From a virus: a stretch of 64,000 nt of DNA. The position numbers were made by a program, and so were the translations under genes. The notes beneath the pieces were generated by a model. That model made no database searches. It was not told where the DNA came from and saw only the letters and a program-made list of their open reading frames with translations. Each line of letters starts with the position of its first letter. Positions within the stretch are counted from its first letter, which is position 1. The DNA is taken from positions 1 through 64,000 of the IMG/VR virus record IMGVR_UViG_3300050034_000403; one strand, 5' to 3'. Below, in pieces: positions 1 to 64,000 of the stretch.

Positions 1-807
1 CCCATGCTGCGGCGGATGCGGCGCCGCTCTACCGAGAACGTGATTGCGGAGATGCTGCACCTGCATGAAGCGTACGGCGTCAGCGCCATCAACTTCTACG
101 ACGACGAGCTGAACGTCAATCCTAACCTTGTAGATTTAATGCGAAGCATTCAATCTACCGGCATTGACTGGCGCCTGCGCGGCTTTGTCCGGTCCGATCT
201 GTTCACGGAGGAGCAGGCCGAGGCCATGTATGCAGCCGGCTTCCGTTGGCTGCTCTGCGGCTTTGAGTCAGCGCATCCACGGATGTTGCGCAACATGAAC
301 AAAAAATCCACCGTGGCCAATAATACCCGCATGTTGCACATCGCTCACCAGCACGGGCTCAAGGTCAAGGCGCTGATGAGCTTTGGCCACCCAGCGGAAT
401 CGGAAGCCACAATCCTGACCACGCGCGACTGGTTGCTTCAGGAAAAGCCCGACGACTTCGACTGCACCATCATCACCACATATCCTGGCTGCGCCTACTA
501 CGACTACGCACGCCTTCAGGAAGATGGCCTTTATGTCTTTGAAACCCACGGGGACAAGCTCTACACGCACGACGTGAACTACGCCACGGATGCCATGTAT
601 TACAAAGGCAAGCCCGGCGACTACAAGTCGTACGTCTGGACCGATGACCTTTCGCCCGAGCGGCTGGTCGAGCTGCGGGATGCGGTGGAGGCAGAAGTGC
701 GGGACAAGCTGAAAATCCCCTTCTATGCCGGTGTGGCAGCTCTTCAGTTCGAGCACTCCATGGGGCAGGGCAATATCCCAGCACAAATCTTACGGAGTTC
801 ACGATAA
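1..807 (+). CDS. Radical SAM-type enzyme, C-terminal part (cut by window edge)
   Basis: The reading frame is open at base 1, so the N-terminus is missing, including any CxxxCxxC iron-sulfur motif. What remains looks like the second half of a radical SAM barrel of the B12-binding/MiaB-like type: INFYDDELN, then FRWLLCGFESAHPRMLRNMNK, then GLKVKALMSFGHPAESEATI, the usual strand-turn pattern of these enzymes. The gene is followed after 17 bases by a glycosyltransferase, which suggests a joint role in modifying a glycan, nucleotide or protein. Family assignment is by pattern only; the substrate cannot be told. An ATG at base 4 is unlikely to be the true start because the fold begins earlier. Confidence 0.7.
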   Translation, partial: PMLRRMRRRSTENVIAEMLHLHEAYGVSAINFYDDELNVNPNLVDLMRSIQSTGIDWRLRGFVRSDLFTEEQAEAMYAAGFRWLLCGFESAHPRMLRNMNKKSTVANNTRMLHIAHQHGLKVKALMSFGHPAESEATILTTRDWLLQEKPDDFDCTIITTYPGCAYYDYARLQEDGLYVFETHGDKLYTHDVNYATDAMYYKGKPGDYKSYVWTDDLSPERLVELRDAVEAEVRDKLKIPFYAGVAALQFEHSMGQGNIPAQILRSSR

Positions 808-824
808 AGTACAGCGGAGGAAGC

Positions 825-1484
825 ATGACAGACTATCGTGCCTATATTTTCCATGTAAACCGCGAAGATCTTCTCCAAAAAGCGGTGGCAAGCGCACGCG
901 ATTTGTGGAAGGAATTAACCGTCGTTGACAATTCCACAAACGGACTTGAAGTGCCGATCCCGTATGTCCACGTGCTTCGCCCTACGGTGCCGCTGACCGC
1001 AATCCAGTCCATTAATTTCGCGATGATGAATACCCGAACACAGGGCGCAAAGATTGCGATCTGGATGCATTCGGACGCTGAAGCCCATCCAGGCTCGTGC
1101 TTGGCTTTGGTGGAGTATGCTCGGCGGATGAATGTCGAAGGACGCAAGTGGGGCACTCTCTTCACCAACTATGACGCTTTGGCAGCGCTGAACACAGAGC
1201 TGATCGACACAGTCGGACTCTGGGATACAACGTTCCACTCCTACTTTGGTGATAACGACTATTACCGTCGTATTCGTCTTGCTGGCTATGAATGCATCGA
1301 TACTGGTATCCCGGTTTACCATACGGCAAGCCAGACCATCAACAGCGACCCAGAACTGCGTTTTCGCAACTCGATCACCTTTCCGTTGTACCAAGCATAT
1401 TACGTTGCCAAGTATGGCGGTTCACCGGGAAATGAAACCTACTCAACGCCTTTCAACCGGCAGGGCAGCACAAACCTCAAGTAG
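825..1484 (+). CDS. Small family 2-like glycosyltransferase
   Basis: The 219-residue protein has the layout of a GT-A glycosyltransferase. A nucleotide-binding first half contains TVVDNSTNG near residue 35. IWMHSDAEAHPG near residue 80 sits where the metal-binding DxD-type motif is expected (here HSDAE). A late GDNDYYRRIRLAGYECI segment resembles the acceptor/catalytic helix of GT2 enzymes. There is no membrane segment. An AGGAAG ribosome-binding site precedes the ATG. It is paired with the radical SAM gene upstream, and the two are probably co-transcribed. Phage GT2 enzymes usually modify host surface glycans, phage DNA or virion proteins; which applies here is unknown. Confidence 0.65.
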   Translation: MTDYRAYIFHVNREDLLQKAVASARDLWKELTVVDNSTNGLEVPIPYVHVLRPTVPLTAIQSINFAMMNTRTQGAKIAIWMHSDAEAHPGSCLALVEYARRMNVEGRKWGTLFTNYDALAALNTELIDTVGLWDTTFHSYFGDNDYYRRIRLAGYECIDTGIPVYHTASQTINSDPELRFRNSITFPLYQAYYVAKYGGSPGNETYSTPFNRQGSTNLK

Positions 1485-1497
1485 CCAAAAACCGTCC

Positions 1498-1537
1498 TTG
1501 ACCGTCTTTAACTCTAAAGCGTTATAATTGGCGCGCC
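1498..1537 (+). promoter_or_regulatory. Leader promoter of array A
   Basis: TTGACC (1498-1503), a 19-base spacer and TATAAT (1523-1528) end nine bases before the first repeat of array A. The same arrangement, with AAAGCGTTATAAT in common, stands at the right end of array C on the other strand (63203-63233). The match outside any gene argues for a conserved CRISPR leader that starts transcription at the array boundary. Confidence 0.7.
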
Positions 1538-1981
1538 ATCACAACGTAGTCAAAGTGCGTCGTAAAGATGCAACAAAGCGCAATAATTTTCTATTTAGGA
1601 GCGTTGCAGTAGCAAAGCAGTCGCAGTGCATCGCACAGATGCAACATTTGCACCACTTGAAAAATGCACAGAATTGGTAGCAGTAAGACAGTTGAAGTGC
1701 ACCGAGCAGGTGCAACACCTGGAACTAATCGACCGTGTAGTCAAAGTGCATCGAACAGATGCAACGTTATGCGCCGTGACTTTGGCCAAAGGAATCACCA
1801 CATAGCAATGCTGTTGAAGTGCATCGGATAGATGCAACCGGCAATTGATCGCAGCAACTTTTGGGGATCTGGAGCACTAGATAGTTAAAGTGCATCGCAT
1901 AGATGCAACTCCATCTTCAGCGCAGTATCGTTGCTGACAGTTCCGTCGCAACGCAGTATGAGTGCATCGAACAGATGCAAC
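1538..1981 (+). CRISPR. CRISPR-like array A, 7 divergent repeats
   Basis: Seven 37-base units end at 1574, 1645, 1716, 1765, 1838, 1909 and 1981. Spacing is 71, 71, 49, 73, 71 and 72 bases, so spacers are mostly 34-36 bases and one is about 12. Each unit ends in a hairpin such as TGCATCGAACAGATGCA followed by AC. No two neighbouring repeats are identical, but the stem is kept. Unit 3 changes both arms (TGCACC/GGTGCA) and unit 1 uses a G-U pair that exists only in plus-strand RNA. The leader lies on the left, so transcription is rightward. The repeats match those of array C in reverse orientation. No cas gene is adjacent. Confidence 0.8.
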
Positions 1982-2047
1982 TGTTTGAGATTGGCCCGAC
2001 AAAAAATCACCGTTGCGTTTTAGCTGGCATCGGGGGATGATGCGGTC

Positions 2048-2716
2048 ATGGAACAAGTGACTGAACCTCTTTCCGAGTCCCCCGCCCCCGTTCTTCCCAC
2101 AGAAACGGATGCCAGCTCAAAAGTACGCGGCGGCAAAGCCAGAATGAACGAGCTGACGCCATCCAAACGGCGTGCGCTTGGCCGCAAAGCAGCGCAGGCA
2201 CGCTGGGGAAAAGACAAGAACCCAACAACCGACGAAAAGGCACCCCGCAAGCGCCGCAAAGCCAAGTTCGTCATTGAGCGTCCGGTGTCTGCGCCAAATG
2301 CACGACGTGAAACGCGAGTCTTCGGCATTGCGCTGACGGCTGCGGAGAAGCGTCTCGCTCGGGCGATCGAAGAGCGTGCGCGCGCGGCCTCTACCTGGGC
2401 TGTTTTGAATGCCGAGATCCCCAGTCTGCAAAGAACCATCGCGGCGCTGCGCAATCAGCAGAATCCAGTTGCAAACGGACAAGGCTACGAACCACAACTG
2501 CCAGACGGTTCCGGCTATCAATCCAATGCCGGCTACGACCTTACACGCGTGGTTTCGGACGCTCCTGTGCCCTTTGTCGCGCCGCAGCAAGCGGCACGCA
2601 CCTTAGCGGCTTCACGCGTCGGTGGCGGTGCCGTAGAGACTGTTCTTGACGATGCCTTAGACGACGAAGACAAGTTTCTCAACGGCAGCGGTATGGCTGG
2701 AGGAAATTGGCACTAA
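2048..2716 (+). CDS. Hypothetical protein with GGKARxxxLTPxxRxxxxRKAAxARWGK motif
   Basis: The 222-residue protein carries GGKARMNELTPSKRRALGRK followed by AAQARWGK near residues 29-56. This basic motif is common in small phage and mobile-element proteins and probably binds nucleic acid. A Lys/Arg-rich stretch (KAPRKRRKAKFVIERP) follows, then a helical segment with conserved-looking AEKRLARAIEERARAAS, and a low-complexity, Gly-rich, acidic C-terminus. It lies 66 bases downstream of array A on the same strand and may be transcribed through the array. No catalytic motif is seen and no function is assigned. Confidence 0.6.
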   Translation: MEQVTEPLSESPAPVLPTETDASSKVRGGKARMNELTPSKRRALGRKAAQARWGKDKNPTTDEKAPRKRRKAKFVIERPVSAPNARRETRVFGIALTAAEKRLARAIEERARAASTWAVLNAEIPSLQRTIAALRNQQNPVANGQGYEPQLPDGSGYQSNAGYDLTRVVSDAPVPFVAPQQAARTLAASRVGGGAVETVLDDALDDEDKFLNGSGMAGGNWH

Positions 2717-2717
2717 C

Positions 2718-2999
2718 ATGCACACAGATTCAAAATTCGAATGGGCCGATAGAACCAAGGGCATCATTTCCGATCATGCGCGCGGGATGAAGACACTGGC
2801 GATTGCCACAAAATGGAACGTCTCGCGCGCTTGGGTGCTTCAGAACGTTAGCGAAAGCGATTATTACTCCAGAAGTAATAAAAACAAGTATGCTCTACAA
2901 AGAAAAATTCAATTTCAGCTTCTGGAAGAGTATCCGCAGACTTTCAAAGAAATCATGAGCGCCGATCTTCAATCGCCAGGATCTGAATCAAATCGCTAA
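2718..2999 (+). CDS. Small helix-turn-helix-like protein
   Basis: The 93-residue protein starts one base after the preceding stop codon, so the two genes are coupled. Residues 14-40 (GIISDHARGMKTLAIATKWN then VSRAWVLQNV) read like a helix-turn-helix of the resolvase/transposase or sigma-4 type. The rest is helical and polar. Its end overlaps the convergent minus-strand gene by four bases, marking the boundary of the large minus-strand block. It may be a regulator, but no target can be named. Confidence 0.5.
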   Translation: MHTDSKFEWADRTKGIISDHARGMKTLAIATKWNVSRAWVLQNVSESDYYSRSNKNKYALQRKIQFQLLEEYPQTFKEIMSADLQSPGSESNR

Positions 3000-3913
3000 G
3001 CGGCTTCCCCTACCATCCGAAACACGCCCTTGCGCGGGGAACGGCCAGAGTGGCAATTCTCACGAAAGCAGCAAGGGACAGGCCAATCGCAGGTAGAAAG
3101 CTGCGGCTCGGGCAGCGAGTCCAGATTCTGGACTTTTTCGAGTTTGCTGGCCGTCAGATCAAGAATGCGCTGACGCGCCGATTTCTCTGGCACCGGAATC
3201 TCGACGGTAAAGCACAGGTCCTGAAGCACGCCATCATCGAGCATCGCCTGAAGCCAATCGTGGGTCGAAATGTCGTCAAAATCTTCCCGCCAAACTGGAA
3301 GCCAGGTGCTTTTAAAGCCCTCGCTCACATCGTTTTTCTTGCGAAAACGCAGCTTTTTGTTGACCGGATGTCTCAGGCCTCGCGTCCAAGAAGAATGCCG
3401 TTTTCCGCTCCGATTTTGGCCGAGGACAACCACCACTTGCTGCAGTGGTAGGCCATAGGCACAGACAGCACCCATGCTTTGCCAGGAGCGGCACTCGTGG
3501 TAATGGCGATCATCGTTCCAGCTCGATACCAGCACGATGCGGCGCAGATGAAGTCCATCCGGAGAGAGAAAGCACGACGGCTTCCATAGCGGAAGATCTT
3601 CAGGAATCTTCCAAGGTGGTTCGCTTGGTTTGCGGATCGCCGTTGTCACGATGTCGGCAAGGCAGGCAAGATGGGACACTTCAGCGTGCACGTCGTAGCT
3701 GGATGTGGCCAGCCCAGGCTCAACACCAAGGCCATAAACTTGTTCACCAGCCACCTCCCCCCAATCTTTCCGTTCTGCTTCCAGAACTCCTGCTCGCACT
3801 CCCGCTTGGAGCATCTGAATAGCGTCCATTTTGTATCGCTGCCAGGACAGCATCCAGAACGCCATGCGAGAACATTTTTCGAATGCAGTAAGTATTTCAG
3901 CACTTGGTTGCAT
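2996..3913 (-). CDS. Putative PD-(D/E)XK / RecB-like nuclease with Cys cluster
   Basis: The ATG at 3913 was chosen over a GTG at 3922; neither has a strong ribosome-binding site. Near the N-terminus, SAEILTAFEKCSRMAFW resembles the first helix plus first Cys of RecB/Cas4-like nucleases. HLACLADIV and RRIVLVSSWNDDRH...ECRSW could be the core motifs. The C-terminus has CDWPVPCCFRENC, a Cys cluster like the iron-sulfur ligands of that superfamily. The assignment rests on pattern alone and the metal ligands are not certain. It is the last gene of the minus-strand block, after an endonuclease gene. Alternative: an unrelated zinc-binding phage protein. Confidence 0.45.
   Translation of the reverse strand: MQPSAEILTAFEKCSRMAFWMLSWQRYKMDAIQMLQAGVRAGVLEAERKDWGEVAGEQVYGLGVEPGLATSSYDVHAEVSHLACLADIVTTAIRKPSEPPWKIPEDLPLWKPSCFLSPDGLHLRRIVLVSSWNDDRHYHECRSWQSMGAVCAYGLPLQQVVVVLGQNRSGKRHSSWTRGLRHPVNKKLRFRKKNDVSEGFKSTWLPVWREDFDDISTHDWLQAMLDDGVLQDLCFTVEIPVPEKSARQRILDLTASKLEKVQNLDSLPEPQLSTCDWPVPCCFRENCHSGRSPRKGVFRMVGEAA
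3118..3134. repeat. AGTCC palindrome copy 1 (inside a gene)
   Basis: AGTCCAGATTCTGGACT followed by TTTTTCG lies within the coding sequence of the putative nuclease. It differs by one central base from the intergenic copy at 4548-4564, so the element itself, not only the protein sequence, seems to be shared. Confidence 0.55.
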
Positions 3914-4532
3914 ATCGCCCACACACCATAAAAGGTTGCGTTACCGCTTTTTCAACTGGCCATCCTTTTTTCAATCTTTGCCTCAACCTGCTTGACTTAA
4001 TTCCTACAATTCTGGCAAGATCAGTCACAGTTACTTGCAAGCCTTTCCATTCAACGTGCACATTATTGCGCTTGTTATTTTGCTGTTCAGTCCGGGTTGC
4101 CCATCTGCAATTTTCAGGAGTATAGCCTTTATCGTTATCTCTCCTATCCAGCTGCATTCCCTTGGGGCATTCGCCCATGTCTGTTCTAAAGTCGGGGAAT
4201 GACGCACGCCATCTTTCGCATACTCCGATGCCGCGTGCACCATAATACTTAAAATCGGTTCGACGAGGGTTATAGCATCTTCTCATCATATTGAACCACG
4301 CGGAGTATTCAGCTGTGGCTTTTTTGCCTACATATTCTCCATGCACAAGCACCTTTAAAGCTTTGGACATATTATTTTTTGCTTTTTCTGAATGATGGCG
4401 TTTGTGGCCAGCTACATATTTACGCGGTTCTCCGGCTTTTGTTCCATCGCGTTTGCATCCATAGCGAAAAGGAGCCGTCTTTTCTCCGCATCCACATTGG
4501 CAGTATCCGTAAGGTACGCTCGATTCAGACAA
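3897..4532 (-). CDS. HNH-like homing endonuclease
   Basis: The 211-residue protein starts at TTG 4532 after AAGGAG. An N-terminal Cys-rich segment (YCQCGCGEKT) is followed by SAWFNMMRRCYNPRRTDFKY, then YGARGIGVCERW, MQLDRRDNDKGYTPENCRWA and TRTEQQNNKR. This is the signature of a phage mobile HNH-type endonuclease family. A closely similar core is found in the plus-strand gene at 60433-61140. The C-terminus (VTDLARIVGIKSSRLRQRLK) is a helix-turn-helix that probably gives target specificity. The gene sits between an ejection-protein gene and the putative nuclease, overlaps the latter by 17 bases, and is probably a selfish insertion. Confidence 0.75.
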   Translation of the reverse strand: MSESSVPYGYCQCGCGEKTAPFRYGCKRDGTKAGEPRKYVAGHKRHHSEKAKNNMSKALKVLVHGEYVGKKATAEYSAWFNMMRRCYNPRRTDFKYYGARGIGVCERWRASFPDFRTDMGECPKGMQLDRRDNDKGYTPENCRWATRTEQQNNKRNNVHVEWKGLQVTVTDLARIVGIKSSRLRQRLKKGWPVEKAVTQPFMVCGRYATKC

Positions 4533-4547
4533 TTTAATATTCTCCTT

Positions 4548-4564
4548 AGTCCAGAATCTGGACT
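4548..4564. repeat. AGTCC palindrome copy 2
   Basis: AGTCCAGAATCTGGACT is an 8+1+8 palindrome followed on the plus strand by TTTTTCG. Its near twin with the same T-run lies at 3118-3134, inside the putative nuclease gene. Three further variants are at 53731, 54746 and 59204. Confidence 0.6.
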
Positions 4565-4573
4565 TTTTCGGAC

Positions 4574-7285
4574 TTAGTCTTCTGTTCCAGAATCATCTTC
4601 CGTTGTCGTATCGTCCGTCTCTGGCTCGTCCTGGTCTGGTGAAGTCGCATCAGACTCTCCCGCATCTGGCGCTGTTTCGTCAGGCGTCTCATCCTGTGCG
4701 CCCTGCTGCTGTAGTTGTTGCTGCCGCTTCAGTGCTTCCTGCCGCAGTTGCTGCAACGTCTTGGGCGTCGACGCTGTAGCGCCGCTGCCAGCCACAAAAG
4801 CCGTAAGGGCTTGCGACACTGGAAACTTCTTTTTCTTTGCAGCTTTCACCATCGTATTCAAGTTCTGCGTAAAAACTGCTTTCTCTTCTTCCGGAAGACG
4901 ATTGAACATCGCGACTTCTCTTGGTGTAACCTTTGCAAGCCAGTTGGTCACTTCAGGTCGTTCTAACAAAGCGGCAAGTGCATGAGAACCAGCAAGAATC
5001 ACCGGAGCCATCGCAACTTCTGCAAACGCATATCCTGGATGGCCCATTCCAGCCGACATAATCGACATAGGAACTGTCCAGAAAAGCGAGTTGAGCGTAC
5101 GTCTAATACCTTGCTGGCGAAAGCTTTCTGCCGTCGACGCAATACCCGCTTTTATGTTTGCCAAACGATCTGCGGGGGTAACCGTCTGATCCTTCGGCCG
5201 GTCCGGTGGAGCAACGCGTTCGGCTGGTGCAACCGTTCCTTCAGCTGGCGCGGGAGGTTCAGGCTCCGTTTGCAGACGGTATCCTGGACGCAAGTCGTCC
5301 TCCGTCGGAGGCTCTGGCTCTGGCTTCAAGCGATAACCTTCGCGCAAATCGTCTTCCGAGGGAGGTGATGGAATCTGCTTTCTTGCCTTGCGAAGCTGAT
5401 CCTCCGTCTGCATTTTTTTCAGTTGTTCCCGCCGCGCCTGTACCTTCTCGTAGTCTTTGACTAACGAAGGGTCGTATACTTGCGCCGCATTCAAACGCTC
5501 TCGGTCATTCTCCTCGTCGAACTGCTCGGGATTGGCCTCCCGCTTGCGAATCTCGTCTTGCGTTTTTGGAACATGCCGTTCCCGTCCAAATGCCTTTTGG
5601 TATTTCTGCGTCTCCTCGCGAGCAGATTTCAAGTCATCCAGCGCCCCTGCGTTCAAAGACGCTCTTGTTTCGGCCTGATCGAGCGTCTTGAGAAGCTGCT
5701 TCATCTCGCCAAGCAAAGGACCTTCGTACTTTCCGCTGTAAACGTTACGGCCAACAATTGATCTTGCACGATGAACCTGTTCTGCCGGGATTGCAGCCCC
5801 TGCTTGCGGATTGAAATCAATAGGCTCTGGTTCAAAACCGTTGGTCGAGGCAATCTTGTCGACTTCTGCTCTTTTCTCTGGGGGAAGATCCCAATAATCT
5901 TCTTTGTACCCCTGCGATTTCATAATCGCTGCACGATCTTTTGCATACTGCGATTCGGGAGGTGCATCTTCCGGATCGGGGGTAAGCTGGTTAACCATTC
6001 TTGTCACTTCGGGGGAGATCGCAGTGATCTTTTTCAGTGGTTCAGAAATCTCCCCGCCATCGATCGTGACTCCGGCCATCTTGTCGTGCCAGGGCTTCCA
6101 TGCCTTATCTTTTGCTGCCTTGGCTTTGGCTTTGGTGGCATCTTCCTTGCCATAATAGGCGCTTGTATCCTGCTGAAGTCCCGCTTCTTCTGCACGCCGC
6201 AGTTCAAGCGCATGATCGGTTGCAGCGTTTTCCTGCGCAATCTGATCGGCAGCGGCCTTATGCTTTGCCCTAATTCTGTCGTTTTCCGCGCGAACTTTTT
6301 CGACCTCCGCAGCGTGCTTGGTACGCACGCGCGTATTATCCGCCCGCACTTTGGCGACATCGAGTCCATGCTTGGCCCGTTCGACTTCGTCGGTCGCTTT
6401 TACTTTGTCCGCACGCGTCAGCTCTTTCCCTGCCGTTTCGTGCAAAGCATCTTGCGTTTTCTCCAAGTGCTCACGTGCAGCATCCACATTGGCTTTTACT
6501 GTGCTTTGCGCAAGTTTTTTCAATCCGCGCGGCCCAGTACCGGTAATCGCTTCCGCAGCACCACGAGCCGCAGCGCCTCCTGCACCAAAAACTTTTTTAG
6601 TTGCGTGCGGCACTAAAAGCATTGCTGCATTGCCTGCAACAGTTCCGAGAGCACCAGCAATGTCGCCAGAACCCCATTGCGTACCGGCCTGTTCGCCCAC
6701 CTGCTGCCACCATGGACCCACACTAGGCACAGCCGTAGCAAGCGCATGAGCAGCCGTCTTTTGAGCATGTTCACGCGCAACGTATTTATTTGGTGCCGTA
6801 CGCGCTTGTTGAAATTCGCTGGCTGTCTGTTGCATTTGCTGCGACGTTGGATCAATCCAAAAACGCTTGGCAAGTAGACCAGCTCTGCCCGTCTTTTCAA
6901 CTACCTTTGCTTCTTCTGGATTCTGTGCCCCTTCTACTACCCCGTGATAAAGTCCGGACACTGCACCACCAACCGCCTGTCCAGCGCTTGACACAAATCT
7001 CGATGCTGCACCACCTACAGGCTTCGCAGCTTCTTCTGGCGCATACATCGGTCGTCCCGCAGCATTTTTTCCTGCGATGCGTACGCCAGGAGGAAGATTT
7101 GCGCTCCGCAATCCGGAGAGATTGCGCTTGATGACATCATCGCCCAGGTTCGAGTATTGCGGAAACGCTGCGCGGAAGCGCTTTGGATCGGAAAGGTTCT
7201 GAAGAATACGGTCATCCGACCAGTCTTTCAGACCGGGATACTTGGTGCGAACTTCCTGAACCGGATTCCATGCTTTGTCTGGCAT
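4574..7285 (-). CDS. Large internal virion / DNA-ejection protein candidate
   Basis: The 903-residue protein begins KAWNPVQEVRTKYPGLKDWSDD, with a following FPQYSNLGDDVIKRNL segment. It has Gly/Ala-rich regions, then a long charged coiled-coil stretch (about residues 235-390, rich in K/E/A: AKHGLDVAKVRADNTR, VEKVRAENDRIRAKHKAAAD). A Pro/Glu-rich repeat follows (PPSEDDLREGYRLKPEPEPP / PPTEDDLRPGYRLQTEPEPP), then a hydrophobic segment around VPMSIMSAGMGHPGYAFAEV and an acidic low-complexity tail. Length, composition and position after two similar genes fit the trio of ejection proteins of podoviruses. No lytic transglycosylase motif is seen. Confidence 0.55.
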   Translation of the reverse strand: MPDKAWNPVQEVRTKYPGLKDWSDDRILQNLSDPKRFRAAFPQYSNLGDDVIKRNLSGLRSANLPPGVRIAGKNAAGRPMYAPEEAAKPVGGAASRFVSSAGQAVGGAVSGLYHGVVEGAQNPEEAKVVEKTGRAGLLAKRFWIDPTSQQMQQTASEFQQARTAPNKYVAREHAQKTAAHALATAVPSVGPWWQQVGEQAGTQWGSGDIAGALGTVAGNAAMLLVPHATKKVFGAGGAAARGAAEAITGTGPRGLKKLAQSTVKANVDAAREHLEKTQDALHETAGKELTRADKVKATDEVERAKHGLDVAKVRADNTRVRTKHAAEVEKVRAENDRIRAKHKAAADQIAQENAATDHALELRRAEEAGLQQDTSAYYGKEDATKAKAKAAKDKAWKPWHDKMAGVTIDGGEISEPLKKITAISPEVTRMVNQLTPDPEDAPPESQYAKDRAAIMKSQGYKEDYWDLPPEKRAEVDKIASTNGFEPEPIDFNPQAGAAIPAEQVHRARSIVGRNVYSGKYEGPLLGEMKQLLKTLDQAETRASLNAGALDDLKSAREETQKYQKAFGRERHVPKTQDEIRKREANPEQFDEENDRERLNAAQVYDPSLVKDYEKVQARREQLKKMQTEDQLRKARKQIPSPPSEDDLREGYRLKPEPEPPTEDDLRPGYRLQTEPEPPAPAEGTVAPAERVAPPDRPKDQTVTPADRLANIKAGIASTAESFRQQGIRRTLNSLFWTVPMSIMSAGMGHPGYAFAEVAMAPVILAGSHALAALLERPEVTNWLAKVTPREVAMFNRLPEEEKAVFTQNLNTMVKAAKKKKFPVSQALTAFVAGSGATASTPKTLQQLRQEALKRQQQLQQQGAQDETPDETAPDAGESDATSPDQDEPETDDTTTEDDSGTED

Positions 7286-8812
7286 TTATCTCCACCCTGG
7301 CGGTAAAGCCCCCGAGGTACCCGGACGGTTTGTCTGCGGTGCAGGTGCCGGCGCGTTTCCGCCACCGCTAGGCGCATTAAGCCCCGCTTGGTGAGCCATT
7401 GCCCAAAGATTTCTTTTACGAGCCTTCATCGTCAGGTCTGCATAGTGAAGTGCGCTCTTCAGCGCCTGTGGAGAGTTTGACTCGGTAATGGATGATCTGA
7501 TCGCCGCAATTTCTCCTTGGGTTGCGCCAACGTTGGTAAACGCTCTTGCCATCTCGCCTTCAAGCGATGTTTTGACAGTTTCAAAATTCGTGGGCGCGGT
7601 TTCGCCCAAAGCTTTCGACCACGCCAAGCTTGCGCGATTAAACAAAGGAATACTTCCTGTGCCAAGGGTATCAACCAAGCTTCTGGCCAATTTCAAGTGA
7701 TCTTCAGCCGTTCCCAAAGCCGCTAAGTTTGATCCCAGTCCCTTCGGAATCAAAGCTTTATGCCCAGCGACGTTGATCTGATAACCGACGCTTGCCGGAG
7801 TAGTGTACTTACCCCGCTCGGCTTTTCCTGCAGACACGACCATGGTTTGGTTCAGATTGTCAGGATTCACGACAACCATTGGTCGTGCTTGTGCGGACGC
7901 CACCATACGAGCTTCGCCAGGGATAACGCTGGTTTGGCGGATATACTCGGGATAGCTTTTGAGCGCAGCCTGTTCCTCTGGACTTAACTCTTGCCCTTGA
8001 TTTTTTTTGACCAGGGCACGCATATACTCTGGACCAGGCGAAAGCGGGCGCTGCTCTGGGGGAGTGTAACCCTCCGGCATCGGCTCGGCGGTGATTGCTT
8101 CCGTCAGCGAATTCTGCATCGGCTGGTAATACTTACCATCAGCTCCCTTATACGGTTTTGTTCCCGCGAGGGGCTTGAGCATAGTCTTTTTGTCTGTGGT
8201 GCCCAGAACAGTATCCAGATAGTTATCCGTCAGCTTTTTAATTTCTTCTGGCGCTGCGTCTGGATGAAATCTTTTGATGGCATCCATACCACCCTGAACA
8301 GTTTCCATCATGCCAGCCGTGCCGGCTCGTGCTTTCTGAATTGCTTGATCTGCTTGCTGCTTCTCTGTCAAAGGTGCTGGCGCTGCTCCAGCCATCATTT
8401 GGGCTTCTGCTCGTGCGCGCAACTCCCCAGGCGTGCGCGGGGGCTTAACCGGCGCCGCTTGGCCTCTGGTCTGCAATGTCGGCTGATATCCGGGAGGTGC
8501 TGGAAGCTGTGTCGGTTCCGCTTTCGTCAGATGGAGCAAGTGCCCGAACTTTTGCATGGCGCCGGGCTGTTTGGCAAACATGCTGTTCCGGGCTTCAAGA
8601 GCTTGCGCAAGGTTCTGTTGCACTGCGTCTCGCTCTTTGCTTCCTTCTGGGAACGTCGCTAACTTCTGCTGCAGATTGCCAATGTTTGTCTGAAGCTCAT
8701 TGAAATTGGTGCCAAATTCCTTATCCGAAAGGTCTTCCTTCCGTGCCTGCCGATGTGCGGCAAGTTGACTTCCCAGATTCCATCCCGCATTCCATGCATC
8801 GCCGCTTGCCAT
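7286..8812 (-). CDS. Internal virion / ejection protein candidate
   Basis: The 508-residue, Ala/Gln/Lys-rich, mainly helical protein starts immediately upstream of the 903-residue gene, with its stop abutting that gene's start. The N-terminal AWNAGWNLGSQLAAHRQAR is typical of phage internal proteins. Later segments are coiled-coil-like (QTNIGNLQQKLATFPEGSKE), Pro-rich linkers, and a C-terminal helical domain with AFTNVGATQGEIAAIRSSIT. There are no enzyme motifs or signal peptide. With the genes at 8823 and 4574 it forms a compact three-gene block that probably encodes the inner core ejected with DNA. Confidence 0.5.
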   Translation of the reverse strand: MASGDAWNAGWNLGSQLAAHRQARKEDLSDKEFGTNFNELQTNIGNLQQKLATFPEGSKERDAVQQNLAQALEARNSMFAKQPGAMQKFGHLLHLTKAEPTQLPAPPGYQPTLQTRGQAAPVKPPRTPGELRARAEAQMMAGAAPAPLTEKQQADQAIQKARAGTAGMMETVQGGMDAIKRFHPDAAPEEIKKLTDNYLDTVLGTTDKKTMLKPLAGTKPYKGADGKYYQPMQNSLTEAITAEPMPEGYTPPEQRPLSPGPEYMRALVKKNQGQELSPEEQAALKSYPEYIRQTSVIPGEARMVASAQARPMVVVNPDNLNQTMVVSAGKAERGKYTTPASVGYQINVAGHKALIPKGLGSNLAALGTAEDHLKLARSLVDTLGTGSIPLFNRASLAWSKALGETAPTNFETVKTSLEGEMARAFTNVGATQGEIAAIRSSITESNSPQALKSALHYADLTMKARKRNLWAMAHQAGLNAPSGGGNAPAPAPQTNRPGTSGALPPGWR

Positions 8813-8822
8813 GCTTTACCCC

Positions 8823-9404
8823 TTACTGCGAGTTCGACCAATAGCTGTTCAATCCGCTCATAGCGCCTGCTCCAGTACCAGAAAGCGAACCGCCAGCAGC
8901 GCCCAAACCGAAGGATTCTGCGGAAGAAATTCCGCTTGTGAGGCCGCGACCTAAGATGCTATTTGACCAGTTCGACATCTGTTCCTGCGAGAGCTGTGCC
9001 TGTTGTCCATAGGCTTGCATTCCCTGCCCCAAAAGGCTGCTGCCAGAACTGGCCAGTCCGCTGGCCGAGTTGCCAAGCAGAGAAGAGATCATCTTGTTGA
9101 TGGAAGCGCGCGATGTGTCGTCTGCAGACTGCATAGTGGCATTGGTCCCACCACCACGGTTGTTAAACTGCGAAGCGCCCATTTTTGCTGACTGGCCCTG
9201 CCCTTTGATGTTGCTGATCTCCGGACCCAAAACACCGCCGATTTTAGATTGATCACCCGACAGAATCGAGGACATGAAGTTGGACGATTGGGACAAGTTT
9301 TTCTCGCCCAGTCCAGTGGCAAATCCGCCGATCTGGCCAAACTGATTCATATCTTTCGAGAGGGTAGAATTACTGCCCCCAAATAAGCTCGACCAAAACG
9401 ACAT
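8823..9404 (-). CDS. Small internal/ejection-type virion protein
   Basis: The 193-residue protein is Ser/Gly/Gln-rich with SFWSSLFGG at the N-terminus and repeated SSLLG/GSSLLGQGMQAYGQQAQ segments. This composition resembles the small ejection proteins of podoviruses. The ATG at 9404 was chosen because GGAGG lies just upstream. A longer frame reaching 9491 would start inside repeated element E and is rejected. It is first of a three-gene ejection block and lies directly downstream of element E copy 1. Confidence 0.5.
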   Translation of the reverse strand: MSFWSSLFGGSNSTLSKDMNQFGQIGGFATGLGEKNLSQSSNFMSSILSGDQSKIGGVLGPEISNIKGQGQSAKMGASQFNNRGGGTNATMQSADDTSRASINKMISSLLGNSASGLASSGSSLLGQGMQAYGQQAQLSQEQMSNWSNSILGRGLTSGISSAESFGLGAAGGSLSGTGAGAMSGLNSYWSNSQ

Positions 9405-9420
9405 GCCCACCTCCCAAAAC

Positions 9421-9489
9421 GAAAATGGCCCAAGGCCATTTCTGGTCTTGAGCCATTGCTTGTTCCGCAAATGCGGGGGCATGTCGCTC
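9421..9489 (-). repeat. Element E copy 1 (intergenic hairpin element)
   Basis: Read on the minus strand it starts GAGCGACATGCC, has a small hairpin (CCGC ATTT GCGG), then the invariant AAGCAATGGCTCAAGACC, then AAATGGCCTTGGGCCATTT followed by TCGTTTT. The last hairpin with its T-run looks like a terminator. It sits between the tail-fibre gene and the ejection genes. There are six other copies in the late region. Confidence 0.7.
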
Positions 9490-9602
9490 AAAAAATCTTT
9501 TGCTTACCGTCATCTAGCAAACATTTCTCTAAAAGCGGAAAGCATCTTTCATCAGGATTATATGCCACATCCAAAAAGCCACCTACGCAAAAACGCTTTG
9601 GC

Positions 9603-10934
9603 TCAGTGGACAATGCAGACGGGGTCAGGATCGGAGCCTGTCCGATAGAGATCACCCGCCACAAGTCCCCCCGTGATAGCCGCCGCGTTATCGGCGTAGA
9701 CGGACAGGTTGGCAATATTTGGAATGCCAGGGATGATCGTATTGCCCGATGCGTCAAGCAGTGTAAGGCTGTGTACGATTGTGGTGAAGTCATTCGACCC
9801 AGAGTATTGCCGGACATAGATTGGCTCATCGCCATTATCAGCCGTGGCGATCTCCAGATAACCGGCATCAGAGTCTGTGACGCCAACCGCGATTCTTACC
9901 TTGTCAGTGCCCGAGAGGATGTCGCCCTCGACCAGCGTGAGCATCGCGTCTGTTCCCGACAGGCTGTTCAGTGTCTCCTTGGCGATAGCCACAGTGCCCG
10001 CTGTGATCTCCGACTCGACAAACGCCGTTGTCGCGATCTGCGTCGTATCCGTGCCAGCCGTCGCTGTTGGCGCGGTAGGTGTTCCCGTAAGCGCTGGTGA
10101 CGCCAGTGGCGCCAAAAGCGCCAGCTCATCCGACAATCCAGAAATATCGGCAATTGCCGGCTGAGAAAGTTGCGGAACACCATCGGTACTGATCGAGTTG
10201 ATCCACTCATGGCTAACGGCCGCAATGGCCTCCACACCACCCAACGTCGTAAGGGTGGGTGCTGGGATCACAGCGTTTACCGTGACCGCACCCACTCCAC
10301 TGGTGGGTGAAACCGTCACATTGGTTCCAGCAATAATCTGCGTGACCACGCCACCAACAAGCGGAACCAGCTCCGCCCAAAAATCCGTGCCGTCGTAAGC
10401 CACCGTCGCCGCACTACCCTGAGCAACAGGCATGGATGCAGCGGCAAGATTTCCCTGGTACGAAATCGTTCCATCGATCGGTGTCAGTGTCGCTGTGCCA
10501 GCACCAAAATTAAGGAAGACGGCATACCAAGGCACCGTGATTGCAGGGGCAGACGATCCAACGCTCAGTGTAACGGCAATCGCCGAAGCATCATCGAGAA
10601 TAATGAACTTGCCATAATCCGATTGCAACGTGGTGTAGGCCGTCACTCCTGTTTGATCGTTTACGTAGCCAATCGTGGTTGTCGCAGAATTGGTAACAAC
10701 CGTCTGCGTCCCCGTGGACGTACTGCTTGACGTGCTTGTACTCGAACTTGAACTCGAACTCGAACTTGTTGTTGACGTCGTCGCGGCTGTCAACTGGGTT
10801 TTCAAAGACGCGACGGCCTGATTCAAGTCAAGGATTCCCTGGAAGGCGTTGCGGTGCGCAACCTTTGCGCCATCGCTTTCGTTGGCAATCTCCGTTTCAA
10901 ACGGATAGCGAAATGATTCAAGATTGATTGTCAT
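9603..10934 (-). CDS. Tail fibre-like protein
   Basis: The 443-residue protein has a short N-terminal domain (ESFRYPFETEIANESDG), a coiled segment (LDLNQAVASLKTQL) and a striking Ser/Thr linker near residues 53-77. A beta-rich body follows. Around residue 285 comes LASPALTGTPTAPTATAGTD then TTQIATTAFVESEI, a repeat seen in many phage tail fibres. The start codon overlaps the preceding zinc-ribbon gene (ATGA), so the two are translationally coupled. It probably attaches to the nozzle-like protein encoded upstream. Confidence 0.7.
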   Translation of the reverse strand: MTINLESFRYPFETEIANESDGAKVAHRNAFQGILDLNQAVASLKTQLTAATTSTTSSSSSSSSSTSTSSSTSTGTQTVVTNSATTTIGYVNDQTGVTAYTTLQSDYGKFIILDDASAIAVTLSVGSSAPAITVPWYAVFLNFGAGTATLTPIDGTISYQGNLAAASMPVAQGSAATVAYDGTDFWAELVPLVGGVVTQIIAGTNVTVSPTSGVGAVTVNAVIPAPTLTTLGGVEAIAAVSHEWINSISTDGVPQLSQPAIADISGLSDELALLAPLASPALTGTPTAPTATAGTDTTQIATTAFVESEITAGTVAIAKETLNSLSGTDAMLTLVEGDILSGTDKVRIAVGVTDSDAGYLEIATADNGDEPIYVRQYSGSNDFTTIVHSLTLLDASGNTIIPGIPNIANLSVYADNAAAITGGLVAGDLYRTGSDPDPVCIVH

Positions 10935-11047
10935 TTTTGCTTAGCCTTCCAGATCGTGCATTTTGGGCATAAACCGTTCGGAGGCGGAGCGACTTGTATC
11001 GCTCCGCAGCGCGTGCATCGCCGTGCTGTAATCGTGATTTTCCCCAC
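10931..11047 (-). CDS. 38-residue zinc-ribbon protein
   Basis: A GTG at 11047 follows GGAGG by eight bases and starts one base after the previous gene's stop. The product holds two CxxC pairs, CTRC and CPKC, 16 residues apart, as in a minimal zinc ribbon. It is sandwiched between the nozzle-like and fibre genes in a tightly packed operon. It may be a chaperone or assembly factor; this is only inferred from position. Confidence 0.6.
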   Translation of the reverse strand: MGKITITARRCTRCGAIQVAPPPNGLCPKCTIWKAKQK

Positions 11048-11048
11048 T

Positions 11049-14000
11049 CTATCCGCCTCCTCCACTTTCGGCAAAGGGCTGCACTTCCTTGTATTCCCCT
11101 GTCGATCCCCAGTCCTTTGTCTGCACAACAAAGCCTTCCACGTTGAGTTCGAACGGAGCTGTGGAAGTAAATTGGAACCACAGCAGCTTCCACTTGCTCG
11201 GGCCGCAAACAAGTTTCATTTTTGTCAGATCCCCGCCCGACGAGGGAATCGTGATCGCCGGTGGCCCATAGCTGCCGTTGTCCACATCCACCGCATAGCC
11301 TGTCAGCGTAATGGCAGAAGAAGACGAATATTCAACAATCAGAATCGGCCCCAGAGTCTGCCATCCCTTTCCACCAATCGCCGATGTTTGCACAATGGCG
11401 GTTCCGGTTTCTGTGCCGCTGCTGGCTAATTGCCGAATAGTTCCATCGTTGCAACCCACCAGCACTCCCTGCTGGTTCAATCCTTCGTTTGCGGCGTGGA
11501 TCGTCGCCGGCCATTCGTACACATCCCACACCCACCCCTGCGCATTGATGTCATAAACGAGGGTGTGCGGGTCTCCGTCGGTTCCGACGTAGTCGTAGTA
11601 CATGTAGCCGTTCTGAATGCTAAACTTTTGCAACTGCGGCTTCGTATCGTCGGGCGGATAAATTGTCACGCCTTGTCGCGTCACCGGCTGCGGCATGTTG
11701 GTGCCGCCATCCTCATCCTCATGCGGAAACAGCGATTCTAAATCCTGATCCGTAATCGACTTGGATGCACCGCCACCAGGCGAAACGTGAATTCCGTCAT
11801 CCACGCGGAAGAAGATAAGCCCTCCGCCCTCGATCGCCACGCAGCGAGGCATAAACAGCCCACGGTTGATGCTTGTGGCCTGCAAGGTCCAGGTTGATCC
11901 GGTAGTCCCCGTCACGGTAGCCAGCGAGTTGAAGAAGTTGGGCATGATCACCCATGCCCGCCGAATCGAGAACAGCACACCCCGGCCACCAGACATTGCG
12001 CCATTGACCAGAGGTTCACTCGGGTCAGTCACATCCATCTGGTTGGTATCTGGCGCCGCATCAAGATTCGATCCCGAGCACCAATAAAGCGTTCCAGGCC
12101 GCAGTGTATCGCCAACGCCAAAAGTGTAGTTGATGTTGTCTGTTGGGCCGAATTGATATGGCAACGGCTGGTTGGCTAAAATTGGTTCTGAAATCTCGTA
12201 GGCCAGATCGGTTCCGTCAGGAACATCCGGAATCGTAATCTCGTTGACAAAACCGTCAGGAACGACAATTCCCTTGTCCGTAAATGTCACGGTTCCGCTA
12301 ACCGTCGTGCCGCCCGTAGTGCTGAAGGTCGGAGTTATGCTGCCAGAAATTCCCGCAACTGTAACAAGCTGGTAATGGCCATTGGTATCTTCAATCACCC
12401 AGTTCAACGCAAATGCGGTCAAAGATGCAAAAGAACCAGCTGTGGGCCGCGCAATAAACGTATAGGCCAAAGAAGTCGGAGAACCAATCCGGATGATCGT
12501 TCCTGACAGCCAGCGTGTGTTAAATCCAGTGGCCGTTCCTCCAATCGCGCCTCCGCTCACCCAGGTAATCACGCTACCCGAAACCGAGCAAATGCCCTTC
12601 TGCGGCAGATCAATCGAGGGGAAAGGCTCATAGTTGGTGTAAACAAGTACGTCAGTGCCAAGCTCCGTATCCGTCAGCGAATCTGAAACCGGGGTATTTG
12701 TTCCGTCGCCTCCAAGATCGTCATTTGGCCCTGTGCAAACATACGTAAAATCCGTGATGGAGGTATCGACGCGGTAGTAGTCGACCTTATCGACCTGTGG
12801 GTCGTTGGACCAAAGCGATGTGATGGTGTTCGCGGTAACGGGAACAGCTTCTGCCGTCGATTCGGGCGAAGGATTGGAAGTTGCTCCCGTAGCGCTGGAG
12901 CGATACACATAGCGATACTGCACACTTTCCCGGACCTTGGAACTCAAGGGAAGAACAATTGACGGCGTAGTCACGCCAGCCGCCGTTGTTGAGGCAGTTG
13001 GAGACACCATCAAGAGGAGAATGCGGCCAGAATGGTACCAAAAGTCATAGTCAATCTCGATCGTATGAATCGCGGCGGCCGAAAAGTGCAGAACCACAGT
13101 CGTAACCGTGCATTGGCCAGCCTCGTTGTAATAAGTTCCGTCGTATTTCAACGGAGCAACGGGAAGAAGCGCAATACCACTTACCACCGAGATCGTTTGG
13201 CCATAGGAAGAAATCTGCGAGTCAGTCAGCGTGACAGTTCCTGCCACTGTTTCTTCGTTGCCGGTCATGTAGGTTGCTGTAGCCGAAACAACGGTGGGAC
13301 TTCCGCTGATACCCCAAATCGTTTGATCTTTGTTGGTCAGAACAAACTTGTAATATCCCGCTGCCGGAATGTAGATACTTCCAGTCAGGCAGAAGTTGAA
13401 GTTTGTATACGTCGTGCTGGTTGTGTATGTAGACGTAATGGGAGAGGCAAACACGGGGGTTTCACCTTCGACAACGCCCTCTGGGGTCAGCTCGAACCAC
13501 TCCATCGGAACCGTAATATCGCTGATGCCGCTGGAAATATCCACGCCCGGCAATCCTGGGATACCGGCAGCAAGAGCCGGAACCGCCGCCGTTCCAAACG
13601 ACGCATCGAAGATAAAAGAGTTCCCTGTCGTGCTTCCGTCCGCAGTGGACGTCGTACGAGTTGGTCCACTGCCCGCAGAATCGTCTGGATTTTTCCAGAT
13701 ATATGATCCTGTTTGGCCGGATGTCGGAGAATCCCCCCAGTAATAAAGCGTCATCGTGCTAAGAATGGATGTAACTGTTGGCAGTGCATTTGTCGTCACT
13801 GTCACCGTGATGCTAAAAGAGCCAGAATTATCGCTGAACGTGTTCCCTGTCGAGTTGATGCCGATTTGAAAATCCACGGCTGTCGAAGGGACATCAATCG
13901 CTATCGTCAACGTCCCGCCCACGTCAATGATGTTCTGTCGATAGAGCGGTGCGGCTCCGGCAGCAATCACATTGCCGTCTCCATCCGTAAATGCTCCGAT

Positions 14001-14858
14001 AATCACCGATGGCGTCGTCGTGGGAGGAGAGACTCCACCAGCAGGCTGCACATAGTACCCGGGGTTGGTTGGGGCCAGCGTCGGCCCCGTCGCCGTTGGA
14101 GTCGTGACCACGCTTCCGTTGATGATCACCGTGTCCGTGGGGTCTGGAATGGTAATCGTTATGGTCGTAGCATTTTCAACGTTGATCGTATACGGCGCAG
14201 TTCCGTCGACAGGTGCGGTGGTATTTGGATATCCTTCTGTCTCTCCGTAATCGAAGTCTGCATTTGTTCCCGTTGGATAGTTTGTCCAAGGAATCGCCGT
14301 TGCGTAGAGCACACCGGTTGTCGTAACGCTAGAATTTTCTGTGGAAACGGACGGAGCAAGTTGCGGCTCCTTGATGCCCGTTTTGTAGCAGACACCATCC
14401 GAGCGAATCTTCATCAGCCCGTTAGATGGAAAATCAACAGCGGTATGGCCACCGAGGGTATTGGTAATCAGGTATTCCGTTTCAAGAGTGACGGCTCCCT
14501 GTATAGCTGAATCACCCACATACATCCATGGCTGCACAGAAGTGTTGGGCCGAAACGGAATCTCGGAAACTGGATTGCCAGTTAGCCCTGTCGCTACAAC
14601 CGTGCTTCCGGAGTACATATTGGTTCCAGCACCGTTGATGAGCGTATAACCGTCCGATGGGCCATTGGGCGTGGAGTCGTTCAAGCGGCGAATTGAATGA
14701 ATGGCATCGGAAAGCGTAAAAAGCGCCGTTGTCAGCAAATTTCGGAAGTTGATGCTGCCAACCGAGTAGGAACGGATATTTTGGGCAATCGTCACCCGGC
14801 CGCTAGGCACTCTATTGGCTGGGTGGGTTAAGTCGACTCCGTGGAATTCAAGCGGCAT
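11049..14858 (-). CDS. Long tail nozzle/hub-like structural protein
   Basis: The 1269-residue protein is beta-rich and Thr/Gly/Pro-rich with few charged residues. The start, GVDLTHPANRVPSGRVTIAQ followed by NIRSYSVGSINFR, resembles the beginning of podovirus tail tubular/nozzle proteins. The middle holds many Ig-like or beta-sandwich segments. The C-terminal third, with AWVIMPNFFNSLATVTG and a DPHTLVYDINAQGWVWDVY segment, resembles a propeller/nozzle domain in which virion components are compared with GWxWDxY patterns. Its position before the fibre and ejection genes supports a tail role. It is longer than typical nozzle proteins, so it may include fused fibre domains. Confidence 0.55.
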   Translation of the reverse strand: MPLEFHGVDLTHPANRVPSGRVTIAQNIRSYSVGSINFRNLLTTALFTLSDAIHSIRRLNDSTPNGPSDGYTLINGAGTNMYSGSTVVATGLTGNPVSEIPFRPNTSVQPWMYVGDSAIQGAVTLETEYLITNTLGGHTAVDFPSNGLMKIRSDGVCYKTGIKEPQLAPSVSTENSSVTTTGVLYATAIPWTNYPTGTNADFDYGETEGYPNTTAPVDGTAPYTINVENATTITITIPDPTDTVIINGSVVTTPTATGPTLAPTNPGYYVQPAGGVSPPTTTPSVIIGAFTDGDGNVIAAGAAPLYRQNIIDVGGTLTIAIDVPSTAVDFQIGINSTGNTFSDNSGSFSITVTVTTNALPTVTSILSTMTLYYWGDSPTSGQTGSYIWKNPDDSAGSGPTRTTSTADGSTTGNSFIFDASFGTAAVPALAAGIPGLPGVDISSGISDITVPMEWFELTPEGVVEGETPVFASPITSTYTTSTTYTNFNFCLTGSIYIPAAGYYKFVLTNKDQTIWGISGSPTVVSATATYMTGNEETVAGTVTLTDSQISSYGQTISVVSGIALLPVAPLKYDGTYYNEAGQCTVTTVVLHFSAAAIHTIEIDYDFWYHSGRILLLMVSPTASTTAAGVTTPSIVLPLSSKVRESVQYRYVYRSSATGATSNPSPESTAEAVPVTANTITSLWSNDPQVDKVDYYRVDTSITDFTYVCTGPNDDLGGDGTNTPVSDSLTDTELGTDVLVYTNYEPFPSIDLPQKGICSVSGSVITWVSGGAIGGTATGFNTRWLSGTIIRIGSPTSLAYTFIARPTAGSFASLTAFALNWVIEDTNGHYQLVTVAGISGSITPTFSTTGGTTVSGTVTFTDKGIVVPDGFVNEITIPDVPDGTDLAYEISEPILANQPLPYQFGPTDNINYTFGVGDTLRPGTLYWCSGSNLDAAPDTNQMDVTDPSEPLVNGAMSGGRGVLFSIRRAWVIMPNFFNSLATVTGTTGSTWTLQATSINRGLFMPRCVAIEGGGLIFFRVDDGIHVSPGGGASKSITDQDLESLFPHEDEDGGTNMPQPVTRQGVTIYPPDDTKPQLQKFSIQNGYMYYDYVGTDGDPHTLVYDINAQGWVWDVYEWPATIHAANEGLNQQGVLVGCNDGTIRQLASSGTETGTAIVQTSAIGGKGWQTLGPILIVEYSSSSAITLTGYAVDVDNGSYGPPAITIPSSGGDLTKMKLVCGPSKWKLLWFQFTSTAPFELNVEGFVVQTKDWGSTGEYKEVQPFAESGGGG

Positions 14859-15597
14859 GTACCCTCCCCCTAAAATCCATCACCTTAGTGCGCTTTCTGG
14901 AGTTACACGAGCGACACAGCGGTTGAATATTGTCGATGTTTGACGTTCCGCCTAAAGACACTGGAACGATATGGTCAACCGTCAGCTTTACGTCGCTTCT
15001 TCCACACCACAAGCAGCGATGCCCGTATGAATCAAGCAACGCGTTCCATTCTTCTGCCGTATAAGCCCCTCCAGCGTTTGACTTTTTGGTGCGACGGCGC
15101 TGCTCCTTGGCAAGATACTTCGCCGGATTGCGCCTATAAAATTCTCGGTTTTTCTGGCGAACCTCCTCTGGGTGCTGTGCGCAGTATCTTGCGCGCCATT
15201 CTCGTGCTCTTTTATTACCTTTCGCGCGATGACTTATCCGATACTCTCTGTCCTTTTCAGGATGATTTTTGTGGTACGCCCGTTCCCTGTCACAAATCGC
15301 GTCTCTATTCTGAATGTGGTAAGAACGGACATACTCCTGTACCTTGTCCAGATGTTTTTCGCGATAGGTGTGCGTATACTCTGCAAATTTGCTGCGATGG
15401 CTTTTGGCCCATTGCGCATTTTTTTCCAACACCTTTTCGCGGTTGCGCTGATAGAACCGGCGATAAGAAGAACGTCTTTGTTCTCGCCTTCTCTCCGTGT
15501 CCGGTCGGGCGTGCTCCCGGCACTTTGCGCTGCAATACTTTGGGGGCCGTCCACGAGCAGCCGCCTTAAATTCTTTTTTGCATTCTTGGCAAATCAT
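14848..15597 (-). CDS. HNH endonuclease
   Basis: The 249-residue protein opens with a zinc motif, CQECKKEF...KYCSAKC. A long, highly charged region of short repeats follows (NREKVLEKNAQWAKSHRSK, REKHLDKVQEYVRSYH, NHPEKDREYRISHRAK and similar). The C-terminus is a textbook HNH domain: CLWCGRSDVKLTVDHIVPVS, GGTSNIDNIQPLCRSCNSRK. The ATG at 15597 was chosen so that the protein begins at MICQEC. It overlaps the following gene by 11 bases. Its own promoter (TTGCCA, 17 bases, TACTAT) and element E copy 2 precede it. It is likely a mobile endonuclease. Confidence 0.85.
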   Translation of the reverse strand: MICQECKKEFKAAARGRPPKYCSAKCREHARPDTERRREQRRSSYRRFYQRNREKVLEKNAQWAKSHRSKFAEYTHTYREKHLDKVQEYVRSYHIQNRDAICDRERAYHKNHPEKDREYRISHRAKGNKRAREWRARYCAQHPEEVRQKNREFYRRNPAKYLAKEQRRRTKKSNAGGAYTAEEWNALLDSYGHRCLWCGRSDVKLTVDHIVPVSLGGTSNIDNIQPLCRSCNSRKRTKVMDFRGRVHAA

Positions 15598-15630
15598 GCC
15601 CCGACGTCGCTCCCAAAAAACGCATAAAAA

Positions 15631-15701
15631 CAGCAATGGCCCAAAACCATCGCTGGTCTTGAGCCATTGCTTGTTCCCGCGTAGCGGGAGGCATGTTGCT
15701 C
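15631..15701 (-). repeat. Element E copy 2
   Basis: On the minus strand: GAGCAACATGCC, hairpin CCCGC TAC GCGGG, AAGCAATGGCTCAAGACC, and a terminal hairpin in which CGATGG pairs with CCATTG, followed by CTGTTTTT. Compared with copy 1, the outer stem pair has changed from A-T to C-G. It lies between a promoter-like TTGCCA/TACTAT and the HNH gene. Confidence 0.7.
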
Positions 15702-15710
15702 GTGTTCTGA

Positions 15711-15740
15711 ACGCATAGTAGGCGATTTTGTCTTTAATGG
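15711..15740 (-). promoter_or_regulatory. Promoter of the HNH gene
   Basis: On the minus strand TTGCCA, 17 bases, TACTAT are read toward element E copy 2 and the HNH gene. The GCCTACTATGCG core recurs upstream of another endonuclease gene at 38811-38839. Confidence 0.5.
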
Positions 15741-15753
15741 CAATGCTAATCGC

Positions 15754-15780
15754 TTGACATATTTATGATCGGGTGATAAC
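15754..15780 (+). promoter_or_regulatory. Promoter of the DUF6516-type toxin-antitoxin pair
   Basis: TTGACA (15754-15759) and GATAAC (15775-15780) are separated by 15 bases. GTACAGGA follows as a ribosome-binding site before the ATG at 15789. It is divergent from the HNH promoter. Confidence 0.45.
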
Positions 15781-15788
15781 GTACAGGA

Positions 15789-16154
15789 ATGACGAAACCA
15801 GACGCAGGCATTGATGCGTTGCTGCTGCTGGATGGTGAGAGTTTTGTCGCAGATGCAAAAGGCATTTGCTGGGTGAAATTTGAGGTAAAGCAGGTAGTGG
15901 CTTCACCTGAACGTCCGCACGGTTTGCGCTATTCGCTCACGCTACACGACAAAGACGGAACGCGATTGTTGGGATTTGACAATGCCCATCCGATTCATGA
16001 AACTTCCGGCCCAGGCGCACGAACTTTTATCGAATACGATCACAAGCACAGCGGGAAAAGAATTCGATTCTATCCCTACACGGATGCAGCAACACTGATG
16101 GCCGATTTTTGGACAGAAGTTGAAGCCATCTTGCAAAAAAGGAGCACACCATGA
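15789..16154 (+). CDS. DUF6516-like toxin of a toxin-antitoxin pair
   Basis: The 121-residue protein has the pattern of the DUF6516 family: WVKFEVKQVVASPERPHGLR, YSLTLHDKDGTRLLGFDNAH, then YDHKHSGKRIRFYPYTDAAT and LMADFWTEVEAIL. In that family the gene precedes a helix-turn-helix gene and is thought to encode the toxin. Here the next gene starts inside the stop codon (ATGA overlap) and encodes such a protein. The pair is on the plus strand, opposite to the surrounding late genes, with its own promoter, which suggests a separately acquired cargo module. The toxic activity is not known from sequence. Confidence 0.65.
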   Translation: MTKPDAGIDALLLLDGESFVADAKGICWVKFEVKQVVASPERPHGLRYSLTLHDKDGTRLLGFDNAHPIHETSGPGARTFIEYDHKHSGKRIRFYPYTDAATLMADFWTEVEAILQKRSTP

Positions 16155-16507
16155 CTACTTTGAAAATTGGAATTGCCAGCCTCGAACAGTACAAAAAGCG
16201 GACAATGGATATCGTGTGCGGACAGTACGTTCCAAGTCCACAAGAACCGAAGGTATGGTTTCAGTCTCTTGAAACAATGGCTCAGGTTTTGTCCGATAAA
16301 AATCGGGCTCTTCTGGCGTTAATCGTAAAAACACAACCGGAGTCGCTTACGGAACTCGCGACACAGACGGGTCGTGCCAAGTCAAATCTTTCCAGAACGC
16401 TTAAAACAATGCAGCAATATGGTTTAATTCGTTTTGAAAAAAGGCCGGGACGTCAACTTGCTCCACGAACCAATTATTCCCGTGTCGAACTGGAGATGAC
16501 TTTTTAG
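16151..16507 (+). CDS. Helix-turn-helix antitoxin (MarR-like)
   Basis: The 118-residue protein has a winged helix-turn-helix in residues 50-105: LLALIVKTQPESLTELATQT, GRAKSNLSRTLKTMQQYGLI, RFEKRPGRQLAPRTNYSRVE. Start and preceding stop overlap by four bases. It probably represses the shared promoter and neutralises the upstream toxin. Its stop overlaps the convergent connector gene by four bases, showing a very compact insertion. Confidence 0.7.
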   Translation: MTTLKIGIASLEQYKKRTMDIVCGQYVPSPQEPKVWFQSLETMAQVLSDKNRALLALIVKTQPESLTELATQTGRAKSNLSRTLKTMQQYGLIRFEKRPGRQLAPRTNYSRVELEMTF

Positions 16508-17820
16508 CCCTGCTTTTGCTGGTTCGCGGAGTTGTACCGCTCCTGGTTAAAATCTTGCGCCTGTCCGCGCTGCACCAGAATGTCGCTGAAGCTGCCCGTG
16601 CTCTTGAGCCGAGAGTTCTCCGCAGAGCACGCTTGAATGGCGCGCGACTCCAGCGCCAACGCCTGTTGAAACTCTGCGCCGCCCAGCTTAAAGCAGGCCA
16701 TGCTCTGCGCCAAATCGAGCACCGCATCCCAGTTGCTGCGGGATACCTGCACGTAGTCCGCATCCAGCGTCGGCACCGGCGCATTGGCCAGCACGGTCAA
16801 TCCGATACCGCTCGACGTTGGAGCTGCCAGAAAATCGATGCCACCCAACACGATGCAAGGTCCAAAGCTGGTAGGTGTTGAATCCCATTCCGGCATGTAG
16901 CGATCCATCGCTGCAATCGAGGGCATATCGCAGGCAACGTTATTCACTCTCCCCAGCATCGCCCAAGGCGTCTTCAGCAGCAGATTCAACCCATCCTGGT
17001 AGCGCCGCAGGCAGTAGGCCGATCGTTCCTGATCTGTGGCTTCGGGCTCTCTTCCCAGCAGATCGGCGATCGCTCCCCACTCCAATGCCCAGGCAAAGTC
17101 ATTGGGAATGCCCAGCAGCGCCGCCGTGGGAGGGCTGAAGGCCGCGCCCGACTGCAGCACGACTGCTTCATACGTCCCCGGCTGGTTGGGAGGCACATCG
17201 ACATCCCAAGAAAGCGGCGGCTCGGAGGAAAGGCTGAAGGTCTGCGGCGTTCCGGAGTTTTGTTGATAAAGCGGCGGTTCGTAAAACTCCTGCGCCACTG
17301 TGTCGTCGCGATAAAGCGTGTTGGGCGAACCAGTCACAGGGATGTAGCGCACACGTTCCACGTCGATCACCGTATCGGGCAGCGTCGTCCGTCGCGTGTT
17401 TGCCATCACTTTGATGTTGGCCAGCAAGTTTTGGTTGCAATTTGAAACTTGCAGCATCTCATCGCGGCGCCGCTGCAATGCCTGAGCAAAATCGCTGATG
17501 GTGAATTGTGTCGTCCCAGTCCACGTTCCTCCGGTAGGCGGCTCCAGCAGCATGTATTCCATCATCGTGAACGCGTCATTGCAGGTCAGCGTGCGCACTC
17601 GCGGAGAGGTGGTCAAAAGTCCCAGCGAGTTCCACAAAGACGAGGAATTGTAGATAAAGTCATTTTTCCAGGTAAAAGTCAGGGCATTGAATTCGCGCAG
17701 CGCTTGCTTGATGTACAAGCCATTCTCAGCGTCTGTCCAAAACACATTTGAGCTATCAGCCAGCCGGGAGGCTAGTTGTTGCCGTGCTGTCACGTAGGTC
17801 AGCCAACTGTACGAAGCCAT
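16504..17820 (-). CDS. Connector/adaptor-like virion protein
   Basis: The 438-residue protein starts YSWLTYVTARQQLASRLAD and has YIKQALREFNALTFTWKNDF near residue 55. That helix-plus-Trp pattern occurs in phage proteins that bind cellular-like DNA ends or ring connectors. The body is mixed beta/loop, and LLGIPNDFAWALEWGAIADL near residue 240 starts a helical region. The gene at 28426-29439 has a similar overall style (337 residues, LRAYEMLYLWKES), so the phage may encode two adaptor rings. The assignment rests on context. Confidence 0.45.
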   Translation of the reverse strand: MASYSWLTYVTARQQLASRLADSSNVFWTDAENGLYIKQALREFNALTFTWKNDFIYNSSSLWNSLGLLTTSPRVRTLTCNDAFTMMEYMLLEPPTGGTWTGTTQFTISDFAQALQRRRDEMLQVSNCNQNLLANIKVMANTRRTTLPDTVIDVERVRYIPVTGSPNTLYRDDTVAQEFYEPPLYQQNSGTPQTFSLSSEPPLSWDVDVPPNQPGTYEAVVLQSGAAFSPPTAALLGIPNDFAWALEWGAIADLLGREPEATDQERSAYCLRRYQDGLNLLLKTPWAMLGRVNNVACDMPSIAAMDRYMPEWDSTPTSFGPCIVLGGIDFLAAPTSSGIGLTVLANAPVPTLDADYVQVSRSNWDAVLDLAQSMACFKLGGAEFQQALALESRAIQACSAENSRLKSTGSFSDILVQRGQAQDFNQERYNSANQQKQG

Positions 17821-17823
17821 TCA

Positions 17824-18105
17824 TCACCGTTTGCTTGTTGCGATCTTGCTCTTGCCTTTTTTGCCTTTGCCTTTTTTGCCCTTTGCCTTGGGGCCACAGC
17901 TTTCGATGTGCGCCGAGGCAATCCGAAGCGCCGCTGCATGATCTGGGGCAACAAAAGTCTTACTGACGTACGAGCTGCCGGGGCCACTGCCTTCACTGCT
18001 CGTGTGCACAATGAAGCCGTTCTCCGCGCTATCAATCGACGTTGTCACTCTGCCAGATCTGCCACCCATACTGGGGGATGCTGCTTCCGCTTTCTTCTTC
18101 GCCAT
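17824..18105 (-). CDS. Small protein with Lys-rich tail
   Basis: The 93-residue protein begins MAKKKAEAASPSMGGRSGR, has a central beta-like domain (ENGFIVHTSSEGSG... SYVSKTFVAPDHAAALRIAS) and ends in a Lys/Gly repeat (PKAKGKKGKGKKGKSKIATS). It follows element E copy 3 and lies three bases before the connector gene. The basic tail suggests contact with packaged DNA. No family is recognised. Confidence 0.6.
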   Translation of the reverse strand: MAKKKAEAASPSMGGRSGRVTTSIDSAENGFIVHTSSEGSGPGSSYVSKTFVAPDHAAALRIASAHIESCGPKAKGKKGKGKKGKSKIATSKR

Positions 18106-18128
18106 CTCTCACCTCTTCGACGCAAAAA

Positions 18129-18203
18129 CAGCAATGGCCCAAAACCATCGCTGGTCTTGAGCCATTGCTTGTTCCCCCCCATGTAGGAGAAGGCATGTTG
18201 CTC
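18129..18203 (-). repeat. Element E copy 3
   Basis: On the minus strand it has GAGCAACATGCC, a less regular C/G hairpin, AAGCAATGGCTCAAGACC, and the CGATGG/CCATTG terminal hairpin followed by CTGTTTTTGCG. A promoter-like TTGTCA, 18 bases, CATAAT precedes it. It sits between two small basic-protein genes. Confidence 0.65.
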
Positions 18204-18230
18204 AGTGATTCTGCATCATTATGTTCGCAA

Positions 18231-18449
18231 TCATCTCTTGCTGACAACCCTTTTTTGGCGCCCGCGCTTCTTCGTCTTGCCTTTCTGCGGGCCGATTTTT
18301 CCTTCACGCCGCAAATAGCTTAAAAGGATCGCTTTCGCCTGACTCTTGTTCCGTACAATCTTGCCGCCTTTGCCAGAGTGCAGCTTGTGCTTGCGGAACA
18401 ATCCCATGATCTCGCTGGATGGCATGAGTTTCCCCTTTCGCAGAGCCAT
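18231..18449 (-). CDS. 72-residue very basic protein
   Basis: The sequence is almost entirely Lys/Arg/Gly-rich: LRKGKLMPSSEIMGLFRKHK, then LHSGKGGKIVRNKSQAKAIL, LSYLRREGKIGPQKGKTKKR. The middle (SQAKAILLSYLRREG) is helical. The start ATGGCTC coincides with the invariant ATGGCTC of element E, so in this copy the element's internal ATG appears to be the real start codon. Likely a DNA-binding virion component. A later ATG at 18425 is an alternative start. Confidence 0.6.
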   Translation of the reverse strand: MALRKGKLMPSSEIMGLFRKHKLHSGKGGKIVRNKSQAKAILLSYLRREGKIGPQKGKTKKRGRQKRVVSKR

Positions 18450-18482
18450 TGCTGGTTCCCTTAAAGGGGGGCATGCCGCTCG
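18443..18482 (-). repeat. Element E copy 4 (5' half only)
   Basis: On the minus strand GAGCGGCATGCC, hairpin CCCTT T AAGGG, ACCAGCAATGGCTC are kept. The distal terminator-like hairpin is absent and coding sequence continues from the ATG. Confidence 0.6.
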
Positions 18483-18584
18483 GCATCAGAAATTGTTGTG
18501 CGGCTGGCCAGGATTCCCACCTGGCAGGGGGTTATAGGCATCTAAGCCCGCCCCGCGCTGCTCAAAGCACAGCCGCGCAAGCTA

Positions 18585-19127
18585 CTACAGCTTCACCTTA
18601 TCGAGAATGCCAAGTCCATTCGCGAGGTTATCCCATTGCGCTTTGTATGCGCCCACCTTGCTTTGCAAGAAGTGCGGATTCTTCAACGGCACCACACCGC
18701 GATGCGGATTGGCCTCAGCCAGAGCCTTTACCTTTACCGTTGTCACGCTGGTTTTCACAAACGTAGTCAGAACCGTTTCAATCGCTGAAACCAGCAGATC
18801 GATCAGCGCCGAGTAGGAAGACGTGACCGGGATAACCGCCAAAACCGCCTCCAGCGTGTCCAGAGCGCTCACCACAACATCGACGGCAGTGCTGCTATCC
18901 CAATTGCTCTCTGTTGCCTTCAGAGAGGTAATGGCATCCACCAAGGTGGTATACCAGCTATCGCTCGAACTCGACAACGCCAGAATCTTCTCGGCCGACT
19001 CAAGAACGGCGTTCAAGTACGACTTCAAAGTCGACAAGTCGCAACCTTCCACAGCAAGCAGCGAGGGAGACGCAAGCACCGCCACGCCGCCGATTCCCGA
19101 AGACATCAAGAATTTTCTGCGATTCAT
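18585..19127 (-). CDS. Tat-signal protein of unknown function in the lysis region
   Basis: The 180-residue protein opens with NRRKFLMSSGIGGVAVLASP, a twin-arginine signal with RRKFL, a hydrophobic core and a following small-residue cleavage area. Then come helical Ser/Val/Thr-rich segments (STLKSYLNAVLESAEKILAL, LIDLLVSAIETVLTTFVK). It has no catalytic motif. It ends 10 bases before the next gene upstream and belongs to the cluster of peptidase, holin-like and membrane genes. A folded protein exported by the phage is unusual; a role in the envelope or at lysis is possible. Confidence 0.65.
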   Translation of the reverse strand: MNRRKFLMSSGIGGVAVLASPSLLAVEGCDLSTLKSYLNAVLESAEKILALSSSSDSWYTTLVDAITSLKATESNWDSSTAVDVVVSALDTLEAVLAVIPVTSSYSALIDLLVSAIETVLTTFVKTSVTTVKVKALAEANPHRGVVPLKNPHFLQSKVGAYKAQWDNLANGLGILDKVKL

Positions 19128-19136
19128 GTTTCTCCT

Positions 19137-19595
19137 TTATCCCAAAACCGGCCCAAACATCGCCAATGAAACAATCAGGCTATCGTTCGGGGTAAACGCG
19201 TTGATGGTTGTTCCCAGCTTCCCAATCAAGTGCCCCGCTTCCAAGGTCGCGGCCCACAGTTCGCTGCATATCCAGGAAGAGCCCTTGTGCCAATCCCTAT
19301 TCAGCAAAATTCCTGCGATGTTGGTCAGGTCATATGGTTTCCCAACCTGCCAAGAAAGGAAGTCCATCGCGCTGGTGTACTGCTCATCCGTGCATTGGGC
19401 TTGGAAACGATAATCCACAGCGCATTTTTCAAGTGGACGGATCGCCACTCCGCCATCCAGATGCGCACCGATGGTTTGTGTTCCATCCGGCAGAATGAAT
19501 TCGACATGGCTTACTTGTCCACGGGAGATAAATCGGATGCAGTCAGAAACCACATCGTCCGCCGTCACAAGTCGCCATTGAAGAATTTTGCTCAT
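19137..19595 (-). CDS. Permuted NlpC/P60-like cysteine hydrolase
   Basis: The ATG at 19595 follows GAGGGG. The 152-residue product has the order expected of permuted papain-like enzymes (YiiX/NlpC-P60 type): GQVSHVEFILPDG with a His at residue 30, then IGAHLDGGV, and late SSWICSELWAATLEAGHLIG with the likely nucleophile Cys at residue 110. The end, INAFTPNDSL, matches the conserved xxTPxDL segment. In a lysis cluster it could cleave peptide or amide bonds of cell-wall material. A virion hydrolase role is equally possible. Confidence 0.7.
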   Translation of the reverse strand: MSKILQWRLVTADDVVSDCIRFISRGQVSHVEFILPDGTQTIGAHLDGGVAIRPLEKCAVDYRFQAQCTDEQYTSAMDFLSWQVGKPYDLTNIAGILLNRDWHKGSSWICSELWAATLEAGHLIGKLGTTINAFTPNDSLIVSLAMFGPVLG

Positions 19596-19611
19596 TCCCC
19601 TCACTCGCCGA

Positions 19612-19869
19612 CTACGAGTTGATGTGCAAGCTGTTTGCGCCATCCACAGGAACGACTGCTTCTGGTTGTCCTTTGCGATACCAGGCGTAAAGCGCAATTG
19701 CCGCAACAACAACTTTTTCTGCCCATCCAGGCAACGCGTGGTAGAGTTCAACAACCAAAGCGTGGAATGGCGGGACAAAGTAAAATCCGCTGGTCAAAAA
19801 GGCAATGGCGACAACCACGCTGTGCGTCGTAATGTTGTAGGAAGCTAACCAGTTTTTGATGCTGCTCAT
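19612..19869 (-). CDS. Holin-like small membrane protein
   Basis: The 85-residue protein starts at ATG 19869, preceded by GGAGG, and overlaps the zinc-ribbon gene (ATGA). Two hydrophobic segments, around VVVAIAFLTSGFYFVPPF and KVVVAAIALYAWY, are separated by a short loop. The C-terminus is polar. Size, topology and position beside a hydrolase and a second membrane protein suit a holin, but no named holin family is recognised. Confidence 0.55.
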   Translation of the reverse strand: MSSIKNWLASYNITTHSVVVAIAFLTSGFYFVPPFHALVVELYHALPGWAEKVVVAAIALYAWYRKGQPEAVVPVDGANSLHINS

Positions 19870-20009
19870 AAGTCCCTCCAAAGCACTTTCTTTGACTTCG
19901 AACGGCAGTACGGGCACGGAAATGTTCCAGCAATTGTGCTGATCTTGCCTCTGCCCCCGCAGTGCGGGCAACCGAAAATCAGAATGCGTAATTTATTCCA
20001 CCAAGCCAT
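19866..20009 (-). CDS. 47-residue zinc-ribbon protein
   Basis: The ATG is at 20009 and the stop overlaps the start of the holin-like gene. The product has CPHCGGRGK and CPYCRSKSKK, two CxxC-type pairs 17 residues apart, a rubredoxin-knuckle zinc ribbon. The N-terminus is AWWNKLRILIF. It is too short for routine ORF calling but has coupled overlap and typical zinc ligands. Confidence 0.6.
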   Translation of the reverse strand: MAWWNKLRILIFGCPHCGGRGKISTIAGTFPCPYCRSKSKKVLWRDL

Positions 20010-20076
20010 TGCGCTCTCACCTTCACGTTGCTCGAATCCATGTTGACGGCTTCTGTTTCAGCGGTCAACGCTAAAA

Positions 20077-20454
20077 TCACTTCGAATTTTTGTTAGTTTC
20101 CTTGCTTGAATTTTTGTCAGTTGAAGAGTCTTTTTGCGGATTTTTTTGCGCATCCGCAACCAGCAAAGATAGAACTCTCGCTTGAGAGTTTTGCTCAAGA
20201 GCTGCCCGGGGATGATCGCGGTAATAGTCCTCGACCACGACCTTGGCAGCGGGAACAACAACTCCAAGAGCCCAGATAGCAGTAGCCAAAAAAGCAGTCC
20301 ACACAATGCCCAAAACCCAAGAAGCACCGTACATAAAACTGATCTTGCGATTAATGCTTATCTGAAATCGCAGAAGGCTATTTACGCCTTTTTCGACGAC
20401 GACTAAACGGTCATTGTGATTGGTAAGTTCTCTTGCCATTTCTTCGTTTGTCAT
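20077..20454 (-). CDS. Membrane protein with N-terminal coiled coil (XhlA-like layout)
   Basis: The 125-residue protein has a short helical N-terminus (EEMARELTNHNDRLVVVEKG), one strong membrane segment near residues 45-68 (WVLGIVWTAFLATAIWALGV), then a long polar Lys/Asn/Ser tail. This layout resembles haemolysin XhlA/holin-partner proteins found in phage lysis cassettes. It lies just upstream of the zinc-ribbon, holin-like and hydrolase genes, so a lysis or envelope role is likely. Confidence 0.5.
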   Translation of the reverse strand: MTNEEMARELTNHNDRLVVVEKGVNSLLRFQISINRKISFMYGASWVLGIVWTAFLATAIWALGVVVPAAKVVVEDYYRDHPRAALEQNSQARVLSLLVADAQKNPQKDSSTDKNSSKETNKNSK

Positions 20455-20466
20455 TGCCGCCTCCCG

Positions 20467-21477
20467 CTAGTAGGTTTCAAAAACTCCGTTGTCTTGCGAT
20501 GCATAGGTCGGGGTCCCGACTGAATAAACCGCTACGGCGTTACCCGTGTTCAAAGTTACATACAGACGATCGTTTGTGGGATAGTAGACTGCAAGGAATG
20601 GCTCACCGGCTCTCGACGTGGAGGACAGCACTGTATTCCTTAGTCCGTCAACAGTCGAGATCGTGAGCGCTGCTCCGTTTGCAGTATAAATAAGATTTGA
20701 TTGGCCATTGATCGCGCTTCCTATATTTCGCGGATTACCACTGGTTGCGACTGATATAGCTGTGACTATTGAATTCGTAAGCGTGTTGATGACAATCAAA
20801 TATCCTGCCAAAGTGGCAGAGACATACAGCCTGTCTGTCGTCGAGTTGAAAGACAACCCCTCTAAGTACGCATACGTTGTCGTTATCGTGGTCGACACGG
20901 CATTTGTAGAAGCATCAATTACATCCACATGTGAAGCGCTGCTTGAGGCTTGAGATACATAAACCACCCCAAGGCTTTCGTTAAATAAGACCTCATAAGG
21001 GTCAGCGAAAGTTGAAATCGTGGCAGAAAGGGTGTTTGTTGAAGTGTTGATTACACTTACCGATGACGAGCCATAATTTGCGACAAAAAGCTTTGCATCG
21101 CTCGCATCAAATGCCAAGCCAACAGGGTTAGTCCCTACCGTCACCGTTGTGGTGATAGTGTTGGTGGCACCATCCACCACGGACACCTTCGCACCAGTGT
21201 AGTTGGTGACATATAAGATGTTTGCGCTGGTATCTATAACGATGGAGCGCGGCCCGGAAAATCCGGTGATCGTCGCGGTCACAGCGTCAGTCGATATGTC
21301 TATCACCGAGACGGTAGTTCCTCCCTCGTTGGCAACATACATAAGCCCAGTCGTCGGATTGATCGCAATGCCCTGCGGGTCTGATCCGACAGCGATGGTC
21401 GTTATCAGTGTCAATGCAGCTTCCGAGCGGGATGCCAGCATCAAAGCGAGAATCATAAGCGCGAAGATTTTCTTCAT
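20467..21477 (-). CDS. Secreted YVTN-type beta-propeller protein
   Basis: The ATG at 21477 follows AGGAG. The first 21 residues form a Sec signal peptide (KKIFALMILALMLASRSEA). The rest is about seven repeats of the YVTN/NHL propeller type: VGSDPQGIAINPTTGLMYVA, then NEGGTTVSVID, again VGTNPVGLAFDASDAKLFVA, and so on every 40-45 residues. Such propellers are common in secreted bacterial and archaeal surface proteins. Here the gene sits between two lysis-type genes and the fibre-like genes. It may be a host-derived cargo or an adhesion part of the virion. Confidence 0.75.
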   Translation of the reverse strand: MKKIFALMILALMLASRSEAALTLITTIAVGSDPQGIAINPTTGLMYVANEGGTTVSVIDISTDAVTATITGFSGPRSIVIDTSANILYVTNYTGAKVSVVDGATNTITTTVTVGTNPVGLAFDASDAKLFVANYGSSSVSVINTSTNTLSATISTFADPYEVLFNESLGVVYVSQASSSASHVDVIDASTNAVSTTITTTYAYLEGLSFNSTTDRLYVSATLAGYLIVINTLTNSIVTAISVATSGNPRNIGSAINGQSNLIYTANGAALTISTVDGLRNTVLSSTSRAGEPFLAVYYPTNDRLYVTLNTGNAVAVYSVGTPTYASQDNGVFETY

Positions 21478-21484
21478 AATTCTC

Positions 21485-24400
21485 CTAGTTGTGCGTCCCG
21501 TAAATGGAAACTGCGACGTTGCCAAACGTAGTGTCTGCCGTGGCCGGCGCGACGATGTACAGCCCATTGCTTGCCACGCCAGAGAGAGTAATCGCGGACG
21601 AGCATGTGAATGTCCCCACCGTGCCGCTCGCCGCGAACACGATAGTCCCTACCACACTGCAAGATGAGAATCCAGAAGTGCATTGCGTGATCGACAAGGT
21701 TGTTGAAGCCGTTGCCGCCGTTGCTGCCACGGCACGACTATTCGTGCAGCCAGATGGAATGGTGATGATCTGATCTGCGGATGGCAGGAAATAGCCAAAC
21801 ACTTGTCCGGCCGCCAACGGTGCCCCGTTGTAACCCAGATGGATCACATCACGCGCCGATGTCGCAGCCGCGCATGAGCTTCCAGTGTTGGTGATGTTGC
21901 CGCTGGCATCAATCTGAAGGCAATAGTCACCGCTGGTTGCCGCTGCGCCCGTATCCACCAATGAGGTTGCCGTGGCTGCACCAATGTTCGGCGTGACCAA
22001 TGTCGGGCTGGTTGCTCGCACAATCGCTCCAGTGCCTGTTGGCGTTGTGGCCCACACTGCCGTGAGTGTTCCTGTCGTCGTAACAGGCGAATTGCTCACC
22101 GTAAAGTCACTTGGGAGGCTCAATCCAACACTGGACACTGTCCCCGTTCCGCCAGAGCCTCCCGAGTCACCCAAGTCGCCGCTGCTCGTCCATGTCACAA
22201 GATGGCCCGAGGTCCCTTTTACCGAGGCGGTTGCAAGCAAATCTCCCGTGCCCGTTCCATTGATGCCGAACGCCAGTGTTCCGCTCGTAGTGATCGGGCT
22301 TCCAGAAATTGTCATCTGTGCCGGCACCGTAACTGCCACGCTGGTCACAGTTCCCGATTGGCAAGCCAAAGAAGCGCTAACCAGCACGCCACCAGTGGTA
22401 GCTTGCACGCAATTGCCTGCCGTCAGGCTTCCCAACGCAATCGTATAGCTGCTACCAACAATTACGTCCCCATTGAATGTCTGTGCTCCCGTCCAACTTT
22501 GCGCTACATCCAGGTAAGCTACATCGGTTGGCAGATCACTAGAACCGATTGCCTCAAACGCAGGAGTCGCAGTAGCCGATGTATTGTTGCCGAAGAAGGT
22601 ATGCGCTGCCGCGGTGGACAGAGTAAAGGTCAAGGCTGGAGTGGTTGTTGGGTTCGTGACGGTAGTCGTGAAAAGTGGTGACAGGTTACCCGCACTAAAG
22701 GTTGATACCGTTCCACCAGCTTCCGTACCGCAGTTCTGTCCGTTGCTCAAAACGTTGCCCGAAGAATCTGCATACAAGCATCCGGTCAAGCCCGTTAGCT
22801 GTGCGCTTGGAAGAACAACTGTGTGAGAACTGACTCCCGTTCCCGTGTCTGCAAAAGAGAACACAAGATTGTTTGCCGGCGTTGTTCCGGTTCCAATCGT
22901 GGTCGCGATTGTCCACTTGGGCGTTTGTACTGCGCTGCTCGCGTCATAGTAGCTTGAGTTAAAATTCAAGTTGTTGCTGGCATAGTTATTGCTGGAAGTC
23001 GCCGTATTCAGAGCCGATAGGGTGGCTGTGCTGTCAAAGTTGGTGGTGTTCATGGTGGCTGTGCCGCCAACATTCAACGCACCATTCAGAATGGTTGTTC
23101 CTTCAACCGTCAGACTGTTATTGAGGTGAGTCGTCCCGCCAGTAACGTAGAATTCCTGGCCGCTTGGAATCGTTAACTCAAGGACATTGACCAACACACT
23201 GTTCTCGGTAATCTGAGTGCCTGTGAATGTTCCATCGAGCGTTGGAACGGAGGAATAGATTTTGAGGCTATTCTGAAAGTCCGTCACGCCTTGGAAGGTG
23301 TTTGTCCCCGTAAAGGTCTGGCTAGACAGCAAGAATGCAGCGCTATCCGTCGAGCAGTAGGCATTCCCGGCTGCAGTAATGCCGTAGGACACATGGTTCA
23401 GACTGCAATCTGTCGGTGTCGTCGCCAACGCAGTTGCCGTCGCGGCGTTGCCAGATGTGCTGGCCGTAAGCGTGGTCGGCAGATCGGCGTTTACAATTGC
23501 GCGAAAAGTGGGTATTGCCGCTGATCCACTGGCCGGCCCAGCAAATACAGTGTTCGCCGTCTCTGTGGCCAAAGTAATCGCAAATGTCCCAGTCGTTGTG
23601 ATGGGACTGCCCGTGACAGATAAAATGGACGGCACAGTCAACGCCACCGATGTGACAGAACCTCCCGTGCAGGTCTGGTAGCTCGTCCCCGTGCCCGTGG
23701 AAATCAGGCACTGGCCACTCGTGCCATAGCTTCCGCTGATTTCAAATCCAGTGGTAGCGTTGAAGACCGGGGCCGTCTGGGTGCCGGTGAAGGTGTTGGC
23801 CGTAGCCAGCCCTGCCGCGCCCAAGTTGGTCAAAGCAACCGCAGCAGTTGTGGCGCCTGTTCCGCCGTTGGCAATCGCGACCGTGCCCGTAAGTGTCCCC
23901 GCCGAACCGGTAGTGTTACTCGTGATATTTGCAGGGATGTCTGCGGCCACAAGTGCGCGGAAAGTAGGCGTGCCGGCACTGCCAGACCCTGGCCCTGCAA
24001 ACACGGTGTTGATTGCCTCTGAGGCCAGGGTCATCGTCAGGGTGCCCGAGGACGTAACCGGGCTATTGGTCACCGTGAAGATGCTCGGAGCCGACAAGCC
24101 AACGCTCGTCACCGATCCCGCCGCCACACAAACTGCATCGCCATACGCGTCAATGCCTGTGGCATATTCTCCGCTGCACAGCGTTGGAGCAGTGCTAAAC
24201 AGCGGGGATGGCATATCTGTCGCTGTCAAGACGCGGAAGGTGGGTACAGCAGCCGAACCCGATACTGGGCCGGCAAAAAACGTTTTGGCGGTTTCAGTGT
24301 TCAGCGTCAGGGCCAAAGTCCCAGATCCTGTAACTGGACTATCCGACACGGTGAAGATGTCGGGTGCCGACAGACCCACACTTGTCACCACACCAGACGA

Positions 24401-26131
24401 AATGCAGACAGCATTGCCGCTCGAATCAATGCCAATGGAGAATTGGTCTACGCACTGTGTCGGAGTGGTTTTGAACACCACAGAGGGCATGTCCGCGGTC
24501 GTTAAATCTCGGAAGATGTCGGTGTAGCAAGTCCCAGTAGTGCAGGTGTAAGACTCCGAGGTCAGGAAGGCGTGGGTATCTGTGGTCGTAGGCAGATCGG
24601 CCAAAACCAAGTCCCGATACTCCGCAGCGTAGCAGGTGTCGACTCCACCCGTACCGCAAGAGTATGAGCGGGAGGTCAGGAAGGCGTTCAGATCCGAGGA
24701 TGTGGGCAGATCAAGAAGCACCATATCGCGGAAGGTCGGAGCCACCGCCGTTGTTCCCGAGGCAGGGCCTGCGTAGATCACGTTGGGATTTTCCACATCC
24801 GCCGAAATGGTAATCACGCCCGAACTTGTGATCGGCGTATTCGATACGCTAAATCCCGTAGGAACCTCAATGCCGACACTGGTTACCGTGCCATTTTCTC
24901 CGCACCCTGCCCCTGTGGAGTTGATGGTTCCAGAAGTATCTGTGTACAAGCAGCCAGCATCGGTAGATCCCAGTGCAACAATCGAGAGCGAGTTCGACAA
25001 TTGCAGTGTCTTGGCGGTCATGTCTCCCGTTGCATCCAACGTGGCAGACGACGCGCTCAGAATCATGCCACTGGGCGACACAGAATAGTACGGCATCGCA
25101 TGTACTGTGCCCGCATCAACCTGACCCGTAATCGACACAGGGCTGATGCAGCTCAAGGTATTCACGTCGTTGAGCGTGAAGCTGGTTATAAGCTCCCCTG
25201 TTGGGCAGGTGAATGCGGACGCGGGCAACCTGGCAGCGGCCAGCGTTCCGCTTGTAATGTTGCTGGCATTCGTCGTATCCGTCGTTGCCGAGGTTGCAAG
25301 CCCAGTTACCTGCGAGGCTGTGATAGTCCCCGTGAAAATCCCAGAAAAGATAGAGCTGGAAGTTGCTGCAATGAGGTTTCCGTCGCTATCCCAGGCTACA
25401 ACGACATTTGTGCCCACCGTTCCTGACACGGTGGCCAATTCGGCAGTTGAGCCAGAATAGCTGAACGGAAAATCGGACGTGGTAAGACGGCGGAAAGTAG
25501 GAATCCCTGACGTCCCGTCTGGAGAGGCAAACACAAGGTTTTCTGATTCACTCGCTAATGTGACCGCGAACGTGCCCGCCGTTGTGATTGGCGAACCGGA
25601 AACAGAGAAAATGCTCGGCATCGTCAAGCCAACAAAGGTCACACCGCCGCTTCCGCTTCCCGTTCCGCAAGGTGACCCGGTCGACGTGAAGTTCCCATCC
25701 ACGTCGGTTCCAACGCACTCGTTGGCGACAGCGCCGGGAAAAGTAGTGGCTATGCCAGCAGAACTCGGATAAGTGCTGAGCAGCGTCACAGGAGACGGAT
25801 AGGTGTTTGGAGAAACGCCTCCGCTTAACACAATATCGTATGCTTGGGAGGACAAAGCATAGAGCAACCAGGACGCATCTTCATTTGCCGTAAACGGGTT
25901 TGTGAGTGGCGTACTGGAAGAATCCGAGTAAATTGTCGCCAGCGTGGTCGTCCCGGTAAGGTACACCGTTACCGTGCAGTAAGGAATCAGACCTTGCTGA
26001 TAGTTTGAAGAAAGCAAACCCGACACTGTAGCTTGAGACGCGCCAAGGTCGCAATATCCCGAGATGGGATCAACAGCACCCATTGCGACAGCCGGCGAGA
26101 TCAATAACAATGCAAGGATAAACTTCTTCAC
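21485..26131 (-). CDS. 1548-residue fibre-like repeat protein with signal peptide
   Basis: It starts with a Sec signal peptide (KKFILALLLISPAVAMGA). An N-terminal domain beginning SGYCDLGASQ is shared with the next gene upstream (26143). The body has about seven copies of a roughly 60-residue repeat of the form GxVTSVGLSxPxxFTVxxSP, then xTxSGTLxxTLxxE, then FAGPxSGSAAxPTFRxLxxx. Collagen-like or beta-helix linkers and an ANTFTGTQTAP segment follow. This repeat is typical of long phage and bacterial surface fibres. There is no chaperone or peptidase domain at the C-terminus. A signal peptide on a virion fibre is unexpected. Confidence 0.7.
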   Translation of the reverse strand: MKKFILALLLISPAVAMGAVDPISGYCDLGASQATVSGLLSSNYQQGLIPYCTVTVYLTGTTTLATIYSDSSSTPLTNPFTANEDASWLLYALSSQAYDIVLSGGVSPNTYPSPVTLLSTYPSSAGIATTFPGAVANECVGTDVDGNFTSTGSPCGTGSGSGGVTFVGLTMPSIFSVSGSPITTAGTFAVTLASESENLVFASPDGTSGIPTFRRLTTSDFPFSYSGSTAELATVSGTVGTNVVVAWDSDGNLIAATSSSIFSGIFTGTITASQVTGLATSATTDTTNASNITSGTLAAARLPASAFTCPTGELITSFTLNDVNTLSCISPVSITGQVDAGTVHAMPYYSVSPSGMILSASSATLDATGDMTAKTLQLSNSLSIVALGSTDAGCLYTDTSGTINSTGAGCGENGTVTSVGIEVPTGFSVSNTPITSSGVITISADVENPNVIYAGPASGTTAVAPTFRDMVLLDLPTSSDLNAFLTSRSYSCGTGGVDTCYAAEYRDLVLADLPTTTDTHAFLTSESYTCTTGTCYTDIFRDLTTADMPSVVFKTTPTQCVDQFSIGIDSSGNAVCISSGVVTSVGLSAPDIFTVSDSPVTGSGTLALTLNTETAKTFFAGPVSGSAAVPTFRVLTATDMPSPLFSTAPTLCSGEYATGIDAYGDAVCVAAGSVTSVGLSAPSIFTVTNSPVTSSGTLTMTLASEAINTVFAGPGSGSAGTPTFRALVAADIPANITSNTTGSAGTLTGTVAIANGGTGATTAAVALTNLGAAGLATANTFTGTQTAPVFNATTGFEISGSYGTSGQCLISTGTGTSYQTCTGGSVTSVALTVPSILSVTGSPITTTGTFAITLATETANTVFAGPASGSAAIPTFRAIVNADLPTTLTASTSGNAATATALATTPTDCSLNHVSYGITAAGNAYCSTDSAAFLLSSQTFTGTNTFQGVTDFQNSLKIYSSVPTLDGTFTGTQITENSVLVNVLELTIPSGQEFYVTGGTTHLNNSLTVEGTTILNGALNVGGTATMNTTNFDSTATLSALNTATSSNNYASNNLNFNSSYYDASSAVQTPKWTIATTIGTGTTPANNLVFSFADTGTGVSSHTVVLPSAQLTGLTGCLYADSSGNVLSNGQNCGTEAGGTVSTFSAGNLSPLFTTTVTNPTTTPALTFTLSTAAAHTFFGNNTSATATPAFEAIGSSDLPTDVAYLDVAQSWTGAQTFNGDVIVGSSYTIALGSLTAGNCVQATTGGVLVSASLACQSGTVTSVAVTVPAQMTISGSPITTSGTLAFGINGTGTGDLLATASVKGTSGHLVTWTSSGDLGDSGGSGGTGTVSSVGLSLPSDFTVSNSPVTTTGTLTAVWATTPTGTGAIVRATSPTLVTPNIGAATATSLVDTGAAATSGDYCLQIDASGNITNTGSSCAAATSARDVIHLGYNGAPLAAGQVFGYFLPSADQIITIPSGCTNSRAVAATAATASTTLSITQCTSGFSSCSVVGTIVFAASGTVGTFTCSSAITLSGVASNGLYIVAPATADTTFGNVAVSIYGTHN

Positions 26132-26142
26132 GTTCTGCTCTC

Positions 26143-27600
26143 CTAGTTATGATGAAGATGGCACCACACGGTAGGCGTCACTGTTGCCGATGTTGCATTG
26201 TATCGGTCTACATTTTCAGCGTAGTCAAAGCCTGTTGTCCTCACTGTGTTGACGCCTGTTGAACTTCCCCAGCCTTCGGTCGTGTAGGTCGTGCACCCAA
26301 TGTAGTAATCTGTGTCAGCCTGTGTAGCAACAACCGGTGAAACCCCACTGAATAGTTGCGTTCCTTGGCAATCAACGCTATTTCCCCCCACGGTCAAGGT
26401 GCATCCAGTGAAGCTGAAGTAGTAGTCGGTTCCCCCCGGGTTTACGCACCCAGAATTAGTAACGGTGCCGGCTGTCGTTGTGCAAAGAGGGTTGGTAGAA
26501 GGACCGATAGCCGACAAAATCAACGTGCCAGACAGCGTAGTCGCACCGCTAACCGCCAAGCTGGTCAGAGTGCCTAAACTGGTCAACGAAGAATTCACCA
26601 CGGAGGAATTTAGCGTCGTGCCGCTCAATGTGCCTGCCGGCGCAATCACTGCATCGGTGCTTATCGCAGTAATCAGTCCTTTGCCATTCACGGTAATCGA
26701 TGGAATTGCAGTCGAGGAACCAAAGGTACCAACGTCTGTGTTTACCGTCGCCAAAGTCAACACCAAGCTACCTGCGGAATTGGTTACATCGCCCGTATGC
26801 GCAGGTTCTGCGGCAGCGGGTAATATCGAGGACAAACTCAAAACCCCATCCGTGTCATAAAGAAAACCGGTTACGGCAGTCAAGGTAGGCAAGGTAATGT
26901 TTTCCAGCGCAACAACTGTGGTTGCGCTTTGGGTCCCGATCACATCTCCGCTTAATACTCCAGAAAATCCTGGGCCTGCCAAATACACATCCGTAATTGT
27001 TACCGGCGAAGGATAGACATAAGGCAAGATTCCGCCGCTCATGGAAATGTCATATCCCATATTGTCCGCAGCATAAAACAGCCAAGAAGCATCGGTATTG
27101 GCCGTAAATGGGTTGGACAATACAGTATCGCTGGAATCCGCATAGAGCGTTGCCAACGCCGGTGTCATCGTCGCGGAAACCGATGCTGTCCCCGAGCAAG
27201 TCGCTGTCCCGCTAGAAAGCGTTGCAGTTGTCGGCGCCGTGGAATAGTCGCCACCTGAAGAAATGGTGATCGCCGCCCCGCTTCCAATCGTGTTTGTGCC
27301 CGTCAGCGTAACCGTACCGACAGCGTCTGTCGTGCCCGTCAAGAATGTAACCGTGCAAGTTTGCCCTGTGGTTCCAGTTGCTGTGCCGCCGCTTGTGTAG
27401 GAAGAGTTTTTGACGGAGTAGACGGAATCGATATACACAGTCACCGTGCAGCTCGGCACCAGGCCTTGGAAACTATTGGAAGAATTCAAGCCAGAAGTCA
27501 GCGCCTTGGTTGCGCCAAGGTCACAGTAGCCGTTCAGCGCTGTTGTCTGCGCGAATAGCGAAGTCGTGAAAAGAAAAATCGCGAATATTGTCTTTTTCAT
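26143..27600 (-). CDS. 485-residue fibre-like protein with signal peptide
   Basis: It begins KKTIFAIFLFTTSLFAQ, a Sec signal, followed by NGYCDLGATKALTSGLNSSN and VPSCTVTVYIDS. This is the same N-terminal domain as in the 1548-residue neighbour, here interrupted by an extra Gly/Thr-rich insertion. The C-terminal part carries VTGFLYDTDGVLSLS, an ITVNGKGLITAIST segment and SLGTLTSLAVSGATTLSGTL, motifs common in phage fibres. The two genes are 11 bases apart and are clear paralogues at the N-terminus. Confidence 0.65.
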   Translation of the reverse strand: MKKTIFAIFLFTTSLFAQTTALNGYCDLGATKALTSGLNSSNSFQGLVPSCTVTVYIDSVYSVKNSSYTSGGTATGTTGQTCTVTFLTGTTDAVGTVTLTGTNTIGSGAAITISSGGDYSTAPTTATLSSGTATCSGTASVSATMTPALATLYADSSDTVLSNPFTANTDASWLFYAADNMGYDISMSGGILPYVYPSPVTITDVYLAGPGFSGVLSGDVIGTQSATTVVALENITLPTLTAVTGFLYDTDGVLSLSSILPAAAEPAHTGDVTNSAGSLVLTLATVNTDVGTFGSSTAIPSITVNGKGLITAISTDAVIAPAGTLSGTTLNSSVVNSSLTSLGTLTSLAVSGATTLSGTLILSAIGPSTNPLCTTTAGTVTNSGCVNPGGTDYYFSFTGCTLTVGGNSVDCQGTQLFSGVSPVVATQADTDYYIGCTTYTTEGWGSSTGVNTVRTTGFDYAENVDRYNATSATVTPTVWCHLHHN

Positions 27601-27606
27601 GATTCC

Positions 27607-28041
27607 TTAATAAACTCTGCGCGCTGTGAGACTTCCGTACGCCGATACCGTACCCGCCGTGAACGTTGCCTCGGCAACCAAATAAACCATCGTTGTAGAC
27701 GTGATATTGATGACCTTGCGCGGAATGGTGACCGTGGCATTAAACGTAGTTGTTGCAATCGCTGCTGGCGTTGCAAAAAATGCTTCCGTTCCATCCGTAG
27801 GAAGAGTGGCCGTTGTTGTGCTAATTCCACCTTCCCAAGCGGCGGAGATCACAAACGTAGCCGACGTAGCCATGAAGGTGATTTGTCCCGTCACATCCCA
27901 ATTGCCTACGGTAAGCTCGATTGATGCAACATCGGCTGGTGTCGCCGTAGTCAACGAAATTGCTGAATCAGAAGCGATCGATCCATCAATGGTTTTTGTT
28001 TTCACGCTTCCGTAATTTGCAACTTGGGCCAATCCGCTCAT
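27607..28041 (-). CDS. Small beta-rich virion protein
   Basis: The 144-residue protein is Thr/Ala/Val-rich with alternating strands (DVASIELTVGNWDVTGQITF, FNATVTIPRKVINITSTTMV, AEATFTAGTVSAYGSLTARR). It resembles trimerising heads or caps at fibre ends or decoration proteins; no enzyme motif. It lies in an uninterrupted operon between the connector-side genes and the fibres. Confidence 0.5.
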   Translation of the reverse strand: MSGLAQVANYGSVKTKTIDGSIASDSAISLTTATPADVASIELTVGNWDVTGQITFMATSATFVISAAWEGGISTTTATLPTDGTEAFFATPAAIATTTFNATVTIPRKVINITSTTMVYLVAEATFTAGTVSAYGSLTARRVY

Positions 28042-28045
28042 GCTT

Positions 28046-28423
28046 TTACCTCGTTAACAAAACAGTGATGGCTACAGCATTGGTTAACGTAACCACTTGC
28101 ACACGCACAAACTTTGCCCAGAAAGATGGCAATTCGATCCGGCCGACATAGGAAGAATTCAACCCGTCAGTCAACGTGTTGATGGTGACGTAGTGCGTAT
28201 CTTCGTCCGTATCCGCAGTTTCAACGTCCACTTCAAACGTTCCTGGATCGGCGCTAAACGCAAATTCCAGCGACATGCCCCACGGATAAAATGCACCGCG
28301 TTCCCGACGAAGCTGGTAGGCAATGCTTGCGACTCCAGCCGCTACCGTTTCGTTTTGGAAGAGAAACACTTGGCGATTCTCGTAAAGAAGCTGCGCTCTT
28401 GATGTCCCTGCATAACCGGGCAT
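28046..28423 (-). CDS. Small virion protein, probably decoration or stopper
   Basis: The ATG at 28423 was chosen because GGGGGG precedes it by seven bases; it starts two bases after the upstream stop. The 125-residue product is beta-rich (FEVDVETADTDEDTHYVTIN, then FWAKFVRVQVVTLTNAVAIT). No known family is recognised. Conserved order in the head-tail region suggests a structural role. Confidence 0.5.
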   Translation of the reverse strand: MPGYAGTSRAQLLYENRQVFLFQNETVAAGVASIAYQLRRERGAFYPWGMSLEFAFSADPGTFEVDVETADTDEDTHYVTINTLTDGLNSSYVGRIELPSFWAKFVRVQVVTLTNAVAITVLLTR

Positions 28424-28425
28424 TG

Positions 28426-29439
28426 TTAATCCCCCCATCCGCCGACATTTAATTGGCCTTCGACGGTGCTGTACGGTTCACCAAATGCCGATGGGAACCG
28501 CTGCATTTTGGTGAAGTAAAGATCCACGAGGTTCTTGTCCATCACGCGGATAATTCTCAAGCGATCGCTATATTCAGCGCGCGCAGCCTGCGTGAGGAAT
28601 TGCCAGTTTGCACCGGCGCCGCGCTCCATCTCGTCGCCCTTTTGCGATTCCTTCCACAGGTAGAGCATCTCGTAGGCGCGCAGCTTCACCAGTTCTTCCG
28701 TCAGAGGAAATGGCAACGTGTCGGAGTTCTTGACCAGCGGCGGCCAATTCACTTGGCAACCAAAGGTGTACGGCAACTGCGAAATCGGATGTGGCCACAG
28801 TTCATAAAGCATCTGGCCCAATGTCGCCGATCCTGGCCGAGTATCTTGGGCATAAGGAACAACGTAGAGCGGCTCGTCGAAATCGGTTCGCTCCGCGTCT
28901 TCGTTGGCCAAATCGATCTGCGTCTTGCTCCACCAGTCCAACTGGTTGTTGTTGGTGGTGTCGCGGACGTTGTACCAGCGTTTAAAGCCAGCCGGTGCTG
29001 GATAGTAGGCCTGATAGGCCATGTAGGTGCCGTTGGTTTGCTTAGGTTCCATCCACGGTCGATCAATCGTCAGCACTACCGCAGAAGTATCCGTCGAATC
29101 CAACGAGATGATGGAGTAGAGCGAATAGTAAGGAACGCGGATCTGGTACTGCGTGATCAATGGAGGATTGGTGATCGTGGCCAGCCACGCGGCCGAGGCA
29201 ATCGCGTCACCGGTGATCGTGTTCGTGAAAGGTGTCACCGTAATCGTTCCAGGGCTAAGAAACGTGCGCGTCGGCGCACCCAACAACGACGGCGTCAGCC
29301 ATCCACCCGTCTGCAACTGGAACGACCACACGTTTTCGTTTTGAATCGTGGCATATGATTCATTGATCTTGGTTTTGACCAAGCCGAGGTTGCAACCGGG
29401 AATCCCGAGCAACTCCTGGATCATGTTGAAAAAAGCCAC
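28426..29439 (-). CDS. Head-to-tail connector-like protein
   Basis: The 337-residue protein starts AFFNMIQELLGIPGCNLGLV, then VWSFQLQTGGWLTPSLLGAP, and YYPAPAGFKRWYNVRDTTNN near residue 150. Its helical C-terminal part (LTEELVKLRAYEMLYLWKES, RAEYSDRLRIIRVMDKNLVD) is like connector and adaptor proteins. It lies between the head genes and the fibre genes, where a connector belongs. A second protein of similar style is at 16504-17820. Confidence 0.5.
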   Translation of the reverse strand: MAFFNMIQELLGIPGCNLGLVKTKINESYATIQNENVWSFQLQTGGWLTPSLLGAPTRTFLSPGTITVTPFTNTITGDAIASAAWLATITNPPLITQYQIRVPYYSLYSIISLDSTDTSAVVLTIDRPWMEPKQTNGTYMAYQAYYPAPAGFKRWYNVRDTTNNNQLDWWSKTQIDLANEDAERTDFDEPLYVVPYAQDTRPGSATLGQMLYELWPHPISQLPYTFGCQVNWPPLVKNSDTLPFPLTEELVKLRAYEMLYLWKESQKGDEMERGAGANWQFLTQAARAEYSDRLRIIRVMDKNLVDLYFTKMQRFPSAFGEPYSTVEGQLNVGGWGD

Positions 29440-29448
29440 GTTTCACTC

Positions 29449-29736
29449 CTACTTTCTTGAAGTCCGCTTCGCCGTTCTCTTCGTTCCACGCTTGGCACGT
29501 GTTCTGTCCGGTGCCGCAAAGCTACGAACCGTAATTTCTCTGCGGATACGGCTTTTGTTGCCTCTCGACTTGGAACGCTCTGGGCCATACAAAGCGCCAA
29601 AGCCTTTTTCTGCCTTAACGTCTTTTGTCTCCGTATAGGGACGTTTGGTGCCGGCTTCAGACAGTTGGTGATACGCGCCGCGCTTAAACCGCCGTCTGCC
29701 GTGAAGAACCAGTTCCGTATTTTTTGATTCCGCCAT
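29449..29736 (-). CDS. 95-residue highly basic protein
   Basis: A GGAGGG site precedes the ATG. The protein is rich in Arg/Lys throughout (LVLHGRRRFKRGAYHQLSEA, RGNKSRIRREITVRSF, RTRAKRGTKRTAKRTSRK). It has no zinc motif. It is one of five small very basic proteins in the head/tail region; a nucleic-acid-condensing or capsid-cementing role is inferred from charge alone. Confidence 0.6.
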   Translation of the reverse strand: MAESKNTELVLHGRRRFKRGAYHQLSEAGTKRPYTETKDVKAEKGFGALYGPERSKSRGNKSRIRREITVRSFAAPDRTRAKRGTKRTAKRTSRK

Positions 29737-29868
29737 TTTCCCTCCTAATCGCCAGACGACAAGTTCGCATTCTGTTTACCAAGCCAAAGTTGCAACTGAA
29801 AATAATGTCTCTGACCGTGTAAAATGGAAAGCTGCTAAGATTGATTTCCACGCAAGCGAGGCTTGTTT

Positions 29869-30420
29869 ATGCAACCTTTGCGCCAAAAAGTAATTCAACC
29901 CGAGAATCAATCTATTAAATTGATTCCGCTTACTAAAAACCAAGTTGCTATCGTTGACGCGCACTGGTTCGAGGCACTTAATCGATTCAATTGGTGCGCT
30001 TCCTGGGACAAACGAGCACAGACGTTTTACGCTTCCCGGTATGCCGTTGTGGACGGAAAAGAGACTAGTGTCCTGATGCACCGTGTTATTGCTGGAGATG
30101 ATTTTCCACATGTTGATCACCGAAACCGAAACGGTTTGGACAATCGGGAAGAAAATCTTCGTAAATGCAGTTGCTCTCAAAATGGCGCAAATTGTGGAAA
30201 GCGCAAGAACAACACCACGGGCTTTAAAGGCGTGTATGCAATCAAAGGAACTGCAAAGTTTGCGGCTTCCATAAAGTTTCACGGAAAAACAAAAAGTCTT
30301 GGGAGATTCCGAAGTAAAGAACTTGCCGCACGTGCCTACGATCGTGCAGCTATTCTTTTCTTCGGCGAATTTGCATCCCCAAATTTTCCGCATTCCGATT
30401 ACTCCATACCTATTACGTGA
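29869..30420 (+). CDS. HNH-AP2 homing endonuclease on the opposite strand
   Basis: The ATG at 29869 follows GAGG by seven bases. The 183-residue protein has LTKNQVAIVDAHWFEALNRF, then an HNH core: LMHRVIAGDDFPHVDHRNRN, GLDNREENLRKCSCSQNGAN. An AP2-type DNA-binding domain follows (GFKGVYAIKGTAKFAASIKF, then LGRFRSKELAARAYDRAAIL). This HNH-AP2 arrangement is classic for phage homing endonucleases. It is oriented against the late operon and is followed by its own strong terminator, which limits interference with late transcription. A second HNH-AP2 gene lies at 38211. Confidence 0.85.
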   Translation: MQPLRQKVIQPENQSIKLIPLTKNQVAIVDAHWFEALNRFNWCASWDKRAQTFYASRYAVVDGKETSVLMHRVIAGDDFPHVDHRNRNGLDNREENLRKCSCSQNGANCGKRKNNTTGFKGVYAIKGTAKFAASIKFHGKTKSLGRFRSKELAARAYDRAAILFFGEFASPNFPHSDYSIPIT

Positions 30421-30424
30421 TACC

Positions 30425-30463
30425 AAAAGCGGCTCTGCAGATCGCTCCGCAAGAGCCGCTTTT
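30425..30463. terminator. Strong bidirectional terminator
   Basis: AAAAGCGGCTCT (30425-30436) and AGAGCCGCTTTT (30452-30463) form a perfect 12-base-pair stem with a 15-base loop. T-runs face both directions. It lies between the plus-strand endonuclease gene and the convergent minus-strand gene. Confidence 0.9.
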
Positions 30464-30487
30464 GTGCCTTCGGGAGAGAAGACCTCG

Positions 30488-31495
30488 TTAAAACTGTCCG
30501 ACAAATGCGCTGAGTTGGACTGCTTCTCCGGATAAATTCTGGCCAGATACAACCTCTGTTCCAACTGAAGATGCTGCGCTAACAGTCACAGCGGTAGCTC
30601 CCGCAATGGCGACTGCGCCTGTCGTGACAAGTGCTCTGCCATTGAGTGTGCCGCCACCAAGAGTAATTCCGCTTACTGCCAGAATGTTTCCGTTCACCGT
30701 CGAAGTCGCTACCGAAGTAAAAGCGCTTCCAGCCACAAAAACCACATTCGCGGCCTGTGCACCATTGACCAATGCAATTGTCTGTCCACTGGCAAGATTG
30801 ATCGTCGATCCTGCCACAAAAACAAACACAGCACTGGAGTTATTCTGCGCATCCAGAATGATGCCTGTAGGCATCGTCAAGCTGGTCGACCCAAAATAGT
30901 TGCCTGCCGTGTACGTCGCTGCCGTCGAACCATTGCCACCCGTGCTTAGGTTGGTAAGTCCGGACAGGGTCGGCGTCAATCCCTGGTAGTAGATGATTGC
31001 CGCTGTCAATGCAGTCTGGGCGGCAGACGCAGCAGCATTGTCAATCACTGCGGGAGAGGTCAGAGTGCCTGGAGGGAAACCACTAATACTCGTGGTCGGA
31101 TAGCTTCCAATGTTTCCACCCGTAATGACTGAACTTCCCACATTCGTGATGCCGGAATATGCCAGCAATGCATAGTTAGCGGCAGTGCCAAGACGTGTCG
31201 TGACAACAGAACCACCGGCGCTGGTGCTTGCAGCAAACCACCGCAAATACCATTGCTGACGGGCGCCAGTTCCCGTGGGGTCAGCATAAACCACGTAATT
31301 TTTGCTTAAACTTATTACGCCACCGATAAGCACATCGATGTAGTAGTTCGTCAGGGCCAGTGTCACCAGATCTCCCGTGCCGGCAACGTAGGACACGGGA
31401 CCAGTGCCACTTCCAACAAAGAGTCCCCGCCGTCCAGCAAAGTCTGGATAGAGTGGACCGGCACCGGTACCTTTTCCAATTGCTGTGAGAATCAC
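30488..31495 (-). CDS. Virion-type protein with inserted DUF3494 ice-binding-like domain
   Basis: A GTG at 31495 follows AAGGAG. Residues 1-99 and 311-335 match the 119-residue product of the upstream gene (31517) nearly throughout, for example GTGARQQWYLRWF and SAFVGQF against GAFVGQF. Residues about 101-306 are extra and read as a DUF3494 ice-binding-type beta-solenoid: LGTAANYALLAYSGITNVGS, GFPPGTLTSPAVIDNAAASA, YTAGNYFGSTSLTMPTGIIL, FVFVAGSTINLASGQTIALV, NVVFVAGSAFTSVATST. The gene is thus a tandem duplicate that gained a domain. The ice-binding function is not shown; DUF3494 domains can also act as adhesins. Confidence 0.8.
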   Translation of the reverse strand: MILTAIGKGTGAGPLYPDFAGRRGLFVGSGTGPVSYVAGTGDLVTLALTNYYIDVLIGGVISLSKNYVVYADPTGTGARQQWYLRWFAASTSAGGSVVTTRLGTAANYALLAYSGITNVGSSVITGGNIGSYPTTSISGFPPGTLTSPAVIDNAAASAAQTALTAAIIYYQGLTPTLSGLTNLSTGGNGSTAATYTAGNYFGSTSLTMPTGIILDAQNNSSAVFVFVAGSTINLASGQTIALVNGAQAANVVFVAGSAFTSVATSTVNGNILAVSGITLGGGTLNGRALVTTGAVAIAGATAVTVSAASSVGTEVVSGQNLSGEAVQLSAFVGQF

Positions 31496-31516
31496 GATGA
31501 CTCCTTGCTTCGGTTA

Positions 31517-31876
31517 TTAAAACTGGCCGACGAATGCACCAAGCTGAACCGACTCGCCCGAAAGATTCGTTGTGCTTGTCACTTCAGCCCCAACTGTGCC
31601 AGCAGTGGCCAAAGCGACAAACCAGCGGAGATACCACTGCTGTCGCGCACCAGTTCCTGCGGGATTCGGGTAAACCACATACTTACCGCTCACGCTTGTC
31701 ACGCCACCGAGAAGAGCATCGATGTAGTAGTTCGGCAGGTTCAGCGTCACCAGATCCCCTGTGCCAAGGACATAGGACGCGGGGCCAGTACCACTCCCGA
31801 CAAAGGTCGCGCGTCGACCGATAAAGTCTGGATAAAGTGGACCGCCGCCGCCTTTTGTGATCGCTGTAAGAACCAT
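31517..31876 (-). CDS. Small virion protein, paralogue of the DUF3494-bearing neighbour
   Basis: The ATG at 31876 follows AAGGAG. The 119-residue product (GGGGPLYPDFIGRRATFVGS, then GDLVTLNLPNYYIDALLGGV, GTGARQQWYLRWFVALATAG) ends in LGAFVGQF. It equals the two outer parts of the downstream protein without the 206-residue insert. It lies between a beta-rich head-region gene and the paralogue, and is probably a decoration or tail-side protein present in many copies. Confidence 0.65.
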   Translation of the reverse strand: MVLTAITKGGGGPLYPDFIGRRATFVGSGTGPASYVLGTGDLVTLNLPNYYIDALLGGVTSVSGKYVVYPNPAGTGARQQWYLRWFVALATAGTVGAEVTSTTNLSGESVQLGAFVGQF

Positions 31877-31947
31877 GATTGCTCCTTGCTGCAATGACTC
31901 GATGACAATGTGCAGGGACGAGCATTGCTGCCCGTCCCCAACCGTAA

Positions 31948-32790
31948 TTAGTCCTGAACCACCGGCACGTATTGCAACTCGACCTTGAAGAGCTGGGATG
32001 CAATCGGCGTGTCGATAGCTACGCCAATCGTTGATCCAACGGGCGACCCAGTAGATGCCGTTGTGGCTACAGTTCCGCCGGTTGCTACGTTCACATAGCC
32101 TCCAGGGCTGTTTCCAGGTCCAATGGTCCCGTTACCCAGCACCGTCGCCGTGCCCAGTTCCTGAATGAATCCGTAGTTGCCAGGCGTAATCGAATTCAGG
32201 TACACGACTGGGCGAACTGGAATGGCTGTGCCAGCAGCAACCTGATCAAAGCTGGTCACCAAGTTCGGCGTGGTGCTCAGCTGCGCCACCACCGTGCCAA
32301 CCGTGCCGCCAGTGACAAGTGTGAAGGTCGGGGGTGTCGAGTAGCCGTAGCCACCCAGCAACACCGTCGCCGAGGTCACCGTGCCGCCCGAGCCGACTGC
32401 CACCTGAATCAAAGCACCGCTTCCACCGCCACTACCCACCGTGGCTGCGACGTTATAGGTGCCTGCCGTCTGACCAGAACCCGCACCTGTAATCACGACC
32501 GACTGCACAGTAGTGCCAGCGCGCAGGTAACCGACAGTGCCGGTCTTGACGTTGGCCGCAGTTGCACCCGAGTCAACCTGCACAAGGCGGTAGCGACCGG
32601 AGAACAGAGTGCCGTTGGTCGTGTATGACGCCTGAAACGCTTCCTGGTTGGTCGCGTCAAAGAAGTCACCAAGATTCAGGCCACCGGCAGCGAACGGTTG
32701 ACCGGTACGGACGTCCGTAAGCCCGGTCGGCGAAGTGAAGTTAGCGTTGTTCCATGCCAACCATGTAGGCAAAATAGGCTGAAAAGGCAT
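31948..32790 (-). CDS. Head decoration/structural protein
   Basis: The 280-residue protein lies ten bases after the major capsid gene. It contains AGSGQTAGTYNVAATVGSGG, GSGGTVTSATVLLGGYGYST and PPTFTLVTGG, a Gly-rich beta pattern found in many phage structural proteins. The N-terminus (LPTWLAWNNANFTSPTGLTD) and C-terminus (VKTGTVGYLRAG earlier, PVVQD last) are not diagnostic. Position right after the capsid gene suggests a decoration or fibre-like head protein. Confidence 0.55.
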   Translation of the reverse strand: MPFQPILPTWLAWNNANFTSPTGLTDVRTGQPFAAGGLNLGDFFDATNQEAFQASYTTNGTLFSGRYRLVQVDSGATAANVKTGTVGYLRAGTTVQSVVITGAGSGQTAGTYNVAATVGSGGGSGALIQVAVGSGGTVTSATVLLGGYGYSTPPTFTLVTGGTVGTVVAQLSTTPNLVTSFDQVAAGTAIPVRPVVYLNSITPGNYGFIQELGTATVLGNGTIGPGNSPGGYVNVATGGTVATTASTGSPVGSTIGVAIDTPIASQLFKVELQYVPVVQD

Positions 32791-32799
32791 TCCGTCCTC

Positions 32800-34032
32800 C
32801 TATGCCGTAAATCCAAACGCGTAATTGGAATGACGCGGCTGCACGTTGTACAGATTGATACCCAACCGCATGAACAAAGCGTCGATGCTGACGTTGTTCG
32901 GCATCGGGGCGCGACGAAGGCCAAAGTTCCAGCCCTTTTTGTTGGTCGGCCGAATCTTGAAGCTTTCCGGCTCCAAGAAGTACAAAACTTCCGAAGGCTG
33001 AATCGTGGTGAGCGAAGGCAGGCCGGAACCAGTCGGCGAGACAGTGACGGCCGCACCGTTCTTGGTGAACTGCGGAGTTGTGAACGCCACGGTCGTGGTG
33101 CTCGATCCAACGCCATCTGCCAAGTTCGTGTTGCCAGCCGCACCGTTTGCCGGAGCCAGCTCAATGAAGTTCTGAGCCTGCGCCGAAGGAGCCAGCGGGT
33201 CAGCGTAAATATCCACGCCGTTGAAGTTCAAACCATCCCACTTGATGTCGTGGCGAGTGTTCGAAATATCGCGGCGCTGCGCATCGAGCGCAACGGCAAT
33301 GGCCTTGAATCCGAAAACGTTGGTGATACCCAGCGTCGGATTGCCGCCCGTCACCTTGCACTGCGACCACAACTGCATCAAGGCAGCAAAATCAATCTGC
33401 CCCGTGCCACCTGTCGAGGTGCCCAGGTAAAGCGGCGTCGAGTTCAGCGCGGTTCCGATGTTTCCGTTGCGCGCCTGGCCACCGTAGTTCGCGTAGATGT
33501 TGCCATACACGGACGGATCGATGCCGTTATTCAGAGCTTCATCCAGACCATTGATGGTCTTGATGCGATTGTCCTGAATCGTCGCGGCAGAGGCTTGGCC
33601 GTGGCGGAACGAATCCATCTCCTGCATGGTGTTCATGGTCATCACCATGGCTTCCATGTAGAGCTGGTACTCGTCGACAATCTTCGACGGACCGGAGTTA
33701 ATCACACCACCGGTGCCGGAACCGTCATCCATCTCCCAGTCGTCCAGCGGATACCAAGTGGCATACGCCTTCGGCAGGAATTTGATGCCGGTGTTGATCT
33801 GCTGGCGAGTCACGGTAACAGTCTGGCCGGGATTCACCGCAGCGCCCTGAGTGCGCCCGTAGAGAATGCCTTCCATCATGCCCGCGCCGCCCAGGAATTC
33901 ATCCCACACACCGGCTCGGCGGAGCTTCGCCTGGAAAGGAGTGTCCACGAACAAGTTGTTGAATACTACATTCTTGCGGACACTTTCCAAGTTAGATGCG
34001 TCAATTTCGTTATACAATGGGTCCGTAGGCAT
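32800..34032 (-). CDS. Major capsid protein
   Basis: The 410-residue protein starts TDPLYNEIDASNLESVRKNV and contains FVDTPFQAKLRRAGVWDEFL, then GQTVTVTRQQINTGIKFLPK, an E-loop/P-domain style consistent with HK97-fold capsid proteins of podoviruses. Late segments include NVFGFKAIAVALDAQRRDIS, NTRHDIKWDGLNFNGVDIYA and LEPESFKIRPTNKKGWNFGL. Gene order scaffold, capsid, decoration supports the call. It is preceded by element E copy 5 between the scaffold and capsid genes. The length is usual for the family. Confidence 0.8.
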   Translation of the reverse strand: MPTDPLYNEIDASNLESVRKNVVFNNLFVDTPFQAKLRRAGVWDEFLGGAGMMEGILYGRTQGAAVNPGQTVTVTRQQINTGIKFLPKAYATWYPLDDWEMDDGSGTGGVINSGPSKIVDEYQLYMEAMVMTMNTMQEMDSFRHGQASAATIQDNRIKTINGLDEALNNGIDPSVYGNIYANYGGQARNGNIGTALNSTPLYLGTSTGGTGQIDFAALMQLWSQCKVTGGNPTLGITNVFGFKAIAVALDAQRRDISNTRHDIKWDGLNFNGVDIYADPLAPSAQAQNFIELAPANGAAGNTNLADGVGSSTTTVAFTTPQFTKNGAAVTVSPTGSGLPSLTTIQPSEVLYFLEPESFKIRPTNKKGWNFGLRRAPMPNNVSIDALFMRLGINLYNVQPRHSNYAFGFTA

Positions 34033-34097
34033 ATCTGGTTTCCTTTCAGCGACTTACGCTGCATTCTCCGTTTCGAGAACTTTCGATTGCTCAAACA

Positions 34098-34165
34098 AAA
34101 ATGGCCCAAGCCATTTCTGGGCTTGAGCCATTGCTGATTCCCTCGAAAGGGGGGCATGCGTCTCG
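34098..34165 (-). repeat. Element E copy 5 (upstream of capsid gene)
   Basis: On the minus strand: GAGACGCATGCC, hairpin CCCT TTCG AGGG, CAGCAATGGCTCAAGCCC, then AAATGGCTTGGGCCATTT with TTTGTTTG. An ORF from its internal ATGGCTC runs 25 codons and stops 17 bases before the capsid ATG. There is no promoter in the 30 bases after the scaffold stop codon. Confidence 0.7.
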
Positions 34166-34195
34166 ACTGATCTTCACGTCTTCAAACTGCAAAAA

Positions 34196-35221
34196 TTACG
34201 CTGCGGTAGACTCAGAAACTTCCTGCCGAATCGCCTGCGATGTTGCCTGCCGGCGCTGCGATTCATTCAAGTTCAACGGATCAGGACGCTCGTTGGCCTT
34301 CACAGCACGTGCCACATCAGCAAAGCGAGAAGGCTGCGCAATCCGCACATCCGGATTCGATCCAATCTTTTCGGCCCACTTGCGATCTGTTTCTTCAATC
34401 GCCTTCTGCCGCGCTTCTTCCGCTTCCTTCAGCTTTGCTTCAAAAGGTGCCGAAGCTTCCAGCCGAACCTTTGCGTCGTGCTCTTCCTGCGACTTGCGCT
34501 GAATCTCAGCCTGCTTGCCGGCAAAGTCGTACTTCCGTGCCACGTAATCGCGGAACGGCAACCGGGAGTTGCTGGCTTCTTCTGAGAGTTTGTCGAAGGA
34601 ATCGGGAAGGAACTGTCCACCGCTCAATCGCTGGTATTCCTGCATGGCCCAGCCGACATTGCTAATTCCGGCACCCAGGCGCTGATCGATGGCTTCCATC
34701 GTGAACGTTGGGCTACCAGGCGTTCCACCCTGCGCACCGGCCACATAGCGGCCTTGTGCATCGCGCTGCTGGTTTGCTGCCTGTGCTTCCTGCGGCTTGT
34801 AATTCGGCGCTTCTGTCGGAACAAATCCGGCGGAGCGTGCGGCTTCATTCTGCGCACGATAGAAAGCGGCTTGCGCTTCCAAATTCGCCTTTTCGGTTCC
34901 CCAATTGTTCAATGCCGGCGCAATCTCTTTGTCGTAAAATTCTGCGTTGGAACGCTGAGCAACTTCGGCCGCTTCTTTTGCTTCTGCCGCAGCCTTTCGT
35001 TCCTGTTCAGCTTTTTCGATAGCCTGCTGTGCTGCCTGGCGCTCTTGCTCTGCCTTTGCGGCAGATTCTTGGGCCTTGGTGGCAGATTCCTGAGCAGTCT
35101 TCCGTTCCTGTTCCGCAGTAGTCAGGACTCCGGTGAATGCAGTAATCGCCTTTGCATCGAGTGCAGCGATCTGCTCGTCGTTCAATCCGGATTGCTTCAA
35201 AATTTCGTTTACTGTCGGCAT
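34196..35221 (-). CDS. Scaffold protein
   Basis: The 341-residue, Ala/Glu/Gln/Lys-rich protein has a very long coiled coil at about residues 38-105 (AEQERKTAQESATKAQESAA, KAEQERQAAQQAIEKAEQER). Low-complexity Gln/Ala/Gly and helical charged segments follow. The N-terminus VNEILKQSGLNDEQIAALD is like other phage scaffolds. The gene is directly before the capsid gene, the usual place. No protease motif is present, so maturation proteolysis would need another gene. Confidence 0.75.
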   Translation of the reverse strand: MPTVNEILKQSGLNDEQIAALDAKAITAFTGVLTTAEQERKTAQESATKAQESAAKAEQERQAAQQAIEKAEQERKAAAEAKEAAEVAQRSNAEFYDKEIAPALNNWGTEKANLEAQAAFYRAQNEAARSAGFVPTEAPNYKPQEAQAANQQRDAQGRYVAGAQGGTPGSPTFTMEAIDQRLGAGISNVGWAMQEYQRLSGGQFLPDSFDKLSEEASNSRLPFRDYVARKYDFAGKQAEIQRKSQEEHDAKVRLEASAPFEAKLKEAEEARQKAIEETDRKWAEKIGSNPDVRIAQPSRFADVARAVKANERPDPLNLNESQRRQATSQAIRQEVSESTAA

Positions 35222-35242
35222 GTCACTTGTTCTCCCGAAGCG

Positions 35243-35560
35243 TTAGTATTGCGGTTGCTGACCCATCGGTGTTGGCTGTGGCGGACTTACCAAAGCCGTT
35301 TGCATCTCTTGAATTCCCTGCGATACCTTTTCCGCACCAGAGGCAAGACGCGGATCGGAGGCAGCCATTTGCTTGGCTGTCTGATACCAACGTGCGAGCA
35401 ACATCTGCATTGGATTGGCAGGAGCTTGCGAAGGAGCACCTTGCTGCGGGGCATTTTGGTCAGGTGCGCCTTGCGGCTGAGCGCCAGCTCCTTGATCGGG
35501 AGGCGGTGTACCTGCACCTTGTCCTTGGTCCTGCGGCATTGGTTGTGCACTTGTAGCCAT
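35243..35560 (-). CDS. Pro/Gln-rich head-region protein
   Basis: The 105-residue protein is dominated by Gln, Pro, Gly and Ala (DQGQGAGTPPPDQGAGAQPQ). A helical segment (PMQMLLARWYQTAKQMAAS then GAEKVSQGIQEMQTALV) ends in QQPQY. Disordered N-terminus plus a single helix beside the scaffold gene suggests an assembly partner. No family is recognised. Confidence 0.55.
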   Translation of the reverse strand: MATSAQPMPQDQGQGAGTPPPDQGAGAQPQGAPDQNAPQQGAPSQAPANPMQMLLARWYQTAKQMAASDPRLASGAEKVSQGIQEMQTALVSPPQPTPMGQQPQY

Positions 35561-35623
35561 TACTGGAATCTCCTTGAGCGAGATTCCCCAACGGCAGCAT
35601 AGCTACCGTTGGGGAAAAGGTAA

Positions 35624-35731
35624 CTACGCCTTGATGGCGCTGCGCTTGCCGCGGCCCTTGCGACCACGACTCTTGCGGCCCTTCTTCAGATGGCTTGCCT
35701 TCATTGCACTAGCCTTGCGACGTTTTGCCAT
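35624..35731 (-). CDS. 35-residue very basic protein
   Basis: The ATG at 35731 follows AGGAGG. The product is mostly Lys, Arg, Gly and Ser (AKRRKASAMKASHLKKGRKS, then RGRKGRGKRSAIKA). It lies after element E copy 6 and a sigma70-like promoter. It is similar in style to the 36-residue product at 41423, which is also preceded by element E. Probably DNA-binding. Confidence 0.6.
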   Translation of the reverse strand: MAKRRKASAMKASHLKKGRKSRGRKGRGKRSAIKA

Positions 35732-35757
35732 GATGTTTTCCTCCTTGGTGTGAAATA

Positions 35758-35826
35758 GAAATGGCCCAAGGCCATTTCTGGTCTTGAGCCATTGCTGATT
35801 CCCCAAGGAGGGGGGGCATGCCGCTC
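35758..35826 (-). repeat. Element E copy 6
   Basis: On the minus strand: GAGCGGCATGCC, hairpin CCCC TCCTT GGGG, CAGCAATGGCTCAAGACC, then AAATGGCCTTGGGCCATTT. It lies 17 bases downstream of a TTGACG/TATAGC promoter and upstream of the 35-residue basic gene. Confidence 0.7.
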
Positions 35827-35842
35827 AAAAGATTCTGTTAGA

Positions 35843-35871
35843 GCTATAAGCCGAATTCTTTTTCGCGTCAA
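35843..35871 (-). promoter_or_regulatory. Sigma70-like promoter before element E copy 6
   Basis: On the minus strand TTGACG (35866-35871), 17 bases, TATAGC (35843-35848). The TTGACGC and AATTCGG parts recur in the promoter before element E copy 7. Confidence 0.6.
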
Positions 35872-35880
35872 GTGTTATTT

Positions 35881-36120
35881 TTACAAAATCGTTTCGTCTA
35901 CATCCAGAATCTTACGAATCTCTTCCGCTTGTGCATCAGAAATCTTAGTGCGCTGTTCGAGATTTACTCCCTGCACAGAACCCTGGTTATACTGAACAAC
36001 CATCTTTCCGGTTGTTCTTGTAGCTTGGAGTAACTCGTCGGTCTGCTGAATATCGGCAGGTAATTCGACGCTTACTTCGGTCAAATAGTAGTCTTTTTGA
36101 ACCTTGATTTGGACTGCCAT
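35881..36120 (-). CDS. 79-residue acidic protein
   Basis: The protein (VQIKVQKDYYLTEVSVELPA, DIQQTDELLQATRTTGKMVV, QYNQGSVQGVNLEQRTKISD) is a compact beta-alpha domain with a helical end. It lies between the portal and small basic genes, with its stop 36 bases before the promoter of the latter. No family is recognised. Confidence 0.55.
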   Translation of the reverse strand: MAVQIKVQKDYYLTEVSVELPADIQQTDELLQATRTTGKMVVQYNQGSVQGVNLEQRTKISDAQAEEIRKILDVDETIL

Positions 36121-36129
36121 GTCTTCTCC

Positions 36130-38205
36130 TTAGCTTTCGCTTACTACCGTGCGCGGTTCTCCACCTTGCGCGCCTTTTTGCTTGATCTTGGGCGGCTTTC
36201 CTCCGCTCGATGGCCGACCGCCACCAGCGCCCTTGCCACCGCCGCCGCCCTTACCACCGCCCTTACCACCGCCACCTTCTTCTGGTGGCTGAATTCCGAG
36301 CTGCTTCATAAACTGCTGTGCCGCAGCAGCCGCAAGAATCTTCAGCTTTTGCGATTCCAGCTCTTCGTTGAACCATTTTTCATGTTCGGTATTTCCCTGC
36401 ACCTCGCCATAGTTGGGGATATCGAGGTTCTTCATCACCGTCGACCAAGAAATCGGCGCACCACCACGCTTCAGTTGCAGCATCATCAATTGACGTTGCA
36501 TCTGCGTCACCTTCAACAGCGTGCTCGGCACCGATACCAACCGAATCTGCTTGGCAAACCAACGCGCACGCGTCAGCTGGTTGTAATGCGATGGATCTTC
36601 GGGAAAATTACCGCTGATCATCTCGTCGGGCATGTGGCTCGGAACCAGATCGTCTGGATTAAAGTCAAAAACCTCTCGTGCAATGCTGTCTGGTCCCACA
36701 TACTCCATGATTCGTCCGACGTTGAACCATTGCAGGATCAGGAATTTCATGCGGTAACCAACCGCCTTATTGCCTTTTTCAATGCGTGCGGCAATGCCCT
36801 TTGCAATTGGGCCAATGGACTCCAGCATCTTGTCGGCCGTGTCATTGGCAATGTTCATCTTCATGTTCTGAAGATTGCCAAGATCCGTCAGGCCCAACTG
36901 CGACTGCTTGCACTCCTTCAAATACTTCAAAAACGTGAAATGCTCCGAGCTAACACGAACTTCTTCAGGAAGAATCGACTGAAGGATGTCTCTCGGCTTG
37001 CCGTCTACGCCGTAGCGCACGTCTTGCTCAAAGATGTCAAAATGCTCAATCTTTGCGCCGCCTGTGGCGGTGTGGTCATAACCGATCGGCGGATTCAACG
37101 TAATCGTGATTACGTCGTCTATCTTGCGCTCGATCTTGCGCGTCGTTGTTTCAATCGATGCCACATCACCTACTAAAGAACGTCCCAGAGGCTCCCAAGC
37201 CCAATCATCCACGGTGTACTGAATCACTGGAATCTTTCCATCCCAGTCAAAGCTTGGTCCGTCGTACATGGGCCGATCGAGTCCAGTGGAAGTAATGATG
37301 AGTCGCAGGTTCGGATACACGCGGCAATCTTCTACCGTCGCCGGTCGCATGTACGCCAAGCCGTTGCGCATGCCGCCAAAAATCATTTGGCCAACATAGG
37401 GAACTTTGTAGAACCAACTGGTGCCAACATCTCCCATTGGCAATTCATAACCGGTATTGTTGATTCGGAGGTCGCGAATAAACGTGTAGCGAATTTCGCA
37501 ATAAAGATTGCCAAAACTCCGGTTTGGGCCACCATAGCGGAAGCGCTCGGCGTAATCCATCCGTCGCGCTTGAACCTGCGTTTTGTAACTACGCGGTCCA
37601 ACTGTCTGCAATTGTCCCTGGAAAAGCGGGAAACGACCGTGAGCTTCTGCGATCGGCATGTAGTCGTAGACCGTGACGGCGTAAGCATCCTGCACGTCGT
37701 TGCTTCGAGGAATCTGAACAGGAACTACATCCAGCAGGCCCAACGCATCGAACACCATCTTGCGTTCGCCATAGCCATATTCGTCCGCGCGCACCTTTGG
37801 CCACAGATAACCGATACCGGTAACGCTGGCATACTGCAAAACTTTCAAAATCTGGAAAGGAAAATCGGATTCCAGGTAGACGCACTTTGATACCTTGGTC
37901 AGCATCTCTGCCATTTGCTTATATGCAGGGATATCCGACCCATATCCGGCAATTTCGCGCACTTCGGAAAGAGTTTCGCAGAACTTGCGGATGTCGTATT
38001 TCAGTTCATTGGTGACAAGAATTGACCGCGACTTATCTCTGAAGATGGCATCGAAAATGCGCATATTCGTGCCCAGGTTCTTGTAGCATGTCTGCCCTTC
38101 AAGAAACCCTTCACCTTCTTCGATTTGTTCCTCGACCCATCCAGCACGCGAACTCGGCGAGGATTCAAACTTTGGGCATTGCCAGCAGGTAGTTTCTAGC
38201 TCCAT
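36130..38205 (-). CDS. Portal protein
   Basis: The ATG at 38205 was preferred to a TTG at 38214 because GAGGG sits nine bases upstream. The 691-residue protein is of podovirus portal size. It contains FETLSEVREIAGYGSDIP-like helices after an N-terminal CWQCPKFE motif, a mid-section with PMGDVGTSWFYKVPYVGQMI, and the stem/wing helices GLTDLGNLQNMKMNIANDTA and DKMLESIGPIAKGIAARIEK. It ends in a Gly/Lys-rich disordered tail. Gene order terminase, portal, scaffold, capsid supports it. It overlaps the endonuclease gene closely on its 5' side. Confidence 0.75.
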   Translation of the reverse strand: MELETTCWQCPKFESSPSSRAGWVEEQIEEGEGFLEGQTCYKNLGTNMRIFDAIFRDKSRSILVTNELKYDIRKFCETLSEVREIAGYGSDIPAYKQMAEMLTKVSKCVYLESDFPFQILKVLQYASVTGIGYLWPKVRADEYGYGERKMVFDALGLLDVVPVQIPRSNDVQDAYAVTVYDYMPIAEAHGRFPLFQGQLQTVGPRSYKTQVQARRMDYAERFRYGGPNRSFGNLYCEIRYTFIRDLRINNTGYELPMGDVGTSWFYKVPYVGQMIFGGMRNGLAYMRPATVEDCRVYPNLRLIITSTGLDRPMYDGPSFDWDGKIPVIQYTVDDWAWEPLGRSLVGDVASIETTTRKIERKIDDVITITLNPPIGYDHTATGGAKIEHFDIFEQDVRYGVDGKPRDILQSILPEEVRVSSEHFTFLKYLKECKQSQLGLTDLGNLQNMKMNIANDTADKMLESIGPIAKGIAARIEKGNKAVGYRMKFLILQWFNVGRIMEYVGPDSIAREVFDFNPDDLVPSHMPDEMISGNFPEDPSHYNQLTRARWFAKQIRLVSVPSTLLKVTQMQRQLMMLQLKRGGAPISWSTVMKNLDIPNYGEVQGNTEHEKWFNEELESQKLKILAAAAAQQFMKQLGIQPPEEGGGGKGGGKGGGGGKGAGGGRPSSGGKPPKIKQKGAQGGEPRTVVSES

Positions 38206-38210
38206 TGCGG

Positions 38211-38783
38211 TCAACCCTCGATTTCATTCAGTACGGCAAAATTTCCAAACAATTTCACCGCTGCCAGGTTGTACAACACAGCAGCTTCCTCGGGACTGCT
38301 ACAGATTCCGAGATGATTGTTCTTCCCGTTGTGCTCAATCTGTGCTGCGAATTTCTTTCCTTTTTTTACTACGCCCCTATATCCCGTACTGCTTTTGTAC
38401 TTGCGATTAGCTGCGTTTTGACTTGACGTTGCTACGCGCATTTCGGAACAGCGACAATCCAGTCCGTTCCCGTGGATGTGATCAACCTGAACGCCTTTGC
38501 TGACCCCCATAATTACGCGGTGCAACGAAACGTGTTTTCCATACTCCTCGCGCAATTCTTCCGTCGAAAGTGCTTCTGCATAAAACTTTTTCTTGCTTGG
38601 ATGTAAATGCCAAAGAAATTGTGCCGCCAATTCCTTTTTGTCTGCATCGATAAGCGCTTCATGCCCATCGCCAAAAGGAATATGAACGACACCGTCGTCG
38701 TCAGTTATCCATGTCGCAGCAAACTCGGCCCGCTTTTTGCGGAAGTATTCTTTGCGTCCGCGAATTGTTTCCGGTTGAATCAA
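38211..38783 (-). CDS. HNH-AP2 homing endonuclease
   Basis: The 190-residue protein has an HNH core (YGKHVSLHRVIMGVSKGVQV, DHIHGNGLDCRCSEMRVATS, SQNAANRKYK). An AP2 domain follows (GYRGVVKKGKKFAAQIEHNG, HLGICSSPEEAAVLYNLAAV, KLFGNFA). It is inserted between terminase-side and portal genes. Its own promoter at 38811-38839 matches that of the HNH gene at 14848. The TTG at 38783 is the best in-frame start but has a poor ribosome-binding site. Confidence 0.85.
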   Translation of the reverse strand: MIQPETIRGRKEYFRKKRAEFAATWITDDDGVVHIPFGDGHEALIDADKKELAAQFLWHLHPSKKKFYAEALSTEELREEYGKHVSLHRVIMGVSKGVQVDHIHGNGLDCRCSEMRVATSSQNAANRKYKSSTGYRGVVKKGKKFAAQIEHNGKNNHLGICSSPEEAAVLYNLAAVKLFGNFAVLNEIEG

Positions 38784-38810
38784 GCCTTCACCTGATAACT
38801 TCTATTGCGC

Positions 38811-38839
38811 ATAGTAGGCAAAATTTGCCTACACGTCTA
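38811..38839 (-). promoter_or_regulatory. Promoter with palindrome before the HNH-AP2 gene
   Basis: On the minus strand TAGACG (38834-38839), 17 bases, TACTAT (38811-38816). A 9+1+9 palindrome GTAGGCAAAATTTGCCTAC (38814-38832) covers the spacer and -10 and could be an operator. TTTGCCTACTATGCG is shared with the promoter at 15711. Confidence 0.55.
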
Positions 38840-38872
38840 CGCTAATTTCACATAGCGTAAGTTATGCGTAAC

Positions 38873-39262
38873 CTATCGTCCTTTCTCATACGCTTCTGCA
38901 TGCAGATAGCTTTCGCGCCGCATTTTTGTCTTGTCCGGTCGATTGCCATACGATTCCAAATGTTGGCGCAAGAAGTCACGGTTCAGGTTATTCCGTGCGT
39001 TTGCCATCTGGTGGCGCATGTAGCTGCGCAAGTTGGCGCGGATGGGTCCTTCAATCATTTCTCGCTGCTCGTCTTCCATCTGGTACTTGTAGGCTTCCCA
39101 CTTACGCATCCGTTCCGACCACACTTCGGCTTCATGCATGGTGTTGCAGACAATCTTTTCGAAACCCGCTGGTGCCGGGAACTGTTCAGGAAGGCCCATA
39201 CGGATTTCGCCGCGAGTTCCATCGTGCCAAAACACGATTTTGGTTGCTAACTGTGCGTTCAA
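38873..39262 (-). CDS. Small head-packaging-region protein
   Basis: A TTG at 39262 overlaps the terminase stop (TTGA) and follows GGGAGG; a longer frame from 39298 lacks such a site. The 129-residue product (ATKIVFWHDGTRGEIRMGLP, EQFPAPAGFEKIVCNTMHEA, EVWSERMRKWEAYKYQMEDE) has charged helices. It is small, soluble and coupled to terminase. No named family is recognised; a packaging accessory is possible. Confidence 0.6.
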   Translation of the reverse strand: MNAQLATKIVFWHDGTRGEIRMGLPEQFPAPAGFEKIVCNTMHEAEVWSERMRKWEAYKYQMEDEQREMIEGPIRANLRSYMRHQMANARNNLNRDFLRQHLESYGNRPDKTKMRRESYLHAEAYEKGR

Positions 39263-41409
39263 TCGAGACCTCCCACAGAAACCATGTTCGAAGAACATAC
39301 GGCTTTGCTCAACGGAGGTGCTTTCTCCGTTGGCAATGCATAGCGCTTTTGCGATCTATCCGCAAGAATGTCGAAATCGTGCGCAGTAAAGAAAGATTGC
39401 GCCGCAGCACGCACGCGATCATCATGCTGACCGCTGCGATGCTCCAACTTGGAAACTCTGCCAGCCGCTGCATGCCGCTCCAGCGTTTTCAACTCTTCAA
39501 TTAACCATCTGGATGTCGGGCGATACCAGCCACCATTCACAGCTTCCGTAAAGCGCGTCATCAGGATTGGCACACTCCATACGTTGGAATACCAGCCCTG
39601 TTTTTTGCCAGAATCATCCTTGATCTTTTTGCTGTCGTAGCGACGTGGAACGTGATGCCAATGGAAGCCCATCAGCTTCAACTGGTGCTGGCATGTATCA
39701 CCTGGTCTTCCGATCTGCTCCACGCAAAACTTCACGCCACGTGGATCTTTTGCATTTTCGCCATACCAGGCGGCAATGCAAGCTGCAAATCCGACAACTT
39801 GTGCAGAGTTGATGCGGTTCGATACCAGCTCAGCCACCTGATAGTCATATTCATCGCCAAAACGGTTGCGCGTTACCGATACGCAGGTTCTGTCTTCATC
39901 CTCTTTGCCAAGACCATCTGCCGTGTCGATGCCGCAACTGTAGGTGTATCCAGGGTTGGGCTCTTCATATACCAGCAGCTTGTCAAAGGTTTCCAGCTCC
40001 ACATCTTCGTCAATCGGAAGGAGAGGAACCAAAACCCAGTCATAGCGTTGTCCGCGATCCGATTTCCATGTCACGCGGATATGCGCTTTGTCGTAATCAA
40101 TCAATGGCTCTGGTGGCTCAAAACCATCGTCGATGGAATCACCAGTAATGGCGTAGGCTTGCACCTGCTTCTTTCTTTCCTTGGTGTCGCCTTGCACTTC
40201 ATAAATGTTGTCTTCGATCTCCTGAATCGTTTCCACATCGAACACGCTGTCATGCACACCTGTCAGCGCTTCATAGTCGTCAGCCGGCATCTGCGCAAGC
40301 CAAATCTTCTGACTGTGATTTTTGCAAGATTTGGCGTAATTGAATTCCCAAAACCACTGCTGCTCCAGCGGCATCCGCCAATCTTTTCCAACAATCCGTG
40401 ACAAAAACGGCGTATTGCGAATGTAGGACTCGGCACGGATCACATGCTTGCGCGTTGCTTCCATGCGCTTCTTGTAAAAGTCTTCTGGAACCGGGAACTG
40501 ACGAATCCATGCCTTTTCAGGGTAAAGATCCGTCGCCATTGCCCAAGGAATAAATACAGGGCAAAGATCATGCAATCCTTTGGGGAAGTCTTCTTTCGCA
40601 GCGCGCCACGTCTCGGCCAACCAGCCGGTGTTTCCACCACCTGTGCCTTCAAACACCATGAAGAGGTTGGGAGTGGCGTGCGTGGCGCGCAACAGGCCTT
40701 CTTCAATCACCTTCTTAGGCTTGGGGATATCCGCCAACTCCGAAACGTGAATTAATGTGGGAGTCCAACCTTGCGCGATACCCGTTGCCTGCATACCAGA
40801 TTGAATGGACAACACAGATCCGTTATCGAATGAGCCTTTGGGTCCACGGCGCGGCACCAGCCACCAGGGGCATTGGTTGTAGGCAATATCCAGGATGCGA
40901 CCGATCAGCTCGGACTTATCCGACTGCACCGAGGCCATCACAGCCTGAGTGTGCGGAATGAACAACATCCTTTGAAGAAACTTCAGAGCGGTTTTTGTGG
41001 TGATGCCCACCTGCCGCGCTTTCAAAATCAAAAGGCGAATAGCAACTTGCTTTTCGTCGAAATCGGCGATTACGGAATCGAAAACTTCTTGCGATTTCCG
41101 GTTTTTGAATTTGAAAATCTCGCCGCCTTCGTTGCAGACGTAGGCGTAGCAATCGTCAAAGTAGTTGCTATCGAGGGCACACATCACCTGCTCGTTCTCT
41201 ACCCACCGCCAAATTTCCTTTTGGCGCTTTTGCGTGATGGGACGCACAAGGGAGATATACGAGGACTTCGAGTTTGATTCGATTTTTACGATGGAATCGA
41301 TGTAGTGCTTGAATTCTTCCACCTGGGCAAACGTATGAGGGGTAGGCATCCACCCCTCACGCGCGGCGAACTTGTCCAGGTTCTGTACGATAATCTTTTC
41401 GGAATACAT
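39259..41409 (-). CDS. terL: Terminase large subunit
   Basis: The 716-residue protein has the two-domain packaging motor layout. An ATPase half contains LLILKARQVGITTKTALKFL (Walker A-like KARQVGITT near residue 130) and LFMVFEGTGGG near 248 as Walker B plus catalytic acid. A nuclease half contains YSCGIDTADGLGKEDEDRTC near 492 (first catalytic Asp) and SGQHDDRVRAAAQSF near the end (last acidic pair). It drives DNA into the capsid. It follows the small basic gene and candidate small subunit in the usual order. Confidence 0.9.
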   Translation of the reverse strand: MYSEKIIVQNLDKFAAREGWMPTPHTFAQVEEFKHYIDSIVKIESNSKSSYISLVRPITQKRQKEIWRWVENEQVMCALDSNYFDDCYAYVCNEGGEIFKFKNRKSQEVFDSVIADFDEKQVAIRLLILKARQVGITTKTALKFLQRMLFIPHTQAVMASVQSDKSELIGRILDIAYNQCPWWLVPRRGPKGSFDNGSVLSIQSGMQATGIAQGWTPTLIHVSELADIPKPKKVIEEGLLRATHATPNLFMVFEGTGGGNTGWLAETWRAAKEDFPKGLHDLCPVFIPWAMATDLYPEKAWIRQFPVPEDFYKKRMEATRKHVIRAESYIRNTPFLSRIVGKDWRMPLEQQWFWEFNYAKSCKNHSQKIWLAQMPADDYEALTGVHDSVFDVETIQEIEDNIYEVQGDTKERKKQVQAYAITGDSIDDGFEPPEPLIDYDKAHIRVTWKSDRGQRYDWVLVPLLPIDEDVELETFDKLLVYEEPNPGYTYSCGIDTADGLGKEDEDRTCVSVTRNRFGDEYDYQVAELVSNRINSAQVVGFAACIAAWYGENAKDPRGVKFCVEQIGRPGDTCQHQLKLMGFHWHHVPRRYDSKKIKDDSGKKQGWYSNVWSVPILMTRFTEAVNGGWYRPTSRWLIEELKTLERHAAAGRVSKLEHRSGQHDDRVRAAAQSFFTAHDFDILADRSQKRYALPTEKAPPLSKAVCSSNMVSVGGLD

Positions 41410-41422
41410 CAGCCCTCATGAG

Positions 41423-41533
41423 CTAGCCCTTGACGGCGATCGTCTTGCTGGCTCTCTTACCGAGCTTCTTGACACGCGGCGTCATTTTCTTCGTTTCGCA
41501 CAGCTTGCTTGAAACGCGCTTTGTTTTTGCCAT
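41423..41533 (-). CDS. 36-residue very basic protein
   Basis: The ATG at 41533 follows GGAGG. The product (AKTKRVSSKLCETKKMTPRV then KKLGKRASKTIAVKG) is Lys-rich and has no other feature. It lies 13 bases before terminase and after element E copy 7. It resembles the 35-residue basic protein at 35624 in size, composition and context. Confidence 0.55.
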   Translation of the reverse strand: MAKTKRVSSKLCETKKMTPRVKKLGKRASKTIAVKG

Positions 41534-41605
41534 GACGTTCCTCCTTGGAACTTACGATCCCGCCAACTTGGTTGTTGCGGGAGGGTTGCAATAGGCCGGA
41601 AAACA

Positions 41606-41675
41606 GAAATGGCCCAAGGCCATCTCTGGTCCTGAGCCATTGCTTGTTCCCGCTTGAGCGAGGGGCATGTGTCTC
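41606..41675 (-). repeat. Element E copy 7
   Basis: On the minus strand: GAGACACATGCC, hairpin CTCGC TCAA GCGGG with one G-T pair, AAGCAATGGCTCAGGACC, then AGATGGCCTTGGGCCATTT with CTGTTTTC. A TTGACG/TATAAA promoter lies 15 bases upstream of it. Confidence 0.7.
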
Positions 41676-41690
41676 GGTAATTGCTTTACA

Positions 41691-41717
41691 TTTATACCGA
41701 ATTACATCTTGCGTCAA
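41691..41717 (-). promoter_or_regulatory. Sigma70-like promoter before element E copy 7
   Basis: On the minus strand TTGACG (41712-41717), 15 bases, TATAAA (41691-41696). It shares TTGACGC and AATTCGG with the promoter at 35843 and faces the small basic gene and terminase. Confidence 0.55.
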
Positions 41718-41726
41718 GCGTAACTT

Positions 41727-42335
41727 TTAGTTCTCCGAGCGTAACTGTCGGATCGGTACAAGCTTTTGCAATGTATCGCTGGGCGAGGGGAAGAGTTCAT
41801 CAATGTCATCGTCAAGGCCAAAAACGCCCTTCTCTTCATGCTCTTCCTTTTCACTGTCACTGGCAGATCCAAACACTGCTTTCCCGATGAATGTTGGACC
41901 TTTGGGCGTGGGAAGGAAGCCAAGCGCCTGGTGGATCATCGTGCGATCCTTCTCGCCGCCGGCCAACTGGGCAAACTGGATTGTCTTTTTCATAATCATC
42001 GGATGAGAGCTGAGCGCGATCACCTTCACCGCATTCACGGAAGAAGCCTGAAGCGCAAACAAGATGGCACCAGTCAATCGTTGCAGATCGATTTTGGCAG
42101 AATAGGCGATCGCTTCCCAGGGCAACATCTTACGATCGCTTGTCGGGAGAGAGTCATATTTCCCCAAAAAAGCCGCAATCACTTCATCCTGAGCGCAAAA
42201 ACGCATGGCGTTTAAAACAGTCGGCAACCCACCCTCGGCATTTTTAAACAGTGGGGTGATCTCCGGCAGGGACGCCATCACTTCCGGCTTGATCTTCAGG
42301 CGCCGCAGTGCTTCGTCCCTCCGTTTCATCCTCAT
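41727..42335 (-). CDS. Candidate terminase small subunit (N-terminus uncertain)
   Basis: The reading frame is open from 42569, but its first part reads as the shadow of the overlapping acidic gene, so a start at 42335 or 42278 is preferred. The product (KRRDEALRRLKIKPEVMASL, FAQLAGGEKDRTMIHQALGF) is helical, basic at the start and acidic at the end. Its place directly upstream of terminase fits a small subunit. No clear helix-turn-helix is seen, so this is inferred from position. Confidence 0.45.
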   Translation of the reverse strand: MRMKRRDEALRRLKIKPEVMASLPEITPLFKNAEGGLPTVLNAMRFCAQDEVIAAFLGKYDSLPTSDRKMLPWEAIAYSAKIDLQRLTGAILFALQASSVNAVKVIALSSHPMIMKKTIQFAQLAGGEKDRTMIHQALGFLPTPKGPTFIGKAVFGSASDSEKEEHEEKGVFGLDDDIDELFPSPSDTLQKLVPIRQLRSEN

Positions 42336-42639
42336 CGAGAGCTTGGGCACTGGCAGCGGATCTTGGGTGGGTTTTAAGGAATTCCCGCTCGCGTTCGCCG
42401 ATGTATTCTTCTTCCTCGGGGACCGTGAGCCAATCGTCAAGGGATTCGTCGCTGGCTCCCTGCTCTTCACGGATAAGGTCTTCTGTGGTGGGGACGCGAG
42501 AGTAAACAGCTTCGTGGACTTCTTTTCGTTCTGGCCATTGCTTGGCGAATTGTTTTTCTTGTGTGTCATGAATGCCTGTCAGTGCAGTTGCCATCTGTTC
42601 AAATGCCGCCACAAGTCGCTCTTCAAAGTCTTCTGTCAT
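42244..42639 (-). CDS. Acidic helical protein
   Basis: The ATG at 42639 overlaps the preceding stop (ATGA). The 131-residue product is very acidic (ERLVAAFEQMATALTGIHDT, REEQGASDESLDDWLTVPEE) and overlaps the candidate small terminase gene in another frame by up to 92 bases. No family is recognised. It may be an assembly chaperone or partner. Confidence 0.5.
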   Translation of the reverse strand: MTEDFEERLVAAFEQMATALTGIHDTQEKQFAKQWPERKEVHEAVYSRVPTTEDLIREEQGASDESLDDWLTVPEEEEYIGEREREFLKTHPRSAASAQALDEDETEGRSTAAPEDQAGSDGVPAGDHPTV

Positions 42640-42926
42640 GGCTTCGGCTCCTCCACCCAATCGCCAGTTCCCTTGCCAAAGTCTGGCCGAACCAAGCGAG
42701 AACGCCATTCTCCGGTTTCTTCATCCAGGACAGACGGCAATGGTGGATCATTCAGCATCGCATCAAGCCGTGCGCGCAGGGTTGTTGGCGTTGTCCACAA
42801 CCCTACTTCACTGTGCACTTCAAACAGCTGTCCATCACTGCGAAGGGCGCGAAGGAACTGAAAACGATGCGTGTCCACAGTGACTGGCTTCATCCATTCT
42901 GTCCGCAACCAACGCAGTTCGCTCAT
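42636..42926 (-). CDS. Small phage protein, 96 residues
   Basis: The ATG at 42926 follows AGGAG by seven bases. The sequence (SELRWLRTEWMKPVTVDTHR, LFEVHSEVGLWTTPTTLRAR, EETGEWRSRLVRPDFGKG) is mixed alpha/beta with many Trp. It begins inside the end of the upstream gene (92-base overlap) and is coupled to the downstream gene by ATGA. No family is recognised. Confidence 0.5.
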   Translation of the reverse strand: MSELRWLRTEWMKPVTVDTHRFQFLRALRSDGQLFEVHSEVGLWTTPTTLRARLDAMLNDPPLPSVLDEETGEWRSRLVRPDFGKGTGDWVEEPKP

Positions 42927-43245
42927 TGGTTTTCTCCTGAGGAACGTCTCCGTATTCTGGCCAAATTGGAGTCGATAGCTCTTCGATGGAGCTTGGAATG
43001 CTTGTTCCATCGAATGGAAGCTCAGGCGTCAAGTTTTGCACCAGGTGGTAGGGCTTTCCAAGCGTCGGGTTAGCGCAATTTCTGTGCTCGACCTGATCTG
43101 CCCAGAAAAGCCCTGCCTTGACGTGGCGATACTTGTGCGCCTTCAAAATGCGCTTATGGCACAGCCAGCAAGTCCGATGATGAACGGTCTCCAGGTGGAA
43201 AATCCCGATCAAGCGTTCAAACCAGGACTGTTTTTTCTCTCCCAT
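42835..43245 (-). CDS. Cys/His-containing small protein
   Basis: The 136-residue protein has HHRTCWLCHKRILKAHKYRH, then WADQVEHRNC, which could form a zinc site (CxxC plus His). A Pro-rich C-terminus follows, whose last 30 residues overlap the next gene in another frame. The overlap makes the exact end suspicious, but both frames keep protein-like composition. Function unknown. Confidence 0.5.
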   Translation of the reverse strand: MGEKKQSWFERLIGIFHLETVHHRTCWLCHKRILKAHKYRHVKAGLFWADQVEHRNCANPTLGKPYHLVQNLTPELPFDGTSIPSSIEELSTPIWPEYGDVPQEKTNERTALVADRMDEASHCGHASFSVPSRPSQ

Positions 43246-43254
43246 TGCGCATCC

Positions 43255-43539
43255 TTACTTCTTCACCGGCAGTGCAGGCTTGGGCTGTTCCGGTTCCACG
43301 ATAAAGTTCTGTGGATTCACGCGGTAGCCGGGATGGCTGGCAGCGAACTCTGTCAGGATGGTTTGTTCCTGCTGCAGCGCATCCTGCCACTGCTTCTGCA
43401 CGTCCTGCTTGATCTTTTCGCAGCTCTGAAGAGCAATACGATCTGCGGTGCTCAGCTGCGGTACCTGATTCGGTTTCGGTGCCTGTTGCGCAAATGCCGG
43501 CGTCAATGCCAGCACGAAAATCGCCAACCAACGTTTCAT
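43255..43539 (-). CDS. Exported small Gln-rich protein
   Basis: The ATG at 43539 follows AGGAG. A Sec signal peptide (KRWLAIFVLALTPAFAQ) precedes a helical Gln/Pro-rich body (LQSCEKIKQDVQKQWQDALQ, QEQTILTEFAASHPGYRVNP). It is 94 residues long and periplasmic if exported. It is the only signal-peptide gene in the packaging region. It could be a superinfection or envelope factor. Confidence 0.6.
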   Translation of the reverse strand: MKRWLAIFVLALTPAFAQQAPKPNQVPQLSTADRIALQSCEKIKQDVQKQWQDALQQEQTILTEFAASHPGYRVNPQNFIVEPEQPKPALPVKK

Positions 43540-43560
43540 TGTCTTCTCCTTTGAACTTTG

Positions 43561-43660
43561 CGCGGGCCAAAGGCAGGAATTCGAACCGACGACCCTCTCC
43601 GCAACAGGTGCGCCCACCTTTACACGGAGCCGCTCTACCACTGAGCTACTAAGGTCCGCG
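43561..43660 (-). tRNA. tRNA-like sequence, probably degenerate or chimeric
   Basis: On the minus strand there is a good D-arm (GCTCAGTGGTAGAGC), a perfect five-pair stem CTCCG/CGGAG in the anticodon-stem position, and a T-loop GGTTCGAAT. The anticodon loop is 23 bases and contains a hairpin AGGTG GGCG CACCT. The T-stem arms (GTCGG and TCCTG) do not pair. An outer helix CGCGG/CCGCG takes the place of a normal acceptor. Alternatively GTA in TGTAA could be a tyrosine anticodon in a type II tRNA. Most likely a decayed or chimeric tRNA. Confidence 0.45.
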
Positions 43661-43692
43661 CGTTCCTCCGGGTACAAGGCCGGAGAACTTCG

Positions 43693-44100
43693 TTACGCCT
43701 GCTTCTGCTTTTTGGCGTAATGCCGTTTCTTCACGACGACGGCACCTTCCTCATTCTTGCCAAGGGTAGGCACGTCCTGGCCGCTGCGTTCGCGCACAAC
43801 GTTGAGATGCGGTTCAAGCGCAATCTCAACATCGGCATCAACTTCTGTGTTGATGATTGGAGATTCTCCGTCTACGGGAAAGTCTTCGCTCGCCGGAGCA
43901 CTGACATGGACGTCAACCTTGACTTCTGCTGTGTCGAGTCCGCGCAGATTCAGATGGACCTTGACTGATCCGTCGTAACCGCCTGTGTAGGCATCCATCT
44001 CGCGCAGATTGCAATCACCGCGCAGTTTTTCAGCGACTTGATCGAGCACGTCGTTGATAATCTCTTCTCCCGTCAAACCCTCTACGTAATCGTCTTCCAC
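43693..44100 (-). CDS. Acidic beta-rich protein
   Basis: The 135-residue protein has an acidic N-terminus (EDDYVEGLTGEEIINDVLDQ), then alternating strands (GSVKVHLNLRGLDTAEVKVD, DVEIALEPHLNVV), and a short basic end (KKRHYAKKQKQA). No family is recognised. It lies between a tRNA-like sequence and a small helical gene on the same strand. Confidence 0.55.
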   Translation of the reverse strand: MEDDYVEGLTGEEIINDVLDQVAEKLRGDCNLREMDAYTGGYDGSVKVHLNLRGLDTAEVKVDVHVSAPASEDFPVDGESPIINTEVDADVEIALEPHLNVVRERSGQDVPTLGKNEEGAVVVKKRHYAKKQKQA

Positions 44101-44118
44101 TGAAGCACCTCTCCTGAT

Positions 44119-44361
44119 TTATTCCTTCGCGTCGCTCTTGCATCTCAAAAGAAACCAAAACTTCGCCATCTCCAGCATCCCAAGGAAGTGCGAATTTTCC
44201 AACTGGTTGGATGACCATGCCAAGTCGCCATTTTGCGTTTTGTAAATCACCACAATCTCTGTCGGCTCGTCGTTTCCAAAGTCTTCCATGCAATCGATCA
44301 GCACCTGGGTTGGGCTGCGTGGAGTTTTCTTTTCTTCTTCCACCCTATGCAGCCTCTTCAT
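44119..44361 (-). CDS. 80-residue small protein
   Basis: It has DNDEPTEIVVIYKTQNGDLA-like strands: PTEIVVIYKTQNGDLAWSSN, then LENSHFLGMLEMAKFWFLLR. This short beta-strand plus helix protein, in which a visible DLAWSS segment precedes a helix, is common in phage early genes. It overlaps the HTH gene by 17 bases. Function unknown. Confidence 0.5.
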   Translation of the reverse strand: MKRLHRVEEEKKTPRSPTQVLIDCMEDFGNDEPTEIVVIYKTQNGDLAWSSNQLENSHFLGMLEMAKFWFLLRCKSDAKE

Positions 44362-44578
44362 TGCTGTACTTCGCCTTGAGCGCCAAAAACTTTCTTAACG
44401 TATCAGGAAACGGAATTACCTTTCCTGCTTCGATCAGCTGCACCGTGCGCCGACTCAAGCCCAGCACTTCAGCCAGCTTGACCTGCGTAAACAGATGATC
44501 GTGACGAAACTTGCGCCACTCTTTCTGGCGAGCGTCTCGTTCTTGCAAATCTTCTTCGGTTGGCTTGGGTCTTGGCAT
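44345..44578 (-). CDS. Cro/CI-type HTH regulator
   Basis: The 77-residue protein has an xre-family helix-turn-helix: FTQVKLAEVLGLSRRTVQLI then EAGKVIPFPDTLRKFLALKA. The N-terminus is charged. At this place, near the switch between minus- and plus-strand blocks, it could control the early/late or lysis-lysogeny decision, but the operator is not identified. Confidence 0.75.
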   Translation of the reverse strand: MPRPKPTEEDLQERDARQKEWRKFRHDHLFTQVKLAEVLGLSRRTVQLIEAGKVIPFPDTLRKFLALKAKYSNEEAA

Positions 44579-44663
44579 TGTTTACGCTCCCTTGAGCACC
44601 CGCATTACTTCCATCTCCATAAATTGGCGGGAAACCAATTTCGTGTCAACGGTAATTTTGTGC

Positions 44664-44855
44664 CTACCACACATCCTGCCGAAATTGCGCCGGCCGACGA
44701 ACGCGCTTTGCCGCGCGGTATCGCTGCATACTCTTCCGTCCCCGTCCGCCACGCATCAGATACCGCTGCAACGGAGTTTCCGCATAAAAATTGTCGCAAA
44801 GAAGCTTCAGCAACTTTGCCATTTTTGTCGGATTGGTCTTACGCAAAGCACACAT
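44664..44855 (-). CDS. 63-residue basic protein
   Basis: It starts CALRKTNPTKMAKLLKLLCD and continues NFYAETPLQRYLMRGGRGRK with an Arg-rich end. GGGGAAG lies upstream of the ATG. The composition is protein-like and basic, but the evidence is only an open frame with a plausible ribosome-binding site; an overlapping frame (44605-44799) is less convincing. Confidence 0.4.
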   Translation of the reverse strand: MCALRKTNPTKMAKLLKLLCDNFYAETPLQRYLMRGGRGRKSMQRYRAAKRVRRPAQFRQDVW

Positions 44856-45060
44856 AACTTCGCTTCCCCACTTTGCGCATAACCTACGCCAGTCTTGGTT
44901 TTCTGTCTACTGTGATTTTTCATTGCGCAAGGATTGCGCTCACTTAGCGAACTGTAACTGCATTCGCTAAAGCATCAGTGTAGATAAAGGCCAAAACCTT
45001 TATTTTTAAGTAGTGCGATTTTAGTGCGATTTACGTGATAATATGCATTCAGGAGATTTT

Positions 45061-45261
45061 ATGGCACGCATGACAATTGCACTTCCCGCTGAGATTGTAA
45101 AAATCGTCAATGACACTGCCCAAAAAGAGTCGGTTCCAAAAACAGAGATCATTCGACGTATGTTCACTGTGTTGAAGGTAGCCCAGGAAGAAAAAGACAA
45201 GGGGAACTCTCTTGGAATCATCAACGGAGAGAAGGTTATTGCCCGCATTGTTGGTGTATAA
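45061..45261 (+). CDS. Ribbon-helix-helix DNA-binding protein
   Basis: The ATG at 45061 follows AGGAG. The 66-residue protein begins with the strand RMTIALPAEIVKIVNDTAQK, then ESVPKTEIIRRMFTVLKVA, an RHH fold, and ends LGIINGEKVIARIVGV, an end often seen in RHH proteins of phages and cyanobacteria. Two direct repeats TAGTGCGATTT lie just upstream (about 45012-45032) and may be its operator. The membrane-protein gene follows after five bases. Confidence 0.7.
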   Translation: MARMTIALPAEIVKIVNDTAQKESVPKTEIIRRMFTVLKVAQEEKDKGNSLGIINGEKVIARIVGV

Positions 45262-45266
45262 ACTTC

Positions 45267-45539
45267 ATGGAAAATGAGAACAAAGAAAAACCGATCATCG
45301 TCGATCTTGGCCAACGCGAAGACGTGCCTCGTCCTGAACTCGATCCACAAAAGCTATTGTCTTTTGCGCAGCAAATCCTGATGGTTTTAGTCTTTTTAAT
45401 GTTTCTGGCTTGCGGGGTTTTATTGCGTTGGCCCGGATCAAAAGAAGCTCAAACCATCTTTGAACAAGCAAGAACGATTCTCCCGCCAATGGTGACGCTT
45501 GTTCTTGGCTTTTACTTTGGCGGTCGTCATTCTCGATAA
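45267..45539 (+). CDS. Small membrane protein with two membrane segments
   Basis: The 90-residue protein has a charged N-terminus (ENENKEKPIIVDLGQREDVP) and two hydrophobic segments (ILMVLVFLMFLACGVLL and ILPPMVTLVLGFYFGG). It lies in an operon with the RHH gene. It could be a holin-like protein or a superinfection factor; nothing in the sequence decides. Confidence 0.55.
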   Translation: MENENKEKPIIVDLGQREDVPRPELDPQKLLSFAQQILMVLVFLMFLACGVLLRWPGSKEAQTIFEQARTILPPMVTLVLGFYFGGRHSR

Positions 45540-45637
45540 TTTTTCAGAACAGGAATAGCCTGTATGTCTTGTTCATGCGGGCTATTCTTTATCACTATTC
45601 AGAAATTTTCAGGGCAAAAAAGCTGAGCATGGCTAAT

Positions 45638-46262
45638 GTTGCGTCTATTCGGCGCACTGTAGAAGCTGTTTGATTGTTGCGCTTATCCAGCGCACTATGA
45701 CTATCTTGCAACCTTTTTATAGCCAAAAAGCCGTGATGATTCTCGTGTTGCATCTACTCGATGCACTGAAACTGCCTTGTGACTTTGTGCTATTCCTTGA
45801 CGCGTTGCGCTTTCTCGGCGCACTCATACGTCTATAAATATCCCTTGTGTATTATTGCGCTTATTCAGTGTATTGTTGCGCTTATCCAGCGCACTCCTAC
45901 TTTGTCGCACATGTTGCATCTCTCCGATGCACTTTGACTGTACACCCCTACCTATCCATGTTGCATCTGCTCGATGCACTCATACTGTGCTCCTCAACCT
46001 ATCCATGTTGCGCCTATGCGGTGCACTGAAACCGCATTACTGCGAAATCCAAGGCTCACGTACGTTGCATCTTCTCGATGCACTTCAACCAGTCTGCTAT
46101 ACAGCAGACAAAAACGAATGCCAATGGAGGTTGCATCTGTTCGATGCACTCATACGGATTTGGTACGGGATGCTGTTGTTGCGCTTATCCAGCGCACTAG
46201 AACATCTTGTCAGCTCATTCTTCAGGTTGCGCCTGCTCGACGCACTCATATGACACCTCAAT
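45638..46262 (-). CRISPR. CRISPR-like array B, degraded (about 13 units)
   Basis: Units in the plus-strand reading start at 45638, 45676, 45747, 45804, 45854, 45875, 45913, 45960, 46007, 46064, 46130, 46178 and 46226. Spacing is irregular (38, 71, 57, 50, 21, 38, 47, 47, 57, 66, 48, 48), so spacers range from none to 34 bases. Only the hairpin and the following CACT are well kept; for example TGCGCT and AGCGCA pair at 45676, 45875 and 46178. The repeat family is the same as in arrays A and C. The array looks collapsed by deletions. A weak leader with TTGACA and CAAAG lies on the right. Confidence 0.7.
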
Positions 46263-46263
46263 A

Positions 46264-46290
46264 CTTTGCGCCAAGCCCCCGCGTTGTCAA
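46264..46290 (-). promoter_or_regulatory. Degenerate leader of array B
   Basis: On the minus strand TTGACA (46285-46290) and GCAAAG (46264-46269) match parts of the leaders of A and C. The TATAAT is replaced by TATTGA and the spacing is five bases longer. It borders the toxin gene at 46300. Confidence 0.4.
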
Positions 46291-46299
46291 CAAATTTCT

Positions 46300-46827
46300 T
46301 TAGCTCCGCGATGCCAGAATTTTGGTTGCCTCAGTCAATGTAATCATAAGCGTTTGTGGATTGATCGGCGAAGCGATGAAGCCGTATTTCTCGTAGAACT
46401 GTTTTGCATCCTTAGAAATTGCATTTACCAAAACCGCACGAATGCCGGCAATCTCAGCAGCCTGCAAAGTGCGCAAAACCGCATCCCGCAAAAGATCCGC
46501 CCCAATCCCGCGATGCTGAAAGTGTTCATCCACAGCCAGTCGTCCGATCAGCATCACGGGCACTGGATCGGGCATGTTGCGCTTGATGCGTGTGGGTGCC
46601 TCGACATGTGCCACAGCACCAGTCGCCAGCGCATAAAAACCAACGACATGACCTTCTGAGCACACCACTTTAGTACGCGATGCTCCATTCTTCTCGTTTT
46701 GAAGTGCCCGCGTCTTCAACCACAGATTGAGAGATGATTCGCCACAGCAGAATTGCGTAAGATCATGTTCCACTGTCAGCTTTTCTGGAGCGGTAATACG
46801 GATCTTGGACGCCTCTACTCCTCCCAC
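46300..46827 (-). CDS. GNAT acetyltransferase toxin (TacT-like)
   Basis: The 175-residue protein has a GNAT fold: LTVEHDLTQFCCGESSLNLW, VVGFYALATGAVAHVEAPTR, then VPVMLIGRLAVDEHFQHRGI with the acetyl-CoA loop QHRGIGADLL, and AVLVNAISKDAKQFYEKYGF near the end. GNAT toxins of this type acetylate charged tRNA. Its partner, a DUF1778 protein, is encoded just upstream with a 13-base overlap. The module lies next to array B. Confidence 0.85.
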   Translation of the reverse strand: MGGVEASKIRITAPEKLTVEHDLTQFCCGESSLNLWLKTRALQNEKNGASRTKVVCSEGHVVGFYALATGAVAHVEAPTRIKRNMPDPVPVMLIGRLAVDEHFQHRGIGADLLRDAVLRTLQAAEIAGIRAVLVNAISKDAKQFYEKYGFIASPINPQTLMITLTEATKILASRS

Positions 46828-47099
46828 GATGGTTTCCTCGCTAGCAGCTTTGCCAGTTTTGGGTTGGACTTGGGAGGATTGTCTAGCATGTCATTGAAGC
46901 GTTGGAACTCTTCTTTCCCGAGACGGAAGTAGCAGCGATCAAGCAAAATCGCTTCCGCTTCCCTGCACGCCGCATCCAGCATGAAATCCGTGCGGTTCCT
47001 TCCCAGCACTTCTGCTGCACTATCAATTAATGTCTTTTGCCGCAGATTGGCACGCAAATTGATGTTCGTAGCCCGCAATTCAGCAACGACAGAACCCAT
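46815..47099 (-). CDS. DUF1778 RHH antitoxin (TacA-like)
   Basis: The ATG at 47099 follows GGAGG. The 94-residue protein (RATNINLRANLRQKTLIDSA, AEVLGRNRTDFMLDAACREA) is a DUF1778 ribbon-helix-helix antitoxin. The C-terminal part (LDNPPKSNPKLAKLLARKPS) is the toxin-neutralising tail. It normally represses its operon and binds the GNAT toxin encoded downstream. Confidence 0.85.
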   Translation of the reverse strand: MGSVVAELRATNINLRANLRQKTLIDSAAEVLGRNRTDFMLDAACREAEAILLDRCYFRLGKEEFQRFNDMLDNPPKSNPKLAKLLARKPSWEE

Positions 47100-47161
47100 G
47101 ACCCACCTCCTGAATGTATACACAATGAGCGTACAGCATCGTGCGCACAATGTAAAGCGCC

Positions 47162-47443
47162 TTAGTACAGCTTGCGGCAGTCATAACACCAGAACCCGTC
47201 AGGCCGCTGGAAACCCTTGTGCCCCTTGTCGTGTGGGCATCTGGCAAGGCCAGCAGGACTCGAATCCGCGACAGGCCGATTATGAGTCGGTTGCTCTACC
47301 GGCTGAGCTACAGTCCCGCTGTTCCACTTCCGCGTGCGACACTCGGGATTACGGCATTGCGCGGGTATCGGTTTACGAACGTCTACCGGCCAAAGATACC
47401 CACACACGTCGCATCGATATGCCTCCATCTTAGTTTTGCCCAT
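47162..47443 (-). CDS. Zinc-ribbon ORF containing a tRNA-like sequence
   Basis: The frame of 93 residues begins MEAYRCDVCGYLWPVDVRKP, then IPAQCRNPECRTRKWN, a good zinc ribbon. It continues through a tRNA-like sequence (47246-47317), and ends LARCPHDKGHKGFQRPDGFW then CYDCRKLY, a second zinc motif. Either the frame is open across a real tRNA gene by chance or a tRNA-derived segment was inserted into a zinc-ribbon gene. Three palindromes lie directly upstream of its ATG. Confidence 0.45.
   Translation of the reverse strand: MGKTKMEAYRCDVCGYLWPVDVRKPIPAQCRNPECRTRKWNSGTVAQPVEQPTHNRPVADSSPAGLARCPHDKGHKGFQRPDGFWCYDCRKLY
47246..47317 (-). tRNA. tRNA-Met-like (anticodon CAT)
   Basis: On the minus strand: acceptor GGGACTG against TGGCCTT (one mismatch, several G-U), D-arm GCTCAGCCGGTAGAGC, anticodon stem ACCGA/TCGGC with loop CTCATAA, and T-arm GCGGA TTCGAGT CCTGC. 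The anticodon is CAT. The weak acceptor stem makes decay possible, but all four arms can form. It lies in frame within a zinc-ribbon ORF. Confidence 0.6.
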
Positions 47444-47513
47444 GAGTAGATTCTACTCACCAGCCTGAGTAGAATCTACTCAGCACTACCACCATTTGAG
47501 TCGAGCCGACTCA
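47444..47513. promoter_or_regulatory. Three tandem palindromic operators
   Basis: GAGTAGATTCTACTC (47444-47458), GAGTAGAATCTACTC (47467-47481) and TGAGTCGAGCCGACTCA (47497-47513) are perfect palindromes around a short centre. They lie in the 130 bases between two minus-strand genes and look like binding sites of a dimeric repressor. Confidence 0.75.
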
Positions 47514-47576
47514 GCATGCCATAAACAATGCACACCGCAGTTCGTAAGCTGGCAGCTTATATCGTGCAGCACCGCG

Positions 47577-47831
47577 TTACTCATCCCATGAATCTGCAAA
47601 ACCAATAGCCCCATACCCGTCTATCGTAATAATGAAAAGGTCCTGCCACCCAATGCGCGGATCACCATCCTTGCTGTACCGCCTTGCATGTATCGCATCA
47701 GGAGCAACATCGATGAAATGAGCAAGATCCTGTGCAATATGCCGCTTCACATCATCCACACTCGCAAACGTCCGAACCGTCTCCATCGACTCTGCCAAAC
47801 CACCACGATGAAACCTAAAACGTATTCCCAC
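47577..47831 (-). CDS. Small conserved phage-type protein
   Basis: A GTG at 47831 follows AGGAGG. The 84-residue product begins GIRFRFHRGGLAESMETVRT, then FASVDDVKRHIAQDLAHFID. This start, basic strand then helix with a following DLFIITIDGYGAIGFADSW strand pair, recurs in small phage proteins. Function unknown. Confidence 0.6.
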   Translation of the reverse strand: MGIRFRFHRGGLAESMETVRTFASVDDVKRHIAQDLAHFIDVAPDAIHARRYSKDGDPRIGWQDLFIITIDGYGAIGFADSWDE

Positions 47832-48573
47832 TTCCCCACCCCTCCTAACACCGCAGCGCATAAACTGACAACTCCTATCCTGCCACATACGCAACGCTCA
47901 AGCATATCAACTTTGCGCTTCCGTTGCGCTCTATCCACTACGCTACCTAAATTTTCATAGATTTTCCTTTGCGCTTCCGTTGCGCTTCTAGCTTCGGAAT
48001 TTCTATATTTTTTCCGGGTGAGGGCTAAGGCGTCATAGACGTCGGGCCACCCCCCCAGCCCGGACAACTAAGGAAACGCGCGCGACTATAGACGCGACAA
48101 TTGACTAGGATCTACCACCGCCGGCAGCATTGCGCAGACCGGCCGGCAGGCCACCGCCGCTAAATCTGTAGAATTGGCGACAGACTACCACCCCGGACAG
48201 CCACACACCCCTGAAACTGGCCTACAGACGGCTCTAGAGCACTGCTAGAGGCGCTAGGTGCGCTCTGTAGCGCCATTGCCGCGCCAGCCTATGCGCGCAC
48301 CCGTGGCAGGCCGCACAGCGCTTGCATTGCGCCTGTTTACGCGTTTTGATAGGGGCCCATGAATCTTGGATAGGCGAGCAAAGGCTTTGTTCCTCCCATC
48401 ATGTATTGCGCCTTTTGCGCCTGTTGCCCTGTACCGCCGCACACAGAGAACCGGCATTTTGCCGCTTTGCCGGTAGCGCAGAGTATCGCACCAAACCCGC
48501 ATAGGCGTTAGGCTTGCGGCTCTTATGCTTGCACCACGCTGGTATACGTACGCCAACTAAATCGAAACGAATC
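47832..48573. other. Non-coding region between minus- and plus-strand blocks
   Basis: About 740 bases without a convincing gene; the open frames here have unlikely composition. It holds a 20-base direct repeat (CTTTGCGCTTCCGTTGCGCT at 47911-47930 and, without its first C, 47968-47986), GC-rich and A/T-rich stretches, and a TTTTGATAGGGGCCC box (48344-48358). It separates leftward from rightward transcription and may hold promoters or a replication start. Confidence 0.5.
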
Positions 48574-48610
48574 GTCACAGCACAACGATTTATACTTGCA
48601 ATGCTGTTAC
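48574..48610. promoter_or_regulatory. Operator-like imperfect inverted repeat 1
   Basis: GTCACAGCACA and AATGCTGTTAC flank ACGATTTATACTTGC; the arms match at 8 of 11 positions. The central ACGATTTATASTTGC and the right arm recur in the perfect repeat at 50322-50358. The first plus-strand gene starts 41 bases downstream. Confidence 0.65.
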
Positions 48611-48650
48611 GTTTCGGGCATAGTAATAACAGCACGGGAGACGACACACA

Positions 48651-48797
48651 ATGACGGCACAGGGAATCATGCAGAACGTACGAATCTTGGAATACCTGAA
48701 GAAAGAGGTTCGCATCCTCACCAACCGCACGTCGCGTGACCAATCACTGTATGACGCTATCCGCATTGTGAGCGGCGTTACTCGCGGAAACCTTTAA
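48651..48797 (+). CDS. 48-residue helical protein
   Basis: The ATG lies after GGGAGACGACACACA. The product (TAQGIMQNVRILEYLKKEVR, ILTNRTSRDQSLYDAIRIVS) is helical and basic. It is the first gene of the plus-strand cluster and is controlled by the inverted-repeat promoter region shared with the gene at 50404. Function unknown. Confidence 0.5.
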   Translation: MTAQGIMQNVRILEYLKKEVRILTNRTSRDQSLYDAIRIVSGVTRGNL

Positions 48798-48802
48798 CCA
48801 AT

Positions 48803-48835
48803 GCGCCCGCTCGTGGGCATGGTACGCGAGCAAGA
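48803..48835 (+). repeat. Leader hairpin H copy 1
   Basis: GCGCCCGCTCGTGGGCATGG then TACGCGAGCAAG; the arms GCTCG and CGAGC pair. Similar hairpins with GCCCGC/GCGGGC are at 53455, 54241 and 54551. Confidence 0.55.
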
Positions 48836-48864
48836 ATCTACAAGGCACACGGGAGAGAGACACA

Positions 48865-49389
48865 ATGCTTACACCTGAACCTGATACCAAACTGACGTTG
48901 ATTAACAGCAAAGGGCGCATTGTCGCCTATGCGTTTCCGTGCCGTGTTGAGGCGTTTGCTTCCGATTTTAACTATCGGCTGGAGAATGGCGCGGGTTGCG
49001 GCTGTGACAAGGAATGTTTGTTTAAGGCGTTCGCGTATGTTTGGTTAGACGCAACGTCCTGCAATGCTTCGGGACCGCTTGCGGCGGAATGGGTCGAGTA
49101 CATGAAAACCAAACTGCGCGACACTAAACGGTTTCCGGTCGTCATTCTTGAACGGAAGGAACAGAGCGCAAACACGGAAGAGCGCAAGGTAAAAATCGTT
49201 GCGCAGTTTGGGCCGGAGTACAGCTTTGTGTCTGACAGCCAAGATACAGCGCCGATCAAGGAATCTGTACCGGACGCGAAAAACTATGATGCGTTCTTTG
49301 TGTTGTCGGGAGACGGCGAGTATACGGCAGTTTGGGGCATGGTTGGGATTGTCCCGTACCGCTCGAAGCTTGTAACGCGGCTGCTGTAA
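48865..49389 (+). CDS. Hypothetical early protein, 174 residues
   Basis: It starts at ATG 48865 after GGGAGAGAGACACA. The sequence (DTKLTLINSKGRIVAYAFPC, YRLENGAGCGCDKECLFKAF, EWVEYMKTKLRDTKRFPVVI) has a CGCDKEC cluster and a C-terminal beta domain (YTAVWGMVGIVPYRSKLVTR). No family is recognised. It is part of an early-type operon. Confidence 0.5.
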   Translation: MLTPEPDTKLTLINSKGRIVAYAFPCRVEAFASDFNYRLENGAGCGCDKECLFKAFAYVWLDATSCNASGPLAAEWVEYMKTKLRDTKRFPVVILERKEQSANTEERKVKIVAQFGPEYSFVSDSQDTAPIKESVPDAKNYDAFFVLSGDGEYTAVWGMVGIVPYRSKLVTRLL

Positions 49390-49464
49390 TCAACGCGCCC
49401 GCTCGCACACAGCGCAAACTATCACGCACGACTAACAGAGGCAAAGCCTCAAGGACACAAGGCA

Positions 49465-49830
49465 ATGGCATACGAAACGGCAGAGCAACTTGCAGCGGTA
49501 CAGGCATGGGCAAAGCAGCACGGGCGCACGTGGAAAGCGGCATTGCGCGCGGCATGGGCGAGCGGAGACTATCAGGGTTTCGACGGCGCGCCGCTTTTGC
49601 AGCAACTACGAAACGCGTTTGGGCCGTCGTGGCTTTTGTCGTTTCGTTTGCCGGTTGACGCGCCCGCGCCGGTAGATCCTGCCCGCGTGAAGTGGATGGA
49701 GTCCATCTTGGCGAACGATACGCGCTCAACAGACTATGAGCTGGGGCTGTTTTTCATCGCGCATGCCGTGCCGGAAGCCATGGCGAAAAGTTACATTGCG
49801 CATCGTACCGATTACCGCAACTCGCTCTAG
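49465..49830 (+). CDS. Hypothetical early protein, 121 residues
   Basis: The ATG at 49465 follows AAGGACACAAGGCA. The helical protein (AVQAWAKQHGRTWKAALRAA, PLLQQLRNAFGPSWLLSFRL, VKWMESILANDTRSTDYELG) has a Trp-rich first half. No motif is recognised. Confidence 0.5.
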   Translation: MAYETAEQLAAVQAWAKQHGRTWKAALRAAWASGDYQGFDGAPLLQQLRNAFGPSWLLSFRLPVDAPAPVDPARVKWMESILANDTRSTDYELGLFFIAHAVPEAMAKSYIAHRTDYRNSL

Positions 49831-49866
49831 GGCGCATAGCAGGCCATAGGCCAAGGATTACGAATT

Positions 49867-50091
49867 ATGCCTTACACAGATGCAGAGCGGGTTATCGTAC
49901 AGCGGCGCATTTTCGGCTGCACGTCTGAAGAGCTGGAAACCATCGTAGATGCGCAGCATCCGCGCTTAGAGATTGCACTCTCTGTGCTGTCGGACGCGCA
50001 AGAGCTGATACGGCGCGGGCAGGCGGAGAGCGCACGGCAAGCCATTAACAGAGCAAAATACATGATCAACGCGGCGGAGCACAGAGCATGA
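49867..50091 (+). CDS. Hypothetical early protein, 74 residues
   Basis: The short helical protein (YTDAERVIVQRRIFGCTSEE, LEIALSVLSDAQELIRRGQA) ends in an ATGA overlap with the next gene. No family is recognised. Confidence 0.45.
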   Translation: MPYTDAERVIVQRRIFGCTSEELETIVDAQHPRLEIALSVLSDAQELIRRGQAESARQAINRAKYMINAAEHRA

Positions 50092-50219
50092 GCGAAACGG
50101 AAAAAGCCGTGGTTGCCTTATGGCGCAAGGGCCGCACTTCGCAAGACATTGCGCGAGAGACGGGTATCCCGCTCTATCGCGTGCGCGCCATCCTTGCCGA
50201 TCTTGCAGCGATTCTTTAA
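50088..50219 (+). CDS. 43-residue HTH protein
   Basis: It starts within the previous stop (ATGA). SETEKAVVALWRKGRTSQDI followed by ARETGIPLYRVRAILADLA is a short helix-turn-helix of the sigma-4/resolvase type. It is too short for standard calling but in a coupled operon. It may bind the nearby inverted repeats. Confidence 0.6.
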   Translation: MSETEKAVVALWRKGRTSQDIARETGIPLYRVRAILADLAAIL

Positions 50220-50283
50220 TCGCGCAAAAACGCTTGGCGCATAAGGTCGCGGACAAGTGGGCAAAAGAAGCGTACTAATACTC

Positions 50284-50310
50284 GCCGGGATACGTCCCGG
50301 CATTACTTTT
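50284..50310 (+). terminator. Terminator-like hairpin
   Basis: GCCGGGA TACG TCCCGGC followed by ATTACTTTT lies 65 bases after the HTH gene and 12 bases before the operator at 50322. Confidence 0.6.
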
Positions 50311-50321
50311 GCACATAATCT

Positions 50322-50358
50322 GTTACGGCATTACGATTTATAGTTGCAATGCCGTAAC
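50322..50358. promoter_or_regulatory. Operator-like perfect inverted repeat 2
   Basis: GTTACGGCATT (50322-50332) and AATGCCGTAAC (50348-50358) are perfect inverted repeats around ACGATTTATAGTTGC. The centre is the same as at 48574-48610. TAGGGTTATAT and AGGAGAGAGAGGAACACACA follow before the ATG at 50404. Confidence 0.75.
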
Positions 50359-50403
50359 TATCATGATAGGGTTATATCAGTTCAGGAGAGAGAGGAACAC
50401 ACA

Positions 50404-50604
50404 ATGAGCACGGAAAAAGGTTTGTGCGGTTACGTTTGTTTTTATCAGGGAAAGCGCGTGGAAGTCTACGCGGAATCAATGCTTGCAGCACAGAAGCTTG
50501 TGGCGGCGCAATTGCAAGTGCCTGCCAGAAAGCAGTATTTAATCTCTGTGAATCTTTGCGAGCGCGAAGACGGCTCGGACGTGATTCATACGGCAACGTT
50601 CTAA
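50404..50604 (+). CDS. 66-residue small protein
   Basis: It begins STEKGLCGYVCFYQGKRVEV, then YAESMLAAQKLVAAQLQVPA and RKQYLISVNLCE. The arrangement strand, helix, strand resembles small phage and integrative-element proteins found beside DUF932 genes. A hairpin GACGGG TTTTT CCCGTC follows the stop codon. Confidence 0.55.
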   Translation: MSTEKGLCGYVCFYQGKRVEVYAESMLAAQKLVAAQLQVPARKQYLISVNLCEREDGSDVIHTATF

Positions 50605-50714
50605 GACGGGTTTTTCCCGTCTACGTGGTAATCGGTCCACGTGCTGAATGAGCGCAAGTCAGAGACTTTAAGCGCGAAACGGGAACCTAGTTCCGAGTCC
50701 TATAGGGGGACAGA

Positions 50715-51662
50715 ATGAACAACTTTGCACACAATTTTTCTATCGGCGCGGCAATCAATCCTAGCGTAGCTCTTCGCCTGCAGAACCCACTTTCCATGGA
50801 TGAATTGCGCCATTACGCGCCTAGCGCGTTCGCCACTTCCGCGCATGAATCCCGCTCTGCCCGCTATACCTATATTCCCACGTCAGACGTTATTGACGGC
50901 CTTATGAAAGAGGGTTTCCAGCCCTTCAAGGCTACGCAAGGCCGCTCGCGTGTCGCGGGCAAGGCCGAATACACAAAGCATATGATTCGCTTCCGTCACC
51001 CCGATTCTTTCTCCGCAATTCAGAAAGTCGGCGATTCCGTTCCCGAAGTCGTGCTTGTGAACAGCCACGACGGCACGAGCGCGTATAAATTGAGCGCCGG
51101 TCTTTTCCGTCTCGTTTGCTCGAATGGCCTTATGGTTTCAGATTCCACGGTTGAAATGCTCTCCATCCAGCATAAGGGCGACATTGTTCGCGATGTGATT
51201 GAAGGATCTTTTCAGATTGTCGGCCAGAGCGAAAAAGCGCTCGCGCGCGCCGATGAATGGAATCAGTTGCAACTCACGGCAGGCGAGCAAGGCGCATTCG
51301 CCGATGCGGCGCGCCAGCTTCGCTTTGCCGATGTAGAGGGCAAGATTGCAACGCCGATTACCGCCGAGCAACTTCTTCGCCCGCGTCGTGAGGCAGATGC
51401 TACCGGCCTGATCAACTGGCGCACCCCTACCGCGCCGAAACCGGACCTCTGGCACACTCTGAACGTCGTACAGGAAAACGTTGTGCGCGGCGGCCTGCAT
51501 GGCATGCAGCACGGCACAGACCCGCAGACCGGCCGCCGCACCATGCGCCGCGTTACGACGCGCGAGGTTCGCGGCATCGATCAAGATGTACGCCTGAACA
51601 GAGCTTTGTGGCAACTGGCGGAACGCATGGCGGAGCTGAAGGGCGCGGCTGTAGCTGCCTAG
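50715..51662 (+). CDS. DUF932 protein
   Basis: The 315-residue protein is a DUF932 (phage/plasmid-like) protein. It has APSAFATSAHESRSARYTYI, the strand MIRFRHPDSFSAIQ, VPEVVLVNSHDGTSAYKLSA, GLFRLVCSNGLMVSD, then WHTLNVVQENVVRGG and RGIDQDVRLNRALWQLAERM. These are the standard family blocks. DUF932 proteins are common in large phages and plasmids; their function is not settled. It is followed by a terminator. Confidence 0.85.
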   Translation: MNNFAHNFSIGAAINPSVALRLQNPLSMDELRHYAPSAFATSAHESRSARYTYIPTSDVIDGLMKEGFQPFKATQGRSRVAGKAEYTKHMIRFRHPDSFSAIQKVGDSVPEVVLVNSHDGTSAYKLSAGLFRLVCSNGLMVSDSTVEMLSIQHKGDIVRDVIEGSFQIVGQSEKALARADEWNQLQLTAGEQGAFADAARQLRFADVEGKIATPITAEQLLRPRREADATGLINWRTPTAPKPDLWHTLNVVQENVVRGGLHGMQHGTDPQTGRRTMRRVTTREVRGIDQDVRLNRALWQLAERMAELKGAAVAA

Positions 51663-51674
51663 CTCGCACGTATC

Positions 51675-51703
51675 GGGCAGGCGCAATGCCTGCCCATTTT
51701 CTT
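51675..51703 (+). terminator. Rho-independent terminator after the DUF932 gene
   Basis: GGGCAGGC GCAAT GCCTGCCC forms an eight-base-pair stem followed by ATTTTCTTT. Confidence 0.85.
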
Positions 51704-51739
51704 TATCGATCACAGCCACAACATTCAAAGGATGCGCCC

Positions 51740-52546
51740 ATGTTCAGGATTGAATTCCATCTTAGCTATCAAGACGAAGTTTGCTACGACGTTTTAGGCC
51801 ACGACACAATTAGGCAGATTGAGGCATACTCCGCCCCACAGCATACGCTCGATTACATGCGCACCACGTTCAACCATAACGGGGATGCAACGGCATTCGA
51901 GCGCAACATTTTGAGCCGTCAAGGTGGCGCGGTGATTCGCGCTGTTTACGGTGACCACGAAAGTTATCCCTATCGTTGGACGCCGGAAGCGTACGCGCTT
52001 TTCGTGGGCGAGCTGTACCGCATGCGCGCCGATTATATGGCCGATTACGCGCTCAAAGTCGAAAAGTATGGTCTTGCCGACTGGGGCGAACCCGCGCCCA
52101 TGCGCCCGGTTCCGCGCCCTATTTACTTTGATAGGAGCATGGAACAAAACCGCTTTCAGGTCGAGCCGTGGTTTAACTCTGCCGTCTCTGCCAGCATCAA
52201 AAACGCGATTATTCTTGCGGAACGTATGCGCGCCTATGACGCGATTCAAGGGCCGCGCGTTGGCGATTGGCTGGACACTCCCAAGGGGCAATTCAGGATT
52301 GCGTACCGTATGACGGATGCAGTCCAGCCCACCATGTACACGGCCGAAGAGAATCAAGGCTTTTACTTGGGCGGCGCTATTTCCTATAGCGGTAGCCTAG
52401 ACGAGCCCGTCCAGCTCGACCGCCTGCAGCCCACGGAAGAAAAGCGCGCGGCGCTTGTTTGGTTTTTCAGCGAGAATGACGTGCGCGCGCATAACAGCGT
52501 TTATCAGAAGGCCGATTTTCGCGTCTTCCGTTTGATCGGAGAGTAA
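51740..52546 (+). CDS. Hypothetical early protein, 268 residues
   Basis: The ATG at 51740 was chosen over an earlier in-frame ATG inside the DUF932 gene. The sequence (FRIEFHLSYQDEVCYDVLGH, ESYPYRWTPEAYALFVGELY, VGDWLDTPKGQFRIAYRMTD, GFYLGGAISYSGSLDEPVQL) has a late DUF-like domain with GDWLxxPxGxFRIAY. No enzyme motif is recognised. Confidence 0.55.
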   Translation: MFRIEFHLSYQDEVCYDVLGHDTIRQIEAYSAPQHTLDYMRTTFNHNGDATAFERNILSRQGGAVIRAVYGDHESYPYRWTPEAYALFVGELYRMRADYMADYALKVEKYGLADWGEPAPMRPVPRPIYFDRSMEQNRFQVEPWFNSAVSASIKNAIILAERMRAYDAIQGPRVGDWLDTPKGQFRIAYRMTDAVQPTMYTAEENQGFYLGGAISYSGSLDEPVQLDRLQPTEEKRAALVWFFSENDVRAHNSVYQKADFRVFRLIGE

Positions 52547-52551
52547 CGGCT

Positions 52552-52788
52552 ATGTACACAACTTTTGAAGATGAGCGCGCGGTATACGTTGCCGCGAACG
52601 GTGAAGCGCTGGTAACGGCAACGATCAACGGCAAGCGCGAGTATGTTGCCGCAACGAAAGACGGCTATCGCACCGATTATCCGCTCAACTATGGTAACGG
52701 GCAAGTGGGATGGGATAACCCGGAATGGTTCACGGATGGATTCAAGAAGCATGCGCGCGCGGCGATTCTCGCCGGAAAGGGGCTCTAG
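52552..52788 (+). CDS. 78-residue small protein
   Basis: It starts five bases after the previous stop. The sequence (EDERAVYVAANGEALVTATI, NGKREYVAATKDGYRTDYPL) is beta-rich with a short C-terminal helix. No family is recognised. Confidence 0.5.
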   Translation: MYTTFEDERAVYVAANGEALVTATINGKREYVAATKDGYRTDYPLNYGNGQVGWDNPEWFTDGFKKHARAAILAGKGL

Positions 52789-53226
52789 ATGGGTTATTGC
52801 TACAGTCAAAGCGGCCGTTTGTTGTGCGACTATTGCGGCGCAGAAGGCGCGAGAAAGTATCGGTGCCCGTTTGAATGGTGCCAACCCGTCGCGGCCTGTC
52901 CAGCTTGCCGCAAGAATCACGCGGAACACTTCGGGCGCGCGGCTCACCGTGAGAACGGATGCGAAAAAAGGCATCTGCAATTTGCCGCTGAACTGGCGGA
53001 GCGCGCGGCGGCAATCGCTGCAGGCGAGTTTGTTCTTTCCGCTGGCCTGACCGCTGGAAACGATATGGTTCACGCCCTTTTTCACAGCGCCACCGGCGAA
53101 AAAGGTAAACTGATTCCACGCGCAATTTATGCGCAACGCGAGAGTTTTTCCGGCTGCATGACCATTGGAAAGTTCGAAGAGCTGGCCGGGCATGCTTTGC
53201 CCGATGCGCCTGCGAGTTTTCACTAA
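52789..53226 (+). CDS. Zinc-binding protein of early cluster
   Basis: The 145-residue protein has CDYCGAEGARKYRCPFEWCQ and CPACRKNHAEHFGRAAH, a Cys/His-rich N-terminal half likely to bind two zinc ions. A helical C-terminal half follows. It abuts the previous gene directly. Nucleic-acid or protein binding is likely; no further function is seen. Confidence 0.6.
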   Translation: MGYCYSQSGRLLCDYCGAEGARKYRCPFEWCQPVAACPACRKNHAEHFGRAAHRENGCEKRHLQFAAELAERAAAIAAGEFVLSAGLTAGNDMVHALFHSATGEKGKLIPRAIYAQRESFSGCMTIGKFEELAGHALPDAPASFH

Positions 53227-53452
53227 CGTGATTGTTTACGTCGATCATGTTGACGGTTTTTTCAACGGTATGGTTTGGTGCAGGCGCAAGGATGGCACGC
53301 CGATACTGCTAGAGATTGAGGATTACCAGAGTCTAGCGTCTCTAGTGGGCAAAGTTATATCTGTCGGAGTGGCGCCCGATGGCTTGAGTACGTTTGACCC
53401 TTGCGTGTTGGATACGTTGCCCGAGTGGGCGCAACGTTGGGCAGCGAGATAA
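53204..53452 (+). CDS. 82-residue small protein
   Basis: An ATG at 53204 gives a 23-base overlap with the previous gene; a GTG at 53228 would start just after its stop. The sequence (VIVYVDHVDGFFNGMVWCRR, KDGTPILLEIEDYQSLASLV) is an alternating strand/helix protein. Function unknown. Confidence 0.45.
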   Translation: MRLRVFTNVIVYVDHVDGFFNGMVWCRRKDGTPILLEIEDYQSLASLVGKVISVGVAPDGLSTFDPCVLDTLPEWAQRWAAR

Positions 53453-53454
53453 CC

Positions 53455-53488
53455 GGCCCGCCCGTGGGCATAGAGTACGCGGGCAAGG
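53455..53488 (+). repeat. Leader hairpin H copy 2
   Basis: GCCCGCCCGTGGGCATAGAG then TACGCGGGCAAGGA; arms GCCCGC and GCGGGC pair. It ends ten bases before the next ATG. Confidence 0.6.
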
Positions 53489-53496
53489 ATGGCAGC

Positions 53497-53724
53497 ATGC
53501 TGAACACTGAAACCAATACCCCGGCGATGGAAGCGCGCATTTTGCGCGCAGTGAATACGCAATTGGTGAACCCGGCCCGCTCCTACGTGGAATTCAGCGC
53601 AGTTTTCGAGCATGGCCAGTGGTGGATTACGCATCTACCGAGTGGCGCGCAGTGGTCTGTCTGCGATGCGTCCGGCCCGAATGGATTCGACTTCGAGCAG
53701 GTAACGCTCGGGAGCGAAGAGTAG
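53497..53724 (+). CDS. 75-residue small protein
   Basis: The ATG at 53497 follows hairpin H copy 2. The sequence (AMEARILRAVNTQLVNPARS, HGQWWITHLPSGAQWSVCDA) has a helix then a beta sheet; the WWITHLPSGAQWSV strand pair recalls small phage early proteins. Function unknown. Confidence 0.5.
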   Translation: MLNTETNTPAMEARILRAVNTQLVNPARSYVEFSAVFEHGQWWITHLPSGAQWSVCDASGPNGFDFEQVTLGSEE

Positions 53725-53730
53725 GCGCAT

Positions 53731-53747
53731 AGTCCAGATTCCGGACT
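53731..53747. repeat. AGTCC palindrome copy 3
   Basis: AGTCCAGATTCCGGACT has arms pairing except near the centre. It lies seven bases after a stop codon and 20 bases before a TTTTGATAGG box. Confidence 0.5.
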
Positions 53748-53766
53748 CGCTTATGATAGCGGTCAC

Positions 53767-53833
53767 TTTTTTGATAGGTGCCCAAACTTTTCACCTTTAG
53801 CGGCGGCACAGCCGCAAGAATGGAGCTTTCACC
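53767..53833 (+). promoter_or_regulatory. GATAGG leader element 1
   Basis: TTTTTTGATAGGTGCCC, an A/T-rich gap, then hairpin GCGGC ACA GCCGC (53803-53815) and AAGAATGGA before the ATG at 53834. Confidence 0.65.
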
Positions 53834-54145
53834 ATGGCACAGGAACCGAAACAGATTATCGCAATTCCGGAGTTGGACAGCGCGGCAGGCGCGGCACAGA
53901 TGGAAATCAGCACCGAAAAGTATGACGACGGCCGCCTTGTTTCCGCCGCTCACCTGCATTTTGTGAAAGATGGCTCACTCACGTTTAGAGTGTACGGCGA
54001 TTTTCGTAAGGTCCTTTTGCGCACCGTTGCCCGCGCAACGCAGAAGAATCTGAACACGCAACACGCCAGCGTGTTCACGCCTGCAGCCATCGACGCATTG
54101 AAAGCGGAAGCGCTCGCCTTCTACGCCGAAAAGAGGAAAAAGTGA
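53834..54145 (+). CDS. Hypothetical early protein, 103 residues
   Basis: The ATG lies after GATAGG leader 1. The sequence (QEPKQIIAIPELDSAAGAAQ, YDDGRLVSAAHLHFVKDGSL, TFRVYGDFRKVLLRTVARAT) has a beta sheet then a helical, Lys-rich end. Its stop overlaps the next start (GTGA). No family is recognised. Confidence 0.5.
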   Translation: MAQEPKQIIAIPELDSAAGAAQMEISTEKYDDGRLVSAAHLHFVKDGSLTFRVYGDFRKVLLRTVARATQKNLNTQHASVFTPAAIDALKAEALAFYAEKRKK

Positions 54146-54234
54146 AAATTCAAGCTTTGCGCTTTGGCTTGCCTCTTTCCATTGCGCTGTACGCGCTAGG
54201 CTATGTCCTAGTCCGGCATTTTCTCCAGCACTAG
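54142..54234 (+). CDS. 30-residue membrane peptide
   Basis: The GTG overlaps the previous stop codon. The product KIQALRFGLPLSIALYALGY then VLVRHFLQH is one hydrophobic helix with basic flanks. It would lie in the inner membrane. The evidence is coupling and composition only. Confidence 0.4.
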   Translation: MKIQALRFGLPLSIALYALGYVLVRHFLQH

Positions 54235-54240
54235 CACCCT

Positions 54241-54272
54241 GCCCGCCCGTGGGCAGATACGCGGGCATAGAG
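54241..54272 (+). repeat. Leader hairpin H copy 3
   Basis: GCCCGCCCGTGGGCAGATAC then GCGGGCATAGAG; arms GCCCGC/GCGGGC pair. It is followed by GGGAGC and the ATG at 54278. Confidence 0.6.
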
Positions 54273-54277
54273 GGAGC

Positions 54278-54547
54278 ATGAAAGCTCATTTTAACTACCC
54301 TGTGGAATTCCAGACACACCCCGATTACAGGGCACATTCCGGACAAGTCGTGGAAATTGTGCGTGCACTAAGCAGATTAGAAGCAGACTTTCATGACGAC
54401 CCGCAACTTGAACGCATGTTCAAAATTCGCGCGGCCGATGGATGGCAGGGCGATGCTTTTGAAAGCGAACTTTCGCGCCCGAAGAATATCACGGTGAAAG
54501 AGTTTGCAAAATTCTGCGATGGCCTTGTCAGAGACGCAGCGAAGTAA
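54278..54547 (+). CDS. Hypothetical early protein, 89 residues
   Basis: The sequence (KAHFNYPVEFQTHPDYRAHS, ALSRLEADFHDDPQLERMFK, NITVKEFAKFCDGLVRDAAK) is mixed with a C-terminal helix. It follows hairpin H copy 3. Function unknown. Confidence 0.5.
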   Translation: MKAHFNYPVEFQTHPDYRAHSGQVVEIVRALSRLEADFHDDPQLERMFKIRAADGWQGDAFESELSRPKNITVKEFAKFCDGLVRDAAK

Positions 54548-54550
54548 CAG

Positions 54551-54582
54551 CTCCGCCCGTGGGCTAGTACGCGGGCAAGGAA
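54551..54582 (+). repeat. Leader hairpin H copy 4
   Basis: CTCCGCCCGTGGGCTAGTAC then GCGGGCAAGGA; the right arm GCGGGC is conserved and CCGC on the left still pairs. It precedes the ATG at 54588. Confidence 0.55.
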
Positions 54583-54587
54583 CGGCG

Positions 54588-54737
54588 ATGTATAACGACA
54601 CGGTTTTACTCCTTGCTCTAGGCGTTGTGGGTTTTTGGTGCTGGCGACTGGACGAGCATCTGCACACGACAAAAGAAAGCATTCTCGAACGCTTGGACGA
54701 GCTGGAAAAGCAACTCAAGGAAAGCCGGAAAGCGTAA
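54588..54737 (+). CDS. 49-residue membrane/coiled-coil protein
   Basis: One membrane helix (TVLLLALGVVGFWCWRL) is followed by a charged coiled coil (TTKESILERLDELEKQLKES). It is small and single-pass, and follows hairpin H copy 4. It could be a spanin-like or inhibitor peptide, but this cannot be decided. Confidence 0.5.
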   Translation: MYNDTVLLLALGVVGFWCWRLDEHLHTTKESILERLDELEKQLKESRKA

Positions 54738-54745
54738 TCTAACAG

Positions 54746-54762
54746 AGTCCAGATTCCAGACT
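54746..54762. repeat. AGTCC palindrome copy 4
   Basis: AGTCCAGATTCCAGACT, an imperfect version, lies immediately before TTTGATAGG of leader element 2. Confidence 0.45.
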
Positions 54763-54803
54763 TTGATAGGCAACAGATTTTTAACGGCGGCACAGCCGCA
54801 AGG
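54762..54803 (+). promoter_or_regulatory. GATAGG leader element 2
   Basis: TTTGATAGGCAACAG, then TTTTTAAC and hairpin GCGGC ACA GCCGC (54787-54799), then AAGGAG before the ATG at 54814. Confidence 0.65.
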
Positions 54804-54813
54804 AGAAAAGAGT

Positions 54814-55266
54814 ATGTCTGCATTTATGGTCAGCAAAGAACACATTGACGCAATTATTGCCGTAGTGGCACAGGGTCCGGCACAGTCGGAACAAGACCGG
54901 CAGCAGTGGGAAGATTCCATGAAATACGGTATTCTCCCGGACTCTTCAGATCCGCTTGGCGAGTTGGGAAATACGCTCATCCGCGAGAATCTGGCCAGCA
55001 TCAATGCGCGCTATCCCGATACGGTTAACCACCCCGAGCGCGTACCCGGCCCGTGTGAGCCTTATTGGCTGGTCCCGTACGTCTTCCACAGCCCGAAGCG
55101 CATCCCTACCGTTGTTGAGGCATTCAAGCTGATTCATTCCTATCAGTATCAGAGCTGCGAACATAACGGTTGGGAAACCTCGCAGGCAAAGCGCACTTGT
55201 GAAAAGTTGATTAACCTCTTGATTATGGCGCTGCCCGGCTACAAAAGCGCCAAGTGGGAAATCTAG
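54814..55266 (+). CDS. Hypothetical early protein, 150 residues
   Basis: The ATG at 54814 follows AAGGAG. The sequence (SKEHIDAIIAVVAQGPAQSE, GELGNTLIRENLASINARYP, TVVEAFKLIHSYQYQSCEHN, WETSQAKRTCEKLINLLIMA) is helical and resembles proteins of large phages and plasmids with a conserved YQYQSCE near residue 113. Function unknown. Confidence 0.55.
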   Translation: MSAFMVSKEHIDAIIAVVAQGPAQSEQDRQQWEDSMKYGILPDSSDPLGELGNTLIRENLASINARYPDTVNHPERVPGPCEPYWLVPYVFHSPKRIPTVVEAFKLIHSYQYQSCEHNGWETSQAKRTCEKLINLLIMALPGYKSAKWEI

Positions 55267-55269
55267 GCA

Positions 55270-55332
55270 TATTTGATAGGCGACCAATTCACGCGTAACA
55301 GTCGGGTTTTTCCCCGGCAGAATCGAGGAGCA
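55270..55332 (+). promoter_or_regulatory. GATAGG leader element 3
   Basis: TTTGATAGGCGACCAATTC, then a short CGGG/CCCG hairpin and GAGGAGCACC before the ATG at 55335. Confidence 0.6.
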
Positions 55333-55334
55333 CC

Positions 55335-55733
55335 ATGGAATTTCAATTAAAAATCGAATTAGGCAATGACGCCATGCAGACGGCTGACGACATTCGCGCA
55401 GCCGTAAAGGACGTGGCCAAGTATCTCAAGGATTGGCGCCCCGGCGAGCTGCCCGAAGCTGGGGACAATGCGCCTATCCGCGACGTAAACGGGAACACTG
55501 TGGGCGGGTGGGAGATAGTCAAGCACGCGCCCGCGTCTAATCCGCTCGAAGATCCAAGCAACCTGGCCACCGTTCTAGCTGCCTTGCGCCTGTTCCAACG
55601 CACCTATGACGGCTACGCCGCAAAGCACATCTATGATGCGTTCCCGGATCACTTCACGGCCGCCGACGGCAGCACTATCGAGCCGCTTAGCACCGATGAC
55701 ATTGACGCGCTTTGTGTGGATCTGAACGCGTAA
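55335..55733 (+). CDS. Hypothetical early protein, 132 residues
   Basis: The sequence (EFQLKIELGNDAMQTADDIR, AAVKDVAKYLKD, PIRDVNGNTVGGWEIVKHAP, AALRLFQRTYDGYAAKHIYD) has a beta-alpha N-terminal unit with DVNGNTVGGWEI, a motif recurrent in small phage proteins. It is acidic. Function unknown. Confidence 0.55.
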   Translation: MEFQLKIELGNDAMQTADDIRAAVKDVAKYLKDWRPGELPEAGDNAPIRDVNGNTVGGWEIVKHAPASNPLEDPSNLATVLAALRLFQRTYDGYAAKHIYDAFPDHFTAADGSTIEPLSTDDIDALCVDLNA

Positions 55734-55741
55734 ACTTGCCC

Positions 55742-55795
55742 TTTTGATAGGCGACCAACTTTTTCCAACTATCCGGAATTTCCGGAGGCATGAGG
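55742..55795 (+). promoter_or_regulatory. GATAGG leader element 4
   Basis: TTTTGATAGGCGACCAAC, then a 7+1+7 palindrome TCCGGAATTTCCGGA (55772-55786) and GGCATGAGG before the ATG at 55803. Confidence 0.65.
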
Positions 55796-55802
55796 TAACA
55801 CA

Positions 55803-55967
55803 ATGAAAACGAAAACCTATGTTTTTTCTGTGACTCTGAAAGGCAAAGGCGACAACCCGGACGACGCCTGGAAGGATGCAGTCGACGCATTTTCACTCGA
55901 CGCCGGCATTACGCCCGACGCCTACGAAGAAGAGGACGAAGACAGCGACGACGACGAAGACAGCTAG
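55803..55967 (+). CDS. 54-residue acidic protein
   Basis: It begins KTKTYVFSVTLKGKGDNPDD, then AWKDAVDAFSLDAGITPDAY and a run of Glu/Asp. This strand-helix-acidic-tail form is seen in DNA-mimic or inhibitor-type phage proteins, but no such function is shown. Confidence 0.5.
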   Translation: MKTKTYVFSVTLKGKGDNPDDAWKDAVDAFSLDAGITPDAYEEEDEDSDDDEDS

Positions 55968-55976
55968 CGCACCCCA

Positions 55977-56053
55977 TTTGATAGGGGACACTTTTTTCAT
56001 GACAATCACGATTTTTTAGCAGGGGCTCAGCCCCAAGAATGGAAGAAAACACC
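55977..56053 (+). promoter_or_regulatory. GATAGG leader element 5
   Basis: TTTGATAGGGGACACTTTTT, then TTTTTTAGC, hairpin GGGGC TCA GCCCC (56022-56034) and AAGAATGGAAG before the ATG at 56054. Confidence 0.7.
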
Positions 56054-57049
56054 ATGGCAACCATGACCATGCCCGCCGTCCGCACCGCCACCACCCCCAC
56101 CAGCAAACTCGTTATCCGTTTCCGCACCTGGGCCGATGCCCTGCAGCCGAAGATCGAGCACGCAGGCCGACCGATGACGCAGAACCCGACGCCGAAGCGT
56201 CAACGGGAATATCAGGGCCGGATGCACGATTGCCGCAACCTGGAGCGCACACAGCGGGCACTGCGCGCCCTGGCCGATGCGCTCGAAGCCGGAACGGTTC
56301 CGCCCGAGCTGGCCGCGCTTACCAAGAAAGCTGAAATTGAACACATGGTGCATAAGGGAATCGATTGCGGCAGGGGCGGCTATTATTCCGTGATGGAATC
56401 GGACGACTACGCCGAGACTTCGCCAGCGGCGCGGCTCCTGCAAGGCATGATCGAGGGCAATTCCGCCGAGCGCACCGAACGCGAACGGCTGCGCAAGATT
56501 GACGCGCTCGCGGCCGAAATCAAGCTCAGTAGCTACCCTGGCTATTTCCCCACGCAGAAACCCGTGATTGAAATCATGCTGCGCCGTGCGCACATTCAGC
56601 CCGGCATGAGGGTATTAGAGCCGGAAGCCGGTAGCGGAGACATTGCCGATGGCGTGAGCGCGGCGGTCCCTGGCGTCATTTTGGAAGTGATCGAGCCGGT
56701 TTTCAAGCTCCGCGAGCTGCTGGAGCTGAAGGGCTACAAGCTGGTAGGCGAGGACCTGATGCAGCTTTCACGCTCCGAGCTGGGCCAGTATGACCGCATT
56801 GTTATGAACCCGCCTTTTGAGCGGCAGCAAGACCTCGACCACATCCGCCGCGCCTACAATCTGCTCGCCCCGCGCGGTATCCTGGTCTCTGTCTTGAGTC
56901 CAAGTTTTGAATTCCGCTCAGACCGCAAGAGCACCGATTTTCGCGCGTGGCTGGATGAGGTAAGCGCCACGTGGGAAAACCTGCCCGAAGGATCTTTCAA
57001 GGCCAGCGGTACAGGCGTCAGCACGCGGCTTTTAGTCGTTGAGCGATAG
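56054..57049 (+). CDS. N6-adenine-type DNA methyltransferase
   Basis: The ATG at 56054 fits the leader pattern better than one at 56039. The 331-residue protein has a helical N-terminal domain, motif I MRVLEPEAGSGDIADGV (about 186-202), and motif IV DRIVMNPPFERQQDLDHI with NPPF at 252-255. YNLLAPRGILVSVLSPS then follows. It probably methylates adenine (or acts as a modified methyltransferase) to protect phage DNA or regulate it. No specificity domain is recognised. Confidence 0.8.
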   Translation: MATMTMPAVRTATTPTSKLVIRFRTWADALQPKIEHAGRPMTQNPTPKRQREYQGRMHDCRNLERTQRALRALADALEAGTVPPELAALTKKAEIEHMVHKGIDCGRGGYYSVMESDDYAETSPAARLLQGMIEGNSAERTERERLRKIDALAAEIKLSSYPGYFPTQKPVIEIMLRRAHIQPGMRVLEPEAGSGDIADGVSAAVPGVILEVIEPVFKLRELLELKGYKLVGEDLMQLSRSELGQYDRIVMNPPFERQQDLDHIRRAYNLLAPRGILVSVLSPSFEFRSDRKSTDFRAWLDEVSATWENLPEGSFKASGTGVSTRLLVVER

Positions 57050-57056
57050 GAGACTC

Positions 57057-57293
57057 ATGGGCTACGCGCAGGCGATGAAATGGCAACGCACCCACCGCAA
57101 GGGAACTCGGCAGCCGGTTCTGATGTCCACCGGCTCCGGGTTCTGGCCCGCTCATTCCTGGCTGGAAAGAATCTTCTGGCCATACCTCAAACGGTGCGAG
57201 GCGGCTGGTATCGAGCCGATGGAATGCCAAGCCTATTACAATGCAACGCTCAGCGGCGGCGCAGGCGACCCGCGCCTCTCTGAACAGGATTAA
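57057..57293 (+). CDS. 78-residue small protein
   Basis: It starts seven bases after the methyltransferase stop. The sequence (YAQAMKWQRTHRKGTRQPVL, FWPAHSWLERIFWPYLKRCE) is basic and Trp-rich. No family is recognised. Confidence 0.5.
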   Translation: MGYAQAMKWQRTHRKGTRQPVLMSTGSGFWPAHSWLERIFWPYLKRCEAAGIEPMECQAYYNATLSGGAGDPRLSEQD

Positions 57294-57299
57294 CACCCC

Positions 57300-57360
57300 A
57301 TTTTGATAGGGGACACTTTTTTCACGCATAGACGCGTTTTTAACTAGGACCCAGCCCTAG
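57300..57360 (+). promoter_or_regulatory. GATAGG leader element 6
   Basis: TTTTGATAGGGGACACTTTT, then TTTTTAACTAGG and a hairpin CTAGG ACCCAGC CCTAG (57344-57360). The VapB start at 57426 lies 66 bases further, so the usual short distance is not kept. Confidence 0.6.
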
Positions 57361-57425
57361 CCCAAACGTATAACCAAATTTATGCTCAAATGGGTGCTAT
57401 AGTTGGTTCACGGAGGAAACAAGGC

Positions 57426-57623
57426 ATGAGAGCAACCGTATCCCTTGACGACAATCTGTTACGAACAGCAGAAGAGTACAGCGGCTTGACAGAAAGGGCA
57501 GCATTGATTCGCGCCGCATTAAAGTCACTGATTGCGAGAGAAGCCGGTCGTAGACTTTTGGCTTTGGCCGGAACCGCCCCGGACATTGAGGACGTGCGGA
57601 GATTGCGAGTAGCTGAACAGTGA
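57426..57623 (+). CDS. vapB: VapB-type antitoxin
   Basis: The ATG at 57426 follows GGAGGAAACAAGGC. The 65-residue product (RATVSLDDNLLRTAEEYSGL, TERAALIRAALKSLIAREAG) is a ribbon-helix-helix antitoxin of the VapB (DUF2191-like) type. Its stop overlaps the toxin start. It should repress the operon with its toxin. Confidence 0.8.
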   Translation: MRATVSLDDNLLRTAEEYSGLTERAALIRAALKSLIAREAGRRLLALAGTAPDIEDVRRLRVAEQ

Positions 57624-57991
57624 TTCTCGCAGACACTTCAATCTGGATAGCCATGTTTCGAACTGGCGCTTACAGTGCAGAGCTGCACACATTGATTGCC
57701 AATGATCAACTCTGCACGCACCCTTTTTTGATTGCGGAGCTAGCACTCGGCACATTGCCAGAACGCAAAAAGACACTGGCGTATCTTGACCAGCTAATTT
57801 CTATTCCTCCCGTGCAATTGGAGGACATTCGGTACATGATCGAGGCACGGGGATTTGCTTCAAAGGGAATCGGCTTAACGGATGCGCATTTAATTGCATC
57901 TTGTTTGGCAATTCCGGGAACTCTGCTTTGGACTCTTGATCGCAAACTGGGCAATGTCGCTGAATCTCTGAACATTCGCGCTACTCTCTAA
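57620..57991 (+). CDS. vapC: VapC-type PIN-domain toxin
   Basis: A GTG overlaps the antitoxin stop (GTGA). The 123-residue PIN protein has ILADTSIWIAMFR (Asp4), HPFLIAELALG (Glu near 39), GLTDAHLIASCL (Asp near 88) and LLWTLDRKLGN (Asp near 105), the expected acidic quartet. VapC toxins cut tRNA or rRNA. It is a complete module in the early cluster. Confidence 0.85.
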   Translation: MILADTSIWIAMFRTGAYSAELHTLIANDQLCTHPFLIAELALGTLPERKKTLAYLDQLISIPPVQLEDIRYMIEARGFASKGIGLTDAHLIASCLAIPGTLLWTLDRKLGNVAESLNIRATL

Positions 57992-58011
57992 CACCCCAAG
58001 GAGCCAACACC

Positions 58012-58563
58012 ATGAGCAAGCCTGAAGTATCCCGACGCAACGAAGACGGAGACCGCATCGCCGTCATTCACTCATACGCGCCTGGAGACGGTAACCTGTC
58101 TTTTGTGGCCGCCGATGTCGAGCATCCTCACAGCGCCGTTTCTCCCAGTCCAACCCGCGAAGAGTGCGAGGCCGCGTGTCCCGATGGCTGGGAACTCTAT
58201 CAGGAAGGGCCGTCCTGGCGCGCTCGCAGGTTCGCGACTGCCTCGCCAATTACCGCACCGATTCTGCTCCCGCTTCCGGCGCTGAAGGAAAAAGACTTTT
58301 CCATTGAAGCCGACGCACAAGGCTACCGGATCATTTACAAGGGTCACAACATCGGCGGAGCCGGTACTCTCGGCAAATTCAAAGGAGCGGGAAGACCACG
58401 CGCCGGTTTTCCAAACCGCGCAGTCGAACAGACGGCGGATTACCACCAACAGGCGCAATCTGAAATAAAGAGTCTCCTTGCCGGTCATGGACAGGCACGC
58501 TTTCAAACCATCATCGACGAAATCGACGCTGAACCAGTCCCGGACTTCAAGCAACCCTCATAG
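58012..58563 (+). CDS. Hypothetical protein, 183 residues
   Basis: It starts 20 bases after vapC. The sequence (EDGDRIAVIHSYAPGDGNLS, VAADVEHPHSAVSPSPTREE, GYRIIYKGHNIGGAGTLGKF) has a C-terminal helical, Gln-rich end. No enzyme motif is seen. Confidence 0.5.
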   Translation: MSKPEVSRRNEDGDRIAVIHSYAPGDGNLSFVAADVEHPHSAVSPSPTREECEAACPDGWELYQEGPSWRARRFATASPITAPILLPLPALKEKDFSIEADAQGYRIIYKGHNIGGAGTLGKFKGAGRPRAGFPNRAVEQTADYHQQAQSEIKSLLAGHGQARFQTIIDEIDAEPVPDFKQPS

Positions 58564-58566
58564 CAC

Positions 58567-58628
58567 GTTTTGATAGGGGACACTTTTTCAACGACAGAAA
58601 CGCATTTTAACGGGGGCTCAGCCCCAGA
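58567..58628 (+). promoter_or_regulatory. GATAGG leader element 7
   Basis: TTTTGATAGGGGACACTTTT, then CATTTTAACG and hairpin GGGGC TCA GCCCC (58613-58625), AGAAAGG, and the ATG at 58643. Confidence 0.7.
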
Positions 58629-58642
58629 AAGGCTTTTGCCTT

Positions 58643-59224
58643 ATGCCTCTTTTGGCTACCGTTCCTACTCCTCCCACGCCGATCAGCGCACCGGAACCAG
58701 AACGCCACAGAGGCCGACCAGCCCTCACAGATGAAGAGCGCGAAGAGCGGCGACTTGCACGGAACAAAGCACGGCGCGAACAGCGCCAAGCCGCGCACGT
58801 TGCCGTAGAACCCCCGCCGCCTGCCGTGGAAGTCGAAGAACCCCAGCCCACTCCACCACCAGCGCCACCACACGTTTACTTTGCGCTGGGCCAACGTGCC
58901 CGCGCTTTGCTGGGCTTTGGTCTAGGGGCATTCGTGCCCCTGGCCAGCTACATGGAAATTCACTTTGAAGTGGGTCACCACCCGCAGCTCTGGTTTCTCG
59001 TGGCCGGGGCGCTTGCTTACTCCGCGATCAGCGTCTACACCTGGGCCGTCGAGGCCTTTCATTACCAGCTCAAGGCACTCGGCTTTGTCGTGCTGCTTGA
59101 AGGCACCATGACGTTCTGCAGCATCCTCTGGCTGAGTTTGGCCGGGCTGGCAATTCTCATGATCCTGAACGCCATCACCGCCGCTGTTACGTTGCAGGCG
59201 CGCAGTCCGGATTCCGGACTCTAG
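58643..59224 (+). CDS. Membrane protein with charged Pro-rich N-terminus
   Basis: The 193-residue protein has a disordered N-terminus (TDEEREERRLARNKARREQR, then PPPPAVEVEEPQPTPPPAPP) followed by three or four hydrophobic segments (LLGFGLGAFVPLASYM, LWFLVAGALAYSAISVYTWA, LKALGFVVLLEGTMTFCSIL, LSLAGLAILMILNAITAAV). It probably lies in the inner membrane. Function unknown. Confidence 0.6.
   Translation: MPLLATVPTPPTPISAPEPERHRGRPALTDEEREERRLARNKARREQRQAAHVAVEPPPPAVEVEEPQPTPPPAPPHVYFALGQRARALLGFGLGAFVPLASYMEIHFEVGHHPQLWFLVAGALAYSAISVYTWAVEAFHYQLKALGFVVLLEGTMTFCSILWLSLAGLAILMILNAITAAVTLQARSPDSGL
59204..59220. repeat. AGTCC palindrome copy 5
   Basis: AGTCCGGATTCCGGACT, a perfect 8+1+8 palindrome, covers the last codons of the membrane-protein gene. 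Confidence 0.6.
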
Positions 59225-59293
59225 CAAATCGCTCGGCGGTGCGAATACAAGTTGACGCATTGATACGACAGGCGCAAAGTATTGGATAGGCCC

Positions 59294-59352
59294 TATTTGA
59301 TAGGGGACCAAGTTTTTTTGAATACTCCGGCAATTCAAAGAACCGAGGCGAA
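59294..59352 (+). promoter_or_regulatory. GATAGG leader element 8
   Basis: TTTGATAGGGGACCAAGTTT, then an A/T-rich stretch and AGAACCGAGGCG before the ATG at 59356; no strong hairpin. A degenerate TTGGATAGGCCC lies just upstream (59283-59293). Confidence 0.6.
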
Positions 59353-59355
59353 AGA

Positions 59356-59571
59356 ATGTATTTGTTTCCTGACATGCTCAATTTGACTGAAGTCAAGTGG
59401 CCCACAGATGCACATCGCGATGTGGCCGAAAAGGCACTGCTTGGCAATCGCAACTACAGCCGTCTTTCTGATCTGACAGAGGCGACAAGGATTATCTCCC
59501 ATATTCCTGCCGACAAGATCAAAACGGTAACCGCCGTGGACCTTATGCGTCTTGGCATCATGATCGATTAA
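59356..59571 (+). CDS. 71-residue small protein
   Basis: The sequence (YLFPDMLNLTEVKWPTDAHR, DVAEKALLGNRNYSRLSDLT, EATRIISHIPADKIKTVTAV) is helical and ends VDLMRLGIMID. It has no recognised family and is encoded before the zinc-repeat gene. Confidence 0.5.
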   Translation: MYLFPDMLNLTEVKWPTDAHRDVAEKALLGNRNYSRLSDLTEATRIISHIPADKIKTVTAVDLMRLGIMID

Positions 59572-59586
59572 CGAAAGCGAGACTCA

Positions 59587-60192
59587 ATGAGCGTTGAAAA
59601 AGTCGAAAAGATTTTCAGCAAATGCGTTTGCGAACGGCCGGATTGCCCTGGCAAGGGCAAACCCTGGTACTTCAAGGGGGGAGAGCTTCCCGACCGTTGC
59701 CACTGGTGCAAGCGCATCAAGTGGTGGGGCATCGATCTTTCTCTTGAAGAGCGTAACAAGGTGCGGCAACAGTACATCCAAGACGTTGTAAAAATCGTCA
59801 ACAAATGCGTATGCGAGCACGACGATTGCCCGGGGCAGGGCAAGCCCTGGTACTCGAAGAATGAGGCGATTCCCGCTCGTTGCCACTGGTGCAATCGTAC
59901 AAGCTGGAACGGCGTCGACCGCCGACTGCTCAGCCAGAAATCCATCTGGGTGCGTGTCCAACAGTGCACCGTATGCGGCGGCACGGAATGGGCCACGGAT
60001 GAGGCAGGCGAATCGGTCTGCGTACACTGCACGAAATCGGCTTCGCCGCGGCTCAAGCCAAAAGAGCGAAAGATTGTGCCTGCCGCTCATGCACCTGGCT
60101 GCACCTGCGCACTGTGCCGCAAGAAGCGCGCCAAGAAACCCGCTGCAGCCATTGCGCTGCCCAAACCCAAGAGAGTGAGGAACCCGGAATGA
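59587..60192 (+). CDS. Zinc protein with duplicated Cys/His unit
   Basis: The 201-residue protein contains two similar units, KCVCERPDCPGKGKPWYFKG...RCHWCKRIKWWGI and KCVCEHDDCPGQGKPWYSKN...RCHWCNRTSWNGV, about 75 residues apart. A third zinc ribbon (CTVCGGTEWATDE...CVHC) and a basic tail with CTCALCRKKRAKKP follow. The duplication suggests binding to a repeated nucleic acid or protein target. No known family. Confidence 0.65.
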   Translation: MSVEKVEKIFSKCVCERPDCPGKGKPWYFKGGELPDRCHWCKRIKWWGIDLSLEERNKVRQQYIQDVVKIVNKCVCEHDDCPGQGKPWYSKNEAIPARCHWCNRTSWNGVDRRLLSQKSIWVRVQQCTVCGGTEWATDEAGESVCVHCTKSASPRLKPKERKIVPAAHAPGCTCALCRKKRAKKPAAAIALPKPKRVRNPE

Positions 60193-60404
60193 ACATGCAG
60201 ATCATCTTGCGGCAACTCGACAGCGACGACTTTGGAAAGATGCTGAAAGTCTGCAAAAGCTCACGCGAACGGTTTTACCTGGAAGCCGCGCGCATTAATC
60301 CAAACTTTGAATACCACATCGATCTGCCCGGCCCCGATGGCCCTACCAAACCCGTCGACATGCAAACGTGGCTTGCCGACAAAGAAAGGTTCCCCGACGA
60401 CTGA
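60189..60404 (+). CDS. 71-residue small protein
   Basis: It starts within the previous stop (ATGA). The sequence (MQIILRQLDSDDFGKMLKVC, KSSRERFYLEAARINPNFEY) is a helical N-terminal unit with a Pro-rich end. Function unknown. Confidence 0.5.
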   Translation: MNMQIILRQLDSDDFGKMLKVCKSSRERFYLEAARINPNFEYHIDLPGPDGPTKPVDMQTWLADKERFPDD

Positions 60405-60432
60405 GCAAAATGATGGCACAATGGGAGGTCAA

Positions 60433-61140
60433 ATGACGGAAAAAGTACACTTTCGCAAGGATCTGACAGGCAAAGTCTTTGGTCGGCTTACTGTAACGGG
60501 ATACTCGCATCAAGCCGGAAAGTCATCGGTTTGGAACTGCCTTTGCGTCTGCGGAAATACGACTCAAGTTCGCCAAAGCAATCTTACGAGGGGCGGCGTT
60601 GTTTCCTGTGGTTGCCGCAGAAAAGAAATTCAAAATCACATCAAGTTCTATTCTCCAGAATCTGCTCTTACGCATGGCTGCGCTCGCACACGGTTAGGAA
60701 AAAGGACTGCTGTCTATACGATATGGTGTGGGATGAAACGGCGTTGTTCTTCACCAAAATGCAAATGCTTTTCGTACTACGGCGGACGTGGAATCAAAGT
60801 CTGCAAACGATGGGAAAAGTTTGAAAACTTCCTGGCGGATATGGGTAAGCCAAAACCGGGAATGACACTTGACCGCTTTCCGGATAAAGACGGCGATTAT
60901 GAACCGACAAATTGCCGATGGGCTACATGGAAAGAGCAGGCAAACAATCAACGCCCCCGTTCATTTTTCATTGACAAGCCTGAACATGCTGACATTTTGC
61001 AGAAAATCTTATCGCTGCACTCTTTGGGCAAAACTACCAGAGATATTGCAGACGTGCTGAATTCTATGAAAATTATGTCACCCCGTGGAAAATGCTGGTG
61101 GGGATCAGGCATTGATCGTATCTTGCGCAATCATCGATAG
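60433..61140 (+). CDS. HNH-like homing endonuclease
   Basis: The ATG at 60433 follows GGGAGG; an ATG at 60421 is less well placed. The 235-residue protein has FGRLTVTGYSHQAGKSSVWN, CLCVCGNTTQVRQSNLTRGG, VVSCGCRRKE, and the core TIWCGMKRRCSSPKCKCFSY, YGGRGIKVCKRW, MTLDRFPDKDGDYEPTNCRW. This matches the endonuclease at 3897 in the core. The C-terminus (GKTTRDIADVLNSMKIMSPR) is helix-turn-helix-like. A selfish element in the early cluster. Confidence 0.8.
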   Translation: MTEKVHFRKDLTGKVFGRLTVTGYSHQAGKSSVWNCLCVCGNTTQVRQSNLTRGGVVSCGCRRKEIQNHIKFYSPESALTHGCARTRLGKRTAVYTIWCGMKRRCSSPKCKCFSYYGGRGIKVCKRWEKFENFLADMGKPKPGMTLDRFPDKDGDYEPTNCRWATWKEQANNQRPRSFFIDKPEHADILQKILSLHSLGKTTRDIADVLNSMKIMSPRGKCWWGSGIDRILRNHR

Positions 61141-61147
61141 GAGAAAA

Positions 61148-61828
61148 ATGGAAGCTGTTTCATATATGCGGTGTTCTGGCGAAAGCCAAGTTCTCGGCGA
61201 TACGTGGGAACGTCAGCGCGCAGTTATCGTTAAATATGCCGCCGCCAATGAAATTGCAATTGTCGATGAATTCCGGGATGAAGGCGTAACAGGCAAGATG
61301 GAGTTGGAAGGACGTGCCGGTCTTTCAGCCTGCATACAATTCATCCGTGAAAAGGGAATCAAGCTTGTTTTGGTTGAGTCCAGCGACAGATTGGCCCGCG
61401 ACATGATCGTGGCAGAAGTTGTTGTACGCGAGTTTCAAAAGATTGGAGTTCGCGTCATTTCTGCGTCTGGCGGTATCGATCTAACCGAGGGAGACGATTC
61501 CAACCCCACGGCTAAACTAATTCGTCAGATTCTAGCGGCCGTCGCCGAGTTTGATCGCTGCGTAATCGTACTTAAGCTACGCGGTGCGCGCCAGCGCAAA
61601 AAGGCTAGGGGAGAACGAGGAGATGGCCGGCACGCCTTTGGAGAAAAGCCTGGAGAAGCCGTGGTTCTCGCACAGATTCGTGCGTTAAAGGCCCAAGGAG
61701 AGACGATCAGGACCATTGCCGACACCTTGAACGCCGCCGCCATTCCAACGCGCATGGGGGGCACCTGGAAGGCCGGGACGGTGGCAAAGATCCTTGCTCG
61801 TGAGAAATTTCACAGCGCTTGCGCGTGA
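61148..61828 (+). CDS. Small serine recombinase (resolvase family)
   Basis: The ATG at 61148 follows AGGAG. The 226-residue protein has the resolvase catalytic start EAVSYMRCSGESQVLGDTWE with Ser10, EFRDEGVTGKMELEGRAGLS, and VLVESSDRLARDM (Asp80, Arg81, Arg84). The C-terminal recombinase/helix-turn-helix part is ALKAQGETIRTIADTLNAAA, IPTRMGGTWKAGTVAKILAR. It resembles serine integrases of the short type. It could integrate the phage or resolve dimers. It is 64 bases from the distal end of array C. Confidence 0.8.
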   Translation: MEAVSYMRCSGESQVLGDTWERQRAVIVKYAAANEIAIVDEFRDEGVTGKMELEGRAGLSACIQFIREKGIKLVLVESSDRLARDMIVAEVVVREFQKIGVRVISASGGIDLTEGDDSNPTAKLIRQILAAVAEFDRCVIVLKLRGARQRKKARGERGDGRHAFGEKPGEAVVLAQIRALKAQGETIRTIADTLNAAAIPTRMGGTWKAGTVAKILAREKFHSACA

Positions 61829-61891
61829 ATTACGCGTTTTCATCGGAATTAGGGTATTTGAAAGCAAAAAGGTAGTTGAGCTATATCAAGA

Positions 61892-63195
61892 GTTGCATCT
61901 ATGCGATGCACTTCAACTGCATTGCTACCGATATGGTAGCGCTGTCGCTACGGATTTCGCGTTGCACTTATCCAGTGCACTTCAACTGCATTACTACGCT
62001 GGTGGGTCCTTGTAAGTTGCATCTACGCGATGCACTCAAACTGCTTTGATGCTTGCTACCTTTTGGCACATTTCCATTTTTCCAGTAGTTGCATCTATGC
62101 GATGCACTGAGACTATTTTGCGACACGGAGTTGAATCAAGAAGCAATAAGCCTGTTGCATCTATGCGATGCACTTTGACTGCTTTGCTATCCCACTAATA
62201 AGCCTTTGCAGGATCATTTTCCCAGTTGCATCTGCTCGATGCACTTTAACTACCTTGCGACCATGTGAGAATGCTGGTGGCTCTCTCTTGACGAAGTTGC
62301 ATCTGCTCGATGCACTCAAACTACATTGCGACACGGCTACGGAAGCCGTCTTGCTGCTGCTATGAATGTTGCATCTGTTCGATGCACTTTAACTACCTTG
62401 CGACGACTGTTTATGCTTTTGAACTCACACACTACGACCGTTGCATCTGTTCGATGCACTGAAACTACATTGCGACAGCAGAAAAAATCGAGAAATGATT
62501 CCGATACCATGTTGCATCTGCTCGATGCACTGAAACTACCTTGCGACGAAACCTGGAAAACCTGTCCACCGGGACCGTAATAGTTGCATCTGCTCGATGC
62601 ACTAAAACTATCTTGCGACGTTCGACTTCAGCCAAGAGAGACATGACCGCGAGTGTTGCATCTGTTCGATGCACTTAAACTATCTTGCGACCCTATAATT
62701 TGTCCAGACACTAGCGTCCACAACCGTTGCATCTGTTCGATGCACTGAAACTGCCTTGCGACGCATGTACTCCCAAAGCGTGTACTCTTGATGCAAGTTG
62801 CATCTGTTCGATGCACTGAAACTACATTGCGGCTTGGTGAGCCCTTGGAAAGTGTTAGCAGGTCATCAAGGTTGCATCTGTTCAATGCACTGAAACTATC
62901 TTGCGGCATGATCGAGCAGTTGAGCAATACAAGGTGCGATACGCGTTGCATCTGTTCGATGCACTTTAACTACCTTGCGACACGAAATTGCGGGACTCTT
63001 TTACCAGGTGATGGATGTTGCATCTGTTCGATGCACTGAAACTACATTGCGACCTAAACATCACCATGCAGGACAAGCTCGACCTCCAGTTGCATCTGTT
63101 CGATGCACTGAAACTACATTGTGACTCGCCACCTTCGGAAGAAACAAGAAGACCAGAAGTTGCATCTGTTCGATGCACTGAAACTACATTGCGGC
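61892..63195 (-). CRISPR. CRISPR array C, 19 repeats, 18 spacers
   Basis: 37-base repeats start at 61892, 61961, 62016, 62088, 62154, 62225, 62296, 62368, 62440, 62511, 62583, 62655, 62726, 62797, 62871, 62945, 63017, 63089 and 63159. Period is 69-74 except at the left end (55 and 66). Spacers are 18-37 bases, mostly 34-35, and all different. In the inferred RNA sense (minus strand) the repeat starts GTCGCAATGTAGTTTCAG and ends with hairpin TGCATCGAACAGATGCA plus AC. Right-hand repeats are nearly uniform; the leftmost seven are increasingly divergent, so the growth end is at the right, beside a leader promoter. No cas gene is adjacent. Confidence 0.95.
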
Positions 63196-63233
63196 TGCGC
63201 TCATTATAACGCTTTGCGATTGAAGAAGATCAA
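63196..63233 (-). promoter_or_regulatory. Leader promoter of array C
   Basis: On the minus strand TTGATC (63228-63233), 19 bases, TATAAT (63203-63208), ending seven bases before the first repeat. GCAAAGCGTTATAAT is shared almost fully with the leader of array A. This places the start of transcription at the array edge. Confidence 0.75.
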
Positions 63234-63382
63234 GGACGTTTTTCGCGAACCTCGCAAATCTGCGCTCTTCTAGTTGGGATGCTCGATACAATGCCCTCAT
63301 TATCTCCTTCAAAATCATTTTCTTACGCCTTGCGCGAACCTCCCGCCTTTTTCCGGCCGCTTAGGGTTCGCGGAAAACCAGC
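63234..63382. other. Non-coding leader-distal segment
   Basis: Between the leader promoter and the endolysin stop. It is A/T-rich with no open frame of protein-like composition. The repeated TTCGCGAACCT / TTGCGCGAACCT words could be part of a leader or terminator for the endolysin gene. Confidence 0.3.
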
Positions 63383-63928
63383 TCAAATCGTCGGTTGATA
63401 CGTGCCGGCCATCAATTGCTTGGCGATCACGTCGTTTTGGTTGGGCCATGCCGCACGGCGCGCCAACCCTTCTCGCTGCGCTTCCCGCACCGCATCCGCT
63501 TTGATCCATCGATCATAACTCTGGTACTGGATCAGCCGCATCCATTCCAGCACCAGCGTGCTGATCGCTTGATTCACAGCCGCCAGCGTGCCCGGTCCAA
63601 AAAGGCCATCCACCTCCACAGTGTGGCCCGCATGGATCAGCGCGGCCTGCAAATGCTCAATACCGGTCTCTGTGCCCTGGTTTACCCCATCGTCAAGCAG
63701 CTTGGTGGCCACGTCCTGGTTCACGATCTGGCTGTAGAGCGGATTCCAAAAATACTTCAGATAAAGCGCGGTCGCTTCCTCGGCCGTCTTTGGCTGGGCA
63801 ATCTTAAGAAGCTTGCACGTGGCCGCTGACCATCCGAACTTGGTCTTGCCGCCAGGGTCACCCTTCAGGGTTCCCACGCCCCCCTCATGCGCCAGCACCA
63901 CCTTGATCGCCACATTGAAATCAGCCAT
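63383..63928 (-). CDS. Endolysin, GH108-type muramidase with peptidoglycan-binding domain
   Basis: The 181-residue protein has the GH108 pattern: VVLAHEGGVGTLKGDPGGKT with the likely catalytic Glu at residue 15, KFGWSAATCKL, AEEATALYLKYFWNPLYSQI, VATKLLDDGVNQGTETGIEH. A PG_binding_3-type C-terminal part follows (ALIHAGHTVEVDGLFGPGTL, AAVNQAISTLVLEWMRLI). It cuts the glycan chain of the cell wall at lysis. There is no signal peptide, so export needs a holin. It lies apart from the holin-like genes at 19-20 kb. Confidence 0.85.
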   Translation of the reverse strand: MADFNVAIKVVLAHEGGVGTLKGDPGGKTKFGWSAATCKLLKIAQPKTAEEATALYLKYFWNPLYSQIVNQDVATKLLDDGVNQGTETGIEHLQAALIHAGHTVEVDGLFGPGTLAAVNQAISTLVLEWMRLIQYQSYDRWIKADAVREAQREGLARRAAWPNQNDVIAKQLMAGTYQPTI

Positions 63929-64000
63929 GCACCAGCTCTCCCTGCCCCAGCAAAAAGCTTTCGTACGCCCGCAAGACGTGCGCCTTGCCCACAGGCTGGC
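63921..64000 (-). CDS. Partial upstream gene, C-terminal end only
   Basis: The frame runs from the window edge to TGA at 63921-63923, ending KAHVLRAYESFLLGQGELVH. It overlaps the endolysin start by eight bases, which is typical of coupled phage genes. Too short for identification. Confidence 0.4.
   Translation of the reverse strand, partial: QPVGKAHVLRAYESFLLGQGELVHG

Follow-up and report, generated by a model that had tools for sequence, protein, structure and literature searches.

An apparently closed, diverged CRISPR array with a maintained handle in a soil phage, probably belonging to a type V-M-like (Cas12m-like) system

The closest described systems are those of type V-M (formerly V-U1), whose Cas12m effectors include Cas12m2 and GoCas12m. 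In Cas12m2, a G:A pair of the RNA scaffold sits on a 6-bp helix, C(-1) is read by His269-Arg270, the guide forms a 17-bp heteroduplex, and the PAM is T-rich and located on the 5' side (PMC10442227). Cas12m PAMs are T/C-rich, and Cas12m proteins with D-E-D, H-D-D or N-D-D triads fail to cut dsDNA (PMC11013384). CRISPR arrays have also been described in huge phages (Al-Shayeb et al. 2020, PMC7162821); the portion of that report considered here presents them as compact, lacking Cas1 and Cas2 and carrying spacers against other phages, and reports new type V-U variants.

Here we analysed a window of 64,000 nucleotides, positions 1-64,000 of an 89,228-bp soil-phage contig (IMG/VR IMGVR_UViG_3300050034_000403; hereafter G000) with virus genes for a terminase, a head protein and a primase-helicase, the latter (G000 78498-81158; L010 2498-5158) apparently split by an intein-like insertion. 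Array A (1538-1981, plus strand) consists of seven 37-nt units, each one distinct in sequence:

1538-1574, plus strand: unit 1; handle at 1554-1574, stem with one G-U pair
1609-1645, plus strand: unit 2
1680-1716, plus strand: unit 3; compensated stem TGCACC/GGTGCA, next unit only 12 nt away
1729-1765, plus strand: unit 4
1802-1838, plus strand: unit 5
1873-1909, plus strand: unit 6
1945-1981, plus strand: unit 7; guide from 1982 to about 1998

The unit-to-unit spacings of 71, 71, 49, 73, 71 and 72 nt agree with a first-pass annotation of this DNA, which had listed seven 37-base units at mostly 71-73-base spacing. It had also stated that every copy is different and forms the same hairpin, and indeed 7 of 7 units share a common fold of a 6-bp stem, a 5-nt loop and a 3' AC; judged from the sequence, the constraint in array A falls on this 21-nt handle and not on the whole repeat. 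The annotation further called array A a second array, on the opposite strand and 60 kb from array C. Strand and distance are correct, but the array is not just the second, as the same repeat forms at least five arrays on the contig, with more than 50 units altogether. The others are:

45638-46262, minus strand: array B; irregularly spaced units whose handles are strongly diversified, mostly with compensated stems (TGCGCT/AGCGCA and others)
61892-63195, minus strand: array C; composed of 19 units, those at the leader (right) end having near-identical repeats
66481-67222, minus strand: array D; same repeat
88621-89228, minus strand: array E; extends into the contig end

A CRISPR array usually shows near-identical repeats with unique spacers between them and the newest units beside the leader, a pattern found in array C and in the arrays of L175, G030, G001 and G003. 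The repeats of array A have a mean pairwise identity of 0.72, with no two identical, and we therefore class it within this repeat family as an array that has diverged and is closed. Its units are CRISPR repeats. A pattern scan of IMG/VR located the repeat in 15 further phage contigs, many of them with multiple arrays, and in contigs binned with Acidobacteriaceae; single isolated units also exist. Rfam applied to the window yielded no CRISPR family and matched only a tRNA. Radical SAM protein and glycosyltransferase-like genes lie immediately left of array A (window 4-1484). Another neighbour, a conserved 308-aa protein (window 2996-3922), is also present in array-less relatives; it had no match in Pfam or PHROG and displays, by eye only, a CPRK-type motif and clustered cysteines like those of Cas4/RecB-like iron-sulphur nucleases. 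Adjoining array B is a pair of genes for a GNAT acetyltransferase and a TacA-type antitoxin (window 46300-47150).

The 21-nt handle is composed of A-G, a 6-bp stem, a 5-nt loop and A-C. With up to three mismatches allowed, its pattern AGTGCATCGNNNAGATGCAAC occurs 33 times in the window, compared to 0.09 occurrences expected from shuffles, and seven of these 33 constitute array A. Across 170 distinct repeats of the family, the final 21 nt are nearly fixed and the initial 16 nt variable, with A17, G18, A36 and C37 identical in 168-170 of the 170 units. The stem is paired in 97.5% of cells, against at most 51.5% once the partner is slid. Double changes affect 23 of its cells; shuffles give 5.4 +/- 1.9, and none of 500 reaches 23. 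As the folding z-scores of single array A units are modest (only -0.75 to -2.5), the evidence for structure lies in this covariation and in the invariant handle, not in single-unit energy. Relative to the modal repeat of array C, the 5' 16 nt of array A (SPECIFICALLY) carry changes at 46 of 112 positions, the handle, loop excluded, at only 3 of 126 (Fisher p 1.8e-14); all stems affected by these three changes are still paired. Since units were detected by their handle, one with a ruined handle would escape, but the regular spacing of array A leaves no space for one. Handle-sparing drift is also seen in the leaderless arrays B and D and in arrays of G003, G005 and G009.

Arrays A and C differ in their leaders:

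1498-1528, plus strand: promoter-like core of the array A leader, read from sequence; TTGACC at 1498-1503, 19 nt, TATAAT at 1523-1528
63244-63251, minus strand: array C leader box GGTTCGCG, at -56 from the first repeat
63333-63340, minus strand: array C leader box GGTTCGCG, at -145
63365-63372, plus strand: array C leader box GGTTCGCG, at -177

The two leaders are homologous down to TATAAT (local score 58, maximum 34 in 2000 shuffles); a promoter scan, which allows 16-18 nt spacing, did not pick the core of array A. In the boxed leader, GGTTCGCG forms an inverted pair 32 bp apart (CGCGAACC-24 nt-GGTTCGCG) and recurs as a direct copy 88-89 bp further towards the array. Boxes at about -177/-145/-56 are present in array C of G000 and in G001, G016, G017, G030 and L175, and shortened versions in G003 and L086. 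Within 240 nt of array A there is no GGTTCGCG box, only the promoter-like piece being kept. Among 24 arrays, fresh leader-end repeats (averaging at least 33/37 identical) were found in 9 of 9 with a box (at least 7/8 bases matching within 80 nt) and in 0 of 15 without (p 7.6e-7); dropping two duplicated arrays leaves 8 versus 14. The box was spotted post hoc from the leaders, and L175, the sole untouched check, confirmed it. As far as the fragments cover, each boxed genome has one boxed leader, and the cas12m-adjacent arrays of G004 and G016 are without one.

Because the array A locus carries a full boxed leader in G001, G016 and G017, we read it as a former growing array, which probably lost its leader in the line to the G000 phage, where array C now has it. 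The proposal of the first-pass annotation that array A has been kept without recent acquisition is supported, and the likely cause is that diverged-repeat arrays, A included, are without a boxed leader; on the sequence evidence, growth of array A would have stopped through leader loss. In close relatives, the guides of arrays B and D are unchanged, and array C has one unit missing and one replaced, both internal to the array; array E has its trailer end in common with G004 and differs in the leader-near part. A block of array B (window 45600-45830), including one 20-nt guide common to G000, G006, G010 and G015, is near-unchanged in G010 (L066 11330-11500), G006 and G015. As these three phages have no long DNA homology with G000 and the block comes with neighbouring sequence, exchange by recombination is indicated, which suggests that array pieces can move between phages.

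A candidate effector is encoded next to the arrays of relatives: in G003, G004, G013, G016, G030, L175 and one Acidobacteriaceae MAG contig, an array is immediately preceded, on its own strand, by a Cas12 gene (in G004, gene 10321-12603, array from 12706). These proteins measure 745-760 aa. Among PADLOC profiles they score highest with Cas12u1/V-U1 (best 1.4e-29) and with a Cas12f-named model of equal length (2.1e-31), and a profile search against the PDB placed Cas12m first (8.7e-14), with UnCas12m4a at 2.4e-12. In a fold comparison with an AlphaFold model built from eight sequences, the best four matches were all Cas12m (3e-18 to 4e-16), followed by weaker ones to Cas12f (1e-11), CasLambda (1e-7) and CasPhi (2e-6); given its moderate quality (pLDDT 72, pTM 0.39) and low TM-scores, we used this model for ranking alone. 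The first model, from five sequences, was of too poor quality and was discarded. By profiles, fold ranking and handle layout, the effector thus appears nearest to Cas12m (type V-M). We name the system V-M-like, as the effector, at 745-760 aa, is longer than the ~600 aa of known Cas12m, a size that is usual rather than strictly required. A conserved His-Arg before Leu-Pro aligns with the His-Arg with which Cas12m2 reads C(-1). The RuvC triads of five aligned members are D/E/D in G004, G030 and G016, E/E/D in G003 and D/E/N in the Acidobacteriaceae MAG. From the behaviour of the Cas12m family and from the variation of these triads among close homologues, we infer that the effector binds DNA without cutting it; with the D/E/D triad intact in three of the five members, it could also cut.

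We did not find cas12m on the 89-kb G000 contig. Synteny of G000 88298-89228 with G004 14309-13382 predicts that the phage's own cas12m sits ~0.8 kb beyond the contig end. None of five Cas12m-less relatives of 121-138 kb (G018, G019, G021, G023, G029) has arrays, and G016 (132,674 bp) has cas12m and arrays together. Relatives without any hairpin at the array A site had been named by the first-pass annotation as contrary evidence; this was seen only in a relative that itself lacks cas12m, G021, whose site is an empty gap of ~76 nt. In G001, G012 and G017, all three fragments, arrays were seen but no cas12m. Cas1 was absent from the 12 phage records searched. A single handle-like unit is located directly before the cas12m start codon in G004 (L040 10261-10320), where its stem is compensated, and in G030 (L076 2106-2184); possibly it serves autoregulation of cas12m. 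The Acidobacteriaceae genome G177 carries a cas12m relative (L182 11893-14352) inside a 476-kb bacterial contig, together with a three-unit degenerate array that differs in its handle stem (AGTGGCTCG...AGAGTCAAC).

The spacers are unique and 33-36 nt long. Seven of them match related phages with at most 6 mismatches in 30, a level reached by none of the reversed controls, and YYC is found on the 5' side in five of these seven strong protospacers, a small sample. Unit 62655 of array C matches G010, and unit 6764 of the A locus in G001 matches G006, each adjoining TTC; in array C, one spacer has a strong and one a weak match to a related phage. Spacer matches to mobile elements come from array C, the A locus of G001, and L086. 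For the array A guides of G000, we obtained no convincing target among related phages, nothing in exact IMG/VR scans with three of them, and nothing in a distant search of the phage collection. No guide at the A locus is common to any of G000, G001, G012, G016 and G017; the guides of array A are hence not fixed lineage-wide, differing as they do at this locus in every relative seen. A relative close enough to test the stability of array A was not found, even with a leader-pattern search. G004 and G012 have one 17-nt guide in common (ATGAAGATTCCCAGTTG), after which their sequences diverge, which fits an effective guide of 17 nt. At unit 7 of array A, the flank in common with G012 begins ~17 nt past the handle. 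Searches for self-targeting returned one guide at 3 mismatches of 20, the remainder being near shuffled guides. Two candidates were rejected: an apparent conserved guide of G003, G004 and G030, which has wobble-position differences as in coding sequence and overlaps a G003 frame start, and the match found in G001 for the final unit of G003, which represents flank homology instead of a protospacer.

One can ask whether array A is simply a dead relic that lost its leader, decays neutrally and has no function. The missing boxed leader, the divergence of all repeats, one shortened guide and the lack of identified targets would all be expected of such a relic. However, neutral decay fits poorly with changes that avoid the handle (3/126 versus 46/112) and leave the changed stems paired; moreover, the promoter-like core persists, and the leaderless arrays B, D and those of G003, G005 and G009 have the same handle-sparing pattern. 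We therefore consider a relic rather unlikely, and the maintenance of the handle makes working guides in array A likely. The first-pass annotation had envisaged fixed guide-RNA genes, which in this case would direct Cas12m to conserved genes of the host or of phages, for regulation, not defence. The constrained handle, the 17-nt guide in G004 and G012, the 20-nt array B guide in four phages and the existence of single isolated units are in line with this idea. Fixity of the guides across relatives finds no support, since those of array A have no counterpart at the same locus in G001, G012, G016 and G017. Self-matches are almost absent, the array B guide travels with neighbouring sequence as in recombination, and a third shared guide, which overlaps a reading-frame start in G003, is explicable as coding, so that fixed regulatory genes seem unlikely overall.

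Another explanation is that the arrays are cas-less and served by a host effector, such as the Cas12m of Acidobacteriaceae, rather than by one encoded in the phage. The 89-kb contig without cas12m, the gene beside a degenerate array in G177, and the arrays of the fragmentary G001, G012 and G017 would be compatible with this. Yet synteny with G004 puts cas12m just past the G000 contig end, the handle in the G177 contig differs, and near-complete relatives without cas12m have no arrays, making a host effector quite improbable. Finally, the dispersal of hairpin repeats over the phage genome and the inverted repeats of the active leaders might point to structural RNA or DNA sites for packaging, replication or recombination instead of CRISPR. 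Such sites would hardly account for unique spacers of 33-36 nt, for protospacers in related phages with a common 5' motif, or for a Cas12 gene that adjoins the arrays and co-occurs with them; we find a non-CRISPR origin scarcely credible and rejected packaging or replication repeats.

We thus favour, with a probability of roughly 0.74, a reading in which array A, orphaned and closed to growth but with its guides maintained, belongs to a type V-M-like (Cas12m-like) system carried by the phage. Array A would be transcribed rightwards (plus strand), from the promoter just left of it, into a precursor of which Cas12m would bind each 21-nt handle; the ~17 nt following the handle would then guide Cas12m to DNA beside a 5' pyrimidine-pyrimidine-C motif, where the bound protein would block transcription or replication, mostly in rival phages. 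One array per genome (C in G000, the A locus in G001, G016 and G017) would take new repeats via its full boxed leader, while leaderless arrays like A would stop growing and their repeats would drift, save for the handle recognised by Cas12m. The most likely function of array A would be to provide crRNAs for Cas12m-type DNA binding against rival phages, defence being favoured since the targets that could be identified lie in phages; a role as fixed regulatory guides is also conceivable. More tentatively, and with the odds somewhat against it, the arrays could represent a two-tier guide store, in which one array with an inverted-repeat leader gains units without a phage Cas1 and the scattered closed, leaderless arrays and single units are preserved one by one as permanent guide genes for a Cas12m that binds DNA; units would pass between arrays and phages by recombination. 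Through natural variation, handle-sparing drift separates the part of a repeat that guide use requires from the part that serves only array growth, and the boxed leader offers a concrete starting point on how phage arrays without Cas1 gain spacers. If true, a phage that combines many guides with an effector limited to binding would possess a natural multi-target repressor for use in phage competition.

Phage-borne Cas12 proteins of similar length are also represented by CasPhi (Cas12j) and CasLambda, whose repeats end, as here, in a hairpin followed by AC. Their fold matches (2e-6 for CasPhi, 1e-7 for CasLambda), however, are far weaker than that of Cas12m (3e-18). With type V-M, the present system has in common the profile and fold matches of the effector, the aligned His-Arg, the T/C-rich 5' PAM, the lack of a detected Cas1, and a Cas12m-type effector that adjoins the array in relatives and, as predicted by synteny, in G000; the handle, too, is alike in its A-G, 6-bp stem and A-C (scaffold positions matched to PMC10442227). 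It departs from type V-M in an effector of 745-760 aa instead of ~600, in a 5-nt loop, in its location in phages with genomes up to ~133 kb and several scattered arrays each, in repeats that drift save for the handle, and in a leader with a GGTTCGCG inverted repeat. Compared to the type V-U/V-F systems of huge phages (PMC7162821), as far as the portion of that report considered here describes them, G000 stands out by its multiple arrays, over 50 units lying on a single contig; that portion makes no mention of closed arrays or of repeats constrained in the handle alone. Measured against the same portion, arrays lacking Cas1/Cas2 and variants of type V-U were already known from phages (PMC7162821), and what appears new is the many-array layout for a Cas12m-like effector, repeat drift from which the handle alone is exempt, and an inverted-repeat leader as the mark of arrays with fresh repeats.

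Follow-up and report, generated by a model that had tools for sequence, protein, structure and literature searches.

The window analysed here comprises positions 1-64000 of the virus record IMGVR_UViG_3300050034_000403 (89,228 bp; named G000), a phage contig from a virus of soil Acidobacteria, and carries near its right end a CRISPR array of direct repeats separated by unique spacers of similar length (Table 1). On the + strand the repeat reads GTTGCATCTGTTCGATGCACTGAAACTACATTGCGAC; the predicted RNA repeat is GUCGCAAUGUAGUUUCAGUGCAUCGAACAGAUGCAAC, with inferred transcription from right to left. A search with the consensus repeat, allowing up to 3 mismatches, returned 14 matches in the 89-kb record, as against 0 for the reversed (not complemented) consensus used as a control, which bears out the proposal of an initial sequence-only reading that a 19-repeat CRISPR array lies here in a phage. 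Comparison of the array with INPHARED and PLSDB gave no match. The spacers are unique and mostly of 34-35 nt, the lengths found being 18, 29 and 32-37 nt. Repeats in the right half share a mean pairwise identity of 0.91, those in the left half one of 0.80; this marks the right end as the young end and agrees with the earlier description of the left end as degenerate and leader-distal. The right-hand repeats are indeed 37 nt long and more alike, but "uniform" was slightly generous, given that 16 of the 19 repeats are distinct; the repeats vary more than would be expected of a freshly growing array. A serine recombinase, with homologues in several array-bearing relatives, is encoded directly to the left of the array (window 61148-61828).

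Table 1. Coordinates of arrays, leader, phage-matching spacer and cas genes in G000 and in two related phage loci
Feature	Position	Strand	Description
Main CRISPR array	61892..63195	-	19 repeats of 37 nt, 18 spacers
Leader of main array	63196..63385	-	TATAAT-like box and distal inverted repeat
Phage-matching spacer of main array	62620..62654	-	protospacer in phage contig G014, 29/35 identities, 5' flank CTTC
Second array	1538..1981	+	7 repeats, opposite strand; leader-like flank (TATAAC element) at lower end
Third array	45638..46262	-	12 strongly degenerate repeats, irregular spacing, compensatory stem changes
Fourth array	66481-67222 of record		
Fifth array	88621-89228 of record		runs off contig end
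L108/L110 effector	6001-8262 and to 8292		
L108/L110 adaptation proteins			Cas4 211 aa, Cas1 343-346 aa, Cas2 96 aa

The leader lies at the end with the most uniform repeats. Its TATAAT-like box, the reverse complement of ATTATA at 63203-63208, is placed just outside the first repeat, and its distal inverted repeat is GCGCGAACCTC..GGGTTCGCG; in the conserved right flank the inverted repeat CCGCGAACCTC..GAGGTTCGCGG is situated farther out than the box. The leader is conserved at the leader end of otherwise divergent arrays in related phages and in a bacterial metagenome-assembled genome (MAG). A strict sigma-70 scan called no promoter. Given a right-hand leader, the RNA repeat terminates in a hairpin followed by AC, adjoining the spacer. 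The repeat stem TGCATC..GATGCA varies to TGCACT..AGTGCA or TGCGCT..AGCGCA with pairing kept, and Watson-Crick pairing at stem positions 6-16, 7-15 and 8-14 is seen in 254, 258 and 251 of the 265 unique repeats, compared with means of 218, 162 and 172 of 265 after shuffling one side. Since these 265 repeats were mostly selected for having at least 5 of 6 stem pairs, the set gathered without a stem requirement is the fairer test, and it shows the same covariation. The case for an RNA structure rests on this covariation because the fold of a single repeat is not exceptional relative to shuffles (z -1.15). Leader, covarying stems and the side of the 5' TTC-like PAM described below agree in placing the predicted hairpin at the 3' end of the repeat RNA, as had been proposed earlier.

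Variable repeats with a compensating hairpin also occur in other structured elements, and one might ask whether the locus represents iterons, RNA anti-CRISPR repeats, TIGR arrays or another tandem structured repeat rather than CRISPR. We rejected this as exceedingly improbable in light of the regular, unique spacers of 34-35 nt, the leader at the uniform end, the relatives in which a Cas12-like effector and Cas4-Cas1-Cas2 are adjacent, and the spacers whose matches lie in genes of phages and share a single flanking motif.

The sequence-only reading had noted one array; this array is real, but four more of the same repeat family had been missed, and G000 thus has at least 5, two of them inside the window besides the main array. 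The third array is probably a relic. On one flank of it a short protein (45061-45261), ribbon-helix-helix-like by eye and with no Pfam match, is encoded, and on the other a GNAT acetyltransferase (46300-46827); the two are possibly a toxin-antitoxin pair. The repeat family is found in about 20 IMG/VR contigs, often as several arrays per contig and with up to 25 repeats per array. Its 278 unique spacers are mainly of 34 nt (115), 35 nt (74), 33 nt (34) and 36 nt (27), with few of any other length. Most of these contigs share one set of phage genes, namely portal, terminase, replication and others, which identifies them as one phage lineage, and the portals of the related contigs are 83-96% identical to that of G000. 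Four array-carrying contigs (G009, G014, G017 and G020) have different structural genes.

PADLOC detected no Cas effector, Cas1 or Cas2 among all 97 predicted proteins of the 89-kb record; hence the earlier observation that the window contains no cas gene extends to the whole record. Likewise, Pfam searches with the 63 proteins to the right of about 41.4 kb gave no effector, a profile of the effector described below had no match in the record, and Cas1 (PF01867) is absent from it as well as from the related contigs G004, G016 and G018. Two candidates were discarded: weak CARF/CasR/Csa3 matches of one structural-region protein were dismissed as evidence for a cas locus, and a PDDEXK nuclease beside RecT (87238-88287 of the record) was rejected as a Cas4, being likely the exonuclease partner of RecT. 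The record, however, ends at a contig edge, and next to the same array cas genes do occur in G004 as well as in five further related contigs. A protein scan of related contigs recovered from G004 a 760-aa protein with a Cas12f1-like TNB domain (PF07282, E 3e-13). G004 is 99.4-99.7% identical to G000 over G000 55,272-79,694, main array included, and 91-94% identical over the last 2 kb before the G000 contig end. In the last array common to both, the first two spacers are the same and two further ones are shared, the others being exchanged; the effector of G004 is situated about 0.1 kb past this array, and the G000 contig stops inside it. This suggests that the effector is probably missing from G000 only because the contig stops, and that the array should not be taken as one without an effector, as it had been at first. 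Given that similarity near the end of G000 is only 91-94%, the presence of the effector in G000, which we infer from the near-identical G004, is likely rather than demonstrated.

All six effector-bearing phage contigs have an array of the family near the 3' end of the effector gene. The proteins are 745-774 aa long, with 57-64% identity to the G004 protein; stored fragments of the array carriers G001, G006, G011 and G021 lack the effector. In its bearers it has the features of a type V effector, i.e. a single protein with a C-terminal split RuvC, a TNB zinc domain and D-E-D motifs, the acidic triad in G004 being D433-E616-D704; in two members glutamate takes the first RuvC position (GLEIGW). 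Cas12u1/Cas12f profiles of PADLOC match the C-terminal half at E 1e-23 to 2e-31. In a PDB profile search Cas12m came first (E 6e-13), followed by TnpB (2e-3), Cas12n and Cas12f; no Cas12j chain, if the library has one, appeared among the matches to E 10. Foldseek gave Cas12m2 (8hhl, E 2e-11) as the top match together with Cas12m (8pm4), at a TM of 0.2 and with a poor AlphaFold model (mean pLDDT 54.5, pTM 0.28) that is too weak for detailed comparison. The sequence match spans only residues ~365 to 730, the N-terminal half having no sequence match to any known Cas12, and a core-motif scan for further relatives of the effector gave no new lineage. The type, which the sequence-only reading held could not be told, is indicated by the effector of the near-identical phage to be type V, closest to Cas12m.

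Among known systems, V-M (Cas12m, formerly V-U1) is thus the closest one with a solved structure, in sequence profile as well as in fold, and it shares with the present effector a GxDxGW RuvC-I motif, a 5'-TTN-type PAM and carriage on mobile elements (PMC11656645). Cas12m clades with a D-E-D triad exist, and Cas12m2 has H-D-D (PMC10442227, PMC11013384). A guide that needs no tracrRNA and interference through binding of DNA are further traits of V-M. Unlike V-M, the proteins found here exceed the approximately 600 aa of Cas12m2, lack similarity to Cas12m over the full length, include members with glutamate at the first RuvC position and in two cases lie beside type I-C-like Cas4-Cas1-Cas2. Being nearest to Cas12m, yet longer and matched in the C-terminal half only, the effector is best filed as a V-M-related variant.

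The two last-mentioned cases are the loci L108 and L110, on phage contigs of the family, which encode a full-length Cas1 after the effector, in the gene run effector-cas4-cas1-cas2-leader-array. Their Cas1 is of the I-C kind (TIGR03640, E 5e-140), Cas4 is Cas4c (E 1e-75) and Cas2 is Cas2c (E 2e-35); this set of type I-C adaptation signatures was found in these two loci only, and the module is of type I-C ancestry. What differs from type I-C is the setting: the genes follow a type V effector in a single run that contains neither Cascade nor Cas3 genes. Repeats are identical throughout arrays of two sister phages (11/11 in L108 and 22/22 in G006), in contrast to the variable repeats of G000, which fits recent array growth in L108 and G006. 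In the 11-repeat array beside cas1-cas2 of L108 (10393-11146), one spacer is present twice in succession.

We compared the 278 family spacers with about 3.7 Mb of related phage DNA in which arrays had been masked. Five of the 278 match phage DNA, while ten shuffles and the reversed spacers gave 0 (an earlier control run with 251 spacers gave 0-1). One match belongs to a spacer of the main array and is imperfect; hence the spacer search suggested by the sequence-only reading succeeded for the repeat family, but for the main array itself produced this single match. A spacer of G001 matches G009 (30/34), and 3 spacers of a chromosomal array with the same repeat in a member of the Acidobacteriales match the phage family of G000, one of them hitting a 266-aa gene at G000 75710-76507 (30/33). 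A codon-degenerate scan for one spacer matched only the arrays themselves. In guide orientation, the 5' flank of the protospacers has T in 11/13, T in 8/13 and C in 10/13 sites at -3, -2 and -1 (mostly TTC), these 13 sites deriving from only five spacers. The type I-C Cas4-Cas1-Cas2 complex selects and processes GAA/TTC PAMs (PMC6519985), and the PAM of Cas12m2 is 5'-TTN (PMC10442227). As TTC complements the GAA of the former and agrees with the latter, the flank fits both.

The exact repeat pattern was not found in bacterial genome contigs, and a looser pattern recovered a single MAG, the above member of the Acidobacteriales, whose array shares its contig with the nuo operon. No Cas1 and no effector turned up in this MAG, which is incomplete. 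Effector homologues are also encoded in two other Acidobacteriota genomes, next to 2-3 repeats and on bacterial contigs that lack phage genes, implying that the system is also present, albeit rarely, in bacterial chromosomes (1/399 genomes of the class and 2/149 relatives). Extending the effector search to the rest of the phage genome and to hosts, as first proposed, yielded no effector in G000 itself and a type V effector in its relatives and in these two genomes. The bacterial homologue at L301 (2566-2733, 155-2373), with three repeats, has its last RuvC aspartate seemingly replaced and may be a decaying copy.

This distribution bears on the idea that the arrays are cas-less mini-CRISPR arrays for which the host provides both an effector and the machinery of adaptation. 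Mini-arrays of this kind are borne by archaeal viruses (PMC6858448). The lack of cas genes in the G000 record, the same-repeat array on an Acidobacteriales chromosome and the effector in two Acidobacteriota genomes would be in keeping with such borrowing. Both kinds of arrays are carried by viruses and have spacers that match related viruses. We nevertheless consider borrowing unlikely: the effector is encoded by the phage family, near-identical G004 included, its bacterial homologues are rare and adjoin only a few repeats, and the MAG with the chromosomal array, though incomplete, shows no Cas1 or effector. Moreover, a mini-CRISPR array is very short and sits in a cas-less virus dependent on host machinery, unlike the long arrays found here, several to a genome, in a family with its own effector.

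To a similarly low degree we credit the possibility that formerly functional arrays have decayed and no longer produce guides. In favor of decay, repeats are degenerate and spacers irregular both at the left end of the main array and in the 45.6-kb array, and cas1 is absent from the G000 record. Against it, the leader is conserved, the stems are preserved and sister phages have arrays of wholly identical repeats. Furthermore, spacer content at internal positions of the main array and of the 88621-89228 array differs between G000 and G004, with one unit lost, one spacer replaced and several exchanged; such differences between genomes that are ~99.5% identical indicate that the arrays still turn over.

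Hence, we favor, with a probability of roughly 0.83, the reading that the main array is one of at least 5 that serve a type V CRISPR-Cas system encoded by temperate phages of Acidobacteriota. The apparent orphan array in the window very probably belongs to a CRISPR system that the virus owns and directs against rival viruses. Transcription would start in the conserved leader at the right end and proceed leftward through the array. A single Cas12m-related effector of ~750 aa, encoded by the same phage beside its last array, would bind the conserved 3' hairpin and serve all arrays in trans, and the guides would lead it to sites adjoining the 5'-TTC-like PAM in the DNA of competing phages that share these hosts. 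In G000 the array would be expressed, its crRNAs processed and the target either cut or only bound. Spacers would be captured by the type I-C-derived Cas4-Cas1-Cas2, which is present on some phages of the family and may otherwise have been lost or be supplied in trans.

Virus-borne arrays, phage Cas12 systems and multi-array phages are already known (PMC6858448, PMC12607003, PMC11656645). Phage class 2 systems include Cas12j/CasPhi and Cas12L/Caslambda; multi-array jumbo phages and viral Cas12m-like proteins have been reported as well (PMC12607003). As in these, a compact type V effector and arrays are carried by a phage, with some arrays far from cas genes, but here the effector is of another lineage, the carriers are temperate Acidobacteriota phages and two relatives have an adaptation module. 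In the open-access literature we found no account of this effector lineage or of its pairing with a type I-C-like Cas4-Cas1-Cas2 on phages. We see an even chance that the long Cas12m-related effector, the type I-C-derived Cas4-Cas1-Cas2 and the several arrays per genome constitute a new subtype of type V that belongs to a family of temperate phages. If so, these phages would acquire and use adaptive immunity against rival phages, and a host bacterium would keep a same-repeat array against them. With its own acquisition genes, a Cas12m-like effector, several arrays and a repeat that also occurs in an array on a host-type chromosome, such a phage lineage would allow adaptive immunity between phages to be tested directly. 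The small V-M effectors would then be linked with a complete adaptation module, and Cas12m could be compared with a relative whose RuvC is intact.

Two further features of the phage were noted. The window encodes a tRNA-Tyr (43564-43655) and a tRNA-Met (47242-47317). The primase/helicase at G000 78498-81158 (L010:4502-7159) has an insertion of ~310 aa that is absent from its relatives, which measure about 570 aa; the ends of the insertion, FC|YAPDTEVLTPSGW ... VCGQ|C, are intein-like.
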